This document shows, one piece after another, positions 1-64,000 of a DNA stretch of 64,000 nt; positions within the stretch are counted from its first letter, which is position 1; every line of letters starts with the position of its first letter. Under the pieces are notes generated by a model. The model was given only the letters and a program-made list of their open reading frames with translations. It was not told the origin of the DNA and did not search any database. The translations under genes were made by a program, and so were the position numbers. Origin of the DNA: a virus. The stretch is from positions 1-64,000 of IMG/VR virus record IMGVR_UViG_3300024264_000021, one strand, 5' to 3'.

Positions 1-1
1 T

Positions 2-1468
2 TTTGATTTGATGATTAAAAGATTAAAAGAATTAAAATCTTCTTTATTGAGTTTAATAGAAGCAATAGAATCATTAATTGAAATATTAAGTTTAAGTATA
101 GAATTTGAAGGTGTAATTTATGGAAAATATTGTAGAGAGACAGGATTCGAAGGTTATGATAAACTCGCTTCTGATTTAACAAATACTGATAGCTATTCTA
201 AAGTTCCTAGAATAAATTTTAGACCAAGTGACGTTAGTAGCATTAATACATTATTAAGTAGAATGCGTCAAATTGATCCTGTAGAAACGGAAAATTTTAA
301 GAAAACAATAAATTCTTTATTTGCGCAAACAACAAATCATGACGATAAAAACAAACAAATAGAAGACAATGCTCAAATTCAAGTAGGAAATACAGATAGA
401 GTATCTGAAGCTCAAGCCGCAGCAGCATTGGGAGCGTCAATACAAGAAAAGATAGATAGTCTTTCAGACCTTCCATCAAATATACTTAATATCGGAAGCT
501 CATTGTACGCCAATGTGACAGATATAGGTGTTGTTCCTAAAGAAGAATATGAAAAAAATCAAGATGATAATAGTATTAAAATGTATAAAAGTCAGATTTG
601 GCAAGAGATTTCAAAAATAGAAAAGAAACTTTCAAGTGAATTTGGATTTTCTTTAATTTTATTAAGCTATTTACCAAAAGGAATGAACGTATACCCTATA
701 CGGTTTATTGCTGATGCGTTAGGATTAATAGATGAAGAAGGAGATGCGGTCACACAAGAAGGTTTAACCCCACTAGATGAGCAAACGATACTTGACCTGT
801 TACCTAATAAGACGTTACAAGATTTAGAAAATGATTTATCACAACTGAGTGAAGATACGAATCCTTCGGTGGCCATAAAGGCAGAGCCTATTCCGTATAC
901 AATATCTTTTATCCCATTTAGAACAACAGAAAGTTTTGAATTAAATGATTCAAAAACACTCGCTTTATCTAATGATCCAAATTATTTTACAGGAACCTTG
1001 AACGCAGGCAATTATGAATTTAAACTTTTCGGTAAGTTAAATAATAATTATTTACACGGAGTGACCTCAACTTCAGCAATGGAACTTGTGAGATATTCTA
1101 ATTTAATAACAAATGATTTTACATATCGCTATGAGTTTGAGCTAGGAGTAACTTATGATTCTACACAAGCAGGAACAAATGATATTGTACCTGAGATAAA
1201 TAAAATAAATGTGTATATGGGAGTTTTCTTTGAAGGTAGAGAAAATGCATTTCGTTACGCTAAACAATTAAATGGAGATGCTAGTGAAGTTTTTAAATTT
1301 GGAAGGAGAAAAAAGAAAAAATTTATTGGAGAAATTGTAATAGGTCAAGAAGAGTCCTATGTTTTAAAACCGTATATTCTTATAGGTTATGATAATGGTG
1401 ACTTAGATATGCAAAAACTGACCTTTACCATTACAAGTAGTCAAATATTCTTTTATAGAATAAAATAA
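2..1468 (+). CDS. Probable virion structural protein, possibly 5'-truncated
   Basis: I do not recognise a specific family. The frame is open to the left window edge, with TTG at 8 and ATG at 11, so the true start may lie outside the window. The visible 485 residues begin with a leucine-rich helical stretch, have an Ala/Gln-rich middle, and end in a beta-rich C-terminal half (from about residue 290). It lies 40 bases upstream of gp25 in the same orientation as the baseplate wedge genes, so a baseplate or tail role is inferred from position only. Confidence 0.6.
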   Translation, partial: FDLMIKRLKELKSSLLSLIEAIESLIEILSLSIEFEGVIYGKYCRETGFEGYDKLASDLTNTDSYSKVPRINFRPSDVSSINTLLSRMRQIDPVETENFKKTINSLFAQTTNHDDKNKQIEDNAQIQVGNTDRVSEAQAAAALGASIQEKIDSLSDLPSNILNIGSSLYANVTDIGVVPKEEYEKNQDDNSIKMYKSQIWQEISKIEKKLSSEFGFSLILLSYLPKGMNVYPIRFIADALGLIDEEGDAVTQEGLTPLDEQTILDLLPNKTLQDLENDLSQLSEDTNPSVAIKAEPIPYTISFIPFRTTESFELNDSKTLALSNDPNYFTGTLNAGNYEFKLFGKLNNNYLHGVTSTSAMELVRYSNLITNDFTYRYEFELGVTYDSTQAGTNDIVPEINKINVYMGVFFEGRENAFRYAKQLNGDASEVFKFGRRKKKKFIGEIVIGQEESYVLKPYILIGYDNGDLDMQKLTFTITSSQIFFYRIK

Positions 1469-1508
1469 AAAAATATACCTTGATAAATAATTTAAAGGTT
1501 TAATTTAA

Positions 1509-1886
1509 ATGTCAAGATTTTCAGATATAGATTTAAAATTTATACCCCATCCCATATCTAAAAAAGTAAAAAATTTAGATGCTAGAACAACTATATTCCG
1601 TGCATTAAATCACATCTTATTCACAAGACCTGGAGAAAGATTATATAACGCTGAGTTTGGAGTAGGTATTCAAGATTATATCTTTGAATTAAACAGTTTT
1701 ATACAACAAGATATTTTAAAAACAAGTATACAAAATCAAATTGAAAACTTTGAAAAAAGAATAGTACTTGAAGATACTCAAATAGAACAAGATGTAAATA
1801 GTATTACAATATACATAAAATACCGATTAAGATCAAATCCTCAAGAACTGATAACGTTTGAGAAAACATTAAAAAGAATACGCTAA
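1509..1886 (+). CDS. gp25: Baseplate wedge subunit gp25
   Basis: This is a GpW/gp25-family baseplate wedge protein of 125 residues, close to the 132 of T4 gp25. In T4 it links the inner wedge to the sheath and nucleates sheath assembly. The family signatures are visible: RPGER near residue 40, EFGVGI shortly after, and a C-terminal beta strand ending in a basic helix. It is followed by gp6 with a 2-base gap, which is the T4 gene order. No lysozyme motif is present, so it should be read as the structural protein only. Confidence 0.93.
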   Translation: MSRFSDIDLKFIPHPISKKVKNLDARTTIFRALNHILFTRPGERLYNAEFGVGIQDYIFELNSFIQQDILKTSIQNQIENFEKRIVLEDTQIEQDVNSITIYIKYRLRSNPQELITFEKTLKRIR

Positions 1887-1888
1887 CG

Positions 1889-3730
1889 ATGTCAAAAATT
1901 CCATCAGAAAATATCAGCGAATTAGATTTTTTAACAATTAGAAAAAATTTAATAGACTATGTTAAGAACAGTTCAGAATTTAAAGATTATGATTTTGAAG
2001 CATCTGGCTTGAACTTTGTTGTTGATTTATTATCATATAATACACAATATCAATCTTATTATTTAAATCAAGTAGCAAGTGAATTATTTTTAGATACAGC
2101 ACAAAAAAGAAAAAATGCTGCATCAATAGCAAAGCAAATAGGATATTTATCAAATGCAAAAACTGCATCTAAAGCTGAAATAAATTTTAGACTTACTGGA
2201 AATTTATCTGCTAATTATACAAAAAATATATTAGCAGGAACTAAGTTCTTAGGTAAAACAGCCAATGGAAATTTGTATCCATTTATTAGTGAAACTTCTA
2301 TTGTTTTAGCAAATAGTAATCAATTCACATCAAATATAACACTCACTCAAGGCACTTTAATATCAGAAGAAATAGTTGTAAATAATTTATTATTAGAAAA
2401 TAAATTTGAAATTTCTAGTAAAGATATAGATTTAACATACCTTACAGTACATGTTAGAGAAAATGAACTTGAACGATTGCGCACAAAATACAACAGAGTA
2501 TTTGATATTACATTACTTACAGAAGATTCCGAAATATTTTACATAGAACAAAATTATAATGGAAAATATCAAATAATTTTTGGAGATGGAATTTTAGGAA
2601 AAATTATTAAAAATAATAATGTAATTGAATTAAATTATTTGGTTACTTCAGGTGAAGATGCTAATGAGTGTGTAACTTTTGATATTGAAAATAAAAACGA
2701 CTTTGTTAACACGTTTTTAATAGAAACTATTCAATTTTCTTCACAAGGAGAAGATGAAGAAAATGCCGATGATATAAGAAATAATGCAAGAAAATTATAT
2801 TTCAGTCAAAATCGCACAGTCACTGAAAAAGATTATCAAATTATTTTGATGAAATATTTTCCTTTCATAGAATCAATTTCTGTTTGGGGTGGAGAAAAGA
2901 ATACTCCTCCGTTGTATGGTAGTGTATTTTGTGCGATTAAACCAAAAAATAGAGCATTGTTATCTAATTATGAAATAGATTACATAAAGTCAAGACTTGA
3001 CCAATTAAATGTAATTACCATACTACCAAGAATTGTTAATCCCGAATATACTTATATTAAAATTAATGCTAATGTAGTTTATGATTCCTTAGACATTAAT
3101 ATGAATCAAATAGAAATTGTAGATAATGTGAAGAATGTTATATTTGATTATTCTAAAAATAATTTATTAAAATTTTATAGTAATTTTCAATTAGCAAATA
3201 TTACTAAACTTGTAGATGATATAAGTCAATATTTCATGGGTTCATATTTAACTATAAATTTATACAAAAAAAGAAATATTGAAGTTGGGATTGGAGTTTA
3301 TTATAATATAAATTTTAATAACAAGATTAAAAAAGGTTCTTTAACTGCAAGTAGATTTGATTATATTGATAATAATAATAATTTAATATCAAATTGTTAT
3401 CTAAAAGAAAATTCAACATATACAGGCGTTGATATAGTTTTCACAATAAACGTATCCGGTTCAGACGTAGAATTTACACTAAAAGAAAATATAGGTAAAA
3501 TAGATTATGATTCTGGCATTTTTATATTAGAAGGATTTTCACCAACATATATAAGAGAAGATTCATCAGAAATGACATTTGAAATTCAATGTGATGAATT
3601 TATTATTATACCATCTAAAGAACAAATTCTAACAATTTCTATTGATGACATTTATATAACACCTTCTGCATTTATAGATAGGTCATCAACTTCTTCTAAT
3701 TTAGCAAAAGCGGAGTTATTTGATACATGA
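1889..3730 (+). CDS. gp6: Baseplate wedge subunit gp6 (Baseplate_J family)
   Basis: This 613-residue protein matches T4 gp6 (660 residues), which forms the ring holding neighbouring wedges together. The N-terminal block has the conserved pattern around residues 30-70: EASGLNFVVDLLSYNT followed by a Tyr/Asn-rich helix (YYLNQVASE), typical of gp6 and J-like proteins. A central jelly-roll-like beta region (FGDGILGK near residue 230) and the RTVTEKDYQ motif near residue 310 are also family features. The gene overlaps the next one by 4 bases (ATGA), implying translational coupling. Confidence 0.92.
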   Translation: MSKIPSENISELDFLTIRKNLIDYVKNSSEFKDYDFEASGLNFVVDLLSYNTQYQSYYLNQVASELFLDTAQKRKNAASIAKQIGYLSNAKTASKAEINFRLTGNLSANYTKNILAGTKFLGKTANGNLYPFISETSIVLANSNQFTSNITLTQGTLISEEIVVNNLLLENKFEISSKDIDLTYLTVHVRENELERLRTKYNRVFDITLLTEDSEIFYIEQNYNGKYQIIFGDGILGKIIKNNNVIELNYLVTSGEDANECVTFDIENKNDFVNTFLIETIQFSSQGEDEENADDIRNNARKLYFSQNRTVTEKDYQIILMKYFPFIESISVWGGEKNTPPLYGSVFCAIKPKNRALLSNYEIDYIKSRLDQLNVITILPRIVNPEYTYIKINANVVYDSLDINMNQIEIVDNVKNVIFDYSKNNLLKFYSNFQLANITKLVDDISQYFMGSYLTINLYKKRNIEVGIGVYYNINFNNKIKKGSLTASRFDYIDNNNNLISNCYLKENSTYTGVDIVFTINVSGSDVEFTLKENIGKIDYDSGIFILEGFSPTYIREDSSEMTFEIQCDEFIIIPSKEQILTISIDDIYITPSAFIDRSSTSSNLAKAELFDT

Positions 3731-6700
3731 CAACTCCTAAAGAATTGGTTGAAAGTCATATTCCAAATTATTTTTTAGAGCAATATCCTCACTTTGTGAA
3801 GTTTATTGAGGAATATTATAATTTTTTAGAATCATCAGTAATACTTCTTACAGATAATAAAAAATTATCCGTGGGTGACATCATATATGGTTCTCTGTCT
3901 AAAGCAAAAGCCATTGTAAAAATAGTTACTAAAGATAGAGTATATTTTGATTATGAAACAGAAACGAATAATTTTTATAGAAATGAATTATTAGTAAATG
4001 GTATTAGCGGTGAAATATATTTTATTAAAAAATTATATAAGAATATACATCAATATGCTCAGGATATAGAGGAAAATACTAATTACGAAACCGCACTCAC
4101 AGTCTTTCAGAAATACTTTAAAAAGAATGTTTCTCTTGATCATAGTATTTTTCGTAGGTTAGACCCAAATATTCTTACCAAAAAAATATTAGATTATTAT
4201 AAAAACAAAGATACTGAAAATTCTTACTATTGGTTTTTTAGAATATTCTTTGATGATATTATAGAATTATATTATCCGAAAGTAGATATACTGAGACTTT
4301 CTGATAGTGGTTATTACGAACAAAATTTAATACAAATTGAATATAATTCTAGCATAAGTAAATTTAATCAAACTCGCATTTATGCACCTAAATCAAAAGC
4401 ATCTGCTATATGTCGTGACATCATAACTAAAAATCAAAATAACACCACAAAGGCCTTTCTTGATTTAGTTTACATTAATGGAACTTTTAAAGAAAATGAA
4501 ATTATAGTAGGATATGATATTACCACAGGATTAGAAGCAGTAAAAGGTGTAATAAAAAATTCAATTACTGGCTTAAAAATAACAGATGGTGGTATTGGTC
4601 ATAAAGTCGGTGATATGTTTAATTATGGTGATGGTAGAGCAGAAATTACAAAACTTAAAAAACATTCTATTACTAATATAAAAATAAATGACCCTGGTTT
4701 ATGCTATCGTGTGGGTGACCCGATTGTTTTTGACAATGCATTTACAAATGTAGAATATACAGCAAGTGCGTATGTTTCAGAAATTGAAGTAAATCCAACT
4801 CTTACTACTTATTTCAATTCTTTTTACAATATATTAAAAAATAGACCAGTATCTTTTTATGAGGATGAAACATTACTAGATGAAGTTTATGAAAATTCCA
4901 TATTGTTTAGAGATGCTACTCCATTAAAAGAATTACCCAGTGATGTTGTTACTGATTTTCAAATGGGTGGTATAAAAGAAATTACATTTGATGATTCCGG
5001 ATTAGGATATGAATTTGCTCCACCTGTTGTTGCAAAAAATCCTTTACCACAAGCAGAGTTATTGAACTATTTTGATGTTATATTTGATAATAACGAAGCA
5101 AATACTGCATATATTCAGAATGATACTTTAGTTTATATGAAAGGTGGCACAAGTACACCTGGAGATTTTAATGAAGCTATTTGTATTGGAGATGTAACTC
5201 TAGATGCTGATGAAGAACAAATATATTTGAGTGACTTGGATATACTCAGTGAAGACGTAGAAGTTAAAAGATTTATAACACTAAGGTCAGTAAAAGATTT
5301 AGAAACGGATACTTTTGTTGAAATTGAATTAGGACAAAATGAAAGATTTGATAACAATCAAATAAAATTAGATACAACTCTAAATGATTTCAGTGAGATA
5401 GGGTTGCCCTTTGGCACAACTTTAAATTTAGAAATAAAAGATTTAATAAAGATTAATCCTCTTGCAAATAGTGCTAAGTTGGAAAGTGTTTTAGGTGATG
5501 GTGTAGCTCAGATTAAAACACTTCAAATGGGTTTAATGACTAAATCAGATGATGTATTTGAATTTATTCACAATCCAGAAGAAAGAGTGTTTAATCAAGA
5601 TGATATCGCACACGGTTTGAAATCAGAATATGAATATGAAGAAGGGTTGTTCATTGATTCTTTTGATTCTTTCTTAGACAACAGAAGTAAATTATCATCA
5701 AACAAATATATTCATGATGGTTATTATTATCAAAATTATTCATATGAAATACGTACTAAAATACCAGCAAGTTTAATAGAACCTTTACTTTTAGATGAAT
5801 TACATCCTGCAGGATTTTTACATTTTATAAGAAATAAATTTGAACTTGAACTTGACTTTAGAATAAAAACACATGAATTGCATGAAATAGAAATAGACAG
5901 CCGTGGCTACATAATTGCTGAAATATTTGAGCATATAGAAGTAGAAAGATTAAATTTTGCAGATGCAACTATTGGTGATGTTATTAATCAAATAGAATTA
6001 GAAAATGAATTTATTCACAATGAGGAGATTGCAACATCTGAATATCCAGAAATAGAAGTAAATGCAATAGCACCGATTTTTGAAGGATTTCGTTTTTTCA
6101 TAGAAGATATTATATCAAAACCTAGTGAAAATTCATTTAGAGATTTTGATGATTATGGAAAAACAAATGAGAAAAATTCAATTATCACTGATACAAGACT
6201 ATATGATGGTATTGTAGCCGTACAATCTTTTGTGAAAATTATAAATGTTGAAGATGAAGCAAACTGGATTGCTGATGTAATTGGATATAGAAAAAATGCA
6301 ATTGGTTCTTTAGATGCAGATAGAACAATTTATAATTTTAGAGTAAGAGTAGAACGTGTATTTGAACATGTGCCAGATATTGCAAAGGGTGGATATATTG
6401 TAGTAAGAGATCCATTTACCGATTTATATGAACCAAGATTTAGTTCTGATTTACAACAATTTAGCAACGCAGAAATAGAATTTTCTGATACAGAAAGAAA
6501 TGAATATCTACCATTAGTTTCAGGAAATACATTATCCGGCAAAGGTTCTTATTTACCAAATGCAGAAATACTTACAAGAGATTATGGTTGGGTAACTTTT
6601 GAAAATCTAGAACCCTATATGCATGTTGCTAATGTGAAAGAAGATGGTGTTATAGTTTGGCAATTGCCAGATAGTATAGCAACAAGAGAATATAATGGAA

Positions 6701-9700
6701 TAATGCATCAGTATACAGATCATTCAAGTGTGTCTATAACAGTTTCTCCAGACCAAGAATTAGCTTTAGTTACATCAAATAAAATAATTAAAGGACGAAA
6801 ACTATCATCAAAAACAAAACCACCAACAGAACTAGACTTTTTAGCAGTACCTGATGAAACATTAGCCGGTACGGGTAAAAGAGCAATAATGGAATTGAGA
6901 GATATTGATAAAGAAATAGATAAGATTGAAGTTCCATACACAGGATTATTATACTGTCTGACATTGAAGAATAATCAAGATACAATTAAAGTTCCTTTTG
7001 AAGTAGATGAAGGTATATTAGAAGTAATTAGTTGGCAATCATTTATTGAAAATAATTATACTTTACCAAAAGTAACGAAGATAGAAAAAACATTCATTAA
7101 TGTAGATTATGAAAATGTAGCCATAGACCTTGAAAGTTATAGTATAATGCAACCAAGGTCAAATACAATAATATTTGACTATAATACAGTAGATTCAACC
7201 CCTTATCCGATAGTAAATCCTTCGGAAATTTTTTTTTTAACTTCAGCGGAAACACAGCCAACAACACAACCCTCACCCCAAGGGCCGTTGACAGTGGAAC
7301 CCCTACGGACGACTTTCCAGAATAGTGATGTAATTACAGATGAAGTAGATGTAGTATTAACATTAGCTTATCAGCAAGAATTCAAAACTGTATTAGATAC
7401 ATTTGAACATAAATTAACTGAACGACCGACAACATTTACTTCATTTTCTATTAATATAAAAGACTTTTTATTCTTTGAAAGTACAAGCACATTATCCAAT
7501 GACTCTTTTACTGATACTGCAATACGCTCAGTAACAGATGTTCCCCTCCATGTTGTTATTAATATTGATGAACAAATATTACCACTTTCTATTCAATCAT
7601 CTGATGAAGAAAATAATAGTGCGGTATTTTTAAATATTGAGTCTACTGCTGCAAAGTTTGATATTCAGCCGGCTATGGATAAACCCAAAAATAGAATATC
7701 AACACTGTCTTTTGAAAACAGAATACCTGCAATACGTGGAAAAATACCTAAGATTTTCCGAGAAGCGATTCTAATAAATTCAGATGATGATAAGAAAATA
7801 ACACAAATATCTATTGCAGATATTGAAACAGTTCTTTGTCCTGACCATCAATTTGAACCAAAAGCAAAAGTTGTAATTTTAAATTTCTTTGAGGAGTTTG
7901 AAAAGAATAGAGTAAGTTCTCTAATATTATTAGGAAGTATAAATGCGCATCCAGGAACAGAATCTGGATTACCAAGTGTTGAAGTAGAAGATGATAAAAT
8001 TTTAAATTATCACCACATAGATTCATTACAATTAAAAGAACCTGATTTAAGATATGTAATTACAAGATTAAATTTTGCAGATTCAAGTAGTGATACTGAC
8101 CCTGTTATATATTATACCTTTGTGAATTCTACAAACAAAAGCGCATATGGTATAAAACCATCTTCTTATTTTGATTCGGATGAATTAACTTTTGATAGTT
8201 ATGATAATTTTACATTTGATGAAGATAGTTTACTACCTGAAAGAAAATTATTTCAAGAAAGCGAAAATTTTAATGTTGATACTCTAGTTACTTTTGAAAA
8301 TATTGAAGACTTGGATAACTTAAAACCAATATACAACGAAGATAATTTTATAATTTGGTCAACCATAGTTGCTAATGATGTAAATTCTGGTGATATTGAT
8401 TTTATGAGTGTGCATGTGAATCACATTAATAATTTTGCATTTGAACCTTTCAGTTTAGACCCATCATTACCTAGCAAATCAATTCAACAAGACTTTACCG
8501 TAATACCCCCACCTGTTCATAAATTTGTTGGTATATCAGAATCTGGATTTGATCCATTGTCCACTCTAGTAAGTGGAGGTGATAACCCTGCAGTAACTGA
8601 TGTAACACCTTTAGAAACAGATGTAAATCGTAAAATATTTGTTGATGTTTTAAATAGAAATTTATTTTTTAATTTTGATGAAAAAATTGTTGATTACAAA
8701 AACAATTTTATAGTTTATAATCTCCATAAAAAATATAAACCATATTTGGGTGACACAATGCCCGCCACAAGCGCATTGTCAGAACCCTTTTTGTATACAA
8801 GTCCTAAATCAAAGGATTTATCTACAGTATTAGACAAAGAAACTATTTATTTTGCCAACACTGTTATTTTAGATTCTTCTACGGAAGTCATTAGTAAAAC
8901 AGATATAGAAAATCATTTTGAGATAGAAGATAGAAGAAAATACATAACATTAGATACTCAATTTGAGAATTGGAAAAGGCAATTTATTGCTGGATATCTT
9001 CCTGTTAAATTTTCAGATTATGTTTTAGATAAAATACCAAGTGCATTTATTCAAGATGCGATTATTATAAGTAAACGGACAGCAAATGAGGATGTAAGTC
9101 CTCTCGTACATCCAAACAGCATATTCTCAGATGCAGCGCCTCCAGCTATTTATTTTGAATTAGAACTTGCAGAAGCACAAACCGAAATAAAAATTCCTAT
9201 TATAATTGAAGATAGAAATAAGTATGTAGATTTAGGAGATATCATTTTACCATGGACTCCTATTTTAATTAAGGATTATTCTAGAATAAAAATGGATGAT
9301 TATATTCTGGATAAATTACCTTCAGTAAGAATAGATGGTACTTACATAAGAAATGAGAGACAATCAAATACAGAATTACTCACTAATTTTGAATTGTTTT
9401 CATCTCTTTATGGAAACACAACATTTTTAGATTCTAGTTTTGATATCATGGGTGAAATAGAAGAAGACATTGAAAACAATATTATTGATAGAAATAAACT
9501 TATAATTAGAAGTGATTATATCTACCCATATGAATTTACAATCATAGAACATTTTATGAGACCATGGGTTATACGTGAATATAGTCAAGATACATTACCA
9601 TCTGTAACTGCATATCTTGAAGTAGTGCCGATTACAGATTATGTTGAAAATATGGAAGTCATTAATATTGATAATAGAATATTAACAGGAAATACAACAT

Positions 9701-11712
9701 TCTTAGATGCTACACAAGATATTGATTTTGAATTTGAAATTAAAAACGAAAATTTAATACTTGATAGACATAAAACATTTTCATTAAGTGATATTATAGG
9801 ACCCTGGACAGATAATACTCTCTTTGGTTTCTATAGACCTTTACAATTAAAGTATTATAATTTAAGTGATATTCCTACTGTAAGAGTTCATTCTGAGCCT
9901 GAAATTACATATAATCCAATTGTTCTTGCAAATACAGAAATAGTTTCGTTCACAACATTATATGGAAACACGGCATTTGCGGACGCAACTCATGATGTAA
10001 CATTTGAATATGGATTTGAAGATGATACTATAATAGTTGATAGAAACAAAACTTTTGCAGAAGATAGAGTCATTAGTAGATGGGTGGATACAAAATTTTC
10101 TTTAGATATGATACCTAAGATTTTTGTGGATTTTGAAAGTGAGACTGTACCAACGGCTACTGTACTGAATGAACCAGAAATAACATACAATCCAAAAGTA
10201 CCTATTGATGTGAATATAGTTCCGTTTACAACATTATACGGTAACACAGCATTTGCAGATGCAACTACAGATATTTACTCTGTAATTGATGAATACGAAC
10301 ATAATCCCAAATTACTTGACAGAAATGTCACATTAAGTTATGAAGATAGAATTACTTCATACTTTAATAATTTTGTTGATGACTATTTACCGTTTAAACT
10401 CGTTCCTTATAATTTAGATTATATTCCAACAGTTTCTGTTCTAAATGAATTAGAATTCACATATAATCCTACTTTAGATTTAATACATACTGCAATTACA
10501 TCAAGTACTACTGTATATGATAAGCAAGCAACTATTTTAGATAATACAATAGCAACAGAAGAAGTTGTTCTTGAATTTGAAAATCTTGTAGAATTTATTT
10601 CTGATAAATCTAAAATTGGAAGAAAAGATTTTATTATTAATAAACAAAATGAAATTATTGGTAATTATTTAAATAGTCAAATAGCCGAACACACATATGA
10701 TACTGTGAAGACTGTAGATGTAGGTTTGACAAACAATGATGAAATAGAATATGTCATTATATCTGATATGGAAGAATTAACTAGTGATGAAATATCTATA
10801 TTGTATAATGATAAGCATACTTTCATAGATTCTACATCTTTTATGGACTCTACAGAAATTGAATTTTTTAGTGAATCTTATGTCTATAATGAAAATAGTG
10901 CAATATCGCTAAATGATAGAATAACAGAATCCTTTTTAGAAAAGCAAATAAGACCAAAAGTTCTTACTAAATTAAGATATGATATTATTAATACAATACC
11001 TATTGTATCTCCAAAAACTCAATATTCTATCACAACTGTTGATATACAAGATGGAAAATCTAAATTTAAAGAAACTGTATCAAATATTATTGGTACTGAA
11101 AAGATCCTTGATGGTACTATAGAATTAATTCAAAATGAAAATCTAACAAAAATATTTAATGAAATTGAAGATAGAAATTTTTTATTTCAATTAGATAAAA
11201 AAGTTGATACTTTTTTAAAAGAAGAAATAACAGAAAAAGTTCCTTTAAAATTAAAATATTATATTTTAGAATCTAATATACCTACAGTTCAAGCAGAATT
11301 ATTTGCAAAAGAAATTTTTGATTATTCATTTTCAACAACTCCAGATGATATATCTTTAGTAGATTTTGAGAAAATTTTAAGTTTTGATTCAGAAGGAAAT
11401 ATAAATAACACCTTTGGATTTAAAGAGAGTCAAATAAACACTATAAATAATGGAATAACGAATGATAATTTTTTATTAAATACTGTGATTGGACCTTTTA
11501 CTGATGACTATATAAGATTTGAAATTGAAAAACATTTAAAAAGAAAAGGTGATGATAAACAGACGTATTTACATGCCACATTAAAAATGAATTATACTGT
11601 GAGTGAGGTTTATACTTGGAATATTAGTGCGCTAAATACATTTGAAACAGAATATAATGATCCGAACATAAATAGAAAAGAGTTTTTAGAGACTGTACGA
11701 ATTGAAGTTTAA
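3727..11712 (+). CDS. gp7: Giant gp7-like baseplate wedge protein with Hint-like insert and repeats
   Basis: At 2661 residues this is more than twice the size of T4 gp7 (1032). Position between gp6 and gp8 and the N-terminus (IPNYFLEQYPHFVKFIEEY, typical of marine T4-like baseplate proteins) support a gp7 role as the long peripheral wedge protein. Residues about 941-1110 form a hedgehog/intein (Hint)-like block. They are followed by a Pro/Thr/Gln linker near 1175-1190. From about residue 1708 to 2450 there are tandem repeats of 92-96 residues, each containing an LYGNTxFLDxxxDI core followed by a DRNK motif. The protein is strongly acidic and lacks Cys-rich or enzyme motifs elsewhere. Confidence is high for a wedge structural protein and lower for strict gp7 orthology. 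Confidence 0.8.
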   Translation: MTTPKELVESHIPNYFLEQYPHFVKFIEEYYNFLESSVILLTDNKKLSVGDIIYGSLSKAKAIVKIVTKDRVYFDYETETNNFYRNELLVNGISGEIYFIKKLYKNIHQYAQDIEENTNYETALTVFQKYFKKNVSLDHSIFRRLDPNILTKKILDYYKNKDTENSYYWFFRIFFDDIIELYYPKVDILRLSDSGYYEQNLIQIEYNSSISKFNQTRIYAPKSKASAICRDIITKNQNNTTKAFLDLVYINGTFKENEIIVGYDITTGLEAVKGVIKNSITGLKITDGGIGHKVGDMFNYGDGRAEITKLKKHSITNIKINDPGLCYRVGDPIVFDNAFTNVEYTASAYVSEIEVNPTLTTYFNSFYNILKNRPVSFYEDETLLDEVYENSILFRDATPLKELPSDVVTDFQMGGIKEITFDDSGLGYEFAPPVVAKNPLPQAELLNYFDVIFDNNEANTAYIQNDTLVYMKGGTSTPGDFNEAICIGDVTLDADEEQIYLSDLDILSEDVEVKRFITLRSVKDLETDTFVEIELGQNERFDNNQIKLDTTLNDFSEIGLPFGTTLNLEIKDLIKINPLANSAKLESVLGDGVAQIKTLQMGLMTKSDDVFEFIHNPEERVFNQDDIAHGLKSEYEYEEGLFIDSFDSFLDNRSKLSSNKYIHDGYYYQNYSYEIRTKIPASLIEPLLLDELHPAGFLHFIRNKFELELDFRIKTHELHEIEIDSRGYIIAEIFEHIEVERLNFADATIGDVINQIELENEFIHNEEIATSEYPEIEVNAIAPIFEGFRFFIEDIISKPSENSFRDFDDYGKTNEKNSIITDTRLYDGIVAVQSFVKIINVEDEANWIADVIGYRKNAIGSLDADRTIYNFRVRVERVFEHVPDIAKGGYIVVRDPFTDLYEPRFSSDLQQFSNAEIEFSDTERNEYLPLVSGNTLSGKGSYLPNAEILTRDYGWVTFENLEPYMHVANVKEDGVIVWQLPDSIATREYNGIMHQYTDHSSVSITVSPDQELALVTSNKIIKGRKLSSKTKPPTELDFLAVPDETLAGTGKRAIMELRDIDKEIDKIEVPYTGLLYCLTLKNNQDTIKVPFEVDEGILEVISWQSFIENNYTLPKVTKIEKTFINVDYENVAIDLESYSIMQPRSNTIIFDYNTVDSTPYPIVNPSEIFFLTSAETQPTTQPSPQGPLTVEPLRTTFQNSDVITDEVDVVLTLAYQQEFKTVLDTFEHKLTERPTTFTSFSINIKDFLFFESTSTLSNDSFTDTAIRSVTDVPLHVVINIDEQILPLSIQSSDEENNSAVFLNIESTAAKFDIQPAMDKPKNRISTLSFENRIPAIRGKIPKIFREAILINSDDDKKITQISIADIETVLCPDHQFEPKAKVVILNFFEEFEKNRVSSLILLGSINAHPGTESGLPSVEVEDDKILNYHHIDSLQLKEPDLRYVITRLNFADSSSDTDPVIYYTFVNSTNKSAYGIKPSSYFDSDELTFDSYDNFTFDEDSLLPERKLFQESENFNVDTLVTFENIEDLDNLKPIYNEDNFIIWSTIVANDVNSGDIDFMSVHVNHINNFAFEPFSLDPSLPSKSIQQDFTVIPPPVHKFVGISESGFDPLSTLVSGGDNPAVTDVTPLETDVNRKIFVDVLNRNLFFNFDEKIVDYKNNFIVYNLHKKYKPYLGDTMPATSALSEPFLYTSPKSKDLSTVLDKETIYFANTVILDSSTEVISKTDIENHFEIEDRRKYITLDTQFENWKRQFIAGYLPVKFSDYVLDKIPSAFIQDAIIISKRTANEDVSPLVHPNSIFSDAAPPAIYFELELAEAQTEIKIPIIIEDRNKYVDLGDIILPWTPILIKDYSRIKMDDYILDKLPSVRIDGTYIRNERQSNTELLTNFELFSSLYGNTTFLDSSFDIMGEIEEDIENNIIDRNKLIIRSDYIYPYEFTIIEHFMRPWVIREYSQDTLPSVTAYLEVVPITDYVENMEVINIDNRILTGNTTFLDATQDIDFEFEIKNENLILDRHKTFSLSDIIGPWTDNTLFGFYRPLQLKYYNLSDIPTVRVHSEPEITYNPIVLANTEIVSFTTLYGNTAFADATHDVTFEYGFEDDTIIVDRNKTFAEDRVISRWVDTKFSLDMIPKIFVDFESETVPTATVLNEPEITYNPKVPIDVNIVPFTTLYGNTAFADATTDIYSVIDEYEHNPKLLDRNVTLSYEDRITSYFNNFVDDYLPFKLVPYNLDYIPTVSVLNELEFTYNPTLDLIHTAITSSTTVYDKQATILDNTIATEEVVLEFENLVEFISDKSKIGRKDFIINKQNEIIGNYLNSQIAEHTYDTVKTVDVGLTNNDEIEYVIISDMEELTSDEISILYNDKHTFIDSTSFMDSTEIEFFSESYVYNENSAISLNDRITESFLEKQIRPKVLTKLRYDIINTIPIVSPKTQYSITTVDIQDGKSKFKETVSNIIGTEKILDGTIELIQNENLTKIFNEIEDRNFLFQLDKKVDTFLKEEITEKVPLKLKYYILESNIPTVQAELFAKEIFDYSFSTTPDDISLVDFEKILSFDSEGNINNTFGFKESQINTINNGITNDNFLLNTVIGPFTDDYIRFEIEKHLKRKGDDKQTYLHATLKMNYTVSEVYTWNISALNTFETEYNDPNINRKEFLETVRIEV
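6547..7170 (+). other. Hint (hedgehog/intein-like) domain within the giant baseplate protein
   Basis: Residues about 941-1148 of the protein read like a Hint fold. There is an N-block SYLPNAEILTRDYGWVTF with Ser where inteins carry Cys or Ser, then a TVSPDQELAL segment in the place of the usual T-x-D-H block. A KGRKL segment follows, then VPYTGLLYCLTL resembling the late Hint strand. No terminal His-Asn plus Cys/Ser/Thr junction is seen, so protein splicing is unlikely. The domain may be a degenerate, purely structural or autoproteolytic relic. Confidence 0.5.
8851..11100 (+). repeat. Coding tandem repeats of about 92 residues (276 bp)
   Basis: The motif LYGNTxF(L/A)D starts at residues 1894, 1986, 2078 and 2170, exactly 92 residues apart. 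Weaker copies lie near 1709, 1802, 2263 and 2359. Each unit also carries a D-R-N-K/H-K motif about 35 residues later and a PxVxV strand near its end. The copies differ at the DNA level, so they are an old duplicated domain array rather than a recent expansion. They probably form a long fibrous or beta-sandwich arm. Confidence 0.8.
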
Positions 11713-11740
11713 TTAAGAAAATTTAAATAGGAGAAAAAAT

Positions 11741-14080
11741 ATGCCCGCACTAGTGCATAATACTTTTCGTGTTAGTAATGCAAAACAATTTAAAGAAAGT
11801 TTTGAAGAAAAATCAGAACATGGTGTTGGTGGATATATACGAATAGAAGACATGACTCCTGGACTAGATGGTGATTTGAGTGTCACATCTGCTCCTTCAG
11901 TTAATAACCTAAATGCTATACCTTACTATGCATTGGATGACCAAATGTATTTGTTTATAGGTAGAGTATCTCCGTGGAATCCTTCTGATACACCGGATGG
12001 TTCTATTGATCCGAATTTAAACGAAAACAATCCTCCATTTCCAGTTGATAGTGTAAAAGATTCACACTTTAATCACTGGGATGATATGATTGCTGCTAAG
12101 AAAGTTTCCGATAGCGAAGTATCACACGTTATTAAGCGTGAAAGAACTATAGAGATCCAATCAGGCCTTAGGAACTGGACTTTGGGTACAAGATATGATG
12201 GTTACGATGACCGTTCTGCTTTCTTATTTTATGATGACATGTTGGTTCACACTGTGAATAGAAGATTTAGAATTTACAAGTGTTTAAAGCAAGGTGTTGG
12301 TAAGTTTAGAAAAGTTGAAAATTTCAATGGTGTTAACGGCAATACTGTTTACCTGTGGGATCACAAATCATATCAAGAACCTTTAAACTTTGTAACTGAT
12401 GGTGGCATCAGTGAAGATTATATGGTTTTGGGTGATGACGATAATGACGGATATCAATGGAAATATTACTATACTATTGATGCTGGAGAAGCATTAAAAT
12501 TTGTTACCACTTCTTATATTCCGGTAAGAAGAATACGTAAAGAAAATGGAACAATTGAAAATGATTTCTCAGATCAATATACAATTGAAACAACTGCTAT
12601 TCCAGGCGGTATCTTAAATGTTACAGTAGATAAGTATGCAGTTGAAACCAATGATTCAACTGTTGAGGGATATGAAATGCAGGGTGGAGATGGATATTAT
12701 CAATTTGGTTCAAGTTCTGCACAAGTAAATTACGATGATTCTCAAAATTCATTGACATTCCAAATAGTATGGAATACTGTTAACAATTGTGATTTTCCAG
12801 ATCCAGAAGCAGGAACAAATGCTGGACTAGATTTAAGTTCTAACACTCACTACAATATGTTTAGTTTTGCAAATAATTTAAGTCATGCTGGCGGAACATG
12901 GACGGCCACTCCTGATGCAGGACTAGTAGCCATGGGTCATAAAGGATTAGATACTTGGTTAGATTATGGTGTTGTAATTAAATCTTCTACTGATAGTACT
13001 CTAAATGGAGATGCATTCAAAAGATATGTATTCCCAATCAGCGGTGTACAATTAACAAGTGGTTCTGACTTTACAGATGGCACAATTGAATTTACAATTG
13101 ATTCTACAACCATAGAAAGTTTGATAGGAACAAGTGTTACTGGTGTTGCCGGTCTTCCTGCAGCAACACAGATAGTAAATGAGGATGCTGTAGTTGAAAT
13201 TCATCCAAGAGTAAAAATTGAAGCGAATCATCAAAGTACTACGACAACAGATCCTATTGATGGATTTAATGCATATGGAATTGTTGAACCATTGTTTAAT
13301 ACAACAACACCTGGATATCATAGAGAACGACCGGGTAGAGTACTTGATGTAAGAGTAACAAATCCTGGTAAATATCATTATCGTGTAGATAGTGCTATGG
13401 TTACTGGTACTGCAAATAATTATTCTACCGCTACAGTACATGCACATATTCCACCCGTAGGAGGACATGGATTTGATGCTGTAGAAGAATTAGGTGGTCA
13501 TAATGTTATGATTAATGCTAGATTTGAAGGTACAGAATCTGATGAATTTACAGTTGGTAACGAATTCAGAAAGATTGGTATTCTTAAAAATCCAAGAACC
13601 TATTCTTCAGATCAAACAAGACTCTGGATGAATCCAAGTGCATATACAGAATTGTTTAGAGGTTATAAAACTGACCAATGTTATAGAATTAATTTAACAT
13701 CTGCTTCTTTAGGAAGTTTGAATGGTAATACATTAAACTTTGAACCTGATATGGATGTAGGAATTTATGCAAATTCAACAGGTCTATTAGTTGCTACTGC
13801 TAGAATTGTAGATCATGATGTATTCTCTAAGAGAATCCGTGTAATTAAGCCAAGAAAAGATTTTGGTACACTTTTAGCAAGTGGTGATTTTAAAATTAAA
13901 TCACTAGGTTATCATTCTGCTGATGCTCAAAATGTAGAGGCATTTACTGTTACTACTAATACAGCAAATACACCAGGCATGTTACCTGGTTCTGGTAAAA
14001 TTCTTTACGTTGAGAACAGAAGTATGGTATCTCGTTCACAAAATCAAACTGAAGACTTGAAGATTAGTATTCAGTTCTGA
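11741..14080 (+). CDS. gp8: Baseplate wedge subunit gp8
   Basis: This 779-residue protein carries the gp8 N-terminal pattern: HNTFRVSNAKQFKESFEE, then MYLFIGRVSPW, HWDDMIAAKKV, SHVIKRERT, NWTLGTRYDGYDD and FRIYKCL within the first 200 residues. T4 gp8 (334 residues) is a dimer in the wedge that contacts gp7 and gp10. The protein here is more than twice as long, with an extra central beta-rich section (residues 300-560), as is common in marine T4-like phages. A GGAG site 5 bases before ATG supports the start. It is the last gene of the rightward baseplate operon. Confidence 0.9.
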   Translation: MPALVHNTFRVSNAKQFKESFEEKSEHGVGGYIRIEDMTPGLDGDLSVTSAPSVNNLNAIPYYALDDQMYLFIGRVSPWNPSDTPDGSIDPNLNENNPPFPVDSVKDSHFNHWDDMIAAKKVSDSEVSHVIKRERTIEIQSGLRNWTLGTRYDGYDDRSAFLFYDDMLVHTVNRRFRIYKCLKQGVGKFRKVENFNGVNGNTVYLWDHKSYQEPLNFVTDGGISEDYMVLGDDDNDGYQWKYYYTIDAGEALKFVTTSYIPVRRIRKENGTIENDFSDQYTIETTAIPGGILNVTVDKYAVETNDSTVEGYEMQGGDGYYQFGSSSAQVNYDDSQNSLTFQIVWNTVNNCDFPDPEAGTNAGLDLSSNTHYNMFSFANNLSHAGGTWTATPDAGLVAMGHKGLDTWLDYGVVIKSSTDSTLNGDAFKRYVFPISGVQLTSGSDFTDGTIEFTIDSTTIESLIGTSVTGVAGLPAATQIVNEDAVVEIHPRVKIEANHQSTTTTDPIDGFNAYGIVEPLFNTTTPGYHRERPGRVLDVRVTNPGKYHYRVDSAMVTGTANNYSTATVHAHIPPVGGHGFDAVEELGGHNVMINARFEGTESDEFTVGNEFRKIGILKNPRTYSSDQTRLWMNPSAYTELFRGYKTDQCYRINLTSASLGSLNGNTLNFEPDMDVGIYANSTGLLVATARIVDHDVFSKRIRVIKPRKDFGTLLASGDFKIKSLGYHSADAQNVEAFTVTTNTANTPGMLPGSGKILYVENRSMVSRSQNQTEDLKISIQF

Positions 14081-14102
14081 TAGTGCAAACGCTGTTTAAA
14101 TA

Positions 14103-14136
14103 AAAAAAGCCGAGGTGTAAAAACCTCGGCTTTTTT
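14103..14136. terminator. Bidirectional rho-independent terminator
   Basis: A perfect GC-rich stem GCCGAGGT / ACCTCGGC with a 6-base loop is flanked by A6 on the left and T6 on the right, so it works on both strands. It sits between convergent genes: gp8 ending at 14080 and the tail-fibre-like gene ending at 14156 from the other side. Confidence 0.95.
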
Positions 14137-14155
14137 GTTATTCACCTGTGAATTA

Positions 14156-17059
14156 TTATTTTACCATAACCGTGCTATACCACTGATTGTCTAGATAAAC
14201 AGCATCAATATCGTAAGTATTATAAGTGTTTGCTACTTGCATTTCTAAATTACCAGACATATTCATTGAAGAGACTGTATTTCCATTTATCACTATATTG
14301 CTTAAAGTATAAGGTGTTGTATTTTGCAACACATGCACTTTTGCATGAACCGTTACACCTTCCAACTCAGACACTCGATTTACTATTAAGAAAAAATCAC
14401 CATATGGTTTTTTGAAAACAACATTATCAGTTTCATGATAATCAATAGTTGCATTTAAATCATCAGTTAAAACTTCAGAAGCATTTTTACCAGGAGTTTC
14501 TGAATATATGATTTCATCATAATCATTAATATTATAATAATAGCTATTGTTTCCATTACTATCTACTTCAGGAGGTAGTAATGTACCTACATCAGATGTT
14601 TCATATCCTGCAAAAGTGTTTAGATAACTTAAATGGTCATTTAATGTTAATTCTGATAGAGTAGTTTTTGCTGGATTATAATTAAATGTTGTATTCACAT
14701 ATGCAATCGCATTAGGTCCGTTACCTCCCAACGAAGAAATTATAAATGGTACTGCATTGACATCTCTTTTAAGATATTTTACAACACCTGAAGAGGCATC
14801 CAATTTTATGTTATCACCAATCCACAATGTAGCTGAAGATAAAAATAAATCTTTAAACTTATTAGCAGGCGAACCTAGACTGTATATTGAATCTACTGTA
14901 GGTACAATATCTCCGGATATGTCTGTTTTACCTAAAGTTTTATTTGTTAATGTTTGAGTGGCTGTATTACCAATTAATTCCTGATTTCCAAAATCAGGAA
15001 ACACTAGTGTATTTGCAGTTGCTTTATTAACAATATAATTTATCTTTGCATAATCAGAGTCAATATGATCACTTACAACATTACTTGTTGTTATGATTGG
15101 ATTGCTTATTGCATTTATACTACCATCTTCAATTTTTAATTGAATATTACCATTCGCAAATATTGCAGTTGTTGTAGAAGAAATAGTTTCACCTGCGGGA
15201 GATGCTCCTCTATCACCGAATAATATGCCTGTGCTTGTTGCATCTTTTTCATTATATGCTTCAATAGCTGAAGTATAAACATATGGAGTAACAATTGATC
15301 CCTGTAATCTCTCAGAAGATGTATTTTGTGAAATAGAGTCTAGATAATTTAAATTATTGACACTTATAAATTGACAAAAAACATTATCAACTTCTATTTC
15401 TCTAAAATAAGCAGCAATAGAACCATTAGTCAATCCATTTTCTATTGCTGCTGTTGTAGCAATAGAATAGCTGTTAATATTTGCAGTTGTAAAAGAATCA
15501 AAAATTCCATTTACAGTTACACCATTTTCAAGAGTTAATGATGTAAATTTAGAATCAATTGGTATTTGACCATCTGTTAATAAATTGTATACAGCATTCG
15601 CAGTAACTAAAGTATTGTCATCAATAGTTGAAAAGTCTGTAGATATAGAATTTATTGATACATTAGGATCACCACCAGGAAATTGAAGTGTATTTGCTGA
15701 GAGTGGTACTGAAGGTAATGTCGTATTATTACCTGATATCAAATCATAAATGGCTACTGTTGTTGCTAAAGTATTTTGATTTATATTTGTATTGTTTATT
15801 GCACTAACAACATTAGTTACAGTGTTTCCATTTAATATAAATGTTTGTGTTTCTGTACTATTAAACACTGAATTTATAGAAACATCACCATCTGTTATAA
15901 GATTATAAATTGCATTTGATGTTACTAAAGTTTCATCATTTATTGTTGAAAAATCTGTGTGAACATTATTAACTACTAAATCATCAAAAATCATTGTTTG
16001 CATATCTACTACATTTGCAGTGATATAATTAGCAGTTAGGTTATTTATTGATAGTGTGTTTGTAACATTAATATTATTTGCAATTAATAATACATCAACA
16101 TTTGCAGTATTTGCGTGTATATCATCAGCAGTTAGGCTTTCGGTAAAATTACCTGTATTCGCTATAAGATTTATTGTATGTGTTCCACTAGTGAGAACAT
16201 TAAAAATTCTATCGTTAACGGCTTTTGTAGTTGGTAATAAATCATTATTAATAAACATAAAATTGTGTACAATATCCGTCACTTTATTGCCAGATGATAA
16301 TTCTAAGCTTACACCTTCTAGTGTAGTGATATTATTATCTGGTCCACCAACTAGATTATATACAGCAAGTGCTGTTACTAAACTTGTATCATCAGGTGGT
16401 GTATTTGTAAAGTTAGTAACAATTTTATCAATATTAGGACCACTTCCTAATTTTAAGTTATTAAACACTGTATTTAAACTTATTGCTCCATCAGTAAGTA
16501 AATTGTATACAGCATTTGTTGTAGCAACAGTATTACTATCAATAGTACTAAAATCATCTGCTATTGCATTAATAACAAGACCGGTACCAAATTGAAGTGT
16601 GTCTGTATTAAATGCAATAGGTACAGTTCTGATTCCGTTTAATAAATTATAAACTGCATTTGAAGTTACTAGAGTTTTGTTATCTAATGGACCGAAAGAT
16701 GTGGAAATAGTATTTACATATAATCCACTTGTTCCAAAAGTTAATGTCTTGGCTTTTACAGGAACAATTACTGAAGTTGCGCCCGAAACTAAATCATATA
16801 CAGATTTAGTTGTACATAAAGACGTATCATTATTTTGTGTAAAATCTGTTCTGATTTCTTGTATTACAGGTCCAGATTTTAGCTGTAAATCAAAGACTTT
16901 TAACTCATTAAATTCTAGCGAACCGTTAGCATCGTATCTTGTTAATGTATTTGGTGTGCCATTTGCTGTTGAATTATTATTTTCAGCTATAACATCATTT
17001 ATTGTATTCAACCATTCGCCAAATGTATTAGCTAATAATAATTGGGGAATATAACTCAT
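14156..17059 (-). CDS. Tail-fibre-like structural protein with nine internal repeats
   Basis: The 967-residue protein starts with a motif common in marine phage fibre proteins (NTFGEWLNTINDVI). It then carries nine imperfect copies of a roughly 27-residue unit, I-x-x-x-F-S-T-I-D-x-x-T-L-V-T-x-x-A-V-Y-N-L-L-x-D-G, spread between residues about 65 and 560. These are separated by short Asn/Thr-rich beta segments. Near residue 720 it has the fibre motif SLGSPANKFKDLFLSS followed by WIGDNIKL. It probably forms a trimeric beta fibre or a long tail appendage involved in host recognition. A T4-type late promoter precedes it. The exact structural identity is inferred. Confidence 0.75.
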   Translation of the reverse strand: MSYIPQLLLANTFGEWLNTINDVIAENNNSTANGTPNTLTRYDANGSLEFNELKVFDLQLKSGPVIQEIRTDFTQNNDTSLCTTKSVYDLVSGATSVIVPVKAKTLTFGTSGLYVNTISTSFGPLDNKTLVTSNAVYNLLNGIRTVPIAFNTDTLQFGTGLVINAIADDFSTIDSNTVATTNAVYNLLTDGAISLNTVFNNLKLGSGPNIDKIVTNFTNTPPDDTSLVTALAVYNLVGGPDNNITTLEGVSLELSSGNKVTDIVHNFMFINNDLLPTTKAVNDRIFNVLTSGTHTINLIANTGNFTESLTADDIHANTANVDVLLIANNINVTNTLSINNLTANYITANVVDMQTMIFDDLVVNNVHTDFSTINDETLVTSNAIYNLITDGDVSINSVFNSTETQTFILNGNTVTNVVSAINNTNINQNTLATTVAIYDLISGNNTTLPSVPLSANTLQFPGGDPNVSINSISTDFSTIDDNTLVTANAVYNLLTDGQIPIDSKFTSLTLENGVTVNGIFDSFTTANINSYSIATTAAIENGLTNGSIAAYFREIEVDNVFCQFISVNNLNYLDSISQNTSSERLQGSIVTPYVYTSAIEAYNEKDATSTGILFGDRGASPAGETISSTTTAIFANGNIQLKIEDGSINAISNPIITTSNVVSDHIDSDYAKINYIVNKATANTLVFPDFGNQELIGNTATQTLTNKTLGKTDISGDIVPTVDSIYSLGSPANKFKDLFLSSATLWIGDNIKLDASSGVVKYLKRDVNAVPFIISSLGGNGPNAIAYVNTTFNYNPAKTTLSELTLNDHLSYLNTFAGYETSDVGTLLPPEVDSNGNNSYYYNINDYDEIIYSETPGKNASEVLTDDLNATIDYHETDNVVFKKPYGDFFLIVNRVSELEGVTVHAKVHVLQNTTPYTLSNIVINGNTVSSMNMSGNLEMQVANTYNTYDIDAVYLDNQWYSTVMVK

Positions 17060-17116
17060 AGTTGCCTAAAAAATTCTTTTGTTTAAATATTTCAAATACG
17101 ATAGAAGTGTTTTATT

Positions 17117-17124
17117 TATTTATA
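17117..17124 (-). promoter_or_regulatory. T4-type late promoter for the tail-fibre-like gene
   Basis: The minus strand reads TATAAATA, the exact T4 late-promoter element recognised by gp55-bound RNA polymerase. It lies about 58 bases upstream of the ATG at 17059, which leaves room for a leader with an AGG ribosome site. The rest of the 184-base gap 17060-17243 is AT-rich and shows nothing else clear. Confidence 0.75.
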
Positions 17125-17243
17125 TCACTCAATATATGAGAGGTGTAAATTATTTTTTTATTTTTTTAAATGTTTTGCTATAACTAAGCTTATCTTGATT
17201 ATAAAAATTAACTGGTGTCTAATATAAAGCTTCAGGTAATGTG

Positions 17244-17681
17244 TTATTTTCTTATGCGCCTGTATCTACACCAATCAATGTTTTCTTCATAAGGTAATGC
17301 GTAATTGTTTTGAATCATATATTCCGCAATTGATTTACCATCAACATAAACATCAGCAACTACTCTAAAGTATTTTCCTCTTTCCACATTTTTAATTTCA
17401 ATTGTTGTCGCTTTGTTCATTAGAAAGTTAATGAATTCCTTTGCCTTTTTTGCTAGAACCTTTTCATTTTCACATTTGCCACGTATTTCTGGTGTATCAA
17501 TACCACGTATTCTTATTGAAAGACCTTTACCAAAAACATCTGGCACATCTGGTATATCAAACTTACAAGTGTCACCATCATAGCAACTTTTGAATATAGG
17601 AAATTCTAAATCTTCTGCATATGAAATATTAGTAATTATTAATAAACAAAATACTAAAAATAAACTCAAAAGATGTTTCAT
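17244..17681 (-). CDS. Secreted thermonuclease-like (SNase family) nuclease
   Basis: The first 22 residues are a clear Sec signal peptide (MKHLLSLFLVFCLLIITNIS, cut after an A-x-A-like SYA). The mature part matches the staphylococcal nuclease fold: DGDT near residue 36, RIRGIDTPEIRGKC near 57-70, a Lys-rich helix, and ERGKYFRVVADVYVDGKS near residues 100-117, holding the Arg and Asp residues expected in the active site. Of the usual SNase set, the GIDTPE block is intact. It probably acts in the periplasm or outside the cell. The start overlaps the end of the upstream 89-residue gene by 4 bases. Confidence 0.85.
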   Translation of the reverse strand: MKHLLSLFLVFCLLIITNISYAEDLEFPIFKSCYDGDTCKFDIPDVPDVFGKGLSIRIRGIDTPEIRGKCENEKVLAKKAKEFINFLMNKATTIEIKNVERGKYFRVVADVYVDGKSIAEYMIQNNYALPYEENIDWCRYRRIRK

Positions 17682-17947
17682 TGTTTTTCACTTTTTTTAA
17701 ATTTTTCGTTTTCGGGGGGTTTTATGATAGTAAATTCATTAGAATTTCTGGCGCCTAATATCATACCTTTAGCATTAGCTTTTATAAGTTTTGTTCTCTC
17801 ATTGGGACTCATTTGTCTACAAAACTGCATTGCTGCTTCTAAAGCATCATTTTTAGATTTAAACAAATATCCTTCATAAAGTTCATCCTCACTTTCATAA
17901 AATAATACTCGCCAACTATTATATTCGTTTAACTTATTTTCACTCAT
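17678..17947 (-). CDS. Conserved-looking small protein, unknown function
   Basis: This 89-residue soluble protein has no family I recognise. Its middle is a helix rich in Ala and charged residues (KNDALEAAMQFCRQMSPNE), and the C-terminus is Lys/Glu-rich. Its stop overlaps the start of the secreted nuclease gene, so the two are probably translated together. Confidence 0.7.
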   Translation of the reverse strand: MSENKLNEYNSWRVLFYESEDELYEGYLFKSKNDALEAAMQFCRQMSPNERTKLIKANAKGMILGARNSNEFTIIKPPENEKFKKSEKQ

Positions 17948-17987
17948 AACTCTTATTACCTACATTAGTTTTTATTGGCATATAATT

Positions 17988-19376
17988 TCACTTTCGCTTT
18001 GATTTTTCTTTATCAAACTCTTTTATACTATTTAAAATTTTATAAACTTTCTTATAGTATCTATCTTTTTCTTTTTCAGGATCTGTAGCTACATCCAGAG
18101 CATATAACAACTCACCAAGAACTCTTCTGAAAGTCATAATTTTATCCTCATATCCTTCACCACCAAAGTAACGAATTTCAATACGTTCTGAACCTGCTCT
18201 GCGAATAGTTCTATTACTGAATTTGTAGTGAGAGTAATTGATATTGGTATACTTATCAAAAAGCTGTAATGTGCTTACTAATACTGCTATACCTGTTTTC
18301 ATATTGTTCTTTTTTACTTTTTCATCTAACCATTTTCCTAAAGATTCTGGTGACAAATTTACTGTTTTTGCAGTACGAAAATAATTATCTTTTATTTCTT
18401 TTAAAGTACCATCTATAAATTCAGCATCTTTTCTATCTCCAAATAATTTTTTATTATTCACTTGAGATTCATGAGAGAAGACTAAAAATTTTAATGCATC
18501 AAACTTTTTCATTCTTTCTGGTGTAAATGATATGTTGATGTGTAATCCACATTGCACATCCCTTACATTGTAATCTGGGTCTGATTCTTCAAATTCATCT
18601 GCAGATGCCATTGATTTTGTATTACCAACATTTCTAATGTAGTTGAACATTTTATCAGTTACTTCTAATGCCTCTTGCGGTCTCATCACAGGACTTACCA
18701 TCTCTATACCACCGAGTGCTGGTGAAATTGATTGGTCAATTACAATTGCCCATCTATTTGCTTTTGCAGTAGCACCATGCTTACTAGATATCAATGGATT
18801 CTTGATGAATGGTGGTAAATTTCTTTCTTGCTTATAGAATTTTCTTACGTCTGCAAATGGAACATTCTCATCTGTTTGTGCGTTCAGCAAATCCATAAAT
18901 TTTTCCAACTTTCTTAGTTGTCTTTTCACTCTGTCAAATACATCTTGTTTATAATTTTGAGGATAATACAACTCTTTAAATCTAGAGCCTGCTTGAGCTA
19001 CAATGTAGTAGATGTAGTCCGCAACAGTTTTCTCATTTAATCCTTGTCTTTTGAAATATCCTAATAATATCTTACGTTCTCTTGTCTGAAAATCATTTAA
19101 AATATCATCATCTGTTATGATTTTATTTCTTTTGTTCTTTTCAACATTACGATTATTATTCAATATGTTTCTATTTTTTTTCTTTGCACCAGTGAGTAAA
19201 TCAGAAAGTGTACCAAGTAGTAATGTTTCTTCTGCGCTCGGACGATTGCTATCTTCTAAGAATCTTTCATTGTAAAATTCAAATTCAAGACCAACTTTGA
19301 AATCATTGTTGCTGAAGACTTGATCTATTTGATTTTTTTTAATACCTTCAGTTAAAAAACTTTTAAATGGTAGCAT
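17988..19376 (-). CDS. Amidoligase-like enzyme with N-terminal capsid-targeting leader
   Basis: This 462-residue protein matches the amidoligase (glutamine-synthetase-like/COOH-NH2 ligase) pattern: VGLEFEF at residues 28-34, IEMVSP at 224-229, CGLHINIS at 276-283 and RIEIRYFGG near 398. Such enzymes use ATP to join a carboxyl to an amine. The substrate is unknown and is thought in other systems to be a peptide or protein side chain. The N-terminus MLPFKSFLTEG resembles the T4 capsid-targeting sequence, with the cleavage consensus (L/I)-x-E at LTE. It may therefore be packaged in the head and ejected. An inserted Lys/Asn-rich helical region (residues 60-180) is unusual. It lies 1 base after the 134-residue gene. 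Confidence 0.7.
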   Translation of the reverse strand: MLPFKSFLTEGIKKNQIDQVFSNNDFKVGLEFEFYNERFLEDSNRPSAEETLLLGTLSDLLTGAKKKNRNILNNNRNVEKNKRNKIITDDDILNDFQTRERKILLGYFKRQGLNEKTVADYIYYIVAQAGSRFKELYYPQNYKQDVFDRVKRQLRKLEKFMDLLNAQTDENVPFADVRKFYKQERNLPPFIKNPLISSKHGATAKANRWAIVIDQSISPALGGIEMVSPVMRPQEALEVTDKMFNYIRNVGNTKSMASADEFEESDPDYNVRDVQCGLHINISFTPERMKKFDALKFLVFSHESQVNNKKLFGDRKDAEFIDGTLKEIKDNYFRTAKTVNLSPESLGKWLDEKVKKNNMKTGIAVLVSTLQLFDKYTNINYSHYKFSNRTIRRAGSERIEIRYFGGEGYEDKIMTFRRVLGELLYALDVATDPEKEKDRYYKKVYKILNSIKEFDKEKSKRK

Positions 19377-19377
19377 T

Positions 19378-19782
19378 TTAATTTAAAAATAATAATGGTG
19401 TTTCTGATTTAGTTTTACGTTCTTTTGCATATTGTTCTACTGCTTTTTCACCTAAAAGTAATTTAGTTATTTTTCCTTCTGAATTTTTCATTTCAACAAA
19501 TGCAGAAATTATATCTACTTTTTTTTCTAAAAATTCTTTAGTAAATAAACTTGCTGAAAATGGATCACATTCAAAAAGATTAAAAAACAATCCTAATGTA
19601 TTTGTATTATAAACTTCAAGCATTAATGGAGCATGGTTATAAAGCATTATTCTTGCTATAACTTCATCATTATGTATATTAAAATCTTCATGTTCAAATA
19701 ATTTGTCTATGCCTGCTACTGTATACTTTCTAGATTTGCAAAAATCTAAAACATCATTTACTATGTCTTCATATTCTTGCAT
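19378..19782 (-). CDS. Hypothetical protein upstream of amidoligase-like gene
   Basis: This 134-residue acidic, mostly helical protein has no family I recognise. It contains a hydrophobic stretch APLMLEVYNTNTLGLFF near residues 51-67 that looks like a buried strand rather than a membrane span. Its stop lies directly before the ATG of the amidoligase-like gene, so the two probably share a transcript. Confidence 0.65.
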   Translation of the reverse strand: MQEYEDIVNDVLDFCKSRKYTVAGIDKLFEHEDFNIHNDEVIARIMLYNHAPLMLEVYNTNTLGLFFNLFECDPFSASLFTKEFLEKKVDIISAFVEMKNSEGKITKLLLGEKAVEQYAKERKTKSETPLLFLN

Positions 19783-19798
19783 TTACTTTCTCGTTTTG

Positions 19799-19818
19799 GG
19801 GGAATATTAAAATTCCCC
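19799..19818. other. Hairpin between phoH and the following gene
   Basis: A perfect 7-bp stem GGGGAAT / ATTCCCC with a 6-base AT loop lies between the phoH stop and the next start codon. There is no T-tract after it on the minus strand, so it could be a processing or mRNA-stability hairpin rather than a simple terminator. Confidence 0.5.
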
Positions 19819-19835
19819 TACCTTGTGTATTTAGA

Positions 19836-20630
19836 TTAATTTACGGGGGTTGCTTCTATAGAATATCGCTGACCAGCAACTACAATATTATTAAAAGGTT
19901 CTCTTTGTACTTTGTGACCATTGTATAATATCCTTTCTTTTTTCTCTTTATCATATTGATTTTTAGCTATAATATAATCTCTAATAAAATCATTTCGGAC
20001 AATATCTTTTTCTTGAAACGCCACGATTTTAAAACCTTTTGTTTTTTTAGCTATTTCAAAAAAATCTTTAATCCCACTTTCTTCCATATCTAAATCCATT
20101 TGTCCAAAATCTCCTGCCAAAATTAAAGCCGAATCCTTTCCTATGCGAGTGACTACGTTATGAATTTCGTTATAAGCTAAATTTTGAATTTCATCAACAA
20201 AGATAATTGTATTATCTATAGTTGTTCCTCTTAAAAAAGAAGTAGAACAGAACTCCACTACTCCCTTCTTTTCAAGAATTTCCCAAGCGTCATCTCTTTT
20301 AAAAAGTTCTTGCACAATAGATTGATATGGTCTTTTATAAACAGAAATTTTTTCTTCTTCAGTTCCTGGTAAAAAACCAATGTCTCTAGAAGGCACACAA
20401 GACCTACATATGAGAACTTTTTTGTATGGAGAATGTGGGTCAAACACTGCTTCTAACCCAAGAAAAATAGATAAAAAAGATTTACCTGTACCCGCCGTTC
20501 CCATTGAAATTACATGATGACCATCATAAAAAGAATTGAATAATAAATTTTGAGCATTAGTCATCGGCTCAATTTCTCTTAATTGCAATCCGCGGTTTTG
20601 GTTAGAAGTTTGTGTCTTTTTTCTTGACAT
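19836..20630 (-). CDS. phoH: PhoH-like ATPase
   Basis: This 264-residue P-loop NTPase matches the PhoH family common in marine T4-like phages. Walker A is GTAGTGKS near residue 41, followed by the PhoH-specific stretch CRSCVPSRDIGFLPGTEEEK near 77-96. Walker B is TIIFVDEIQN near 140, and GDFGQMDL is near 176. PhoH proteins are ATPases related to SF1 helicases. Their role in phages is unsettled, and a link to phosphate stress is often assumed but not shown here. A GGAG site precedes the ATG. An N-terminal Lys/Gln-rich tail precedes the core. Confidence 0.93.
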   Translation of the reverse strand: MSRKKTQTSNQNRGLQLREIEPMTNAQNLLFNSFYDGHHVISMGTAGTGKSFLSIFLGLEAVFDPHSPYKKVLICRSCVPSRDIGFLPGTEEEKISVYKRPYQSIVQELFKRDDAWEILEKKGVVEFCSTSFLRGTTIDNTIIFVDEIQNLAYNEIHNVVTRIGKDSALILAGDFGQMDLDMEESGIKDFFEIAKKTKGFKIVAFQEKDIVRNDFIRDYIIAKNQYDKEKKERILYNGHKVQREPFNNIVVAGQRYSIEATPVN

Positions 20631-20660
20631 AAGTAACTCCGTATTGTTTTAACAAGAATT

Positions 20661-20705
20661 ACTCAGGTTTGCTATCACTCACTCAGAATATAAAACCCGA
20701 GTGAG
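20661..20705 (-). promoter_or_regulatory. Possible alternative hairpins in the phoH leader
   Basis: Two mutually exclusive pairings are visible in the 110-base gap upstream of phoH. ACTCAGGTTT (20661-20670) can pair with AAACCCGAGT (20693-20702, one mismatch), and CTCACTC (20678-20684) can pair with GAGTGAG (20699-20705). This could act as a leader switch or simply as a terminator-like structure for the upstream zinc-ribbon gene. Confidence 0.35.
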
Positions 20706-20740
20706 CTATTTAATATCTCTCTATTAGAAACCTCCTTTAA

Positions 20741-20992
20741 TTAATCCACATTAATTGTATTTCCAGGAATGTTTCTTTTCATTTCTCTTAACTTATCCCG
20801 AAAGCCTTCATCTGGTTTTTTACCAGTTAAAGAAAAATTATCGTAACCGATAGTTGGTGATGAAACTTTTAATTTAAGAGAACAGTTATTTTTTGAACAT
20901 TCTTCATTAATAGGTTCATGTCTTTTTGAAATTGACATAAAAATTTCAAAATCATTTTCGCAGGTATCACAGTGATAATCATAGCTTGGCAT
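20741..20992 (-). CDS. FmdB-like zinc-ribbon protein
   Basis: I start the gene at the ATG at 20992 because a GGAG site lies 7 bases upstream and the product then begins MPSYDYHCDTC, the classic FmdB-type start. The 83-residue protein has a CxxC pair followed by a second Cys pair (ECSKNNC), forming one zinc ribbon, then a basic tail. FmdB-like proteins are small putative regulators found in many phages, and the function here is unknown. Confidence 0.8.
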   Translation of the reverse strand: MPSYDYHCDTCENDFEIFMSISKRHEPINEECSKNNCSLKLKVSSPTIGYDNFSLTGKKPDEGFRDKLREMKRNIPGNTINVD

Positions 20993-21013
20993 AAGATACT
21001 CCATTTTAAATTT

Positions 21014-21021
21014 TATAAATA
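21014..21021 (+). promoter_or_regulatory. T4-type late promoter for the head-cargo gene pair
   Basis: An exact TATAAATA on the plus strand lies 46 bases upstream of the ATG at 21067. It is the only obvious promoter for the two rightward genes inserted among leftward genes, and it fits expression late in infection when heads are built. Confidence 0.7.
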
Positions 21022-21066
21022 TAACATAACCAATACATTTATTTATCAAAAAATCTTTTTAGTATT

Positions 21067-22959
21067 ATGAAATCATTTACAACTATTTTAACAGAAGCTA
21101 GAAGAAATCCAGAATTGAATGTAAAACAATTTCCTGTTGAGGCATTGTTAAAATATGAGAAGGACCTAGATATTTTTATTTCATTCATATCTAATGCAAA
21201 AGAATTTACAGAAACAGGTAAAAGCGGTGAACTATCAGCACAAGTAGGATTGAACACCAAATCAAAATTCAACACTCCGAATGGTGTATACACATATCCT
21301 CTAGAAGAAGTTTATTTAATGTATAGTGGTGGTAAAGAATATAAAAGATTTAATGTTCCTTTTGTAAAAGAAAAACCTAAAATAGCTATTCTTAAAAGAA
21401 AGGGTAATAAAAATATTAATGATGTTGGTAGAGATTATAAGCAAGCTATGCTAGAAAAGGATGTGAGAAAAATAATTGAGTATGCCTCTAAAAAATTGAT
21501 GGATGTATTGAATATTAAAAATGAAAAGCTAATGTATTATATGATGTTGTCTGTTATTGAGCATTCAATGAAAGGTGCAAAGGCTGAAAATCGTGGTGCT
21601 GAATTTTGGAACATAACTAGAACAGTTTCTGGATTAATTGCACAAGCAAGGAAAGTAAAACAACTTACAGCAACTTCAAAAGAATATGACAAGGATAACA
21701 CATACAATATGGTTTATACTTTAAAGGATGCTGAAGGTCCAACTAGCTTTAATGCAGAAGTAGACTTAACAGAAAAAGATAAAATAAAAGATTTTTTACC
21801 AGATAAAGTTGAATCAGTTCCAGCAGAAATGAAAACTGACCCGTATAAATTTATTAAAAAAGAATCTAGAGATTTTAAATTTGATTTGGTAATAATGAAA
21901 GACCCATCACCAAATGAAAAGAAAGGTGCAAAACCAGCGGCTAACGCATGGGCTAATTTGTTGATTAATATTGGATATGATTCTATTAGTGATAGAAGTG
22001 GTTATGGAATTATTCATGAGGCAGAGCCTGTACAAGCAGTATTTTTATCCAGAGCAGGTTATAAAGTATTGGATATCATTGATAATAAAACATATGAGGA
22101 TAAAACACCACATGCAATTGAATATAAGAAACTAGATTCTAAAGAAAAAAAGATTAACTATATTTTAAAAGATATTATTAGGAACAAATACGATCCAATG
22201 AAAGAAACTAGGCCTTTGTATGCAAAAGGAAATGTAGCAATGCATACAAGAATGACTACTTTCTATAAAGCATGTAAGGATTACAATGTTAAATTAGACA
22301 AAGATGTTCTAGAAGTAGTAATCAAGAAGGAACCAGATGCTGCCGTTGGAATGCATCATTATACTGATGATGCTAAATTTCTAAACTATTTTTATAAGTG
22401 GGCATTCATAAAAGAGCCGATGCATGTGCGTGTATTAATGGAACTTGAAAACTCTAAACTAGATGTTGATTCATTTATATTTGCATTAAAGGAAGCTAAA
22501 GAAAAGAATACAAGTGTCCGTGACTTAGGTAGATGGGTAAATAGATGGTATGAACTTAAAAAAGAAGTTCCATTGAAACTACAATTAGCTGCAGTTGATA
22601 TTTGGCCTGGTATGGCAAAATATTTTGGAGATTCTAAAGAATTGGAAGTATTTGAAAAGATATTGAAGAGTGATGAGCCGAGTGGAATCAAAGGATTCTT
22701 TATGCATAATTCTACTAAATCAATAACCGATTTTAGTAAAGAACCTAAATTTGAAACAAAAGTTATAGATATAATAGTGAATGATTATTTCAAAGATTTA
22801 GGTCCTGGATTCTTTAAAGACTTGGAAAAAGAAACAGAAGAAGTACGAAAGAATAAACTAGATGAACAATTAAACTACATAGCATTTACTGTTTTCAGAA
22901 GAAAACTTACCCCGAAAGGTGCAATACATTTAAATAACCGTGTATACAATTTTACATGA
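21067..22959 (+). CDS. Large putative head-packaged protein with capsid-targeting leader
   Basis: This 630-residue protein opens with MKSFTTILTEARRN, matching the T4 capsid-targeting pattern with the (L/I)-x-E cleavage motif at LTE. The body has two blocks I associate with uncharacterised large phage proteins: FNTPNGVYTYPL near residues 75-86, and a WANLLINIGYDSISDRSGYG segment followed by IIHEAEPVQAVFL near residues 297-329. The rest is Lys-rich and helical. T4 packages the ADP-ribosyltransferase Alt in the same way, so an effector role is a reasonable guess, but I see no clear catalytic signature. It overlaps the HAD gene by 4 bases and is driven by a late promoter. Confidence 0.6.
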   Translation: MKSFTTILTEARRNPELNVKQFPVEALLKYEKDLDIFISFISNAKEFTETGKSGELSAQVGLNTKSKFNTPNGVYTYPLEEVYLMYSGGKEYKRFNVPFVKEKPKIAILKRKGNKNINDVGRDYKQAMLEKDVRKIIEYASKKLMDVLNIKNEKLMYYMMLSVIEHSMKGAKAENRGAEFWNITRTVSGLIAQARKVKQLTATSKEYDKDNTYNMVYTLKDAEGPTSFNAEVDLTEKDKIKDFLPDKVESVPAEMKTDPYKFIKKESRDFKFDLVIMKDPSPNEKKGAKPAANAWANLLINIGYDSISDRSGYGIIHEAEPVQAVFLSRAGYKVLDIIDNKTYEDKTPHAIEYKKLDSKEKKINYILKDIIRNKYDPMKETRPLYAKGNVAMHTRMTTFYKACKDYNVKLDKDVLEVVIKKEPDAAVGMHHYTDDAKFLNYFYKWAFIKEPMHVRVLMELENSKLDVDSFIFALKEAKEKNTSVRDLGRWVNRWYELKKEVPLKLQLAAVDIWPGMAKYFGDSKELEVFEKILKSDEPSGIKGFFMHNSTKSITDFSKEPKFETKVIDIIVNDYFKDLGPGFFKDLEKETEEVRKNKLDEQLNYIAFTVFRRKLTPKGAIHLNNRVYNFT

Positions 22960-23696
22960 AAAACTTTAAACAATTCTTTTTAAATTTGCAAGAGGCACTC
23001 ACTAAAATTTTAGTTGTCTTTGATATTGACGATACGTTGGTTCACACATCAACAAAAGTTAGAGTAATGAAAGATGGGAAAAAAATAAGGGAACTGAACA
23101 GTCATGAGTTCACCAACTATAAACTCAAGGACGGTGAAGAATTTGATTTTGAGAACTTTCGCAATGCAAAAGAATTTTTTGATAATGCAAAACCGATCAT
23201 TCCTATGATGAAACAATTGAAGAGAGATATCAATCGTGGGAATAAAGTTGTAATGGTTACTGCCAGAGCGGACTTTGATGATAAAGAATTATTTTTAGAT
23301 ACCTTTCGTAAGTACGGAATTGATATGAAAAAAGTTCATGTATACCGTGCCGGTAACATGAAGGGTGGAACTATTGAGGAAAACAAGAAAAAAATCATTC
23401 TTTCTCTGATGAACAAGGATACTTACGATAAGGTCATTATGTACGATGATTCAAAAGCAAATCTAAATTCTTTTGTTTCTTTGAAAAAAGATTATCCTAA
23501 TGCTAAGTTTTATGGTTGGTATGTAAACCCTACTGGCGAAGCATCTGAAGCTCTGAGAGAACAATTTTATGACATTGCTGAAAAATGGACTAAGAAATAC
23601 AAAAAGTCCATTGACTGTAATAACCCCAAGGGGTTTAGCCAACGTGCACATTGCCAAGGAAAGAAAAAATTAAAATCAGCAAGAAAAATTAGGTGA
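22956..23696 (+). CDS. HAD-superfamily phosphatase with capsid-targeting leader
   Basis: Residues 1-14 form a leader (MKNFKQFFLNLQEA) with the (L/I)-x-E motif at LQE. The HAD core follows: motif I VFDIDDTLVHT at residues 21-31, motif II VMVTAR near 98, a Lys before motif III, and motif III YDDSKAN near 152. These residues predict a magnesium-dependent phosphohydrolase of unknown substrate. The C-terminus holds DCNNPKGFSQRAHCQGKKK, a Cys-x13-Cys motif I have seen at the ends of other marine phage proteins, possibly a small metal site or DNA-binding tail. It is translationally coupled to the 630-residue gene. Confidence 0.8.
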   Translation: MKNFKQFFLNLQEALTKILVVFDIDDTLVHTSTKVRVMKDGKKIRELNSHEFTNYKLKDGEEFDFENFRNAKEFFDNAKPIIPMMKQLKRDINRGNKVVMVTARADFDDKELFLDTFRKYGIDMKKVHVYRAGNMKGGTIEENKKKIILSLMNKDTYDKVIMYDDSKANLNSFVSLKKDYPNAKFYGWYVNPTGEASEALREQFYDIAEKWTKKYKKSIDCNNPKGFSQRAHCQGKKKLKSARKIR

Positions 23697-23700
23697 GTTT

Positions 23701-24411
23701 TTAATCAAGATTACTTTTTTTATATTCTTTTATCACATTAAATAGTTTAAACAAATTAAAACATACAGTACCGAGTGAAAATGAGGTTGCTCCTAATTTA
23801 TTATATTTTCTTATATCTTCTATGTTTTCAATACCTCCTCCCGCTATTATATCCGCATCTTTTTTAAAGTACTTTATGATCCTTATTAATCTTTCTATAT
23901 GAACATAAAGGCCTTTTCCACTCATACCGCCTTTTTCTGTTGGTAATGTATTACAACAATGAAAACTATCAAATCCTTGATTAATTAAACTTACAATAGT
24001 TTCTTTTGTTGTTAAAGGTGATAGTTTAGCAATTACCTTTCTATCTCCATTTAAAAACTTATCAATGCCTTGATTATAATCATCAAAATGTTCTATATTA
24101 GGACAACTTAAATTTAATTCAATATCTGTATTAAAAGGTATAATATTGTTTAAGATTTCCCAATCTCCGGATTTGATAGCGGCTACAGATAATATATCAC
24201 CTGTTGACTCATTATATCTTCTCAACCCATATTCTATGCCAGGATTTCTTAATCCTATTGCATTATACCATACACCATCATGGTATCTTAGCGTAGTGGC
24301 TATCTGCTTTAATAATCCAGTTCTTTTTTCTACAGTAAAAGAACCTACCACACTTCTAATATTTGCTGTTTTAATATAATTTCCAAAAGGTGCTGCAATA
24401 TAAAGAGTCAT
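23701..24411 (-). CDS. pyrD: Dihydroorotate dehydrogenase-like flavoprotein (short form)
   Basis: This 236-residue protein has the DHODH signature blocks: ELNLSCPN near residue 138, IAKLSP near 163, the CCNTLPTEKGGMSGKGL segment near 191-207, and AGGGIENIEDI near 228. These bind FMN and orotate in the pyrimidine pathway. It is much shorter than class 1 or 2 enzymes (about 310-340 residues) and lacks the usual N-terminal part of the barrel. It could therefore be a reduced enzyme or a repurposed flavoprotein. Nucleotide supply fits the purine genes elsewhere in the window. It converges on the HAD gene with only 4 bases between. Confidence 0.75.
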   Translation of the reverse strand: MTLYIAAPFGNYIKTANIRSVVGSFTVEKRTGLLKQIATTLRYHDGVWYNAIGLRNPGIEYGLRRYNESTGDILSVAAIKSGDWEILNNIIPFNTDIELNLSCPNIEHFDDYNQGIDKFLNGDRKVIAKLSPLTTKETIVSLINQGFDSFHCCNTLPTEKGGMSGKGLYVHIERLIRIIKYFKKDADIIAGGGIENIEDIRKYNKLGATSFSLGTVCFNLFKLFNVIKEYKKSNLD

Positions 24412-24412
24412 T

Positions 24413-24841
24413 TTAAATAAGTTCCCATTGGGGATAAACTTTTTCTATAACTTTCTTTTTAATACCGGGATAAGAAATTAAATTTTTATCCTTAACTTCA
24501 CATAAAAGTTTTGCTTCATTGATATCCAAATTTTCTAATAAATCTATGAATAATTGCTCACGTTTGACTTGAGGAATATGCATTGTATTTTCATTTATAA
24601 ACAATTCAATTGACTTTCTGTTAGCATATAAAAGAGTAGCATTAAATAAATCTGCTTCTCCCGTTTTTATATAAGGTGGTTCACCATCGGGCAAATTAAT
24701 TTTTAAATTTTTACTAAATGCTAATTCCAATAGTAAATCAACCATACTATTGCGATTATTTTTTAAAACTTTAACTTTTTCTAGATGTGTTTTAGCATCT
24801 GATATTTCTTTAAAGATAATAGGAATTGGTTTCAAAGACAT
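24413..24841 (-). CDS. Conserved T4-like phage protein, unknown function
   Basis: This 142-residue helical protein starts with a Lys/Pro-rich strand and contains NRNSMVDLLLELAFSKNLK near residues 29-47 and PDGEPPYIKTGEAD near residues 51-64, followed by a long helix. This arrangement looks like a conserved marine T4-like phage family of unknown role (DUF6433-like, from memory). It ends 1 base before the pyrD-like start region and probably shares its transcript. Confidence 0.65.
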   Translation of the reverse strand: MSLKPIPIIFKEISDAKTHLEKVKVLKNNRNSMVDLLLELAFSKNLKINLPDGEPPYIKTGEADLFNATLLYANRKSIELFINENTMHIPQVKREQLFIDLLENLDINEAKLLCEVKDKNLISYPGIKKKVIEKVYPQWELI

Positions 24842-24851
24842 AATTGTTACC

Positions 24852-25928
24852 TCATAAATCTAAATAATTTTGAATAACACAGAATTTATCAGTAGTGCGA
24901 TATTCATTGTTTTTAATTTCTATAGGTTCATACCTACGAACCCGAATGTGCTTTTTTAAATTCTTTGCGTCTTTTTCAGTTTTTGCTTTTGCCAAATAAA
25001 TTGCAGCACTTTCTTGATATCTACCATATACAATAATCTTTTCAGCAGAATCCACATTTGTAAGAAAAGAAGATCTCGCATCAAATCCAGATTTAGACTC
25101 CAATCTCAGAATAGTTCGTTTCGCATCAGACACTACATACGCAACTCGCTTGCCTAATAGATGCTTTATTTCTACTGTAGAAAGACCGTAAACTTCATTT
25201 TTAAACTTTATATTTTTAATAATTTCAGAAATAGGTTTAAGTTTAATAGCCCGTGTTTTCTTATTTTCTGAAGTTACAATATTTTTAACAGATAGTAACT
25301 CTTCTTTTACTTGCTTTAGATTTTTAAAAATTATGTTTAATTGTCTTTTAGTAAGAAAAGAATAACCTTCTTGAAGATCTTCATCGTTTGGAATATTTCG
25401 CAAATCTCTTAGATGATCTTGTTCTAAATTTTCAGCTAAAACTTGTGTATTTGATTTACTTAAACCATACATTAAAATAGTAGATTCGGCACTTATAGTG
25501 TGTTTACCCTTTGTGTCGTATAATTTATCTATCAGTGTTTCTAAAAAAGAATATGCATCATTTTCTTTATTTTTATTTTTCCTTTCTGCAGAAATTGTTG
25601 GTAGAAGTGTGGGCTTTTCAACCTTTCTCTTTTGTAGTTTAATACTCTCAATATAATGATTGAGTTTATCAACATACTCAACAGGAACTTTATTGCCATT
25701 TGTAATAATTCTAGCCAACCATCCATATGCCAATGGAATATATGATTGACTATTAATTATTGCTTGCTTCTTTGTTGATTTGACAAATTCACATAAAAAA
25801 TTTCTAGCATCTTTTTCTGTATAATTAATACGATAATAATTATAATATCTGGCTATATCAAATTCAGAAAGTTGTTCAACAGAATGGGGTTCCATTGAAA
25901 TGATAGAGTGTTTTCGCCTTTTTTTCAT
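24852..25928 (-). CDS. Hypothetical protein, basic and helical
   Basis: This 358-residue protein is Lys-rich and mostly helical, with a more compact C-terminal third containing VYGLSTVEIKHLLGKRVAYV and a mixed alpha/beta stretch. I see no catalytic motif. The central linker (residues 90-115) is Lys/Glu/Asn-rich and probably disordered. Its function is unknown. It is the first gene after a run of small minus-strand genes. Confidence 0.65.
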   Translation of the reverse strand: MKKRRKHSIISMEPHSVEQLSEFDIARYYNYYRINYTEKDARNFLCEFVKSTKKQAIINSQSYIPLAYGWLARIITNGNKVPVEYVDKLNHYIESIKLQKRKVEKPTLLPTISAERKNKNKENDAYSFLETLIDKLYDTKGKHTISAESTILMYGLSKSNTQVLAENLEQDHLRDLRNIPNDEDLQEGYSFLTKRQLNIIFKNLKQVKEELLSVKNIVTSENKKTRAIKLKPISEIIKNIKFKNEVYGLSTVEIKHLLGKRVAYVVSDAKRTILRLESKSGFDARSSFLTNVDSAEKIIVYGRYQESAAIYLAKAKTEKDAKNLKKHIRVRRYEPIEIKNNEYRTTDKFCVIQNYLDL

Positions 25929-25942
25929 AATAAACCTTTTTT

Positions 25943-26158
25943 TTAATCAAGATGAGTTAATGAGGCTTTCCAATTATCAACTACACAATTTTTTGCTAAA
26001 ATCATAAAATTAGTTTTTGTTTCAAAAATCCCTTCACCTACAATGTTATCAACTAGAAAAGGTTTTTCATCAAAAACACAAAAATCACCATTCTCATCAA
26101 CAGCATGATATTTTGCCCATTCTGGCATATCAAAATCTAACTCAACTTTCTTTTTCAT
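25943..26158 (-). CDS. Small conserved-looking phage protein
   Basis: This 71-residue acidic protein contains MPEWAKYHAVDENGDFCVFDEKP, a pattern (W-A-K-Y, D-E-N-G-D, F-D-E-K-P) I recall from small marine phage proteins of unknown role. It overlaps the upstream 102-residue gene by 17 bases. Confidence 0.65.
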   Translation of the reverse strand: MKKKVELDFDMPEWAKYHAVDENGDFCVFDEKPFLVDNIVGEGIFETKTNFMILAKNCVVDNWKASLTHLD

Positions 26159-26450
26159 CTTCAGACTCCATATAATAATATTCTTTTGTATTCAATAATA
26201 TATTAACTTCATTTGTATTTCCATTTACATAAGTTAATTTAAGATATTGTCTATCCAACAATTCTTGAGAGATTGTTCTGGTCATATGGTGAACTCCCTC
26301 TTTGGTAATGTATGACTGCACAAAAGACCATGTGCTATCTTCTCTCCACATAGAAAATAATATATATAATCCACCAACACCACCATTTTTATTATTTTCT
26401 TCACAGTTCGCAACTTCAAAAACTAATTCTTTAAGTTTCTCTACTTTCAT
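26142..26450 (-). CDS. Hypothetical protein
   Basis: This 102-residue protein of mixed alpha/beta pattern has a Gly/Asn-rich loop near residues 20-27 and an acidic C-terminus. No family is recognised. It sits in an operon-like run with overlapping ends. Confidence 0.6.
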   Translation of the reverse strand: MKVEKLKELVFEVANCEENNKNGGVGGLYILFSMWREDSTWSFVQSYITKEGVHHMTRTISQELLDRQYLKLTYVNGNTNEVNILLNTKEYYYMESEDEKES

Positions 26451-26485
26451 AAAAACATCTCTTTCATATTATAAAAATCTTTTAA

Positions 26486-27058
26486 TCAATATTTAAATTT
26501 ATCATATGGATGGTCACGCAAATCTCTCATACGAAATCCGTATAAAACTTTTGGTGTCTGATTTAGATTATTGGCTTTAAATATTAATAAAAAGTGTTTT
26601 TGTGCAAATTTAGTTATCCATTCTTTGTCTCTCATTATATATTTTGATGCTGCCAATTGTTCTGGATATGTAGAATATGTACCGCCAGCAGATACTGTAA
26701 TTAAATCCTTATTAATGTTAAAAGCATCATATCCTAATTGTGCATCATACAATAGTTGATCATTTAAAAAGGTATAACCATCAGTACCAACCTGATTTAC
26801 GGTGTCACCATTGGAATCAGTATATGTTCTTCTTGAAAAAACTATTTCTTCGTTTGAAAAAACTTGTAATTTTTCTCTTGCAGAATATTTTTCATAAACA
26901 TACTTGTCTAGACCAGTAGAAGTTATTTCTCCTAACACAAAAGAAAGTTGAAATATGTATTGCGATGTGTGGTCAAACAAATACATTCTCATTCTATCTT
27001 TAATAAAATATGTATTTTGCTCTTTAGCAAAAACAGTTGGAAATGTTAAACGACTCAT
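26486..27058 (-). CDS. Hypothetical protein, possibly structural
   Basis: This 190-residue protein is rich in Tyr and Phe, with beta-strand-like segments and no signal peptide. Phrases such as VGTDGYTFLNDQLLYDAQ and GGTYSTYPEQLAAS resemble phage structural proteins, but no family is recognised. Its start overlaps the end of the upstream secreted protein gene by 4 bases. Confidence 0.6.
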   Translation of the reverse strand: MSRLTFPTVFAKEQNTYFIKDRMRMYLFDHTSQYIFQLSFVLGEITSTGLDKYVYEKYSAREKLQVFSNEEIVFSRRTYTDSNGDTVNQVGTDGYTFLNDQLLYDAQLGYDAFNINKDLITVSAGGTYSTYPEQLAASKYIMRDKEWITKFAQKHFLLIFKANNLNQTPKVLYGFRMRDLRDHPYDKFKY

Positions 27059-27549
27059 TTTTTCTCTTTAAAATTTATTAAAATATTTTCTGGTTTGTTA
27101 AGTTGATTAACCCAAATGCTTTTTCTTGGGTTAATGTTCATATTTCCAGTTCGTTCAGCATTCAATAAACTACAGTTAGTATAATGTTTTTTAAACAATG
27201 GAACATCACCTTCATTTTTTCTTGTTAATTCAAATTGAAATTCAGCTTGCTGATTTTCTTCACGATAACTATCCATAATACAAGAACATACATATCCAGC
27301 ATTTTCCGCAGCTATATTTCTTGGTACACCTTCGCTGGATAATTTCATCATAATCATATTAATACAGAATGACATAAATTGACCAATCATTACTGTAGGA
27401 TAATTGACATTTGGTTGAACTCCTTTTTGAATTTCTTGCTGCTGTATTACAGGAGGATTAGTATCAAAAAGAAGCGGGTCTGCTTGAATTGATGTTATGC
27501 TAGATAATAAAAACGCACCACAAACAAATGCCGCTAGAAATTTTTTCAT
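27055..27549 (-). CDS. Predicted secreted periplasmic protein
   Basis: A Sec signal peptide covers residues 1-23 (MKKFLAAFVCGAFLLSSITS, then IQA). The mature part of about 140 residues contains Cys in FCINM and a VCSCIMD segment plus one later Cys, so one or two disulfides are possible. It has no enzyme motif that I can name. An exported phage protein with paired Cys could act in superinfection exclusion or lysis control, but that is speculation. A degenerate late-promoter-like TGATAAATATAAA lies about 35 bases upstream. Confidence 0.7.
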   Translation of the reverse strand: MKKFLAAFVCGAFLLSSITSIQADPLLFDTNPPVIQQQEIQKGVQPNVNYPTVMIGQFMSFCINMIMMKLSSEGVPRNIAAENAGYVCSCIMDSYREENQQAEFQFELTRKNEGDVPLFKKHYTNCSLLNAERTGNMNINPRKSIWVNQLNKPENILINFKEKK

Positions 27550-27607
27550 TTAAATTCTCTGAATAAGTTTTACATTTTTTTATATTTATCATATTATTAC
27601 CAATAAA

Positions 27608-29143
27608 TTATGCGGCTTCTGGAATAACTGTATTTGCGGACTTCTCAACACTGAACAATCGCTGAGAAAGTCCAAGTTCCAATTTTCTTTTTGCACGGGT
27701 GACCGCAACGTAAAAGAGATTTTTCTCCATCACAGGAGCATCTTTGAATTCAATGGCAACTCTTGTTCTTCTACCCATTTCATCAACATCAGACTTGTAG
27801 AACACCATTTCTGCATCATCAGCAATACGCACACTATTCCACTCTTTACCTTTTGATTTGTGCATAGTGGTGATGACTACAGCATCAGCAGGAACTTTGC
27901 GCTGAGAATCTTTGATTTGCTGAATGATGTTTAATGCATTGTCAAAACCTCCCATCTTGTCAATTACACGCAAGGAAGTTTTCCACTCTCTATTTAGCAA
28001 ATCCTCTTCCAACTCTTTGTTGAATTCTTCAATTGAGCGCAATCCTTTGAGGTCAGGATGTCGTACATCGTATGTTCTGCCATCTGAAAGAGAAACCAAA
28101 TCCTCAATCATGCGGAATCCTTCGTTGTCAACTCCACCTTCAAGAGAAAATGAAACACCTTGATCCAACATTGAGATTGCTTCTGTCAAACAACCCATAT
28201 TGGTGCGGCACAGTACAGCGGAAGTATTCTCTTCTTCCACACCTTCAAAACCTTTGATGCGCAGGTCTGTCATATGCTGCAGCAATTCATTTGCCTTGTC
28301 TGCAATCTCTGGCAAGAAGCGGAATGATTGTGTCAGAGTGTAGGTAGCTTCTGAAGGCATTTCTTTCAGGTAGTCTGCTGCACCACGGAACTGGTAGATT
28401 GCTTGGTTGTTGTCACCTACAGCAATCACACGGGCAGTTACACGGGAAATAATATCCGAAAATACTGGATTTACATCTTGTGATTCATCAGAAAGAACAA
28501 CGTCTTCTGTAACAGGGATTTCATTGTAGTGCATTTGAACCAACTTGACATATACATCATGCAGCATAACATCACTGTTGAAGTCAAAAGAAGAGAACAA
28601 ACGTTGTGCAATTTGTACTGCACGTTTTTTGCGCTTGTCGGTTTCTTGAAGAATTTTATCTTCAGTCATGTTGGTGTAGCGGCGGATGTTGTTGTAGATT
28701 TTTTCTTCAACATCCTTGGGTACATGCTTCATAGCAATTGTGGTATCACGGGAAACCATGAAACGTGTCATGACTTGAAATGCATGGTATGCAAGGAACT
28801 TGTCATTGCCAGTCAGATTGAGGCGGGCGATGATATCCTTGACGGACATGTAGCCTTTGATGTTGTTGCAGTTAAGACCTGCACCTCTTGCAAGCTCAAG
28901 AGCAAAACCATTTTGAGTCTTGACTTTGAGGTTGCTCATGCCTTTGGCACGGGCCTTGCGCTCAACTTCTTCCTTAACGTCACGATTGAAAGCAATGTAG
29001 AGGAAAGTTTGGGTTGGATTCTGCTGTACCAATTCCAAGAGTGTGGAGGTCTTACCTGTTCCTGCAAGAGCAAGAACTTTGATGTTGCCTTCTACAGTGT
29101 TGAATCCATTTAGGATTGCTTGTTGTTCTGCTGTAGGGGTCAT
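27608..29143 (-). CDS. UvrD/Rep-type SF1 DNA helicase (Dda-like role)
   Basis: All main SF1A helicase motifs are visible in 511 residues: motif I LALAGTGKTS near residue 26, motif Ia YIAFNRDV near 48, motif II LSDESQDVN near 223, motif III GDNNQAIYQFRGA near 247-259, motif V TTMHKSKGKEW near 424, and motif VI YVAVTRAKRKL near 476. It is shorter than UvrD and lacks large 1B/2B insertions, resembling phage Dda-like helicases that remodel forks and start replication. The DNA is clearly more GC-rich (about half GC in places) than its neighbours. A sigma70-like promoter and an AGAGG ribosome site precede it. Confidence 0.92.
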   Translation of the reverse strand: MTPTAEQQAILNGFNTVEGNIKVLALAGTGKTSTLLELVQQNPTQTFLYIAFNRDVKEEVERKARAKGMSNLKVKTQNGFALELARGAGLNCNNIKGYMSVKDIIARLNLTGNDKFLAYHAFQVMTRFMVSRDTTIAMKHVPKDVEEKIYNNIRRYTNMTEDKILQETDKRKKRAVQIAQRLFSSFDFNSDVMLHDVYVKLVQMHYNEIPVTEDVVLSDESQDVNPVFSDIISRVTARVIAVGDNNQAIYQFRGAADYLKEMPSEATYTLTQSFRFLPEIADKANELLQHMTDLRIKGFEGVEEENTSAVLCRTNMGCLTEAISMLDQGVSFSLEGGVDNEGFRMIEDLVSLSDGRTYDVRHPDLKGLRSIEEFNKELEEDLLNREWKTSLRVIDKMGGFDNALNIIQQIKDSQRKVPADAVVITTMHKSKGKEWNSVRIADDAEMVFYKSDVDEMGRRTRVAIEFKDAPVMEKNLFYVAVTRAKRKLELGLSQRLFSVEKSANTVIPEAA

Positions 29144-29188
29144 GATGCCTCTTGTCTAGTGTGGAGAGTTGTCTCACTCAATAGAAAT

Positions 29189-29216
29189 AGTATAGCAGAC
29201 TGAGGGAAAATGTCAA
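29189..29216 (-). promoter_or_regulatory. Sigma70-like early promoter for the helicase
   Basis: On the minus strand TTGACA (29216-29211) is followed by a 16-base spacer and TATACT (29194-29189). The expected start near 29182 gives a leader of about 40 bases before the helicase ATG. Confidence 0.85.
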
Positions 29217-29217
29217 G

Positions 29218-29246
29218 GGATATTCCTGTATTTACCAGGAATATCC
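29218..29246. terminator. Palindromic hairpin directly upstream of the helicase promoter
   Basis: A perfect 11-bp stem GGATATTCCTG / CAGGAATATCC with a 7-base loop lies between the end of the 101-residue gene and the -35 box. On the minus strand only a short T-run follows, so it may be a weak terminator, or an operator next to the promoter. Confidence 0.55.
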
Positions 29247-29250
29247 GAGA

Positions 29251-29556
29251 TTAGTTTAGAAGATTAGGTAGAAGGTTCTTGACTTTCTCATGCCTTTCAA
29301 GCACATCTTCATAAGTCAACCAACCAGCAACATAATCACCTTCATCTGTGATGCCTTCTACTTCTCTACCTACTCTTTTGTAGAATACGGCAATCTCATA
29401 CAGACCTGCTTTTCCGCCATATGACATGTTATGTCGGATAGTAGAAATAGAATATCCGTTATCAAAGTCTTTCCAGCATCTAATCGCTGAACCGTCTTCT
29501 AATTCAAAACCACTGATAACTTCTAGTTGTCGACCGAATGGATGTTCTTCAGACAT
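29251..29556 (-). CDS. Conserved-looking phage protein, unknown function
   Basis: This 101-residue protein has an AGGAG site 6-7 bases before its ATG. It contains RCWKDFDNGYSISTIRHN and ends in a helix with WLTYEDVLERHEKV, which I recall from marine T4-like phage proteins without known function. Base composition is richer in GC than the surrounding genes, like the helicase downstream. Confidence 0.7.
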   Translation of the reverse strand: MSEEHPFGRQLEVISGFELEDGSAIRCWKDFDNGYSISTIRHNMSYGGKAGLYEIAVFYKRVGREVEGITDEGDYVAGWLTYEDVLERHEKVKNLLPNLLN

Positions 29557-29576
29557 TGAAATCTCCTAAAGAGTTG

Positions 29577-29653
29577 TGGCGACCTGTACCGGACTTGAAC
29601 CGGTGACCTCTTGCGTGACAGGCAAGCGTTCTAACCAACTGAACTAACAGGCC
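29577..29653 (-). tRNA. tRNA-Asp (GTC)
   Basis: A full cloverleaf is visible on the minus strand: acceptor GGCCTGT / ACAGGTC, anticodon stem CTTGC / GCAAG with loop CTGTCAC (anticodon GTC), T-arm with GTTCAAGTC, discriminator G and an encoded CCA. Confidence 0.96.
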
Positions 29654-29655
29654 AA

Positions 29656-29683
29656 AGTATAGCAGATTGCGGGGAAATGTCAA
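29656..29683 (-). promoter_or_regulatory. Sigma70-like early promoter abutting tRNA-Asp
   Basis: TTGACA (29683-29678), a 16-base spacer and TATACT (29661-29656) are read on the minus strand. The -10 ends only 2 bases before the first base of tRNA-Asp, so a normal start site would fall inside the tRNA. The promoter may serve the gene at 29251-29556 rather than the tRNA. Confidence 0.75.
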
Positions 29684-29701
29684 GGGATTTTTTTAAATAA
29701 A

Positions 29702-30904
29702 TTAATGTCTTGTCATAAATGCTGCTATATTTTTTATATTTTGTTCACGTTGAAGCTCATCAGTATCTACTATACTTTCAATATAATCAGCAAATTCAAA
29801 AAGCGGAGGTTCATCAAAAGTTAATAAACCTTTGTAACCAAGAGTTGATTTTACAATATATTTGTTATTGAAAAATGATATGTATTGAAGCATTTCTCTT
29901 AATTTATGAAGAGCATCTACAGGATTATCTATAAATCGTTCATTAAAATCTGAGTGTAATGATATTAATCGAGAATCTTTCAATTTATATCTATGCTGTA
30001 CTGTTTTACAATTTGGACATACATTTGCAATATATATACGTGAAGATTCTTTTGAAACTGGTCTATACTCTAATGTTTTAGGTATTTTTTTAGTTTGTTC
30101 AACTATATCTTCAGAGTCTTTTTGAGTTAATTGTTTAGAAAATTCCCTATCAATAAATCTATCTATATTAATAACACCACTTGAAAATAAACAATCATAT
30201 TCCCAAGCAAAAACGGGAATTATCTCATTACAGTCATTTTTCCAGCATTGAGTAAGTCCTACTTTAAAATACCCACCAGTTCCATCTATATCAACATAAC
30301 TTAAATCAATATCATATTTATTTAAAGTTTTTAAAATTAAACGTTTTGTCTTAATATAATTAAGATTATTGTCTATAGTTTTAATTATTGATAAATCTGC
30401 ATCTTGTTGTATTATATCTTCCGTTTTAATTTCAAAATACATTATATTATTGTCATTATAAAATGCTCTTTTATGGTCTTCCATAGCATGAGTATGCAGA
30501 ATTTCTATAGCTAATAAAGTATTGTCGCTCAAAGTAACAACCAAATCTGCTACAACTGAAGTAAATGAACCTTCCTCTTTTACATTTATAAATTCTCCCG
30601 GTTTAAATACAATATTTTTATATTCACCGTTTGTAAAAGATAATGATTCTTTATTGTCTATATTACCTTTAATTAATGAAATTAAAATTTCTTTGGCGTA
30701 TGCATGATACATAGATTCGGACAAAGAATCGACAGTAACTTTAGTTCTAAAATGCGGTCGTTTTACTTTTCCTTTATTTAAAATAAATTCTATAGATTTA
30801 TTTTTATCAAAATAAAATTTTCCTTCCTTTTTAGCATTATTAACATGAACTAAATGTAAATTTTCATTGTACGCAAAGGGAAATTTAACTTCTGCTAGAT
30901 TCAT
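29702..30904 (-). CDS. CoiA-like nuclease-domain protein
   Basis: This 400-residue protein resembles the competence protein CoiA family, which carries a PD-(D/E)xK nuclease fold. It has PHFRTKV near residue 50, SESMYHAYAKEIL near 62-74, then the core VADLVVTLSDNTLLAIEIL near 121-139 and MYFEIKTEDI near 157-166. Here Asp, Glu and the ExK-like triplets fit metal-binding positions. A CPNC pair near residue 298 suggests one half of a zinc site. The nuclease target is unknown. In phages this could serve DNA processing or host DNA breakdown. Confidence 0.65.
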   Translation of the reverse strand: MNLAEVKFPFAYNENLHLVHVNNAKKEGKFYFDKNKSIEFILNKGKVKRPHFRTKVTVDSLSESMYHAYAKEILISLIKGNIDNKESLSFTNGEYKNIVFKPGEFINVKEEGSFTSVVADLVVTLSDNTLLAIEILHTHAMEDHKRAFYNDNNIMYFEIKTEDIIQQDADLSIIKTIDNNLNYIKTKRLILKTLNKYDIDLSYVDIDGTGGYFKVGLTQCWKNDCNEIIPVFAWEYDCLFSSGVINIDRFIDREFSKQLTQKDSEDIVEQTKKIPKTLEYRPVSKESSRIYIANVCPNCKTVQHRYKLKDSRLISLHSDFNERFIDNPVDALHKLREMLQYISFFNNKYIVKSTLGYKGLLTFDEPPLFEFADYIESIVDTDELQREQNIKNIAAFMTRH

Positions 30905-30931
30905 ATCTATACTCTATTTAAAATTAAAGAG

Positions 30932-31008
<77 letters not shown>

Positions 31009-31014
31009 CTAAAA

Positions 31015-31164
31015 TTATTTAAATTTAATATCTTTTTCTTTGATAAGTTCAACAACTTCTTGAAATTGTTTTGTAACCGTTTCTAGATTATTAACGAATT
31101 CACGCATCATTCTAATTTGCTGGTCTTGATAAAACTTAATGGTTTCTAAATGATAAGATGTCAT
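31015..31164 (-). CDS. Small helical protein (49 aa)
   Basis: An ORF too short for most callers: ATG at 31164, stop at 31015. The product begins MTSYHLETIKFYQDQQ and is one long amphipathic helix ending in Lys residues. It fills the gap between a membrane protein gene and tRNA-Arg, on the same strand and 7 bases from the upstream gene. It is probably real because of the tight packing. Confidence 0.6.
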   Translation of the reverse strand: MTSYHLETIKFYQDQQIRMMREFVNNLETVTKQFQEVVELIKEKDIKFK

Positions 31165-31171
31165 AATTACC

Positions 31172-31552
31172 TTATAAAAAATATTCTTTAATATGCTGGG
31201 CTAAAGTCATTGCAACTGTACCTAATAGAAAAACATTTAAAACAACTAAACTTCTGTCATTCCATTGTGCTGCAACAATAGCCCATAAAAATAAACCAAT
31301 CAAACTAAAAATATAGTTCATTGGAAGTAATGCTAAATTAGTAAGTAATGTACCAACAATGAGAAACGCATTACCAATCCATTTTGCCCAATAGGTCCAA
31401 TCATCAACAGGAGTTACAATTTTTGTGATTTGCGGTTCATTCTCAACAATTTCATCTACTACGGAACTATCATATGAAATTGCAGTTACTTCTTTTTTTT
31501 CAAGAAAAGGTTCATTGAACTTTAAATCTTCATTATTTGTATTATTTTCCAT
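31172..31552 (-). CDS. Integral membrane protein, three predicted segments
   Basis: This 126-residue protein has an acidic cytoplasmic-looking N-terminus (about 50 residues) followed by hydrophobic segments around residues 55-72, 76-92 and 102-118. The motif YWAKWIGNAFLIVG and a later QWNDRSLVVLNVFLLG resemble small membrane proteins of marine T4-like phages. No function is known. Holin activity is possible from topology alone but unsupported. Confidence 0.7.
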   Translation of the reverse strand: MENNTNNEDLKFNEPFLEKKEVTAISYDSSVVDEIVENEPQITKIVTPVDDWTYWAKWIGNAFLIVGTLLTNLALLPMNYIFSLIGLFLWAIVAAQWNDRSLVVLNVFLLGTVAMTLAQHIKEYFL

Positions 31553-31584
31553 TAATTACATAATAAATATATTTTTTTTAAATG

Positions 31585-31671
31585 TGGTACGGGGTGGAAG
31601 AATTGAACTTCATTGGCACCGCCACTCTGTTTTGCCGCATGTATATAAGACATGTGAATGGAACACCCCGC
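31585..31671 (-). ncRNA. Aberrant tRNA-like element (no D-arm)
   Basis: On the minus strand 87 bases begin with acceptor GCGGGGT and end with ACCCCGT, discriminator A and CCA, and the T-arm TGAAG-TTCAATT-CTTCC is in the right place. Between them a strong 5-bp stem CATGT / ACATG with loop CTTATAT looks like an anticodon arm (TAT), but only 10 bases precede it, so no D-arm fits. A long 25-base insert with its own hairpin (TGGC-GGT-GCCA) follows. It could be a D-armless tRNA, a degenerate tRNA or a tRNA-like RNA. Confidence 0.6.
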
Positions 31672-31679
31672 ATATCTCT

Positions 31680-31865
31680 TTAGCTTACCATATCAGCAAA
31701 TTCATCAAACCTTTTTCCGAATTTATCTTTATAATAATTCAACATATTTTGTTCTTTTCTTGCAATAACTTCAGCAGATTCCTTTTTTTCAGTTGCTTTC
31801 TTTTTCATCACTTCAATTTGCGAAAGCATTTTACGTACAACTTTCTTTTGTTTAGCATTAGCCAT
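31680..31865 (-). CDS. Small basic helical protein (61 aa)
   Basis: I choose the ATG at 31865 because GGAG lies 5 bases upstream and a longer frame would run into tRNA-Asn. The product, beginning MANAKQKKVVRKML, is Lys-rich and helical with a possible short coiled coil. It could bind nucleic acid, but no family is recognised. It sits between tRNA-Asn and the tRNA-like element. Confidence 0.6.
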   Translation of the reverse strand: MANAKQKKVVRKMLSQIEVMKKKATEKKESAEVIARKEQNMLNYYKDKFGKRFDEFADMVS

Positions 31866-31882
31866 AATTACTCCATAAGGTT

Positions 31883-31958
31883 TGGCTCCTGATGCTGGAC
31901 TCGAACCAGCGACCCAATGATTAACAGTCATTTGCTCTACCAACTGAGCTAATCAGGA
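31883..31958 (-). tRNA. tRNA-Asn (GTT)
   Basis: The minus-strand cloverleaf has acceptor TCCTGAT / ATCAGGA, D-arm TAGCTCAGTTGGTAGAGCA, anticodon stem AATGA / TCATT with loop CTGTTAA (anticodon GTT), T-arm with GGTTCGAGTCC, discriminator G and an encoded CCA. Confidence 0.97.
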
Positions 31959-31963
31959 GTATT

Positions 31964-32500
31964 TTAAAATAAAGATTTTAAATCAAACTCTTTAGTATTA
32001 TCATATACTAAAGAAATACATTGTTGTGAACCTCGCATGTATGATTTGAGTTTACCACTATAAAAATCTACTCTATCTTGATTTTTTAATAATTGCTTTT
32101 TATTAAAAGTAGTTGCATAATAATTTTTAGATTTACTAATAATCCAATCATCTTTTTGTAAACTTAATCCAGCTATAAAAAATGATGGGACATTATTTTC
32201 ATTCAATTTCCATGAAACAAAAATGAAATATCCACCTCGCTTAGAGTATTCTCCACCTCTCCAAGAATCACCAGATGTTGTTTTAATCTCAACAGGCTCA
32301 CCATTCAAACGAATATCTGGCTCACTATCAACTTTTGGAGCAATCGCACCTTCAATCATTTCTTCCATCACTGTCTCAAGCAAACCAGAAATATCTTCAG
32401 ATTTCTGCTTATCAGATTTTCTTAACTTCTTTTTGTCGTAAAAATCAAATAATTCCTTTACCTCATCTGTCAGTCTATCTATGATTTGCTTTGTAATCAT
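31964..32500 (-). CDS. Restriction-endonuclease-like (PD-(D/E)xK) protein
   Basis: This 178-residue protein has the core EPDIRLNGEPVEIKTT at residues about 59-74, where Asp and the E-x-K pair fit a PD-(D/E)xK catalytic site, followed by WRGGEYSKRGGYFIFVSW. The overall layout resembles small type II restriction-like enzymes. An acidic Glu upstream could complete the site. Possible roles are host DNA degradation or repair. It is preceded by its own sigma70-like promoter, suggesting early expression, and ends next to tRNA-Asn. Confidence 0.7.
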   Translation of the reverse strand: MITKQIIDRLTDEVKELFDFYDKKKLRKSDKQKSEDISGLLETVMEEMIEGAIAPKVDSEPDIRLNGEPVEIKTTSGDSWRGGEYSKRGGYFIFVSWKLNENNVPSFFIAGLSLQKDDWIISKSKNYYATTFNKKQLLKNQDRVDFYSGKLKSYMRGSQQCISLVYDNTKEFDLKSLF

Positions 32501-32545
32501 GGTAGCTTTTTAACTAAAATTTTTCTTAGCGGTGAATATTCATCT

Positions 32546-32573
32546 ATCATATCAAAACTATCTGAAAAGTCAA
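32546..32573 (-). promoter_or_regulatory. Sigma70-like early promoter for the nuclease-like gene
   Basis: The minus strand reads CTTGACT, a 16-base spacer and TATGAT (32551-32546). The expected start near 32539 lies about 40 bases before the ATG at 32500. Confidence 0.7.
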
Positions 32574-32581
32574 GGATTTTT

Positions 32582-33031
32582 TTATACAAGCTCAAAATGT
32601 GGAGCATCTATAAAAGGTCTTCTTCCTTCTGCTCTACGAATGTCTATATACGCATTCATAGCTTCCTCTGCTGTTCCTTCCCAATTTCGCAAATCACTGA
32701 CAGTCCATGCAGCACCCCAGCGAATCGGAGTTCCGAGTTCTTCTGCAGCGCCTTTCACAGCATCTGCAATTTCATCATATACATTTAATTCCCAACATCC
32801 TCTTCCGCCAACATATGCCATTAAGTCTACAGCATTGCCAGTGAGGTGTTTTGATTTCATTGTTTGTGATGCACCTTTTTCTACAAGTGCCTTCTGTTGT
32901 TCTTCTGTTCGTAAACCTTCAATAACTCCGAAGTCTACTGTTGTTAACTCAATTGCTCTTTTAACAACATCTACTAATTCAGGTTTTACACCTTCTAGTT
33001 TGTCTAATGACCGCTGTGATAGTTTAAACAT
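32582..33031 (-). CDS. M15/VanY-type peptidase endolysin
   Basis: This 149-residue protein matches the metallo-D,L- or D,D-peptidase M15 fold: EGLRTEEQQKALVEKGAS near residues 38-55, SKHLTGNAVDLMAY near 60-73 (His and Asp zinc ligands), and a final DAPHFEL (third ligand His). There is no signal peptide, so it needs a holin or another route across the membrane. It probably cuts peptidoglycan stem peptides at lysis. A short membrane-anchored protein gene lies 3 bases upstream, suggesting a lysis cassette. Confidence 0.85.
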   Translation of the reverse strand: MFKLSQRSLDKLEGVKPELVDVVKRAIELTTVDFGVIEGLRTEEQQKALVEKGASQTMKSKHLTGNAVDLMAYVGGRGCWELNVYDEIADAVKGAAEELGTPIRWGAAWTVSDLRNWEGTAEEAMNAYIDIRRAEGRRPFIDAPHFELV

Positions 33032-33034
33032 TTA

Positions 33035-33241
33035 TTATTCTCCTATAAATTGTGAACAATACCTTCGTACATTTTCATGTATATTCTCATAATTAGTTTT
33101 ACATAATTTTACGAAATTATCATGATGAAATTTAGAATACTCATTTTCAACATTCCAACTGCCGTAAAATAGTAACAACCACATTGCATAAAAAATAACA
33201 AAAAATGTAAAAGTTCTTCTATAGTAATGCAAATTTTTCAT
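33035..33241 (-). CDS. Single-span membrane protein next to endolysin
   Basis: From the ATG at 33241 the product has 68 residues with one hydrophobic span (FTFFVIFYAMWLLLFYGSW, residues 11-29) and a charged C-terminal tail with two Cys (LCKTNYENIHENVRRYC), likely periplasmic. This size and layout resemble T4 RI-type antiholins or small spanins, but no sequence match is claimed. It overlaps the acetyltransferase-like gene by 23 bases and lies directly upstream of the endolysin gene. Confidence 0.55.
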   Translation of the reverse strand: MKNLHYYRRTFTFFVIFYAMWLLLFYGSWNVENEYSKFHHDNFVKLCKTNYENIHENVRRYCSQFIGE

Positions 33242-33683
33242 ATAAATTATTTGGTGTAGTATATAAAAATACTTTACCTGGAAGTGTATTGTTTTTCCAA
33301 GCAATATCCCCTACACATTTCATACCATTCCTTTCATAAAAATTAATAGCTTTAGTGTTATTGCTTCTTACAGTTAAAAACAATTTATCATCTAATTCAT
33401 TTAAAAACTTTTTAAATATTTGTGTTGCTCTTCCATCTCTATATTTTGTTACTATTTGATGTAGTATAAAATTACCTTTTAAAGCATGTATGTTGCCTAA
33501 TCGTGTTTTTTTCAAATACTTATTATATATTATAATAACATCATTTTCATATATAACATTACCTTTTTCAAGGTTTCTATCTATGTAGTCTTTTCTGATG
33601 TGGGGAAATATATCACGATAAAGATAAAATATTTTAATTATATCAGATGCATCATTTAGAGATGCTCGGTTCAAAGAGTCCAT
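33219..33683 (-). CDS. GNAT-like acetyltransferase
   Basis: From the Met at 33683 the protein has 154 residues. The C-terminal half contains FLTVRSNNTKAINFYERNGM, the typical GNAT motif B region (N-x-x-A-x-x-F-Y-x-x-x-G-M). The N-terminal NRASLNDASDIIKIF pattern fits strand and helix one. The acetyl-CoA loop is poorly conserved, so activity is uncertain. The substrate is unknown. It overlaps the speD-like gene by 32 bases. Confidence 0.65.
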   Translation of the reverse strand: MDSLNRASLNDASDIIKIFYLYRDIFPHIRKDYIDRNLEKGNVIYENDVIIIYNKYLKKTRLGNIHALKGNFILHQIVTKYRDGRATQIFKKFLNELDDKLFLTVRSNNTKAINFYERNGMKCVGDIAWKNNTLPGKVFLYTTPNNLYEKFALL

Positions 33684-34065
33684 GGCCTTTTGCGTGTATA
33701 TGAGAAAACGGAGTTTCACGATTTAACATATAATATTCATATCTTGTCATTCCGAATTCATTGATTGCGTGTAAAACATGTTCATAGTCAAATGATTTAC
33801 ATGAATATAAATCAAATTGTAAATAACATGGTGGTTTCTCATCCCATATGTGTAATGTTGTTGAACTTGTTGTAAGTGCGGCAATTGCCGTAATTCCACG
33901 ATTATTTTCTTTGTCACAATAAACCGCTTTAGGTTCTATTAAAGTGACCATACCAACACTTTTAATTAAACGTGACATCCAATCTTCAACAAAAGATATA
34001 TCTTGTAGTTTAGGAGTACCTGCTACTTCTGCTCTAACTATAAAGTGTTTATGTTCTAATTCCAT
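33652..34065 (-). CDS. speD: S-adenosylmethionine decarboxylase-like protein
   Basis: This 137-residue protein resembles phage SpeD, the pyruvoyl enzyme that makes decarboxylated AdoMet for spermidine synthesis. Visible blocks are ITAIAALTTSSTTLHIWDE near residues 58-76, with Ser residues in the position of the self-cleavage site and a following His, and LQFDLYSCKSFD near 82-93, with the catalytic-type Cys. The usual E-S-H triad is replaced by T-S-S, so chain processing should be tested. It shares its first base region with the stop of dut (ATG overlap) and so belongs to the same transcript. Confidence 0.72.
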   Translation of the reverse strand: MELEHKHFIVRAEVAGTPKLQDISFVEDWMSRLIKSVGMVTLIEPKAVYCDKENNRGITAIAALTTSSTTLHIWDEKPPCYLQFDLYSCKSFDYEHVLHAINEFGMTRYEYYMLNRETPFSHIHAKGHGLFEPSISK

Positions 34066-34604
34066 TACACACCAGTTGAACCAAAGCCACCTTTACGATT
34101 GCGTTCTTCCGGTGGCACTACGTATTCATTGATGAGTGTTGGTATATTTTTAACTAGTTCACCTTGACAAATTCTCATTCCATCTGTCACTTCAAAAGGA
34201 ACTAATGATGTATTTTCAATTAAAACAAATGTTTCTTGTACATAATCAGAATCAATAACGGCTTCCTGATTAACTAAAACAATACCATTTTTTAAAGCTA
34301 AACCAGATCTTGCATGTAGGCGTACACTGTATCCTTGGGGAATATCAAAAATGATTCCAGTTGGAATCATAGCACGATGACCATTATAAATTGTTATGCA
34401 ATCAGAACGTACAAGTACTTTAGCATAGTCTTGAAAGTTACTGCTATATACTTTAACTGTTGACTCATCTGGTAAAGAAGCATACACATCAAAACATGCT
34501 GAACCATCTGTAGCAAAAGTAGGTAACATGGCATGTTCATATATTCTATAAACACCTAACTTAACAGGTTCATTATTATCATTCACTACTCTCCAGTTTT
34601 CCAT
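34065..34604 (-). CDS. dut: dUTPase
   Basis: This 179-residue protein has the trimeric dUTPase motifs: motif 1 DGSACFDVYA near residue 33, motif 2 in PTGIIFDIPQGY, motif 3 ARSGLALKNGIVLVN near 96-110 with DSDY, and the C-terminal P-loop-like motif RKGGFGSTGV. It splits dUTP to dUMP, keeping uracil out of DNA and feeding dTMP synthesis. It lies in a run with speD and the acetyltransferase-like gene, with 1-base or overlapping junctions. Confidence 0.93.
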   Translation of the reverse strand: MENWRVVNDNNEPVKLGVYRIYEHAMLPTFATDGSACFDVYASLPDESTVKVYSSNFQDYAKVLVRSDCITIYNGHRAMIPTGIIFDIPQGYSVRLHARSGLALKNGIVLVNQEAVIDSDYVQETFVLIENTSLVPFEVTDGMRICQGELVKNIPTLINEYVVPPEERNRKGGFGSTGV

Positions 34605-34858
34605 AATTAACCTTTATTCAATTTTAATGGACTATTTTTATCATATAGACAATGATTAGAAAGTATTTCTACTTTTTGTTCTTTTGATAATTTTTCATTT
34701 TTAATGACTTCTACAAATTCATTTATAAATTTTTTTCTATTAAAAGATTTAGTATGAATATTTTCTTTATCTTTTAGGTGTTTAAAACCTACCACCTTTT
34801 CCATAATTAACCTTTATTCAATTTTAATGGACTATTTTTATCATATAGACAATGATTA
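34597..34858. repeat. 62-bp perfect direct repeat, 200 bp apart
   Basis: Bases 34597-34658 and 34797-34858 are identical. Each copy covers the 3' end of one of the two paralogous small genes, the 2-base gap and the start and ribosome-site region of the next gene. The perfect identity contrasts with divergent upstream parts, suggesting recent duplication or gene conversion. Confidence 0.9.
34607..34804 (-). CDS. Small protein, paralogue of the next gene (copy A)
   Basis: This 65-residue protein is basic at the N-terminus, has a central helix KKFINEFVEVIKN, and ends LSNHCLYDKNSPLKLNKG. The last 16 residues are identical to those of the neighbouring copy at 34807-35001. No function is recognised. 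Confidence 0.65.
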   Translation of the reverse strand: MEKVVGFKHLKDKENIHTKSFNRKKFINEFVEVIKNEKLSKEQKVEILSNHCLYDKNSPLKLNKG

Positions 34859-35001
34859 TATAATAATTTATCTATTTGTTCTTCACTCAAACCTTTATTA
34901 TCCATTAAATTCATAAATTCTTTTATGAATTTTTTTGTGTTGAAAGAACTAACAATTAATTTAATGTTAGTTCTTTTTTTGAATGCTGTCATTTTTTTCA
35001 T
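34807..35001 (-). CDS. Small protein, paralogue (copy B)
   Basis: This 64-residue protein has the same layout as its neighbour: SFNTKKFIKEF helix and C-terminus NHCLYDKNSPLKLNKG. The two genes arose by tandem duplication. Their N-termini have diverged while the DNA over the 3' ends is still identical. Confidence 0.65.
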   Translation of the reverse strand: MKKMTAFKKRTNIKLIVSSFNTKKFIKEFMNLMDNKGLSEEQIDKLLYNHCLYDKNSPLKLNKG

Positions 35002-35023
35002 AATAAATCACTAGTAAATGGTA

Positions 35024-35446
35024 TTAATTTTTAGAACCAACTTGGTACTTAGCTACCAATTCCCATTGAATCTTTTCTTTATGTGGAATTATTTTTATTT
35101 GAGAAATTGGAACCAAAGGTTCTTCTACTTGATTTAAATCTTTAATTTCAACTAAATTCCAATCATGAAGTAATTTAGCAATTGTGTTTCTTCTAGCTAA
35201 ATCTGATTCAGTAAAGTTACTTTCTTTACCATCTAATTTAAAAAGTTCTTTAAAAGATAAAATTACATATCTTCCACGTTTATGTAGTATATGGCAAGAT
35301 TGGTATAATTTTTTTTCTTTTTTAGAAGCTATTCCAATTCTAGTTAATGTTTCTCTAACTTTTAAAAAATCATCTTGACTTTTTAAATCTACTTCCACTC
35401 CAACGCCACGAAATATATCTTCGTTCATAGTATCTTCGGATAACAT
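35024..35446 (-). CDS. regA: RegA translational repressor
   Basis: The 140-residue protein aligns along its length with T4 RegA: DDFLKVRETLTRIGIA, YQSCHILHKRGRYVI, FKELFKLDG, a DLARRNTIAKLLHDW segment and a C-terminal WELVAKYQVG. RegA binds the start regions of early phage mRNAs and blocks translation. Position after gp62 is the T4 order 45-44-62-regA. It has an 18-residue N-terminal extension relative to T4, supported by a strong AAGGAG site before the ATG at 35446. Confidence 0.93.
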   Translation of the reverse strand: MLSEDTMNEDIFRGVGVEVDLKSQDDFLKVRETLTRIGIASKKEKKLYQSCHILHKRGRYVILSFKELFKLDGKESNFTESDLARRNTIAKLLHDWNLVEIKDLNQVEEPLVPISQIKIIPHKEKIQWELVAKYQVGSKN

Positions 35447-35492
35447 AAAATCTCCTTAATAATTTATTTTAACATATAATTCTCATCAAATA

Positions 35493-35500
35493 TATTTATA
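35493..35500 (-). promoter_or_regulatory. T4-type late promoter upstream of regA
   Basis: The minus strand reads TATAAATA 47 bases before the regA start codon and just after the gp62 stop. It would allow regA to be made late without the clamp loader genes. Confidence 0.6.
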
Positions 35501-35505
35501 TTTTT

Positions 35506-35943
35506 TTATTTTTCTGTAACACCATAAGTTAGTGATTTTTCTATGTCTTTTAATTCACTATCGGATAGTATATCCAGAAACTCCGCAGCTTTTTTAAGAG
35601 AAACATTATAAAACTTGCTAACAAGTTCTATTTTATCTTGGTCACGTTTCATCCACTCAGCGAATCTTTTTCTTTTACTAATACTATAATAGTAAAAGTC
35701 ATACTCCATTTTATCACTAAGTGCAGGATAAAGATTCATCTCTTTTACAAAAAAAATACAATCTTGATAACTGGCAATAGCCTTGTTAACTATATATGAT
35801 GAGTAATTTTCTAAATTATCTCCGAGATATTGTTCTTTAGTATTAATTGATTTTACATACTCAAACAAATTTATTTTCTTGGGCGGTTCTAATTCATATT
35901 CAACTTCTTCATGGTTCTCTAAACCAAAAACATTTGTTGACAT
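35506..35943 (-). CDS. gp62: Clamp loader small subunit gp62
   Basis: Recognised by position between gp44 and regA and by the pattern LFEYVKSIN, YIVNKAIASY, MEYDFYYYSISKRKRFAEWMK and a C-terminal helix ending in a Leu/Ser-rich turn. These are shared with gp62 of marine T4-like phages. The 145-residue size is below the 187 of T4. It pairs with four gp44 subunits to open the gp45 ring at primer ends. It is 6 bases after the gp44 stop. Confidence 0.85.
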   Translation of the reverse strand: MSTNVFGLENHEEVEYELEPPKKINLFEYVKSINTKEQYLGDNLENYSSYIVNKAIASYQDCIFFVKEMNLYPALSDKMEYDFYYYSISKRKRFAEWMKRDQDKIELVSKFYNVSLKKAAEFLDILSDSELKDIEKSLTYGVTEK

Positions 35944-35949
35944 ATTACC

Positions 35950-36897
35950 TCACTTAAATTGTATAGGTAATGTCATTAGTTCAACCATACAAGCTAATGT
36001 ATGTATTTCTTTATCTACAGCAAATGTAGATTCAAATCCATACTTAGAAAGTATTAATATAATATCGGGAATACATTCTGGTTTAGCATTTTTTAGAAGT
36101 TCTTCGTAGAGAGAACGATAAAGTTCTTGCTCAGTACCATGCCAATTTTCAAGTATGAATTTTCTTATTAACTGAAATTTTTTATTTTCAATAGCCTCTA
36201 ATAAGTTTTCAATACTTTCATTTTGAACATTTGATAAAATATTATTTGATAATTCTCCACTTGCACTATATCTTTGGAGTTCATTTATACATCTGCGAAA
36301 ATCCGGAAAGAAATGCACAATTGCATGTTGAATTAATTTTTTATCGTAAGATACGTTTTCACTGTCAAGAATATGACACACTCTTAGATAAAACTCACCA
36401 GCAAGTTTGGGTTTTTCTTCTTTTGGAAATTTAAATTCAATTACTGCACATCTTGATTGAAGTGGTGCAATAATTCTTTGTGCTTGATTTGCAGTCATAA
36501 CAAATGAACAGTTTGAAGAAAACTTTTCAAAAAAGTTTCTCAAAGCGTTTTGACTTAAATCAGGAAGATGGTCTGCCTCATCAAGAATTAACATTTTTCT
36601 TCTGCCATCAACAGACATAGCAGAACAGAAATCTGTCATTTTTGTACGAATAATATCAATACTTCTTTCTTCAGAAGCATTGATCATCATTACTTCTAGG
36701 TTTAATTGATGAGCTATAGCGAGAGCGGCACTAGTCTTACCAGTACCGCCTGATTGCGAATGAAATAAAAAATTAGGCAAACTACCTTGTTCAACAAAAG
36801 ATATTAAAGTATTTTTAATATCTTCTGGTAAAATTAAATCATTAACACTTTTAGGGCGATACTTCTGTACCCATAAAAATTCATCACGTACAATCAT
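35950..36897 (-). CDS. gp44: Clamp loader AAA+ ATPase gp44
   Basis: This 315-residue AAA+ protein has LWVQKYRPKSVNDLILP at the N-terminus, Walker A SGGTGKTS near residue 48, Walker B MLILDEADHL near 100, and sensor 1 in FVMTANQAQRI with the SRC motif (LQSRCAV) near 145. T4 gp44 has 319 residues. It forms the ATP-driven part of the sliding-clamp loader with gp62. Confidence 0.95.
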   Translation of the reverse strand: MIVRDEFLWVQKYRPKSVNDLILPEDIKNTLISFVEQGSLPNFLFHSQSGGTGKTSAALAIAHQLNLEVMMINASEERSIDIIRTKMTDFCSAMSVDGRRKMLILDEADHLPDLSQNALRNFFEKFSSNCSFVMTANQAQRIIAPLQSRCAVIEFKFPKEEKPKLAGEFYLRVCHILDSENVSYDKKLIQHAIVHFFPDFRRCINELQRYSASGELSNNILSNVQNESIENLLEAIENKKFQLIRKFILENWHGTEQELYRSLYEELLKNAKPECIPDIILILSKYGFESTFAVDKEIHTLACMVELMTLPIQFK

Positions 36898-36943
36898 AAT
36901 AATACCATTATATAAATTTATGCATTTACACTCTATTAATTAT

Positions 36944-37027
36944 TCATTCATTTTTTTGTATGGCATCTGCATACTCCAGGTTTAAAGACATTTGTTTATT
37001 TTTAGGTAGTTCAAAATATAACTCCAT
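36944..37027 (-). CDS. Very small ORF (27 aa)
   Basis: ATG at 37027 begins one base from the stop of the 64-residue gene, and the product starts MELYFELPKNKQM. Close spacing suggests it is translated, but there is no other evidence. The region 36898-36943 is AT-rich leader for gp44. Confidence 0.35.
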   Translation of the reverse strand: MELYFELPKNKQMSLNLEYADAIQKNE

Positions 37028-37222
37028 TTAAATATTTTTCAAATTCTTCTTTGTATTCTCAACGGCAGTCCGATGCCTTTCAATTTTTTGCTCATATTTT
37101 TTCAAAGTATCCTTGTCTTTAGTCTCTTTCATAAGAGTCACATAGTCTGCAATATTCTTTTCAAGTCGCTCAATTGCTCCTTTTCTACGAATTCCTTTTG
37201 CAAACCTATTATTACTTCTCAT
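37028..37222 (-). CDS. Small basic coiled-coil protein
   Basis: This 64-residue protein is rich in Lys, Arg and Glu, with a helix containing IERLEKNIADYVTLMKETKD and heptad-like spacing. It may bind nucleic acid or act as a scaffold. No family is recognised. A GGAG site lies upstream of the ATG. Confidence 0.6.
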   Translation of the reverse strand: MRSNNRFAKGIRRKGAIERLEKNIADYVTLMKETKDKDTLKKYEQKIERHRTAVENTKKNLKNI

Positions 37223-37242
37223 AACAACTCCATTATAACAAA

Positions 37243-37335
37243 TTATTCTTTAGTTGTCAACACATTTTTTGACAGGTAAATGCCAGCACCAAAACCCAAT
37301 CCAAGTCCGATAGCAAATAAAATCATTGAAGTCAT
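37243..37335 (-). CDS. Small single-span membrane protein (30 aa)
   Basis: An ORF too short for most callers: the start overlaps the stop of the dsbA-like gene (ATGA), which strongly suggests coupling. The product is nearly all membrane segment, MILFAIGLGLGFGAGIYL, with glycine-zipper spacing and a short charged tail. It is possibly a tiny lysis or membrane-modulating peptide. Confidence 0.6.
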   Translation of the reverse strand: MTSMILFAIGLGLGFGAGIYLSKNVLTTKE

Positions 37336-37643
37336 GTTTCATTCTCTACTTGTTTTATGGTAGAAAATATTCCATCATACAAATAAAAAACATCCTCTGT
37401 TTTTGCACGTTCTTCAGCAATATTTCTTTTATGAAAAGCTTTTGCTACACGATTTAACATTACTTTTGGAATTTGATATTGCTTTGATAAATCACCTAAA
37501 GCATCTTTAATAAAATCTTTTTCTGAATCAATTCTTGTCATACAATCAGAAACTTCTTTTAACACTCTTTGAATTGCCTTAATATCTGCTTCTGCTGATG
37601 GTAATACAACAGATGTTAAACTATTAGGTTGATTGCTGCTCAT
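37332..37643 (-). CDS. dsbA: DsbA-like double-stranded DNA-binding protein
   Basis: This 103-residue protein shares the layout of T4 DsbA (89 residues), a DNA-binding protein that boosts late transcription. A helix with VLKEVSDCMTRID is followed by FIKDALGDLSKQYQIP, MLNRVAKAFHKRN and TEDVFYLYDGIFS, matching the T4 pattern L-x-x-Y-H-K-x-N and ELYDTVFS. The N-terminus is about 18 residues longer. It lies between the gp44 and gp45 blocks. Confidence 0.75.
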   Translation of the reverse strand: MSSNQPNSLTSVVLPSAEADIKAIQRVLKEVSDCMTRIDSEKDFIKDALGDLSKQYQIPKVMLNRVAKAFHKRNIAEERAKTEDVFYLYDGIFSTIKQVENET

Positions 37644-37647
37644 ACTA

Positions 37648-38220
37648 TTAACTCCTTGATAATTTTAAATATTTAAATAATGCTCTAAATTTATAAACAT
37701 AATCTTTGGTTTCTTTAGGTAATTTCAATTTCTCAATATTAGAAGTTTTATGTTTTACAATTTGACTTTTCAAAAAAGTTGGGCCTACATTATATGCCGC
37801 AAGAACTAATTCCCAACTATCAAATCTGTCTTTTAAAAATAATAAATATTTTGCTGCAGCAACTGTAGATTTTTTCCAGTTATATCTTTCATCTGTGAAA
37901 AAACCTTCTCTTAGTCCAATATGTCTGGCAGTAATATCATTGATTTGCCACATTCCTAATGCACCTTGAGAAGATTTAGCATAGGGGTTAAAACAACTTT
38001 CAATAACAGGAATAAAAATTAATTTATTTGGTAAATTATATTTCAAAAATATAGATTTTATAAAGTCAAAATATTGTTTTTTATTCGCCTTTAGTATGCA
38101 ATATTTTACACTTCTTTCAAATCTTGAGTTATCATAAAACATGTTAGATGTTTTTTCATTTGCACTTATGGTAATAGAGGATATCATAAGTACACTCAAG
38201 CTTATAATCGTGTTTTTCAT
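37648..38220 (-). CDS. Periplasmic lytic transglycosylase (SLT family)
   Basis: I start at the ATG at 38220 because the product then begins with a signal peptide (MKNTIISLSVLMISSITISA). The 190-residue protein has the SLT motifs IPVIESCFNPYA (catalytic Glu) near residue 71, GALGMWQIN near 86 and AAYNVGP near 141. It breaks the glycan backbone of peptidoglycan. Being exported by Sec, it could act in lysis without a holin, or during entry if loaded into virions. It sits inside the replication cluster, which is odd. Confidence 0.85.
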   Translation of the reverse strand: MKNTIISLSVLMISSITISANEKTSNMFYDNSRFERSVKYCILKANKKQYFDFIKSIFLKYNLPNKLIFIPVIESCFNPYAKSSQGALGMWQINDITARHIGLREGFFTDERYNWKKSTVAAAKYLLFLKDRFDSWELVLAAYNVGPTFLKSQIVKHKTSNIEKLKLPKETKDYVYKFRALFKYLKLSRS

Positions 38221-38221
38221 A

Positions 38222-38530
38222 TTACATGATAATAGAGGATGCATCTGTTGTTGCAATATCAATACCTGAAGTTGCTTTAACATACATAGCTTCTACTTCT
38301 GATTTAGTCTTAACAATTGTAACAACGTGACTTGTTTTAATTGTTACCGATTCTGTTGAACCTGTGTTTATCCAAGGCATAACTCCAATACCCTGCTGTG
38401 TTTGTATTAACACAAAAGGTTGTTTTAGTTCTATAATGCCGGATTGGTTTAAAAAATTTTGACCTTCATCTATTTTAGCAATAATTTCTTCACCTGTAGA
38501 AAGTTTACAGGAACAAACATTATAAGACAT
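38222..38530 (-). CDS. Small beta-rich conserved-looking protein (Sm-like layout)
   Basis: Starting at the ATG at 38530, after an AGGA site that overlaps the gp45 stop, the product has 102 residues. The pattern of strands CKLSTGEEIIAKI, IIELKQPFVLI, GIGVMPWI and SVTIKTSHVVTI looks like an Sm-fold barrel. It lies between gp45 and the transglycosylase. Binding of RNA is only a suggestion. Confidence 0.65.
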   Translation of the reverse strand: MSYNVCSCKLSTGEEIIAKIDEGQNFLNQSGIIELKQPFVLIQTQQGIGVMPWINTGSTESVTIKTSHVVTIVKTKSEVEAMYVKATSGIDIATTDASSIIM

Positions 38531-38537
38531 ATTAATC

Positions 38538-39239
38538 CTATTCAAAAGTTACGGGTTGTTGAAGTGCTACAAAAAATTTATAATCACGATTTTTTGATGT
38601 AAACTGTGCTCCGCCCTTTGCAGCAATTCTCACTTCATAATCATCACTCAACATTTTTAATTTAGAAACTTCAAATACAGCAGAAAATGATTGTCCGGAT
38701 GTATTTGATTGTTCAATTTTTCTACGATGTCTTTCAGAAGAATTATTACTATTATTTGTAATGGTTTCAGAAACCATATAGATATCAGTTTCATCACCTT
38801 CAAAAACTAAATTAGTAAAACCATTAATAGCGGCAGATTTTTTACCATACTCTAATAATGACTCACTAATTGTAAATACAATATCTGGTTTTTCAATTAC
38901 ATACTTTTTATTTCTATCTAATTCTTCTACAAGTTTGGCATCACAAAAGCGAATGTCTTGGCTTGTTTTATCTGATTTAATTACCAGATATTGTTTATCT
39001 TCTGGAAATTCTAAAACTGTATCTCCTGTAGATGAAACTAAAGAGTACACAGAAATAAAATGATTTAAATCAAAGATACAAAACTCTTTTGGAAAATCCT
39101 CATCAAAGGAGGCAAATGCAAATAAATTTCCAGAATTGGCAACTGTACTTTGCATTGCTCCTTCATAGATATGAATTGATTCATTGATTGAAGCAAAGTT
39201 AGATAAGAACAATAGGTCTGATTTTGAAAGTTTCATCAT
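38538..39239 (-). CDS. gp45: Sliding clamp gp45
   Basis: This 233-residue protein matches T4 gp45 (228): N-terminus MKLSKSDLLFLSNFASINESI, FDLNHFISVYSLV near residue 55, and C-terminal SKLKMLSDDYEVRIAAKGGAQF followed by FVALQ. The gp45 trimer encircles DNA, tethers the polymerase and activates late transcription with gp55. A GGAG site precedes the ATG pair. Confidence 0.93.
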   Translation of the reverse strand: MMKLSKSDLLFLSNFASINESIHIYEGAMQSTVANSGNLFAFASFDEDFPKEFCIFDLNHFISVYSLVSSTGDTVLEFPEDKQYLVIKSDKTSQDIRFCDAKLVEELDRNKKYVIEKPDIVFTISESLLEYGKKSAAINGFTNLVFEGDETDIYMVSETITNNSNNSSERHRRKIEQSNTSGQSFSAVFEVSKLKMLSDDYEVRIAAKGGAQFTSKNRDYKFFVALQQPVTFE

Positions 39240-39241
39240 AA

Positions 39242-39496
39242 TTAATACTCCTCTTTTGAGATCACAATTTCAATTAAAATACCAGCCGAACCTTTAGAAA
39301 TTTCGTAAGTACTCCAACGATTATCTTGGAGAAAACCATATTTCTTAAAACTAAAAACTGGAACACACTCATCTTCAAATACACAATCTAATGTGTTTGT
39401 CTCATAATCTATTCCAAGATTATACATACTTTCAATTAATTCTTGATTATTTTTAAACCGTCCTAATAATTCATGTGGTTGAATATATATCAACAT
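39242..39496 (-). CDS. Hypothetical protein before gp45
   Basis: The 84-residue version from the ATG at 39496 begins MLIYIQPHELLGRF. A longer version from 39547 adds 17 Lys-rich residues and overlaps the glycosyltransferase gene. No family is recognised. A promoter-like sequence overlaps the internal ATG, so the start is uncertain. It is 2 bases from the gp45 gene. Confidence 0.55.
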   Translation of the reverse strand: MLIYIQPHELLGRFKNNQELIESMYNLGIDYETNTLDCVFEDECVPVFSFKKYGFLQDNRWSTYEISKGSAGILIEIVISKEEY

Positions 39497-39523
39497 TATA
39501 CCATATAATTTTAAAAAAGTAAA
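39495..39523 (-). promoter_or_regulatory. Sigma70-like promoter overlapping the start of the pre-gp45 gene
   Basis: The minus strand reads TTTACT, a 17-base spacer and TATAAT (39500-39495). The -10 runs into ATG at 39496, so it would give a transcript starting inside this gene and mainly serving gp45. Confidence 0.6.
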
Positions 39524-39530
39524 GTTTTTT

Positions 39531-40430
39531 TTAACCTTTAATATCAATTGTAGGAATTTCTTGTTGTCTTGTACTCACTTGTTCCATTGCAGCAAGTGCT
39601 TGTACAGAACCACGATATACGTAAGTTCCTACATGACTCAATTGCATCCAAGGACATGCCCAGATTTTAGTTCCTGCTTTACGTGACATTTGACAAAAGA
39701 AATAATCTTCAGAAAGAAGACGATTAGTTTCACCACCAGTTGTATCTGGTCTGTCGAAGTCTACATGAAAATATGCAGTAATATTTTTTGAACCATTAAA
39801 ATCTTTTGAATGATTATGGTCTGGTCTATATTCATAATTAGGATATGCATTACGATATGTTTCTAGTGCAGTTTTACTAATCATCATAAAACCAGTTCCG
39901 ATTTCTAAAACTTCTACAGGCTTAAAAATTTCAATTTCACCTCTATGTGCGGGATTAAAAACGAAATCCCCACCAAATTCTGATAATTTATTAGGATCAT
40001 CTAAAAATCCGGGAACCTTTGCTGCCTTATCTACTCTCGGCCAAAGAATATGTTTTTTAGGATAAAGTCCACCAATGACTTGATGGTCTTCATCTGAAAG
40101 ATGTAATAAATGTAATACATCTCTTGGATCAAAAACAATATCAGCATCAATAAACATCATATGAGTGAAATCGGAAATTTCAAAATAATGCGTGAGATAG
40201 TTTCTGGCTCTCTGAATCAAACTTTCATTCATAATAAATTTACACTGAAGTTTAATTCCGAAATAAGAACAAAGAGTGTTGAGGTCAATTAGGCGAGATG
40301 CTGTTTCAGCTACCATCATTCCACCATAACAAGGCATACAAACCATCAAACTTTTACCTTCAAAGTCTTTAGGTTCTAATTGTGTTTTCATACCTGGGGA
40401 CACATTACCAGTATTTTCTGCTTCAGCCAT
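39531..40430 (-). CDS. Glycosyltransferase-like (family 2 type) protein
   Basis: This 299-residue protein has a GT-A type layout: VCMPCYGGM near residue 30, RARNYLTHYF near 74, the DxD motif MMFIDADIVFDP near 92-103, GGLYPKKH near 119, IGTGFMMI near 178, and LSEDYFFC near 239 with a late His (LSHVGTYVY). Such enzymes move sugars from nucleotide donors. In marine T4-like phages this family is common, but its acceptor (DNA base, head protein or envelope) is unknown. Confidence 0.75.
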   Translation of the reverse strand: MAEAENTGNVSPGMKTQLEPKDFEGKSLMVCMPCYGGMMVAETASRLIDLNTLCSYFGIKLQCKFIMNESLIQRARNYLTHYFEISDFTHMMFIDADIVFDPRDVLHLLHLSDEDHQVIGGLYPKKHILWPRVDKAAKVPGFLDDPNKLSEFGGDFVFNPAHRGEIEIFKPVEVLEIGTGFMMISKTALETYRNAYPNYEYRPDHNHSKDFNGSKNITAYFHVDFDRPDTTGGETNRLLSEDYFFCQMSRKAGTKIWACPWMQLSHVGTYVYRGSVQALAAMEQVSTRQQEIPTIDIKG

Positions 40431-40455
40431 TAATATACTCCAAAATAAATTAATA

Positions 40456-40499
40456 AAATAGTAGAGAACACTTACACTACCACTGTTTCTCTACTATTT
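40456..40499 (-). terminator. Hairpin between the CobS-like and glycosyltransferase genes
   Basis: A perfect 13-bp stem AAATAGTAGAGAA / TTCTCTACTATTT with an 18-base loop is followed on the minus strand by a T-rich stretch. It probably ends most transcripts of the AAA+ gene. Confidence 0.7.
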
Positions 40500-40507
40500 A
40501 GGATGTT

Positions 40508-41836
40508 TTAAGAAGCGGAATCAAAAATATTCCACAATTTTTCAATTAAAAGTTTTCGTTGATAAATCAAATCGGCTTGCAAAACTCTATCATAAGATTG
40601 CTCTAATTCTGTATATTCTTCCAAAGTTTCAAGATATAATTTGAACAACTTATGCCTTTCATCATAATCAGCAGAATCTAATAAATAATGTTGTTTTTCT
40701 TTCTCATCAAAAACTTCATCTATAAGTTGGTCTAATGTTACTAGGTTTTCCTTTTCAATTGGTTGATGATTAGGGTCAACAACAGTTTCATCAATCTTTT
40801 TATAAAGTGATAAGAAGGAATCTCGCACTTCTTCATCAAATCTAGAGATTGCGTATTGAATAGCTTTTTCTTTATCGTTCAATACGGAATAAATGTCCAA
40901 AATATGAAACAATCTCCGTGTTGTTACAAGTTCATCAATTGCACCATCTTTGTAAGATTTGCGAGTGACTTCTGCCCATTGCGCAAGTTTATTTGTATAA
41001 TCCTTATCATCAATATTGATATTGTATACTTCAATGTACTTATCCAACATCTTGATTTCTTTAGCTTTTGGTGGATAGTCATGGTCAATACACATTACAA
41101 ATCGCTCAAGAAATGCGGTGTTTTGAATGTTAGTTCCGATGTAACGTCCAGATTCAGAACCATTCCCCTTTGTATTGTCAGTTGCAATAATATTGAATCC
41201 TTTTGCCGGAATAACACGTTCACCAGTTTTCTTGATTAGAAATGGCTTGCCTTCTAGAATACCTTGCAATGCCAACATCCGTGCTGGATTGCCAGCAAAG
41301 ATTTCATCTAGTAATACAATGCCACCAACTTTAGCGGCTTCCACTAGTGGGGAGTCCTCCCATACTGTTTCACCATTGATCAAATTATAGTGACCAAGAA
41401 TATCCATCTCATCTGTTTCAACAGTAATATTCATACGATAGAAATTACGCTTGTTTTTGGCACAAGCTTGCTCTACCATTTTAGTCTTGCCATTACCAGA
41501 ATCGCCAGTAATTACGACAGGCATGAAACGTTTGGATGCAATTACGGCATCTACTACGCCGAAGTCTCCAAAAGCAACAAAGCAAGGGTCTTTTTCAGGT
41601 ATATAACCTTTACTCACCTCTTCTTGTTTAGGCCGAAAATTTACAACTTTTTCTTTAACAGGTGGGGTCTTTTTCAATACAGTCTCCAATTTATAAACAC
41701 CATGAGAAATTTTCTCTGCTTTTCGCAACACAGGACCATGTTTGATTCCAAGTTCTTTAGCAGCAACAACAATCTCTTTGCGAGTAGCAACGTCATTATT
41801 CAGGTGTTCACGTACAAGTTCAATCTCACGGCTCAT
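40508..41836 (-). CDS. cobS: CobS/MoxR-like AAA+ ATPase
   Basis: I choose the ATG at 41836 because of an AAGGAG site and a promoter just upstream. The 442-residue protein has an N-terminal helix-turn-helix-like segment (REHLNNDVATRKEIVVAAKE), Walker A VITGDSGNGKT near residue 105, Walker B GIVLLDEIF near 166, and sensor 1 FNIIATDNT near 202, then an Arg in FLERF. This is the MoxR/CobS type used as a remodelling or chelatase motor with a VWA partner, and that partner is the adjacent upstream gene. CobS-like genes are known in marine T4-like phages. Confidence 0.85.
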   Translation of the reverse strand: MSREIELVREHLNNDVATRKEIVVAAKELGIKHGPVLRKAEKISHGVYKLETVLKKTPPVKEKVVNFRPKQEEVSKGYIPEKDPCFVAFGDFGVVDAVIASKRFMPVVITGDSGNGKTKMVEQACAKNKRNFYRMNITVETDEMDILGHYNLINGETVWEDSPLVEAAKVGGIVLLDEIFAGNPARMLALQGILEGKPFLIKKTGERVIPAKGFNIIATDNTKGNGSESGRYIGTNIQNTAFLERFVMCIDHDYPPKAKEIKMLDKYIEVYNINIDDKDYTNKLAQWAEVTRKSYKDGAIDELVTTRRLFHILDIYSVLNDKEKAIQYAISRFDEEVRDSFLSLYKKIDETVVDPNHQPIEKENLVTLDQLIDEVFDEKEKQHYLLDSADYDERHKLFKLYLETLEEYTELEQSYDRVLQADLIYQRKLLIEKLWNIFDSAS

Positions 41837-41863
41837 AATAATCTCCTTGATTATAGGGGAAAT

Positions 41864-41907
41864 CCACAACACTGAAATAGTATATCAGTGTTGTGGAGAA
41901 ATGTCAA
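41864..41907 (-). promoter_or_regulatory. Sigma70-like promoter with -10 inside a 12-bp palindrome
   Basis: TTGACA (41907-41902), a 17-base spacer and TATACT (41884-41879) drive the CobS-like gene. The -10 lies in the 9-base loop between perfect arms CCACAACACTGA (41864-41875) and TCAGTGTTGTGG (41885-41896). The palindrome could be an operator, or a terminator of the VWA gene whose stop overlaps the -35 box. Confidence 0.85.
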
Positions 41908-44408
41908 GCAGAAATTTTCTGTTTATCGGAAATAATATCAACAATTCTGGAAGCAAGGAACTTCCGTTTTGCTTTTTGAGAAGAATTTTTCACAAGTGCA
42001 TTCTTCAATTGTTTGGTAGTATATTTACCATCCTTAGTTTGAGTGATATCATCAAAATAATCACGTTCTTCATCTAGATTAGAAACATCGTAATAGTAAT
42101 TACGATTGTATGATTCTTCACAGATTACATTTGTGTTCACTGCAAAGATTTTGTCATAGCCATTTTCAATTACTGCAAAACCATTCTTGCGATAATCAGC
42201 GGAGATTTTTTCAATTTTTTCAAAATCATCAGTGTTATACATTGACATGATGGTTTTTTTGAAAGAGTTGTTGTTATTAGGTAGCAACTCAATGCTAATA
42301 ACATTCGCACCGGTTTCTTGTTTCAATACTTTAGCAAATGTACGTGTACGTTCTCTGCTCTTTGAATGGCCATATCCACCATCTTTCATTTCTGGCATTG
42401 TTAAATCATAGATCTTATCTGAATACAGTGAACGTAAGAAAATTGTGTTATCACCCCGTCTATTAGATGCTGTACCATTTCTTCCAAAAATTGTATGTAA
42501 TTTATCAATTTCAATAGAGTCCTCAGTATAAGTTTCGGAATTTTTCTTCGGATGACAATTTTGTTTGTATGTCTTTGAATCGCTAACCTTTGCTGGGGAT
42601 TGAATAAAATCACTATCACCATCTGTAATGGTAATGAAGTTCATGATATCCACATTCATACGTTGTTGTGTTTTGGGTAATACGTGGTTCATCAATACTA
42701 AACTATCGTTCAGTGGAGTAGAACCCAATTCAAACAAATCACTCAAAACAACAGATTGTTCTAATTGTCTTACTCTCCAATTTTGTTGAGGAAATGAATC
42801 TACTTTTTCATTACCATGTATGCGTAGATATTCATCACAAGAATTTTTCATTGATGTATATCTATGAACTGGTATCATGTTATTATTGATGAAGCAATAT
42901 GCAAGATAATATAGATTTCGGAGTTGTTCTTCATAATTCTTTCTAGTAGAATCACACAACTCTATTAGTTTATAAGTATAACCGATTCTTAAATCATTTT
43001 CATCTGTTGCATGTACCACAATATCTTGTGGAGTATCATAGCTTTTTCCTGCTTCGGATGAAAATGCATATGCTACAAATGGAACATCAATCGCTTTACA
43101 GAAAGTAACTTTATTGATTAATTGTAAAATTGCATTGGTCATGATTGAACTCATGGAGCCAGACCAATCTAGAAGCAACACAAACCCATGATTTTTTTCA
43201 TCTTTTATCACAGACTTGTTTAGGAACAAATCGGAATTATATTTGTAATGTGGTAATTTGTGCAAGTCAAGATTACCAGTTTTAGATTCTTGCGTTCTAC
43301 GATAATCTTCTGCAGCTTTTTTGCGATAAAATTCTCTAACCATATGAGAGAGAATCTGTCGCATAGAATCTTTATGCTTTTTCATAAAGTTTTGAAAACT
43401 TTCTCTTTCTGTATCGGAAAGATATGAAAAATTTTCTGTTAATGTTTCAGTGACAACTCTATTTTTAACAATAAAATCATCACAATTGATTCTTCTTGGA
43501 ATATTAAGATTTAGCGGATGTCGGTATGAGAAAGAATTGTATTGATTCTCTCTATCCTTCATGAAATTTTCTTGGTTCTTTTCCCAATTCTGATCTGTTT
43601 TCGCAGAATTATTCTCAGCAAAATCTAGTCTATCATCCTTTAGATTTTGATTGATAATATTTTCCGCATCTTCTTTTCTATTCTCTTCAATTGCGTTCAT
43701 CAATTCTTCAAATGCTTCTTCACCAATAGATTCTTTAACTTTGTCTAAATCCATTTGAATTGGATTACCATCAACATCATAATCACTATCACCAAATTGC
43801 AAATCATCCAAATTGAATTTGATGTTTTCCAACACTTCTTTAGAGTATTCTTTTTTAATCCACTCAAACAATTCTAGAGCATTTTGATACACTTCCTCAA
43901 AGGTCTTATTTTGTACGGCACGGTCTACCCAATATTGCTCCTCTTCTGTGAATTCACATTCAAAGTAATAATCACCTTTAAAATGTAGATTCATTCTATC
44001 AATTAAACTAAGTTCTTCTGTACTGTCATGAAAACGAATGCCAAAAAAGTTCTTGTTTACAAGCTCAAAAAATCCACGAATAAATGTGGCTTTTGAACCG
44101 GGAAACTTTTCTTTCATCATATCTTCTATGCGTTTGTCTTCCAAAACATTTAGAATAGTTCTGAAAACTTGCTCATATTCTTTGGCTTTTTCATGAGTAC
44201 CAAATTCAGGTGTGTGGAGAGCATGTGATGCTTCATGCAACATGAGGAGTTCACGGGAGGCAACAGGCAGTTCTAGAATCCAAGTTGGAAATGTCATTCT
44301 GCGATTCTTGACATCAAAATATGCTGTTGATGTTTTCTTGATTTCTACACCAATATTCTCAGCGGCAAACAATTTTGCCAAACTGTCACTGTATATTTCC
44401 ATAGACAT
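41904..44408 (-). CDS. cobT: VWA-domain protein with HExxH metallopeptidase-like domain (CobT-like)
   Basis: The ATG at 44408 follows a GGAG site. In 834 residues the N-terminal third carries LMLHEASHALHTPEFG near residue 70 (HExxH zinc motif) and LNVLEDKRIEDMM near 97, giving a third ligand as in gluzincin-like domains. A long acidic linker follows (about 190-290). The VWA domain begins at VLLLDWSGSMSS near residue 415, with a full MIDAS D-x-S-x-S, and continues to FITITDGDSDF near 575. It resembles CobT and AAA-linked VWA proteins, and probably acts with the CobS-like ATPase on a protein or metal substrate. It has its own early promoter. Confidence 0.82.
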   Translation of the reverse strand: MSMEIYSDSLAKLFAAENIGVEIKKTSTAYFDVKNRRMTFPTWILELPVASRELLMLHEASHALHTPEFGTHEKAKEYEQVFRTILNVLEDKRIEDMMKEKFPGSKATFIRGFFELVNKNFFGIRFHDSTEELSLIDRMNLHFKGDYYFECEFTEEEQYWVDRAVQNKTFEEVYQNALELFEWIKKEYSKEVLENIKFNLDDLQFGDSDYDVDGNPIQMDLDKVKESIGEEAFEELMNAIEENRKEDAENIINQNLKDDRLDFAENNSAKTDQNWEKNQENFMKDRENQYNSFSYRHPLNLNIPRRINCDDFIVKNRVVTETLTENFSYLSDTERESFQNFMKKHKDSMRQILSHMVREFYRKKAAEDYRRTQESKTGNLDLHKLPHYKYNSDLFLNKSVIKDEKNHGFVLLLDWSGSMSSIMTNAILQLINKVTFCKAIDVPFVAYAFSSEAGKSYDTPQDIVVHATDENDLRIGYTYKLIELCDSTRKNYEEQLRNLYYLAYCFINNNMIPVHRYTSMKNSCDEYLRIHGNEKVDSFPQQNWRVRQLEQSVVLSDLFELGSTPLNDSLVLMNHVLPKTQQRMNVDIMNFITITDGDSDFIQSPAKVSDSKTYKQNCHPKKNSETYTEDSIEIDKLHTIFGRNGTASNRRGDNTIFLRSLYSDKIYDLTMPEMKDGGYGHSKSRERTRTFAKVLKQETGANVISIELLPNNNNSFKKTIMSMYNTDDFEKIEKISADYRKNGFAVIENGYDKIFAVNTNVICEESYNRNYYYDVSNLDEERDYFDDITQTKDGKYTTKQLKNALVKNSSQKAKRKFLASRIVDIISDKQKISA

Positions 44409-44445
44409 ATAGTTCTCCAAGGTGGGTTTTCTGACTGATGGAAAG

Positions 44446-44474
44446 AGTATATCACAAGAGAATCAAAAAGTCAA
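44446..44474 (-). promoter_or_regulatory. Sigma70-like early promoter for the VWA gene
   Basis: CTTGACT, a 17-base spacer and TATACT (44451-44446) are read on the minus strand, with the expected start near 44439 and a leader of about 30 bases before the ATG at 44408. Confidence 0.8.
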
Positions 44475-44716
44475 GGACTTTTTTTATAAATTTTTATTTT
44501 TTTATTTTTACCAAAAAACAATTCATATAACATTGCACATGAAAGCGGAAAATCGGGAATAGGATATTTTGGTAATTTGTCTGCCATTTGCAATCTCTCA
44601 ACTATCAGATATTGTTCATCAATTAATCTCATCTCTTCTTGCAAATGTTTGGGATACATCTTGTAGTGACCTGAATTTACATTGTGATGCATTCCATTTC
44701 CTTGAAATGAAATCAT
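44471..44716 (-). CDS. Hypothetical protein
   Basis: This 81-residue protein has a His/Asn-rich N-terminus (MHHNVNSGHYKMY), an amphipathic helix with EEMRLIDEQYLIVERLQMAD, and a basic tail. No family is recognised. Its stop overlaps the -35 box of the VWA promoter. Confidence 0.6.
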   Translation of the reverse strand: MISFQGNGMHHNVNSGHYKMYPKHLQEEMRLIDEQYLIVERLQMADKLPKYPIPDFPLSCAMLYELFFGKNKKIKIYKKSP

Positions 44717-44718
44717 TT

Positions 44719-44892
44719 TTAAATTTTATTGGATTTTATTTTGTCAAATCTTTTGTTTCTTTTATTATATTTTGATACATCAAAATCTTGAAACATTTTT
44801 ATATTAATGTTATTATTTTCTGCACAATAATCTTTTAATTCTTCTTCACTATCAAAACAAAAAATTTGGTTAGCTTTTCTTTTAAAAATCAT
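44719..44892 (-). CDS. Small basic protein (57 aa)
   Basis: An ORF not in the usual size range: ATG at 44892, stop at 44719. The product begins MIFKRKANQIFCFDSEEEL and ends Lys-rich. It fits exactly between two genes on the same strand, with its stop 2 bases before the next start, which supports it. Function is unknown. Confidence 0.55.
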   Translation of the reverse strand: MIFKRKANQIFCFDSEEELKDYCAENNNINIKMFQDFDVSKYNKRNKRFDKIKSNKI

Positions 44893-44898
44893 AATTAA

Positions 44899-45114
44899 TC
44901 ACATTAAATATTTTTTAATTTCTTTATATACTTCATTATCCGAAACCATTCTACATTTATAGAATTTCTTTTTTGAAATAGGGTCTACAACTATTGTTCT
45001 TTTATCTACAACAAAATCTGGCATTACTTCTTTTTTAACACCTTTTTCTGAAGCACAAAAAGAAGACCATTGAGGAGTAGTTAATATTAAATCTGTTGTA
45101 TTAATTTTCTGCAT
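44899..45114 (-). CDS. Hypothetical protein
   Basis: This 71-residue protein contains DLILTTPQWSSFCASEKG and a KKKFYKCRMVSD segment, with two Cys. No family is recognised. Its ATG overlaps the stop of the 150-residue gene by 1 base. Confidence 0.6.
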   Translation of the reverse strand: MQKINTTDLILTTPQWSSFCASEKGVKKEVMPDFVVDKRTIVVDPISKKKFYKCRMVSDNEVYKEIKKYLM

Positions 45115-45566
45115 TATTTTTCTTTCAGTAGATATGTTTCTATTATATCTATTTTATAATTTTTAGGAAATTTATCTTCTACATAAACATAATAAATTTT
45201 TCTTATAATTTCACACAACTCATAAGCAAGTTCATCTCTTGTTATTTTATGTCTAAATTTTGCACCTAAATTTTCATACCAACCGAACTTAACACAGAAA
45301 TTTTCATAATCTTCATTAAATTGTTTAAGTATTTCAGAACATTTATTTTCAAGCATTTTCATTATATTGTTTCTTATGTTATTAGAAGCATCTACAATAT
45401 CTTTTCTTATAGGTCCGACAAACTCTTGTTTTTTATATTTTTTAAAAAAATCATTCATTATACTATCAGCACTAATAATTAGTTGTCTAGTTACATTTCT
45501 TTCCAAGTTTAATGTATTTTGTTCCTCGACTGAAAGTTTTCTTAATTCTTCAAGAGTATAACTCAT
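45114..45566 (-). CDS. Hypothetical helical protein
   Basis: This 150-residue all-helical protein has a Lys/Glu balance and a Phe/Tyr-rich central helix. There is no catalytic motif. It forms a compact run with two small neighbours (overlap or gap of 3 bases). Confidence 0.6.
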   Translation of the reverse strand: MSYTLEELRKLSVEEQNTLNLERNVTRQLIISADSIMNDFFKKYKKQEFVGPIRKDIVDASNNIRNNIMKMLENKCSEILKQFNEDYENFCVKFGWYENLGAKFRHKITRDELAYELCEIIRKIYYVYVEDKFPKNYKIDIIETYLLKEK

Positions 45567-45569
45567 TTA

Positions 45570-45767
45570 TTATTCCTCATCAGTCATATGTTCTAAGTTT
45601 AAAATATCGTCTTCTGTCAAATTATCGTAATCTAATTTATTCAAATTCATTTTTTTATTTTTAGAACTTTTTACAGGATTTTTAAACTTCTCATGTTTCA
45701 TTTCGGAAACAAATTTTTTATAAGATTTCTTAGCTTCCTGTTTTTTACGATATGCTTTATCACGCAT
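45570..45767 (-). CDS. Small lysine-rich protein
   Basis: This 65-residue, very basic N-terminal two thirds (RDKAYRKKQEAKKSYKKF) is followed by an acidic end (LTEDDILNLEHMTDEE). It is likely an unstructured nucleic-acid-binding peptide. No family is recognised. Confidence 0.55.
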   Translation of the reverse strand: MRDKAYRKKQEAKKSYKKFVSEMKHEKFKNPVKSSKNKKMNLNKLDYDNLTEDDILNLEHMTDEE

Positions 45768-45798
45768 TTTCTATGTTCTCCAATCTTAGTGAAAAAAT

Positions 45799-45821
45799 AC
45801 GGCAGTTATAAAAACTGCCGT
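45799..45821 (-). terminator. Rho-independent terminator
   Basis: A 9-bp stem ACGGCAGTT / AACTGCCGT with a 5-base loop is followed on the minus strand by ATTTTTTC, just downstream of the structural protein gene ending at 45835. Confidence 0.85.
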
Positions 45822-45834
45822 TGACAAATCTTAT

Positions 45835-46494
45835 TTATAGTGATATCGTATCATTTGGACCATATACTCCATTTAGGTCTAATGTATCTAATGCTCTATT
45901 TTCACTATCTACAAATCCTGTTAGACCTGTAATTGCAGTTGGTGTTTGTACTCCAATTGGTCCAACAGTAGCTTCTACTATCAACATAGCAGGTGCTGGA
46001 AATGTAAGTGTTAATGTAGCTGGTGCTTCATCTAACAAAGGTAATTGAAATAATAATCTACCTGTTGTATCTCCAGCTGCAAGCTCATAAACAATACTAC
46101 CTCCCCCGGGTGAAAAATTAGGCATTGGATTACCATCTGTAGTTGTGGCTGCACCTGAAGCCAGTGCTAACACAAATTGAACATTATTGGCTTTATTATT
46201 TTTAAATTGTTCTTCTAAACCAATAACTACATTAAATCCTCTTCTATTTCTTCTGACCAATGTAGCTGATAATGTTTTAATTGTTCCGACATCAGCTACT
46301 AAATTACCAGCACTATCAAAATCTATAATGTTTGATAATCCTGGAATAGTTTCTATTAATTCTGGTGCTGCGGCTGGATTTCCATTTTTCATGAACCAAC
46401 CACCAGGACCTGCAAATGTTTTTGCTTTTTCTTGTGCAGTCATCCACTTTGGTTTTTCTGCTACTTTAGCTAAAAATGCTGCTGAATTTGGCAT
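45835..46494 (-). CDS. Probable virion structural protein
   Basis: This 219-residue protein is rich in Ala, Gly, Pro and Thr with many beta strands. The N-terminus contains MTAQEKAKTFAGPGGW, often seen in phage tail or decoration proteins, and the rest looks like a beta sandwich (LTLTFPAPAMLIVEAT). No exact family is recognised. It may be a head decoration or fibre-associated protein. It has its own terminator. Confidence 0.6.
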   Translation of the reverse strand: MPNSAAFLAKVAEKPKWMTAQEKAKTFAGPGGWFMKNGNPAAAPELIETIPGLSNIIDFDSAGNLVADVGTIKTLSATLVRRNRRGFNVVIGLEEQFKNNKANNVQFVLALASGAATTTDGNPMPNFSPGGGSIVYELAAGDTTGRLLFQLPLLDEAPATLTLTFPAPAMLIVEATVGPIGVQTPTAITGLTGFVDSENRALDTLDLNGVYGPNDTISL

Positions 46495-46507
46495 TTAAAT
46501 ATCCTTT

Positions 46508-47026
46508 TTAAGATTGTTTATACTTCTTCATTTTTTTATACAATTTTTTTCTTGTCATTTTAAGAGAAAGTCTTCCTACATAATCTGTAAACACCACGCC
46601 ATTTAAATGATCTAATTCGTGTAAAAAGCCTCTTGCAAAATAATCAGATAATTCTATATTATTTATCAATCCAGTAGTTGTTTGATATTCCACATTAATA
46701 ATTTTTGGTCTTCCTATATTTAGGAATAAATTTGGAAAACTCAAGCATCCTTCTTTTTCATTTACTTTTGTATCGTCTATAATTTCTATAAGTCTAGGAT
46801 TGAACATTACTTGAAATTTGTTATTTTCAATAAAAATACCAAATACACGGTATGGAAATGATAATTGAATTCCTGAAACACCAAATGCTTCCGCTCCTTT
46901 AACGTAATTAAAGATAGTGTTGGCTAATTCAGTTGGGTCATAGGGAGGATTCTTAAAATCAAAAGGATTTGATACTTGTTTAAGATATTCTAAATTATCT
47001 TTTTCAGTGACTAAATTAAAATTCAT
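46508..47026 (-). CDS. def: Peptide deformylase
   Basis: All three deformylase motifs are visible in 172 residues: motif 1 GVSGIQL near residue 49 (family G-x-G-x-A-A-x-Q, relaxed here), motif 2 EGCLSFP near 92 with the metal-binding Cys, and motif 3 HELDHLNG near 136 with two His ligands and the catalytic Glu. It removes formyl groups from new proteins. Phage deformylases are known in marine phages, where they are thought to speed maturation of host or phage proteins. It lies between a structural gene and the amidoligase-like gene. Confidence 0.93.
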   Translation of the reverse strand: MNFNLVTEKDNLEYLKQVSNPFDFKNPPYDPTELANTIFNYVKGAEAFGVSGIQLSFPYRVFGIFIENNKFQVMFNPRLIEIIDDTKVNEKEGCLSFPNLFLNIGRPKIINVEYQTTTGLINNIELSDYFARGFLHELDHLNGVVFTDYVGRLSLKMTRKKLYKKMKKYKQS

Positions 47027-47812
47027 CTACACCTTTAAGTAATAAAGTGACCAATAAAGTGAATTTTTCTTTTCAATACCTTTTGCATTGTGTGCATCTC
47101 TTAGAGTGGGTATTAAATTAAATAAAAATTTTGTATATCGTATTATTCTATCTTCATATGACTTTAATGAATTATTTAAAAACATTAAGGGGTTACTATC
47201 AAATAATCTCCTAGGACCTCTCCATTCAAGTGTACCAATTGAATGTGTATGAAACAGACCTCTTCTTTTATCATGATTTACATTTTTAATATTTTCAAAG
47301 TTGTTTTTCATTCGCTCATATTCTTTATACATGTATTCTGGATTTGCCCAAAATACATGCTCCATTTTTTCTCCATCAAACACTTTAAAGTTTTTATATT
47401 TTTGAGTTTCAATTAGATAAGCTAAACACATTGCAGAATTGTAAAATGATTTCAATGAGTTTAATTTATCTTTTTTTAATTTAACATGCATATGCAAAGA
47501 GCATGTATTATTTGTAACGATTCTATTTTTATATAAATCAACAAAAAAATTAATTGTTTTTAATATGTTTTTTGGTGTTACAATTAAAGGTTTAGTATTA
47601 ATTTCAAATGGAACAATAGTTTCATAGTATTCATTACCATTATATTCATAATATGAAAGTTCTTTCATATCATCATCTTCTTTTATACTACAATCTCCTG
47701 TGATAAAATACAATCCATATTCTTCTGCAAGTTTTTTAATTTTTATATAATTTGATTCTAATGCAAAACCTTCTATTTCAAATCCAACGTCAAAATCAGA
47801 TTGTAGAATCAT
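47027..47812 (-). CDS. Amidoligase-like protein (second copy, no head leader)
   Basis: This 261-residue protein follows the amidoligase pattern in compact form: DVGFEIEGF at residues 8-16, a G-D-C-S-I segment near 40, FEINTKP near 69-75, CSLHMHVKL at 104-112, and TLEWRGPRR near 194-202. These correspond to the metal- and ATP-binding strands of the glutamine-synthetase-like fold. It is unrelated in detail to the larger amidoligase-like protein at 17988-19376. The start overlaps the gp46 stop, so it is translated with the recombination exonuclease, while the adjacent deformylase acts on protein termini. The substrate is unknown. Confidence 0.75.
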   Translation of the reverse strand: MILQSDFDVGFEIEGFALESNYIKIKKLAEEYGLYFITGDCSIKEDDDMKELSYYEYNGNEYYETIVPFEINTKPLIVTPKNILKTINFFVDLYKNRIVTNNTCSLHMHVKLKKDKLNSLKSFYNSAMCLAYLIETQKYKNFKVFDGEKMEHVFWANPEYMYKEYERMKNNFENIKNVNHDKRRGLFHTHSIGTLEWRGPRRLFDSNPLMFLNNSLKSYEDRIIRYTKFLFNLIPTLRDAHNAKGIEKKNSLYWSLYYLKV

Positions 47813-49545
47813 AATATATTTTCCTTTATAATAGAAAATCCAGTTTTGCGCTCAACATGTAAATTTCTATCAAATTTATCTTGCAATCCATCTGTTCTAT
47901 GTGAAATAACATAAACATTTGTGGAGTCAAGTTCATTTAATAAATCTACAAGTTCTTGTTGAAGAAAAGCATCCGCTGCACCATCCATCACTTCATCTAA
48001 AATTAAAATATTTGTTTTCATTTTTGCTCTCTTTGTAGCAAGATTTCTCCATGAAAACATCATAGCCAAATCAACTCTTAGTTTTTCTCCTTCGCTAAGT
48101 GAAAAATATGAGAATTCATGACCTGAAAAATTTGTAATTTTTTCATTAAATGAATTATCTAATTCAAAATTTAATTTTAATCCAAATCTTTTTAAATATA
48201 ATTCCATATTTTTATTTAATAATCTCAAATACTTATTCATAATTGTAGCTTTAATACCGGTATCTTTTAGTAAAATACTACAATTTTTTTGTATCTCAGT
48301 TTCTTCATTGTAAAATTTTTCATTATACTTTAATTCATTAATAGTCTTTTCTATATCTAAAATTTCTTTTTCAGTTTTATTCACTTTTTCAACATCCAAA
48401 GTACTAGGATTTCTTAATATAGAAATTTTTTCATGATTGTTTTTAATTTTATTTTTTAATGAAAGAATTAAATTTTTTAATTCAACCTGCTTTTTTTTAT
48501 TTGAATCAATATTTTTATTAATTGATATATAGTCTTCTTTTATATTTTTAAAGTCTGTTATTTTTTCAAGGAGTTGTTGAACACCTTCTTTCTTTTCTAG
48601 TATTTTTTCTTTTATTAATTCTATCTGTTTTTTTCTAAAATCTTCTTCTATGTTTTGACAACAAGTTGGACAACTGGAATTTTCAAGAAAAAAGTCATAT
48701 GTTTTCTTTTGAGTTTCAACACCAAACATTATTTTGTTTTTTATTTTTTCATACTTATTTAATTCTCTATCTACAGATAACAAATCATGTTCATCTTCTA
48801 TATGAAGTGTTTCTAATTCTCTTTCTTTTTCCTCTATTTCTAATGTTAGATTTTCATTTTCATTTTTAATCTCATTTATTAAGTTCTCATCAACTGTAGA
48901 AACATTTACATTAGAAAGTGCTTCTAAATGTTCTTTCTTAGAATTTAATAATTCTTCTTTTAAGAAGAGTTGATTGAGAGTAGTTTGTAATTCTGATTTA
49001 GTTTCGGTAATTTCTAATTTCAGATTGTCTGCCATCTTGGTAAAGACATGTAAATTTAAAATATCATCAACAACTAATCTCCTTTCATTTGGTTTTAATC
49101 GCATGAAAGGTATATAATTAGCAGACCCTAAAACTACAATCTGTTGAAATGTTTGATATGTAAAATTTAAAATGTTTTTTTCAAACTCAGATTGTTGATC
49201 TTTTGCAGAAGCATCAATATCTAATTTTTGATCGTTTTTAAAAATTTCAAATATGTTTGGTTTTAATCCTCGTCTAATCAAATATCTTACATTATTTTTT
49301 ACAAATTGTAATTCAACTAAACACTCTTTTCCATTAAACATATTAATAAGTTGCGGTTTGTTAATTTGTCTAAATGCTTTTCCAAAAAGAGAGAATGTAA
49401 TTGTATCAAGTATAGCTGAAGATTTTCCAGAAAAATTTGAGCCTGTGACAAGAGTTGATTTATAATTGACTAAATTAATTTCTGTTGGGGTTGTACCAAA
49501 GGAAAGAAAGTTCTGAAAACGAACTTTTTCAAAAATGATATGCAT
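47809..49545 (-). CDS. gp46: Recombination exonuclease subunit gp46 (SbcC/Rad50-like)
   Basis: This 578-residue SMC-like ATPase (T4: 560) has Walker A VTGSNFSGKSSA near residue 33, the motif FQQIVVLGSANYIPFM near 113, two long coiled coils flanking a CPTC zinc hook near 288, the signature FSLSEGEKLRVDLA near 475, and Walker B ILILDEVMD near 511. With gp47 it resects DNA ends for recombination-dependent replication and degrades host DNA. Confidence 0.95.
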   Translation of the reverse strand: MHIIFEKVRFQNFLSFGTTPTEINLVNYKSTLVTGSNFSGKSSAILDTITFSLFGKAFRQINKPQLINMFNGKECLVELQFVKNNVRYLIRRGLKPNIFEIFKNDQKLDIDASAKDQQSEFEKNILNFTYQTFQQIVVLGSANYIPFMRLKPNERRLVVDDILNLHVFTKMADNLKLEITETKSELQTTLNQLFLKEELLNSKKEHLEALSNVNVSTVDENLINEIKNENENLTLEIEEKERELETLHIEDEHDLLSVDRELNKYEKIKNKIMFGVETQKKTYDFFLENSSCPTCCQNIEEDFRKKQIELIKEKILEKKEGVQQLLEKITDFKNIKEDYISINKNIDSNKKKQVELKNLILSLKNKIKNNHEKISILRNPSTLDVEKVNKTEKEILDIEKTINELKYNEKFYNEETEIQKNCSILLKDTGIKATIMNKYLRLLNKNMELYLKRFGLKLNFELDNSFNEKITNFSGHEFSYFSLSEGEKLRVDLAMMFSWRNLATKRAKMKTNILILDEVMDGAADAFLQQELVDLLNELDSTNVYVISHRTDGLQDKFDRNLHVERKTGFSIIKENIL

Positions 49546-49574
49546 ATTATATTACCAATGATTTAAAATGTCAA
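49546..49574 (-). promoter_or_regulatory. Perfect sigma70 consensus abutting the gp46 start codon
   Basis: TTGACA (49574-49569), a 17-base spacer and TATAAT (49551-49546) are read on the minus strand, with ATG of gp46 directly after the -10. A usual start site would fall a few bases inside the gene. Confidence 0.8.
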
Positions 49575-49582
49575 GTCTTTTT

Positions 49583-50650
49583 TTAGGCAAAGACAGTATT
49601 ATATTGATTACTTACTTTAACAAATGTTGTGCATTTTGTCAAGTGTTTTAATTGACTTGCTCCAACATAGGTACAAGCACTACGTAATCCGCCAAGAATT
49701 TCTTGAATGGTTTCAGATACTTCACCACGATAAGGAATTAAAACTTCTCTACCTTCAGAAGCTCGGTAATCTTTCAATCCACCAAAATGTTTTTCATTAG
49801 CTTTCTTGGAACTCATGCCATAGAACTCTATATATTTTTCATCATTTTTTTCTATAATAGTTCCGCCTCCCTCATCGTGACCGGCTAACATTCCACCTAA
49901 CATAACAAAGTCTGCACCACCTGCAAATGCTTTAACTACATCACCAGGACATGTACATCCTCCATCAGCAATAATCAATCCACCTAATCCATGTGCCGCA
50001 TCAGCACATTCCATTACAGCAGATAGTTGTGGATATCCTACTCCAGTTTGTATGCGAGTAGTACAAGCAGAACCAGGACCAATACCCACTTTAACAATAT
50101 CAACACCACTAAGAATCAATTGTTCTGCCATTTCACCAGTAACAACATTTCCAGCAATGATGAACAAAGGATTGTGTCTTCGGAATGTATCATCTGCTTT
50201 TTCATCATATATTCCTCTAAAATCAACTTCACGTATTTTTTTAACAAAATCTACAAATCTTTCACTATATCCGTTAGCCACATCAATACAAACAAATTTT
50301 AAATTTTGACATATACTATAAACATCACAGAACTTACGAAAATCATGATCTGTAATTCCAATACTCATTGCTGTGTGTTGACAATTTATTTTATTAGAAA
50401 AAAATTCAATAAGTTGTGAAGTGTCGTATGTTTTTTTAAGACATGTAAGCATTTTCATTTCACTAAGTTTTTTTGCCATTTCAATTGTACCAACACCATC
50501 CATATTAGCCGCTATAATGGGAACACCAGTCCATTTAATACTAGCATAATTTCTTTCTAAAGAAACTTCATTGCGAGAAGATAGTGTTGACCTTTTAGGC
50601 CGAATAAGAACATCACTATAATCATACTTTACATCATTTTCAATTCGCAT
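49583..50650 (-). CDS. guaC: GMP reductase (GuaC)
   Basis: This 355-residue protein matches GuaC rather than IMP dehydrogenase: no CBS domains, [13 protein letters not shown] near residue 190 with the catalytic Cys, [48 protein letters not shown] and [14 protein letters not shown]. coli GuaC has 347 residues with the same blocks. It reduces GMP to IMP using NADPH and releases ammonia. A 10-residue insert ([13 protein letters not shown] region) precedes the [11 protein letters not shown] strand. Together with the purine operon it can send guanine nucleotides to IMP and on to AMP. Confidence 0.93.
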
Positions 50651-50659
50651 ATATTTCCT

Positions 50660-51025
50660 TCATTTTTTCTCTTTCATTGACAAAAAATATTCAGTAATCA
50701 GTTGACTCAAATAAACATCAGGACTTATTTTTTTCCAAGAACTTATTGTATTTAATACATTATGAAAATCTTCTTCTAATTCAAATTCTATCGCATTTGT
50801 TTTACGATTTATGGCTATTTTTTTTATACCCATTCCTTTAGCAAATCTTACTGCCTTTTTATCATCAGAGAAATAATCAACCATAGTTTCATGAGTAACT
50901 GGGGTTATTTCTTTTTTAGGCGGTAATATAGAATTAGACTTCGGTCTTCTTCTTTGTGAATTAGGAGAAATAGCATTGGGTGCTAAAGATATCGTTTTAG
51001 GAGGATCTGTATTTTTGCGATTCAT
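50660..51025 (-). CDS. Hypothetical protein between guaC and gp47
   Basis: This 121-residue protein has a Pro/Ser/Arg-rich disordered N-terminus (residues 1-45) and a helical C-terminal half. No family is recognised. Its start overlaps the gp47 stop by 4 bases. Confidence 0.6.
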   Translation of the reverse strand: MNRKNTDPPKTISLAPNAISPNSQRRRPKSNSILPPKKEITPVTHETMVDYFSDDKKAVRFAKGMGIKKIAINRKTNAIEFELEEDFHNVLNTISSWKKISPDVYLSQLITEYFLSMKEKK

Positions 51026-52080
51026 ACTTCCTCTTCTTCAGCTTTTCTTAATAAATTTAATAGTTTATCTTCTAATCTATTTCCAAAAGAAATAGAATTT
51101 TCTTCAATATATTTTCTAACAGTATTTTGACATATTTCTTTTGTATTTTCTTCTTCAAAAGAATCATCAAGATCTTCATTATTAAATATATTTTCCTGTT
51201 CTATTATAATTACGTCAGCAGGATTATGTTGATGTAATCTTTTCATAAAAGTTTCAAATTTTAATTGACTACCTTTTTTATTACATATAACTTTTACATA
51301 CGTATCTCTATATTTTTCAAAATCTATTTTATCAAATTTATTGTCATACTTTATTGTATGAAACATTTGATAAGGATTTTCAATAAATTTTAATTCACCA
51401 GTTTCAAAATTTAACATATGAAATCCTCTCACATCACCATAGTCACCCCATGTTAATTGATATGGATTTCCCAAATACATAATATTTCCTTTTTTACTGC
51501 GATGATGAAAATGACCAGAAAAAACATTTTTTACATTTTTAAAAATATTACTATCAAATTCACCATCAGAATGTACGTGTCCTTTGTACATCTCAAAACC
51601 GTTAATCTCTAAATGACCAAAACAATATTCATGATTTTTTTCTAAAAGTTCAAATGCAATGTCTCTGTTTTCTTCATTTATCCACGGCATCAACAATACA
51701 TCGTTTTCATTTATTCTTACTACTTCAGGTTCTTCGCATATATACACATTCTCAAAATCATTTAATAATAATTTTAATGTGTTCACACGATTAGTATTTT
51801 TATAATATGCTGTATGATTACCAACAATACTATAAACTGTTTTTTCCATATTTAATAATTTTTGATAATATCTTTCTTTAACTTGATCTAATATATTAAA
51901 ATCAATTGACTTTCTTTTATCAAAAGTATCACCAAGGTCTATAATATCTAAAACATCATATTCTTCTAATGCTGGAAAAAATACATCATCATAAAATTTA
52001 AAATAATAATCTAAAAACGTTTGTGAATTATTTCTTACACCAAAATGTTGGTCTGTAATTAATGCCACCCACTCATTCAT
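51022..52080 (-). CDS. gp47: Recombination exonuclease subunit gp47 (SbcD/Mre11-like)
   Basis: This 352-residue protein (T4: 339) has the metallophosphoesterase motifs LITDQHFG near residue 7, IIDLGDTFD near 45, SIVGNHTAY near 83, CFGHLE near 152 and FSGHFHHRS near 189, binding two metal ions. It forms the nuclease half of the gp46/gp47 complex. The two genes are separated here by guaC and one small gene. It overlaps the gp55 stop by 8 bases. Confidence 0.95.
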   Translation of the reverse strand: MNEWVALITDQHFGVRNNSQTFLDYYFKFYDDVFFPALEEYDVLDIIDLGDTFDKRKSIDFNILDQVKERYYQKLLNMEKTVYSIVGNHTAYYKNTNRVNTLKLLLNDFENVYICEEPEVVRINENDVLLMPWINEENRDIAFELLEKNHEYCFGHLEINGFEMYKGHVHSDGEFDSNIFKNVKNVFSGHFHHRSKKGNIMYLGNPYQLTWGDYGDVRGFHMLNFETGELKFIENPYQMFHTIKYDNKFDKIDFEKYRDTYVKVICNKKGSQLKFETFMKRLHQHNPADVIIIEQENIFNNEDLDDSFEEENTKEICQNTVRKYIEENSISFGNRLEDKLLNLLRKAEEEEV

Positions 52081-52732
52081 TTATTTCCTCCACCTTTTCA
52101 AACATATCTGTTAAATTTTTTCTTTCTTTTTTCTTACGTTGTCGATTTCTTTTCTTTTCCATTTTATCTTCATATTCATTTACATAATTGCGTGTATGGA
52201 TTAACCAATCATCACTCATAATTTTACCATCATAAGTATCATCATATTCCGCTTGAAATGAACTGTCAATTAGTCCATCCATATTATGTAAAGATCTTAA
52301 TTTAAAATAAATTTCTCTTTTTTCTTTTTCAATTCTTCTGACAAAAGCCCATGTAGCAACTTGTGTAAAATATGAAAACGGTTCTGAAGATTTGCGAGGG
52401 TCAAATGAAGATATGTAAAGAATACAATTTTCTATCGCATCACCAATCATATCTTCACTGTGAGTTTGGCTATATTCAATAAAACCTTTTTTACGAATGA
52501 GATTTTTACATATTTTTAAGATACAACTTCCAATAAAATCATCAATAGGAATACGATGTAATAATTCTTTAACTTTCTGATTTAATATAACTTTGTCTGC
52601 AGCATCTCCATTAGCTTTTTCAATCATGTTATAATATTTCTTTTGCTTCGCTTTTACTTTTAATACAGTATCATATCTACTCAACAGATGTTCATAAAAT
52701 TTTTTCTTATCTACAAAATTAGCTTTAGCCAT
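52073..52732 (-). CDS. gp55: Late-transcription sigma factor gp55
   Basis: This 219-residue protein (T4: 185) has a sigma region 2-like block: EYSQTHSEDMIGDAIENC near residue 85, then ISSFDPRKSSEPFSYFTQVATWAFVRRIEKEKRE near 106-140. This corresponds to the -10-binding part of gp55, which directs RNA polymerase to TATAAATA promoters. The ATG follows an AGGAG site, and a perfect sigma70 promoter precedes it, so it is an early or middle gene that switches on late genes. Confidence 0.93.
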   Translation of the reverse strand: MAKANFVDKKKFYEHLLSRYDTVLKVKAKQKKYYNMIEKANGDAADKVILNQKVKELLHRIPIDDFIGSCILKICKNLIRKKGFIEYSQTHSEDMIGDAIENCILYISSFDPRKSSEPFSYFTQVATWAFVRRIEKEKREIYFKLRSLHNMDGLIDSSFQAEYDDTYDGKIMSDDWLIHTRNYVNEYEDKMEKKRNRQRKKKERKNLTDMFEKVEEINE

Positions 52733-52783
52733 TAGAAAATCTCCTTAATTTGTTTTTTTTTAATTTTTTTTTCAAAAAAATAT

Positions 52784-52812
52784 ATTATATCTTAAAATTG
52801 ACAGAATGTCAA
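52784..52812 (-). promoter_or_regulatory. Perfect sigma70 consensus promoter for gp55
   Basis: TTGACA (52812-52807), a 17-base spacer and TATAAT (52789-52784) are read on the minus strand. The leader to the ATG at 52732 is about 45 bases. The -35 overlaps the uvsW stop. Confidence 0.92.
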
Positions 52813-54257
52813 GTCTTTAAATTAAATTCATAGTACTTAACATCAAAATCTTCTTCAATGTAATACTTGTATCTTTCTTCAAAGTGAGTAAAAACATAAT
52901 TTTTCTTCGTTGTATATAATTTGTCCGCTATGTCATAGACGGTCGCAACATTTTTAGAATCATGTTTTCGCAAAATTCTACCAACAGACTGTAGCACTCT
53001 AATTTTAGATTTTGTTGGTGAGGAAAATATTACATTATGTAATGCCGGTATATTCACTCCTGTTGAAAATACACCGCTACTTGCTAAAATGATATTATCG
53101 GAATGGTTGTTTCTAACGTGTTGGCGAATGCTCTCACGTAATTCTGCCTTTGTTTCACCGCTCATGAAAAATATATTTTTATCTTCAATCTCTTCTGTGA
53201 TTTGCTCATACAAAATAACTCCATGATTTTCAACATAATTAAACAAAATCAGAGTGTTGCCTTTCAAAGATTTTGCTAAATTAATAATAAAATCATTTCT
53301 TTTCTGGTGAGAGATCAAGTAGGCAATCTCTTCTTGATAGTTCATTTTTGGTGGAGAATTTTTATGATTTAATATCAAACATTTGATTTTTAAATCACTT
53401 AACATTTCATTATCAATCAACTCACTGGTGGTTATAATCTTCTTTGGTTCACCAATTGCACCAATAAGTAACATCTCATGAATCTTTTCTCCAGTCAAAG
53501 TTCCGGTAAGTCCCACTCGGAAATCTGCATGATTACAGTAGTTTAGAATTTTCTGAAGTGTATTTCCAGTAGCTAAATGAGTTTCATCAATAACAACGGT
53601 GTCAAATTGGTCAAACCAATCTCGCTCAAGATTCTGCAGACTTTGCCAAGTTGAAATCATGATTGGTGAAGAAACTTCTTTAGTCCTACCTGCATATACC
53701 TCTTGAACAGATAATTTATCTATATTAATTGCATATTCCTCAAAATCAGATCTCATCTGAGTTACAAGATTAACAGTAGGTACAATCATCAAAACCCTAC
53801 GGTCTAACTCGTAGAATAAACGCATGAGCAAATATATAATAGCAGACTTACCACTACCAGTAGGTGAGACTAAAATGGACCGTTGTTTCTGAACAGCATG
53901 AACAAATGCCTGAATCTGATAGTCTCTAACTTCAAATGGCATTTGTAAATTTTCAATAAATTCTATAGCATTTTCTTCACTAAAATCTACAGGTTCTAAA
54001 GAAAATTCAGATTCAAATTCATATTCTTTAATCTTACAATAATTTTTTAAACGGTGAATTAACCCATAAGGAATAGTTTTTGTTCGCATATTTACTAAGC
54101 GTATTTTACCATCCCATTTTTTAGCTTTAAATTTAGGATGATATCTTGCACTTGGTATAAAATATGAGAAAACATCACTCAATTCATTCATTACGCTTGG
54201 AGAACAAATTAATCTACAATCACTATGATTTAAAAAATTTACATTTATTTTTTCCAT
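52809..54257 (-). CDS. uvsW: UvsW-type recombination helicase
   Basis: This 482-residue SF2 helicase (T4 UvsW about 500) has Q-like RDYQIQAFVHA near residue 113, Walker A LVSPTGSGKSA near 132, motif II VVIDETHLA near 222, motif III GLTGTLTG near 250, and motif VI QSVGRILRKH near 436. The N-terminal domain with FLNHSDCRLICS matches the UvsW start. It unwinds branched DNA and R-loops and switches origin use to recombination-dependent replication. Confidence 0.95.
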   Translation of the reverse strand: MEKINVNFLNHSDCRLICSPSVMNELSDVFSYFIPSARYHPKFKAKKWDGKIRLVNMRTKTIPYGLIHRLKNYCKIKEYEFESEFSLEPVDFSEENAIEFIENLQMPFEVRDYQIQAFVHAVQKQRSILVSPTGSGKSAIIYLLMRLFYELDRRVLMIVPTVNLVTQMRSDFEEYAINIDKLSVQEVYAGRTKEVSSPIMISTWQSLQNLERDWFDQFDTVVIDETHLATGNTLQKILNYCNHADFRVGLTGTLTGEKIHEMLLIGAIGEPKKIITTSELIDNEMLSDLKIKCLILNHKNSPPKMNYQEEIAYLISHQKRNDFIINLAKSLKGNTLILFNYVENHGVILYEQITEEIEDKNIFFMSGETKAELRESIRQHVRNNHSDNIILASSGVFSTGVNIPALHNVIFSSPTKSKIRVLQSVGRILRKHDSKNVATVYDIADKLYTTKKNYVFTHFEERYKYYIEEDFDVKYYEFNLKT

Positions 54258-54264
54258 TATACTC

Positions 54265-54726
54265 TCAAATTATTCCATTTTTAATTTTATACAAATCTAT
54301 AAATTTACTAAAATTCCATTTCCAATCTGTAATGAATTTCATACATGTTCTAATTTTTTCAATAGTTAATTCTTTCATTTTTATTTTAGTTTTAATATCA
54401 AGAATTCTACTATCAGAACGTACCATCATATCAATTTCAGGTTTAGTATACGAAATTTGTAACGCTTCTAATTGATATTTCTCAATATCATCATCAGACA
54501 TAGGTTTTTTTGAATAATATAATTTTAATACTTTTTCCATTTGTTCTTGTTTTTTTTGTAAACCATAAAGTTCTTTACAAGCTTCGTAATAGAAATCAGA
54601 GTATTTGTTGTACTTATTTTCAACGCTTAATGTAATCTCATCTAAATTAGATAAATTCTTTGTAATATCTTCATATTTTGGATAGTCGTTGTTCCATTCG
54701 GAAGAAATCAATTCATGGGTAATCAT
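54265..54726 (-). CDS. uvsY: UvsY-like recombination mediator
   Basis: I choose the ATG at 54726 because GGAG lies 5 bases upstream and longer starts run into the tail-tube gene. The 153-residue protein has the UvsY layout: SVENKYNKYSDFYYEACKEL helix, KLYYSKKPMSDD, the MVRSDSRIL segment, then KIKMKELTIEKIRTC and a final WNFSKFIDLYKI. T4 UvsY has 137 residues and loads UvsX onto gp32-coated DNA. Position next to uvsW is the T4 order. Confidence 0.82.
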   Translation of the reverse strand: MITHELISSEWNNDYPKYEDITKNLSNLDEITLSVENKYNKYSDFYYEACKELYGLQKKQEQMEKVLKLYYSKKPMSDDDIEKYQLEALQISYTKPEIDMMVRSDSRILDIKTKIKMKELTIEKIRTCMKFITDWKWNFSKFIDLYKIKNGII

Positions 54727-54745
54727 ATTAACTCCAAAAACAAAA

Positions 54746-55267
54746 TTATTTTTTGACAACTTCCCTTCTGTAAATTGTATAATTAAAAGAAGCTGAAGCA
54801 AGTAGTTCATTAGCATCCGCAGCCATCAAATTCAAACCAGTTAATGTATTGGGTATTACATTATAGAAATGAAATCTATATAAAGGTAGGTTATAACTAT
54901 CATTAATAGTCAAAAATCCATAACTATCAACACCTTCAAATCTTTCTAAATCTTTTCTATCATTAAAACTATCAGGAAATGAAATTGCTCTTATCCAATC
55001 ATGTATTTCAAAATAATTAGCAAAATCTTCCTGCACTAAAAAATTAATATTTAATTGATCAAAAGTAGCTGAATCGGCTCCATGATAAGTTGGATTTAGT
55101 ATAGTTGGAACTATTGGATTGCTTATTGATAATCCAGGTAAATTCACCTCGTTTAACGTATATGTAACATTTGGGAGAATAGAAAATACCATCTCAAAAC
55201 GATTTACTTGAGAAAAATTATTATCTAAATCCCCATTGTTAATACTTAGTAATGAAGGCGCTGACAT
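54746..55267 (-). CDS. Tail-tube-like structural protein
   Basis: This 173-residue protein has the tube-protein pattern of marine T4-like phages: NRFEMVFSILPNVTYTLNEV, LPGLSISNP, LNINFLVQEDFANYFEIHDW and a late LYRFHFYNVIPNTLTGL followed by SFNYTIY. This suggests the gp19/gp48/gp54 fold, either the tube subunit or an initiator. I cannot tell which. A late-promoter-like CATAAATA lies upstream. Confidence 0.7.
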   Translation of the reverse strand: MSAPSLLSINNGDLDNNFSQVNRFEMVFSILPNVTYTLNEVNLPGLSISNPIVPTILNPTYHGADSATFDQLNINFLVQEDFANYFEIHDWIRAISFPDSFNDRKDLERFEGVDSYGFLTINDSYNLPLYRFHFYNVIPNTLTGLNLMAADANELLASASFNYTIYRREVVKK

Positions 55268-55304
55268 GAATTCTCCTAATTTATTTAATATTTTGAACTA
55301 CTTA

Positions 55305-55312
55305 TATTTATG
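55305..55312 (-). promoter_or_regulatory. Late-promoter-like element for the tail-tube-like gene
   Basis: The minus strand reads CATAAATA, one mismatch from the T4 late consensus, 38 bases before the ATG at 55267. Late expression fits a tail gene. Confidence 0.45.
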
Positions 55313-55325
55313 TTTGAAAAAATAC

Positions 55326-55361
55326 TTGATTTTTTCAAACTTTTGTGGTATTCTATAAATA
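55326..55361 (+). promoter_or_regulatory. Overlapping sigma70-like and late promoters for the 55.4-kb operon
   Basis: TTGATT (55326-55331), a 17-base spacer and TATTCT (55349-55354) form an early-type promoter. TATAAATA (55354-55361) overlaps its end and is an exact late element. It is the start of the rightward right-hand block. Confidence 0.65.
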
Positions 55362-55404
55362 GAATGTAAACTTAAATTAGCTTACTAAAATAAAATAAAG
55401 AAAT

Positions 55405-55656
55405 ATGAAACCATTTATTATACACGATTCCGATATAAAAGTCAATGTTAGTATTCGTTACTCTTCTAATTTAGAACAAAATGAAGTACAAATAATTTCA
55501 AAAAATAATGAATGTTTTATTTTTCCCGAAGAAATTGTAAAAAAAAATATTAGCAAAAACACTTTAAAATTATTAAATGTAGATGATTTTGGAATTTTAA
55601 ATAGTTTCTCTGTAATGAACACTTTTAACCAACACAAGAAAAAAAAATATGAATAA
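55405..55656 (+). CDS. Hypothetical protein
   Basis: This 83-residue mixed alpha/beta protein is rich in Asn, Lys and Ile, beginning MKPFIIHDSDIKVNVSIRY. No family is recognised. It overlaps the next gene by 8 bases and is the first gene after the divergent promoter region. Confidence 0.6.
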   Translation: MKPFIIHDSDIKVNVSIRYSSNLEQNEVQIISKNNECFIFPEEIVKKNISKNTLKLLNVDDFGILNSFSVMNTFNQHKKKKYE

Positions 55657-55981
55657 TTCTAAAATTTTTCAATTTTCTAAATCGGTAGCACCAATTAAAT
55701 GGACTGGTGAATATGATGGAGTAAAAATAAAAGAAAAAATAGTTTATTCTGATGGTTCTGAATTAGAAATGCTACTTACTTTAAGTAATAATGATATAGA
55801 TTCTATGGAAAATAAATTAAATGATTTATTTCATTTATATGAAGAGGACTATGAAGATATAGATAAAGAAGATATTGATGATGAAAATGACAGTGTATAT
55901 GTAATAGTGGAAGAAAATGGAAATTCATTTCCGATACATAAAGATGTATTGGATATATATATGGAAATGATGGAGACTTAA
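55649..55981 (+). CDS. Hypothetical acidic protein
   Basis: This 110-residue protein is very acidic in the middle (EEDYEDIDKEDIDDENDS near residues 65-82). Its N-terminal part has two beta strands (KWTGEYDGVKIKEKIVYSDG). No family is recognised. Confidence 0.6.
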   Translation: MNNSKIFQFSKSVAPIKWTGEYDGVKIKEKIVYSDGSELEMLLTLSNNDIDSMENKLNDLFHLYEEDYEDIDKEDIDDENDSVYVIVEENGNSFPIHKDVLDIYMEMMET

Positions 55982-55987
55982 CAATAT

Positions 55988-56308
55988 ATGGGAACAAGTA
56001 TGTCTGCGTTAGAAGAACTTAGAGATATTAAAAATTTATTACAAGAAATTAATTCAGGCGGAGAAACATATGTTGATTCTGCAGCGGATTATATTAATGC
56101 AAATATTATTTCTGAATTACAAAATAATCCTAATGTTAATATTTTTGAAAAGATTGATAAAGAAGGCGGAGTATATACGCAAGAAGAAGAAACTTGTATG
56201 ATTATATTAGACCTACCAGAAAAATTAGTATTAGAATTATCAATGCGGGCTCATGCGAAAGAAACAACATTAATGAAATATATTGTACAGAAATTAAAGG
56301 AATGTTAA
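55988..56308 (+). CDS. Small protein with ribbon-helix-helix-like C-terminus
   Basis: This 106-residue protein may start at this ATG or at the Met at 56000. The last 45 residues (MIILDLPEKLVLELSMRAHA, then a helix) have a strand-helix-helix pattern like ribbon-helix-helix DNA-binding domains. The next small gene has a very similar end, so the two are related. It is possibly a regulator of the operon. Confidence 0.55.
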   Translation: MGTSMSALEELRDIKNLLQEINSGGETYVDSAADYINANIISELQNNPNVNIFEKIDKEGGVYTQEEETCMIILDLPEKLVLELSMRAHAKETTLMKYIVQKLKEC

Positions 56309-56309
56309 T

Positions 56310-56462
56310 ATGGAAGAACAGGATGAACTAGTGACTATTGATATACCTACCGATACATTCATAGAATTAGCGTTAGAAGCACACAAAAGAGATATAAAAT
56401 TAAATGATTTAATTGTTGAGATTTTAACAGATTATGCTAAAAAAGTTTTAGAAGATAAATAG
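56310..56462 (+). CDS. Ribbon-helix-helix-like small protein (50 aa)
   Basis: A short ORF starting at ATG 56310, one base after the previous stop. The product LVTIDIPTDTFIELALEAHK followed by IKLNDLIVEILTDYAKK has the strand-helix-helix order of a stand-alone RHH repressor and is similar to the C-terminus of the preceding protein. Confidence 0.6.
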   Translation: MEEQDELVTIDIPTDTFIELALEAHKRDIKLNDLIVEILTDYAKKVLEDK

Positions 56463-56502
56463 AATATAAACTCTATTACTAAACTTTTTTAACCATTTAA
56501 AA

Positions 56503-57150
56503 ATGTCATCCGATTTTACAAGAGAGCAATTTTATGAATGGTTATCTAAACATGAAGTTAAGATAATTGAAAAACAAAATGAATTAGATATTCATTTAAA
56601 AGCATTTGAGAAAGAAGTACACGAACTCAAAAAACGTGTATTTAATGACGAACATTTAATTAAAGAATTTGATACTTTTTTTTACAAAGTAATTCTTCCT
56701 AAAGTCGGTAGTATTATTGATCGTGAAAAAAATAATCATGAAAAATTACTAGAACATATTCATGATAAAATTAAAGATTTAGATCAAAATACGGTTAAAA
56801 AATCAAATGTTTCAAAATATGTAGGTACGATACTTGGAGTTGTCTTTGCCGGGGGTTTAGGTTCTGTTTGGAATTCGTTATATGATATGCAAACTAAACT
56901 GGATTCCGTGCCATTATTGAAAACCCAAGTATCTGAAATGTTGGTTAATAATAGAAACGTTGAAAAACAATTATTTGTCATGGAAGGCAATGTAGAATCT
57001 ATGAAAGAATCTATAGTTGTCATAGAAGACAAAGTTATGACAGTTTCCAGTAGATTAAATTCCGCAGAAAAAAGCATAGAAACTAATGCTTACAGCATTT
57101 CTGACGTATATTCCAAACTATCTAAAATACTCCCTAAAAACCCTCAATGA
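56503..57150 (+). CDS. Coiled-coil membrane protein
   Basis: This 215-residue protein has a long N-terminal coiled coil (residues 15-95), one membrane span (VGTILGVVFAGGLGSVW, about 107-123) and a second coiled coil after it (residues 125-210). It is predicted to be a single-pass protein with coiled coils on both sides of a membrane. It overlaps the porin-like gene by 4 bases and is therefore coupled to it. The function is unknown. Possible roles are envelope bridging or a porin partner. Confidence 0.65.
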   Translation: MSSDFTREQFYEWLSKHEVKIIEKQNELDIHLKAFEKEVHELKKRVFNDEHLIKEFDTFFYKVILPKVGSIIDREKNNHEKLLEHIHDKIKDLDQNTVKKSNVSKYVGTILGVVFAGGLGSVWNSLYDMQTKLDSVPLLKTQVSEMLVNNRNVEKQLFVMEGNVESMKESIVVIEDKVMTVSSRLNSAEKSIETNAYSISDVYSKLSKILPKNPQ

Positions 57151-58295
57151 AAAAAATTATACTCACGCTAATCTTTTGTTTAGTGTACGGTTTATTGTAC
57201 GCTGAATTACGTTTAAATACTCGGTCATGGTTGACCACAAGCTATGTAGAAACAACAAAGAATGAACTACCAGAAGAATATGCTAATGTAGAAGTTGGTC
57301 TGCAATTAAATGTAGGTATAACAAAGAATCTTAAATGGAATTCATTGTTTGTTTACGAATCCGCTTATGATGATAACAGACAATTAGATTTCAACTATTC
57401 GTTTGTTCAAGCTGATTATAAGCAAACTGATTTGGGAATAGGATATAGAGTAGGTAGGTTGAGTGTTCCATTTGGTTTTTGGAGTGACACCAAGTTCGCA
57501 CCAGAAAGACCATTTGTACTACAATACTATCCGACAAATATGGTATGGCAAAATACTAGAAAACTTCTAACATCTATAGATGGTCATTCTGTATTTGGTA
57601 GACTTCATGTTGGTGGTGCTTGTCTAGAAGTTGAATACTTGCTAGGTTCAAATACAGATTTAAGACCGAGAGAAGATTACGCACAAGATTTTGTTGGTAT
57701 GGAACCAGTTGCGCAAAATGTTAACTATGGACTTCAAGCAGAATTATATTACAGCAACTTTAGAATACGTGCAATTGAAAGTAGCATCACTTCAGACTTT
57801 GAAACAACGAGAGAATTTTATAGTTTGAACCCTTTAATTCCAGAAGCGGATAAAGTTTATGATGTTGTAGATTTAAATTATATTTACAGATATAATGCTG
57901 GTGAATACTACTTGGGTAATTATATTTTTACATTAGAAAAGATAGATAGATTGCGAGAAGCAAATGGCACAGCAAATGATTTGATGAATAAGTATTATGG
58001 TTTTAAACTTGGACCATCCAAGCAACAATTTTGGAATGCTATGGTTCAATATCGTACCCATAAATATAAATTATGGACTAATTATGGTCATGATTTTATA
58101 GAAGATATTGATGAGGAAACACATAGAGGATTTGGCATATCTTATGACTATCTTGATAAGTTAATTCTAAAAGGACAGTATAGTAATACTCATGGAACTC
58201 ATCAATTAACTTGGAAAGAAAACAATAGAAACACATCAAATAATCTAAAAGAGAATTGGGATACATATGCGGCGTCTATCACTTACGTTTTTTAA
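57147..58295 (+). CDS. Outer-membrane beta-barrel porin-like protein
   Basis: A Sec signal peptide covers residues 1-19 (MKKIILTLIFCLVYGLLYA). The mature 363 residues are amphipathic beta strands rich in Tyr, Trp and Phe (about 16 alternating segments), and the protein ends SITYVF, with the terminal Phe that the BAM machinery recognises. FGFWSDTKFAPERP near residue 111 is typical of a porin loop. Length and pattern fit Gram-negative porins. A porin in a T4-like phage is rare. It could alter host surface or uptake, or block superinfection. Confidence 0.8.
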   Translation: MKKIILTLIFCLVYGLLYAELRLNTRSWLTTSYVETTKNELPEEYANVEVGLQLNVGITKNLKWNSLFVYESAYDDNRQLDFNYSFVQADYKQTDLGIGYRVGRLSVPFGFWSDTKFAPERPFVLQYYPTNMVWQNTRKLLTSIDGHSVFGRLHVGGACLEVEYLLGSNTDLRPREDYAQDFVGMEPVAQNVNYGLQAELYYSNFRIRAIESSITSDFETTREFYSLNPLIPEADKVYDVVDLNYIYRYNAGEYYLGNYIFTLEKIDRLREANGTANDLMNKYYGFKLGPSKQQFWNAMVQYRTHKYKLWTNYGHDFIEDIDEETHRGFGISYDYLDKLILKGQYSNTHGTHQLTWKENNRNTSNNLKENWDTYAASITYVF

Positions 58296-58716
58296 TTTAG
58301 CAGTAGCTTTTTTATTAACAACTACAACTATACAAGCTCAAAATTCTATAGCCGTTCATCCTCAGAATAAACTAACACAAGTTGAGGGTGAAGAACTTAT
58401 GTATTTTTTGGAAGGTAGAACAGATACTATTCAAGGTGTTCAAACAACTTTAGTCATTGTTTTATATGGTAAAGATTCAACTTTATTAGATTCGGTAGTA
58501 CGTGAAATATCCGTTTTACCTCCACATCTTCTTAAAAGAAAAATAGAAGAAAAGATTGCCAGAGGACAACTAGAACAAGTTGAAGTTAAAGCAACAACTA
58601 TGGATTCATATCGTTATGTTTTGGGAAATAGAAATGCAATTGCACTTAGTAATGAAGATACAGCTGGACTAGCTGATATCATTGGACTAAAATTAATTCC
58701 TATACAGGTCAACTAA
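58267..58716 (+). CDS. Periplasmic substrate-binding-like (PstS-type fragment) protein
   Basis: A signal peptide covers about residues 1-24 (ending TIQA before QN). The mature 125 residues follow the pattern of the small PstS/PBP-like domain found next to porins in marine bacteria: IAVHPQNK, EELMYFLEGRTDTIQGVQT, LLKRKIEEKIARG and YVLGNRNAIALSNE. Such domains bind anions, often phosphate. It overlaps the porin gene by 29 bases. The family call is from pattern only. Confidence 0.6.
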   Translation: MRRLSLTFFNLAVAFLLTTTTIQAQNSIAVHPQNKLTQVEGEELMYFLEGRTDTIQGVQTTLVIVLYGKDSTLLDSVVREISVLPPHLLKRKIEEKIARGQLEQVEVKATTMDSYRYVLGNRNAIALSNEDTAGLADIIGLKLIPIQVN

Positions 58717-58733
58717 TAAACCTGCTAAATATA

Positions 58734-58741
58734 TATAAATT
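58734..58741 (+). promoter_or_regulatory. Late-promoter-like element for the head-cargo pair
   Basis: TATAAATT, one mismatch from the T4 late consensus, lies 26 bases before the ATG at 58768, whose product has a head-targeting leader. Confidence 0.5.
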
Positions 58742-58767
58742 ATATTTTAACTTTAATCTAACAGAAC

Positions 58768-58932
58768 ATGAAGTCATTTAAACTATTTTTAGACCAAATC
58801 ACAGAAGCCGCCAAGAAAAAGAAACCAGATTTTCTTGATATAGATAAAGATGGTGATAAAGAAGAATCTATGGAGAAAGCTGCAGATGACAAAGAAGAAG
58901 ATAAAAAAGATGATGATAAAAAAGATAAATGA
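58768..58932 (+). CDS. Small acidic/basic head protein with capsid-targeting leader (54 aa)
   Basis: ATG at 58768, stop overlapping the next start (ATGA). The product starts MKSFKLFLDQITEAAKKKK, with (L/I)-x-E at ITE, and continues FLDIDKDGDKEESMEKA, an EF-hand-like Asp-rich loop, then a Lys/Asp-rich tail. It resembles prohead core peptides such as T4 gp67 in composition. Confidence 0.65.
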   Translation: MKSFKLFLDQITEAAKKKKPDFLDIDKDGDKEESMEKAADDKEEDKKDDDKKDK

Positions 58933-59141
58933 AACGATACAGTGAATTCTGGGAAGTTATCCTAGAGAAATCCTTATCTAAAAGTCAACAAAGACTAATG
59001 GGTATGGTATACGCCTATAAAAAAGGCCGAATGAAAGATGCTTCTGATGAAGTAAAAAAGATAGCTAAAGGTATGTCTATGAAAGATGCAAAGAAATTTG
59101 CATCTACTAAACATAAAGATTTGCCAGAGTATAAAAAATAA
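58929..59141 (+). CDS. DUF3008-like small protein with head-targeting-like leader (70 aa)
   Basis: Residues 1-13 (MKRYSEFWEVILE) match the leader pattern with I-L-E before the body. The body SKSQQRLMGMVYAYKKGRM, then MSMKDAKKFASTKHKDLPE, is a DUF3008-like family seen in marine T4-like phages and their hosts, of unknown role. It overlaps the previous gene. Confidence 0.75.
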   Translation: MKRYSEFWEVILEKSLSKSQQRLMGMVYAYKKGRMKDASDEVKKIAKGMSMKDAKKFASTKHKDLPEYKK

Positions 59142-59231
59142 TACTTGACTTCTTATAATTTATTAGCCGCTTAATTTATATAAAAAAATATCAATGTATT
59201 TTTTATGAGATTGTAATTTTTTATAAATGTT

Positions 59232-59260
59232 AATCTTCTTTTATAGTTGAAGATTTTTAA
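59232..59260 (+). terminator. Hairpin with T-tract before purE
   Basis: AATCTTC / GAAGATT forms a 7-bp stem with a 10-base loop followed by TTTTTAA. It ends about 15 bases before the purE start codon and could be a terminator of the upstream transcript or an attenuator for the purine operon. The rest of the 134-base gap 59142-59275 is AT-rich with a TATAAATG near 59222. Confidence 0.55.
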
Positions 59261-59275
59261 TTGAAAGGAAATGAC

Positions 59276-59809
59276 ATGTTAAATCCGATTGTTAGTGTTG
59301 TTATGGGAAGTAAAAGTGATTGGGATATCATGAAACCCGCATGTGACACACTCCAAGAATATAATATTCCCCACGAAAAAAAAATTCTATCCGCACATAG
59401 AACACCTTTGAAAATGGCTACATATGCTAAAAATGCTATTCAAAATGGATTTAAAGTAATTATTGCCGGTGCTGGTGGAGCAGCACATTTACCAGGAATG
59501 TTTGCTGCATTAACTACAATTCCTGTAATCGGTGTTCCAGTAAGAACCTCTACTGCTGAAGGATTGGATAGTTTATTATCTATTGTGCAAATGCCAAGAG
59601 GTGTGCCTGTCGCAACAGTAGCGATTAACAATTCTAAAAATGCGGCTCTTTTATCTCTTCAAATATTAGCACTAAACAATACTACACTTCATCAAAAATT
59701 AATTTCCGAAAGAGTAAAGCAAGAAAAAGATATAGACATTATTAATTCTGAATTTAATACTTATTATGAAGATGGAAATGTTACTGTAGTTGATAATAAT
59801 ATATTTTAA
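59276..59809 (+). CDS. purE: N5-CAIR mutase PurE
   Basis: The start is set at ATG 59276, with AAAGGA seven bases upstream. The 177-residue protein has the class I PurE motifs [23 protein letters not shown] near residue 41 (active-site His), [13 protein letters not shown] near 65, GVPVRTS and [16 protein letters not shown]. It converts N5-CAIR to CAIR in purine synthesis. The class I enzyme normally needs PurK, which is not in the window, so that function would come from the host or from genes further right. It is the first gene of the operon. Confidence 0.95.
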
Positions 59810-59829
59810 TATACATATGAGATTGTAAT

Positions 59830-61197
59830 GTGAGAGTAAAAATTGTAGGAAATGGTGGCAGAGAATCTGCAATAAAATGGAAATTAACAAAACATTGTCA
59901 TGAAATTGTAAATGATTTGCAAGAATTAACTGTCGTAGGTCCTGAAGGACCTATTGCAGATGGTATTGCCGATAGACATGGTTTCATAAGAATAGTTGCG
60001 CCTAGTATGCTTGCGGCTAGATTAGAATCTAGTAAATTGTGGGCCAAACAGTTTATGCAACGATGGGATATACCCACTGCAAGATGGATGACGTATACTA
60101 GAAATCCTGATGGTATGAATCAAGCGTTGCTTGACCTTGATATCATGCGTAATAATCGTTCCCACAAAATTATAAGTATTAAACCACTAGATTTAGAAAA
60201 TCCATATTATCCAGTAGTAATAAAAGAAGATGGACTTTGTGGAGGAAAGGGAGTAGTAATTGCAAGAACTCAAGAAGAAGCTTGGAGGAATATTCCACCT
60301 ATCTTTATTAATAATATTTTTAAATCTTCTTCTAATAAAGTATTATTTGAAGACTATGTATTTGGTTTTGAAGCAAGTTGTTTTGTCATGTCAGACGGAG
60401 ATAGCTATAAAATATTACCATTTTGTAAAGATTATAAAAGAATAAATGATGGTGATGAAGGACCAAATACAGGCGGAATGGGTGCTATTGCTCCACATCC
60501 ACTTGTCACTGATAAAATGAAAAAAAGAATAGAAGATACTATTATAAAACCTACATTAAATGGAATGCGTTTAGAAGGTTGTAGATATAAAGGAATATTA
60601 TATATAGGATTAATGATAAATGAAAATGGTCCTTTTGTCTTAGAATATAATGTTAGATTTGGAGACCCTGAATGTCAAGTACTAATGATGCTTATGAAAG
60701 ATGACTTAGCTCCGTATTTAAAGGCAATTTCTGAAGGAACATTAGATAATTTACCCGACCCAAAATTTCATGAAGGATATGCTATTACAGTTTCTTTATG
60801 TTCACAAGGATATCCTCAAAAATATGAACATGGTTATTGCATTGAAGGTTTAGATAAAATTGATAATAGTGTTCAAGTATTTCACGCGGGAACCGTATTT
60901 GATGAACAATCTCAAAAATACAAAACAAATGGTGGAAGAGTATTAAATGTAACAACATTTGAAAAAACACTTGACAAAGCTAGAGAAAACGTGTATAATG
61001 CAGTGAATAAAATCAATTTTGATAATATGATCTACAGAAAGGACATAGGCAAAAATGAAAAAAGTGGCAATTCAAACAAAGCTTCGGAGTGGAATCAAAG
61101 ACGTAGAAGGGGAAACAATACTGAACTCCGTAGGAAAAGATTTAAAAATCACTCACATTTCCGTAGGGGAGATTTATTATCTAGAAATAGAGAATGA
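59830..61197 (+). CDS. purD: GAR synthetase PurD with shortened N-domain and odd C-terminal extension
   Basis: The start is GTG at 59830 (MRVKIVGNGGRES). ATP-grasp motifs are intact: VVIKEDGLCGGKGVVIA near residue 117, FEDYVFGFEASCFVM near 175, DGDEGPNTGGMGAIAPHP near 207, and VLEYNVRFGDPE near 276. It joins glycine to phosphoribosylamine. Compared with E. coli PurD about 38 residues of the N-terminal domain are missing (the part that normally carries the APGNAG segment). The normal end KDIG is at about residue 407, but the frame runs 48 more residues, very basic, through most of purS in another frame. Confidence 0.9.
   Translation: MRVKIVGNGGRESAIKWKLTKHCHEIVNDLQELTVVGPEGPIADGIADRHGFIRIVAPSMLAARLESSKLWAKQFMQRWDIPTARWMTYTRNPDGMNQALLDLDIMRNNRSHKIISIKPLDLENPYYPVVIKEDGLCGGKGVVIARTQEEAWRNIPPIFINNIFKSSSNKVLFEDYVFGFEASCFVMSDGDSYKILPFCKDYKRINDGDEGPNTGGMGAIAPHPLVTDKMKKRIEDTIIKPTLNGMRLEGCRYKGILYIGLMINENGPFVLEYNVRFGDPECQVLMMLMKDDLAPYLKAISEGTLDNLPDPKFHEGYAITVSLCSQGYPQKYEHGYCIEGLDKIDNSVQVFHAGTVFDEQSQKYKTNGGRVLNVTTFEKTLDKARENVYNAVNKINFDNMIYRKDIGKNEKSGNSNKASEWNQRRRRGNNTELRRKRFKNHSHFRRGDLLSRNRE
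60971..60999 (+). promoter_or_regulatory. Perfect sigma70 consensus promoter inside purD, upstream of purS
   Basis: TTGACA (60971-60976), exactly 17 bases, and TATAAT (60994-60999) are read on the plus strand within the purD C-terminal coding region. The expected start near 61006 gives a leader of about 50 bases for purS. It would let purS-purL-purQ-purM be expressed without purE-purD. Confidence 0.85.
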
Positions 61198-61276
61198 TGC
61201 TGACGTTGATGATATTGCTAAAAAACTTTTTGTAAACGAATTACTCTATGATTATGAAGTAAAATATGTTGACTAA
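61055..61276 (+). CDS. purS: FGAM synthase subunit PurS
   Basis: This 73-residue protein has the PurS pattern: TKLRSGIKDVEGETILNSVG at residues 8-27, VGEIYYLEIE near 37-46, and a C-terminal NELLYDYEVKYV. PurS bridges PurL and PurQ in the three-part FGAM synthase and helps pass ammonia. It overlaps purD by 143 bases and purL by 11. Confidence 0.92.
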   Translation: MKKVAIQTKLRSGIKDVEGETILNSVGKDLKITHISVGEIYYLEIENDADVDDIAKKLFVNELLYDYEVKYVD

Positions 61277-62858
61277 AGATGAACTAATTGAAATTGAAAA
61301 AAGATTAAATAGAAAACCGAATCATACAGAAGAATCCGTTTTTGATGCAATGTGGAGTGAACATTGCAGTTATAAAACAAGCAAGCCTCATTTACGTAGA
61401 TTATACACAGATAACAAATATGTTTTTTCAAGTCCTGGTGAAAACGCTGGAGTAATTAGTATTGGTGGCACTGATAAAGTCGCATTTAAAATGGAGTCAC
61501 ATAATCACCCAAGTTATATTGAACCATTTCAAGGTGCAGCAACCGGAGTTGGTGGTATTCTACGTGATATCTTTACAATGGGATTTAGACCTATTGCACT
61601 TACCAATAATTTATTTTTCGGAGACCCTGCATTTTCTGATGATAGTAAACGTGTTATGGATGGAGTGATTGCAGGATTAACACACTATGGAAATTGTGTA
61701 GGTGTACCCACTGTCAGTAGTAAAATAAAGTTTAATGAAAGATATGAAAAAAATCCACTAGTAAATGCAATGGCAATTGGTCATACTAGAGAACGTATTA
61801 TAAAAAGTGTAGCCAAAAATCCGGGAAGATTATTATATGTCGGTGCTAAGACAGGAAGAGATGGTATTGGCGGAGCAGTAATGGCAAGTGATAGTTTCAC
61901 AGATGGTGTAGATTTACGCCCTACTGTACAAGTGGGAGATCCATATCTAGAAAAGTTGTTAATAGAAGCCTGTCTTGAACTAGCAAAAACAGAACATGTG
62001 ATTGCCGCACAAGATATGGGAGCAGCAGGACTTACCAGTTCTTCTACTGAAATAGGTATAAAAGGAGGCTCTGCATTATTTAAAGGAACATGTGGTATAG
62101 AATTAAATCTAGATAAAGTTCCGTTAAGAGAAACAGGTATGGAAGCTTGGGAGATTTTACTCAGTGAATCTCAGGAAAGAATGTTGTTTGTTTTGCACGA
62201 TCGGGGAATAGAAGAAGCTAAAGCTATTTTTGATAAATGGGATTTGGATTGTGTAGAAATTGGTCATACAACAGAAGATGGAAATTTTACAGTGTATAAG
62301 GATGGTAATGTTTGTTGTAATTTTCCGCTTAGTGCTTTAGAATATCCAGAAATGGAAAGACCCTGGAAACCAATATTTGAAAGAGAAGAAGCACAGGAGA
62401 ATTATTTTTATAGTTCAGAATTAATTCATTCTCAATATGATAGTGAAGTTCAAGGTAATACAATAAAGGGTATTAGAGATGATGTAGCTATTGTCAGAAT
62501 ACCTAGAAAAGATGCCAGAGGTAAAGATAAACAAATTGCAATTTATACTGATAGCTTTCCATATCAGAGTTATATTAATCCAGACCAAGGAGCAGAGAAT
62601 TGTATAGTTTCAGTTTATGATAAATTAGTTTCTATTGGTGCTAAACCTATAGCATTAACAAATTGTTTGAATTTCGGCAATCCTGAGAACCCTGAGATTA
62701 TGTTTGAGTTTAAAGAAACTATAGATGCAATGGCTAGAATCTGTGAGAAACTGGACTTTCCTGTTGTCAGCGGCAATGTGAGTTTCTATAATGAAACATC
62801 AGGACAAAATATATTACCTACTCCAGTATTTGGAGCAATTGGTTTAATGGAGGATTAA
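61266..62858 (+). CDS. purL: FGAM synthase PurL, C-terminally shortened
   Basis: This 530-residue small-type PurL has the motifs MWSEHCSYKTSK near residue 30 (catalytic His), ESHNHPSYIEPFQGAATGVGG near 77-97, AAQDMGAAGLTSSSTE near 243, and the second-half SGNVSFYNET near 505. It ends at FGAIGLMED, just after the conserved P-T-P-V motif, so the last domain of usual PurL is missing (B. subtilis about 740, Thermotoga about 600 residues). The catalytic first half looks intact. It converts FGAR and ammonia from PurQ to FGAM. Confidence 0.93.
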   Translation: MLTKDELIEIEKRLNRKPNHTEESVFDAMWSEHCSYKTSKPHLRRLYTDNKYVFSSPGENAGVISIGGTDKVAFKMESHNHPSYIEPFQGAATGVGGILRDIFTMGFRPIALTNNLFFGDPAFSDDSKRVMDGVIAGLTHYGNCVGVPTVSSKIKFNERYEKNPLVNAMAIGHTRERIIKSVAKNPGRLLYVGAKTGRDGIGGAVMASDSFTDGVDLRPTVQVGDPYLEKLLIEACLELAKTEHVIAAQDMGAAGLTSSSTEIGIKGGSALFKGTCGIELNLDKVPLRETGMEAWEILLSESQERMLFVLHDRGIEEAKAIFDKWDLDCVEIGHTTEDGNFTVYKDGNVCCNFPLSALEYPEMERPWKPIFEREEAQENYFYSSELIHSQYDSEVQGNTIKGIRDDVAIVRIPRKDARGKDKQIAIYTDSFPYQSYINPDQGAENCIVSVYDKLVSIGAKPIALTNCLNFGNPENPEIMFEFKETIDAMARICEKLDFPVVSGNVSFYNETSGQNILPTPVFGAIGLMED

Positions 62859-63475
62859 TGTATAAGGTTGGAGTTGTTATATTTCCTGGTTCCAATTGTG
62901 AGCAAGAAACTATTAGATTTTTAAAGACTTATAAGGAATTCCAAGTATCTACAATTTGGCACAAAGAAAGTTCTGTTCCAAAATTAGATATGTATGTTTT
63001 ACCAGGTGGATTTAGTTATGGAGATTATTTACGTGCCGGTATTCTTGCAAGTTTAAGTCCAGCAATGAATGATATTGAAAAATATGCCAATGATGGTAGA
63101 AAAGTTTTAGGAATATGTAATGGATTTCAGATTCTATGTGAGAGAAAGATATTAACCGGCACACTGAGAAAAAATAATACTTTAAAATTCATATGCAAAG
63201 AAGTTGAATTATATGATAATCATCTAAAAAACATTACTGTACCAATTGCACATGGAGACGGACAGTTTTATTGTAATAAAAATGATCATTTTAATTTTGA
63301 AGTAGCTTGGCGCTACAAACCACTCAATCCAAACGGAAGTCTACATGCTATAGCTGGCATATACAACAATAAAGGTAATGTTCTTGGATTAATGCCTCAT
63401 CCAGAACGTGCTTTTGAAAGTCATCACAAAAGTAAAGATGGTTATATAATAATAGATAAATTCTTATTAAGGTAA
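62858..63475 (+). CDS. purQ: FGAM synthase glutaminase subunit PurQ
   Basis: This 205-residue class I glutamine amidotransferase (usual length about 227) has PGSNCEQET near residue 10, LPGGFSYGDYLRAGI near 46-60, the nucleophile Cys in LGICNGFQILCE near 85-96, and the late LMPHPERAFE. It takes ammonia from glutamine for PurL. Its ATG shares a base with the purL stop. Confidence 0.95.
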   Translation: MYKVGVVIFPGSNCEQETIRFLKTYKEFQVSTIWHKESSVPKLDMYVLPGGFSYGDYLRAGILASLSPAMNDIEKYANDGRKVLGICNGFQILCERKILTGTLRKNNTLKFICKEVELYDNHLKNITVPIAHGDGQFYCNKNDHFNFEVAWRYKPLNPNGSLHAIAGIYNNKGNVLGLMPHPERAFESHHKSKDGYIIIDKFLLR

Positions 63476-63477
63476 TT

Positions 63478-64000
63478 ATGAATTATAAAGATGCTGGAGT
63501 TGATGTAAATTTGGCAAATAATCTTGTAGATAAAATAAAAACTTATTCAGACCAAATTGGTAAATTTTCAGCTACGTGTGTTCTTCCGCAATGGTCAAAT
63601 GGTAGTCTTGTTATGAGTTGTGATGGGGTAGGTACAAAAGTATTACTTGCAAAATATGCTAAAGAAGTTTATCAACGTCCAATGAATTCAATTGGAGAAG
63701 ATTGTGTAGCTATGGTAATGAATGATATTTTATGTGAAAATGCAGAACCTCTTTTTTTTATGGATTATTTTGCAACAGGTGAGTTAAATGAATCTTTTTA
63801 TCTGGAAGTAATAGCAGGTATAGATAGTGCTTGTAAAAATATAAATGTAAAATTAGTAGGAGGTGAAACTGCTGAATTACCAGAAATGTTTAAAACAAAT
63901 AAAAACTTTGATGTTTGTGGATTTGGAGTAGGTACAAAATTAGATGAAAATACAAAGAAAATTAAAAAGAATGATATTTTAATTGGACTTTATAGTACCG
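63478..64000 (+). CDS. purM: AIR synthetase PurM, cut by window end
   Basis: The first 174 residues are present. The product begins MNYKDAGVDVNLANNL and has DGVGTKVLLAKYA near residue 50, MNDILCENAEPLFFMDYFA near 84-102 and LVGGETAELPEMF near 127-139, all PurM hallmarks. It closes the imidazole ring, making AIR from FGAM. Its start is 2 bases after the purQ stop. The 3' end lies outside the window. Confidence 0.95.
   Translation, partial: MNYKDAGVDVNLANNLVDKIKTYSDQIGKFSATCVLPQWSNGSLVMSCDGVGTKVLLAKYAKEVYQRPMNSIGEDCVAMVMNDILCENAEPLFFMDYFATGELNESFYLEVIAGIDSACKNINVKLVGGETAELPEMFKTNKNFDVCGFGVGTKLDENTKKIKKNDILIGLYST

What the first reader, a model, noticed from the sequence alone, without database searches (positions are those of the whole stretch)
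17988..23696. Three minus/plus genes encode proteins with T4-like capsid-targeting leaders: a candidate set of injected effectors
The amidoligase-like protein (MLPFKSFLTE|G), the 630-residue protein (MKSFTTILTE|A) and the HAD hydrolase (MKNFKQFFLNLQE|A) share a hydrophobic-basic leader ending in (L/I)-x-E. T4 internal proteins start MKTYQEFIAE|A and are cut there by protease gp21. The shared leader on unrelated enzymes is best explained by head packaging and delivery with DNA. A T4 late promoter precedes the plus-strand pair.
Basis: partly seen in the sequence, partly recalled or inferred. Interest (0 to 1): 0.85.

Follow-up and report, generated by a model that had tools for sequence, protein, structure and literature searches.

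The report
Head-packaging tags on phage enzymes
A marine relative of phage T4 puts short 'pack me into the head' tags, to be cut off by a head protease, on unrelated proteins including enzymes, most likely so that they ride inside the virus particle and enter the bacterium together with the DNA.

Summary
Observation confirmed; interpretation largely supported. The three leaders are where stated and fit T4's capsid-targeting rule (residues 4 and 7 target, 8 and 10 direct cutting; PMC9026906 passages). The strict motif occurs at 2 of 101 N-termini against 1 of 21,673 internal positions, and relatives keep the leaders.

This widespread module follows [LIVMF]-x-E in 31 of 32 contexts. In one relative leader and tail are joined without the HAD domain.

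Outside support: enzymes found by mass spectrometry in cyanophage virions carry the same leader (S-CREM2 SAM lyase, kinase, cytidylyltransferase; S-SM1, S-SZBM1, S-SCSM1 cytidylyltransferase/NMNAT). Statistics are mixed: with a T4-defined motif, S-CREM2 gives 3 of 50 detected against 0 of 214 other ORFs, S-SZBM1 0 of 25 against 2 of 250. The record is a 74-kb fragment without a gp21 match. Packaging is likely; injection and functions are inferred.

The parts
17988..19376 (-). Amidoligase_2-like protein, 462 aa; leader MLPFKSFLTE|G (coding 19347-19376)
   Evidence: Pfam Amidoligase_2 E 7.9e-4 (19.8 bits, below the cut-off of 22); 3 of 4 family members match at E <= 1; relatives carry MKVLLE|G, MKAFHEFLLE|G, MLGFNSYFVE|D
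21014..21021 (+). T4-late-promoter-like TATAAATA, 53 bases before the start of the 630-aa gene
   Evidence: similar place in L016 (-53), L108 and L131 (-46), no exact copy in four other relatives
21067..22959 (+). 630-aa protein of unknown family; leader MKSFTTILTE|A (coding 21067-21096)
   Evidence: leader present in all eight members aligned; no Pfam hit for the window protein at E <= 1
22956..23696 (+). HAD-type phosphatase-like pro-protein, 246 aa: leader MKNFKQFFLNLQE | HAD core | IAE-209 | 37-aa basic Cys/His module
22956..22994 (+). Coding for the 13-residue leader of the HAD protein
23583..23693 (+). Coding for the 37-residue basic module after the second cut-like site IAE|KWTKKYKKSIDC...; net charge +13
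58768..58932 (+). 54-aa ORF: leader MKSFKLFLDQITE|A plus charged EF-hand-like module KPDFLDIDKDGDKEES
   Evidence: 49% identical over 35 columns to S-SCSM1 ORF92, marked 'virion protein' in its record
58929..59141 (+). 70-aa ORF: leader MKRYSEFWEVILE|K plus DUF3008
   Evidence: (PF11450 E 1.3e-6, above cut-off), 133: 63% identical over 56 aa to S-SCSM1 ORF93, marked 'virion protein' in its record

Best explanation
The three genes, and two more at 58768-59141, encode pro-proteins of a T4-type head. The first 10 to 13 residues bind the prohead core (targeting residues 4 and 7); the head-maturation protease cuts after (L/I)-x-E; the mature protein stays in the DNA-filled head and enters the cell with the DNA. 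The HAD gene is a two-cut precursor that would release a leader, a HAD phosphatase and a 37-residue basic Cys/His peptide. That peptide is a common module of phage proteins, probably DNA-binding or head-filling. Shown: sequences, conservation, module boundaries. Inferred for this phage: packaging, cutting, injection, enzyme activities. A HAD related to the phosphatase part of polynucleotide kinases would fit repair of RNA or DNA ends damaged by host defence at entry.
For: Fit to the T4 rule. Leader kept in relatives: the 630-aa family in eight members, four of them (window, L016, L108, L109) found without selecting on the leader; the amidoligase-like family in four, where identity between window and L012 resumes at the L-x-E|G boundary although the L012 leader is cut to MKVLLE. 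Third gene slot swaps cargo: HAD plus tail, leader plus tail alone (L012, 47 aa), tail after a longer leader-like start (L108, L131), another protein behind MITNFKTFLLE|S (L109). Tail boundary: P3 is LIVMF in 31 of 32 contexts, or 30 of 31 distinct upstream sequences and 24 of 25 after removing similar ones; P2, P4 and P5 are hydrophobic in 3, 23 and 13%. A second module (DACYxKVK) has [LIVMF]xE within four residues in 13 of 14 contexts. Virion enzymes with the leader: S-CREM2 SAM lyase MKDFDSFLEE, kinase MKRFDAFLTE, cytidylyltransferase MKNFSSFLTE; S-SM1 T4-GC190 MKKFSAFLNE, the only ORF of 232 there with the widened motif; S-SCSM1 NMNAT MKSFLQFLKE; S-SZBM1 cytidylyltransferase MRFRQFIIE. TATAAATA stands 28-30 bases before three S-CREM2 genes of virion proteins (ORF154, ORF15, ORF6). 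T4 Alt gives precedent for a 6-residue leader (ITE-6) and a second, C-terminal cut (LTE-619).
Against: No gp21 match on G000 or on the twelve related fragments and no gp23 match on G000-G006 (its control rang nowhere, and gp23 was not sought in G007-G012); all are fragments, and the gp21 model does ring in three complete cyanophages. S-SZBM1's one strict-leader ORF (SSZBM1_191) is not among its detected proteins. With the T4-defined motif the pooled test is only 3 of 75 against 2 of 464, p=0.02; with the regex it is not significant (1 of 75 against 1 of 464, p=0.26); the stronger 5 of 75 against 1 of 464 uses a motif widened after seeing the data. Syn9 1-50 kb has 0 of 67 ORFs with the widened motif. 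Some kinase homologues have degenerate leaders (S-N03, MA01, S-H34). The HAD homologue in L020 starts MRAREFVRVQPQ without L-x-E. P1=E before the tail is partly a search artefact, because EKWTKKYK was one search pattern. Tail contexts are not phylogenetically independent. No exact TATAAATA before S-CREM2 ORF136, the S-SM1 cytidylyltransferase or the S-SCSM1 NMNAT. S-CREM2's authors allow for contamination of virions by abundant proteins.
Confidence: 0.78

Rival explanations
1. The leaders do target the prohead, but the proteins serve assembly (core filling, DNA condensation) and are not delivered as effectors.
For: T4 core proteins gp22, gp67 and gp68 are also cut by gp21 into fragments. The tail module and the 58768/58929 ORFs are small and charged, as head-filling peptides would be.
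Against: Enzyme-like domains of unrelated kinds behind the leader have no obvious assembly role; the third slot swaps cargo between relatives; leader-bearing virion enzymes such as a SAM lyase make sense in the newly entered cell (the last step is inference).
Confidence: 0.15
2. The leaders are chance or ordinary N-terminal amphipathic helices on normal cytoplasmic infection proteins.
For: The motif is short and degenerate variants exist.
Against: 2 of 101 N-termini against 1 of 21,673 internal positions; conservation in proteins that are 34-63% identical; all 5 S-CREM2 ORFs with the widened motif are in its virion proteome (motif widened after seeing the data).
Confidence: 0.05
3. The leaders are vestigial: relics of fusion to former internal proteins, no longer used.
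For: Some homologues carry degenerate or no leader (L020, S-N03, S-H34).
Against: E10 is invariant in both families, F4 is invariant in the 630-aa family and position 8 is always hydrophobic, while positions 3, 5 and 6 vary (L012's shortened amidoligase leader lacks F4).
Confidence: 0.02

Closest known systems
T4 internal proteins IPI, IPII, IPIII with the capsid-targeting sequence
   Same: About 10-residue N-terminal leader that targets to the head and is cut off; determinants at residues 4, 7, 8 and 10; unrelated mature parts (passages)
   Different: T4's Ip1-3 inhibit type IV restriction enzymes; here the cargo includes enzyme-like proteins of 246 and 462 residues and a 630-residue protein
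T4 Alt
   Same: Enzyme in the head; short leader cut at ITE-6 and a second cut near the C-terminus at LTE-619, like the HAD protein's two sites and L012's six-residue leader
   Different: No Alt family was hit by these proteins in the Pfam and PHROGs scans
Non-structural virion proteins of cyanomyoviruses (S-CREM2, S-SCSM1, S-SZBM1, S-SM1)
   Same: Same leader on enzymes reported in virions by mass spectrometry
   Different: Other enzymes; the passages I read of those papers do not mention the leader, and two of them leave contamination open
Polyvalent proteins (Iyer et al. 2017, PMC5512222)
   Same: Multi-module proteins predicted to be packaged in the head; relatives such as L021 and L026 combine several domains with the tail module
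   Different: The window proteins carry at most one recognised enzyme domain each; modules here are set off by head-protease-like sites, whereas the paper proposes built-in metallopeptidases (passages)
Ejection proteins of giant phages such as SPN3US
   Same: Propeptides removed by a prohead protease
   Different: Several propeptides over 100 residues and an A-x-E site

Membership tests
T4-type capsid-targeted internal proteins | N-terminal propeptide of about 10-19 residues ending in (L/I)-x-E | tested here: met
   length from PMC9026906 passages; the cut itself was not tested
T4-type capsid-targeted internal proteins | Targeting residues 4 and 7, processing residues 8 and 10 | tested here: met
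   F4, F/I7, L8, E10 in the amidoligase-like and 630-aa proteins; the HAD protein has F4, F7 and a leader three residues longer
T4-type capsid-targeted internal proteins | A gp21-type protease in the same phage | tested here: inconclusive
   No match on the 74-kb fragment; T4-type UvsW, gp47-like, gp55-like and baseplate genes are present
T4-type capsid-targeted internal proteins | Late expression | tested here: inconclusive
   TATAAATA at -53 of the plus-strand pair, kept in L016, L108 and L131, no exact copy in L109, L129, L130, L132; the octamer itself is not enriched
T4-type capsid-targeted internal proteins | Mature protein found in virions and in the infected cell | not testable with these tools
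   No proteome of this phage at hand; only analogous leader-bearing proteins in cyanophage virions
Amidoligase_2 (PF12224) | Pfam score above the gathering cut-off | tested here: not met
   19.8 bits against 22 for the window protein; 3 of 4 family members match at E <= 1, best E 1.7e-4; so amidoligase-like, not a certified member
HAD-type phosphatase | Catalytic motifs and family score | tested here: met
   VVFDIDDTLV, MVTARAD, MYDDSKANL by eye; DUF2608 28.0 bits above its cut-off of 22.6, other HAD models below theirs; phrog_415 polynucleotide kinase E 1.6e-11
ADP-ribosyltransferase (idea for the 630-aa protein) | ART fold | tested here: inconclusive
   AF2 model of the N-terminal domain, pLDDT 67; second-look matches Z 6.8, rmsd 4.5, 168 aligned (9k3a_B, cyanophage A4 pre-ejectosome) and Z 4.1, rmsd 4.7, 115 aligned (7plq_A, PARP domain); best Foldseek PDB E 0.21
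Polyvalent proteins | Two or more effector domains in one polypeptide | tested here: not met
   At most one enzyme domain was recognised in each window protein

The most novel reading that the evidence does not exclude
Marine T4-like phages use a general, sequence-readable export code: a capsid-targeting leader plus head-protease sites as 'punctuation' that lets one gene deliver several separate products (enzyme and basic Cys/His peptide) from one precursor, with cargo exchanged freely between fixed leader and tail. Reading this code would list the injected proteins of uncultured marine phages from sequence alone.
Probability: 0.5. Interest if true: 0.86.

Novelty: new variant of a known kind. 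Interest (0 to 1): 0.72.

Why it matters
Authors who found enzymes in cyanophage virion preparations could not say whether they are cargo or contamination (S-CREM2 and S-SCSM1 passages). A leader that fits T4's targeting rule on some of these very proteins makes the cargo reading testable and predictive. It would also give a cheap way to find proteins that phages deliver at the moment of entry, when host defence is met, in uncultured marine phages.

Tried and rejected
Led nowhere or weakened: AF2 of the full 630-aa protein (pLDDT 46) was unusable. The N-terminal domain (pLDDT 67) gave no PDB match better than E 0.21 and two viral-library matches at E 1.6e-5 and 9.6e-4, without names and with TM-scores of 0.33 or less. 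PDB sequence searches with the 630-aa domain profile, the HAD protein and the amidoligase-like profile found nothing better than E 0.1; a search with an ART-PolyVal-bearing relative, L024, did not help to place 9k3a_B. The three proteins have few relatives among the 50,697 phage records: 1 record, 0 records and 18 records, 17 of the 18 through the tail module only.

Considered and rejected: chance; a single gene island 17988-23696 (genes without such leaders lie between); 'Cas9' as settled packaged cargo in S-CREM2 (the authors call ORF12 Cas9, but Pfam gives no hit at E <= 0.01; its leader-like PLRFASFMAE|A lies after a 15-residue extension).

Selection and dropped rows: one search used EKWTKKYK as one of six patterns, which favours E at P1 of the tail. 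One search used [FI][LI]TEAR[RK]N, so L129, L130 and L132 were probably found through the leader boundary. Of 33 tail contexts one with fewer than four upstream residues was dropped. In S-CREM2, 50 of 52 detected proteins were recovered by my ORF caller, and the 214 'other' ORFs are mechanical ORFs, not the annotated genes. In S-SZBM1, 29 of 30 Table 1 proteins were entered (the one crossing a stretch joint was left out) and 25 recovered. S-SM1's detection list is in a supplement that I could not open. S-SCSM1 was read for 70,001-110,000 only: 8 genes there are marked virion protein, I looked at 7, and 1 of the 7 (NMNAT) has the strict leader.

Papers: passages only of PMC5512222, PMC9503650, PMC3037559, PMC10665884, PMC9602691, PMC12373910, PMC9026906 and PMC5694885; passages and one section of PMC9146016; others as search listings with the start of the abstract. 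That the S-CRM01 kinase is a virion protein rests on a passage of PMC10665884. The late-promoter identity of TATAAATA is recalled.

Not found in print: 'capsid targeting' with 'cyanophage' gave one paper, a T4 review; related searches listed no title or abstract start that reports these leaders in marine phages. The library is open-access only.
Full report
What was checked. The window is 64,000 bases of a 74,297-base virus record. It carries T4-type core genes: UvsW, a gp47-like and a gp55-like gene, UvsY-like and gp45-like genes, baseplate genes, a clamp loader and a tail-tube-like gene. The 15 best-listed cultured relatives by UvsW, of 3,090 records with a match, are cyanomyoviruses and the pelagiphage Mosig at 41-45% identity. 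TATAAATA stands 53 bases before the 630-aa gene.

Is it chance? A strict 10-mer leader pattern matches 2 of 101 N-termini and 1 of 21,673 internal positions; a variable-length pattern matches 6 of 101 with 0.2 expected. With a later, widened pattern it is 2 of 103 ORFs against 4 of 20,256 internal positions. Two of the extra variable-length hits are adjacent small ORFs at 58768-58932 and 58929-59141; one has a charged EF-hand-like module, the other DUF3008. Both resemble proteins marked 'virion protein' in the S-SCSM1 record (63% over 56 aa for DUF3008, 49% over 35 columns for the other). The published T4 rule says that the first ten residues suffice, with targeting at residues 4 and 7 and processing at 8 and 10 (PMC9026906 passages). 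The amidoligase-like and 630-aa leaders have F4, F/I7, L8, E10.

Conservation. The 630-aa family is found in relatives at 63, 41 and 40% identity with MKTFRTFLTE|A, MKSFSQFLTE|A and MKSFRSFITE|A (L016, L108, L109) and in four more loci, three of which were probably found through the leader boundary itself. In the eight-member alignment M1, K2, F4, T9, E10, A11, R12, N14 and P15 are invariant. The amidoligase-like protein carries MLPFKSFLTE|G, MKVLLE|G, MKAFHEFLLE|G and MLGFNSYFVE|D in four lineages; in that family E10 is the invariant leader residue besides M1. The L012 leader is shortened to six residues, as long as that of T4 Alt (ITE-6), while the L-x-E|G boundary stays. L132 has five leader-like starts among seven consecutive ORFs (MLSFSSYCKEMILE, MKTYKEFRQVTE at an inner start, MKTYKDFVLE, MKSFSRFLTE, MKSFSQFLTE) and L129 three in a row.

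A second site and a module. The last 37 residues of the HAD protein (net charge +13) follow IAE-209. The same module occurs in many unrelated phage proteins. In 32 distinct contexts P1 is E in 32 and P3 is L, I, V, M or F in 31. Over 31 distinct upstream sequences P2, P4 and P5 are hydrophobic in only 3, 23 and 13%; after removal of similar contexts P3 is hydrophobic in 24 of 25. P1=E is partly imposed by one search pattern; P3 is not. In L012 the HAD part is missing and the ORF behind the 630-aa gene is simply MKTYKDFCIYLSE|KWTEKYKKSIDC... (47 aa). In L108 and L131 the slot holds a longer leader-like start plus the module, in L109 another protein behind MITNFKTFLLE|S. Another module, DACYxKVK, shows [LIVMF]xE within four residues in 13 of 14 contexts. 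Cyanophage proteins built from such modules lie between the terminase genes (S-SM2), and S-CREM2 ORF160, in its virion proteome, ends in VWPSAYASGALVKCRKKG, the second half of that module.

Virion data. S-CREM2's Table 3 lists 52 virion proteins (PMC10665884 passages). Among them the SAM hydrolase (Pfam S-AdoMet_lyase), the APH/ChoK-like kinase and the cytidylyltransferase start MKDFDSFLEE, MKRFDAFLTE and MKNFSSFLTE; two hypothetical proteins start MKDLHSFLTE and MQTFSMFFSE. The S-SM1 cytidylyltransferase T4-GC190, reported in virions (PMC3037559 passages), starts MKKFSAFLNE and is the only one of 232 ORFs there with the widened motif. S-SCSM1's NMNAT starts MKSFLQFLKE, S-SZBM1's cytidylyltransferase MRFRQFIIE, the S-CRM01 kinase MISFDQFLSE. 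The statistics must be read with care: a motif fixed from T4 alone gives 3 of 50 against 0 of 214 in S-CREM2 (p=0.0065), 0 of 25 against 2 of 250 in S-SZBM1, pooled 3 of 75 against 2 of 464 (p=0.02); my earlier regex gives 1 of 75 against 1 of 464 (p=0.26); a motif widened after seeing the S-CREM2 data gives 5 of 75 against 1 of 464 (p=2.5e-4). The S-SZBM1 ORF with the strictest leader was not detected there. Kinase homologues in S-N03, MA01 and S-H34 have weak leaders, and Syn9 1-50 kb has none of 67.

Promoters. Besides the window and L016, L108 and L131, TATAAATA stands 28-30 bases before S-CREM2 ORF154, ORF15 (first of the kinase cluster) and ORF6; exact copies are missing before S-CREM2 ORF136, the S-SM1 cytidylyltransferase, the S-SCSM1 NMNAT and the 630-aa genes of L109, L129, L130 and L132.

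Function of the three. The amidoligase-like protein is under Pfam's cut-off, but 3 of 4 members match Amidoligase_2 at E <= 1. The HAD protein keeps the catalytic motifs, and its best PHROGs match is the polynucleotide-kinase family; this would fit end repair at entry, an inference. The 630-aa protein has no family; an ADP-ribosyltransferase-like fold is only a weak lead.

Limits. No gp21 match was found on the record or on twelve related fragments; the gp21 model rings in S-SM1, S-CREM2 and S-SZBM1, so the model works, but G007 at 146 kb also lacks a match. gp23 was sought only in G000-G006, without a match and with a control that rang nowhere. Injection, cutting and activity are untested for this phage. 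One HAD homologue (L020) has no L-x-E leader.

Verdict. The leaders are real and best explained as T4-type capsid-targeting sequences. The kind is known; what is new, as far as my searches show, is the cargo, the two-cut leader|enzyme|module precursor, and the link between the leader and enzymes already seen in cyanophage virions.

Noticed in passing
window 17244-17681 (-): Staphylococcal-nuclease-family protein (PF00565 E 2.4e-10) with a signal-peptide-like N-terminus (by eye); a similar-looking gene lies near the amidoligase-like gene of L109.
   Followed up: partly
window 59261-63475 and L008: Run of genes that read as de novo purine synthesis (by eye), plus an IMPDH-family gene at 49583-50650.
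   Followed up: no
L021:5605-7989, L026:283-4224: Large multi-domain proteins with the tail module inside: cytidylyltransferase-like, deaminase and weak peptidase-like matches (L021); zeta-toxin/AAA and weak cytidylyltransferase-like matches (L026).
   Followed up: partly
L115:7704-10313 (-), S-CREM2 ORF12: Virion protein annotated Cas9 by its authors; no Pfam match at E <= 0.01. Neighbouring genes in four related phages share an SRW..W start and a site such as GFSSFLKE|AE.
   Followed up: partly
L132:1369-3798: Leader-like start on a protein with the Gene product 88 domain (PF17338 E 9.6e-30).
   Followed up: no
L103:1421-2842, S-SM1 SSM1_191: Annotated cytidyltransferase, but the sequence reads as a Lys/Ala-rich, histone-like protein with several (L/I)xE sites (by eye); Pfam gives no cytidylyltransferase hit, PHROGs files it under that name.
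   Followed up: no
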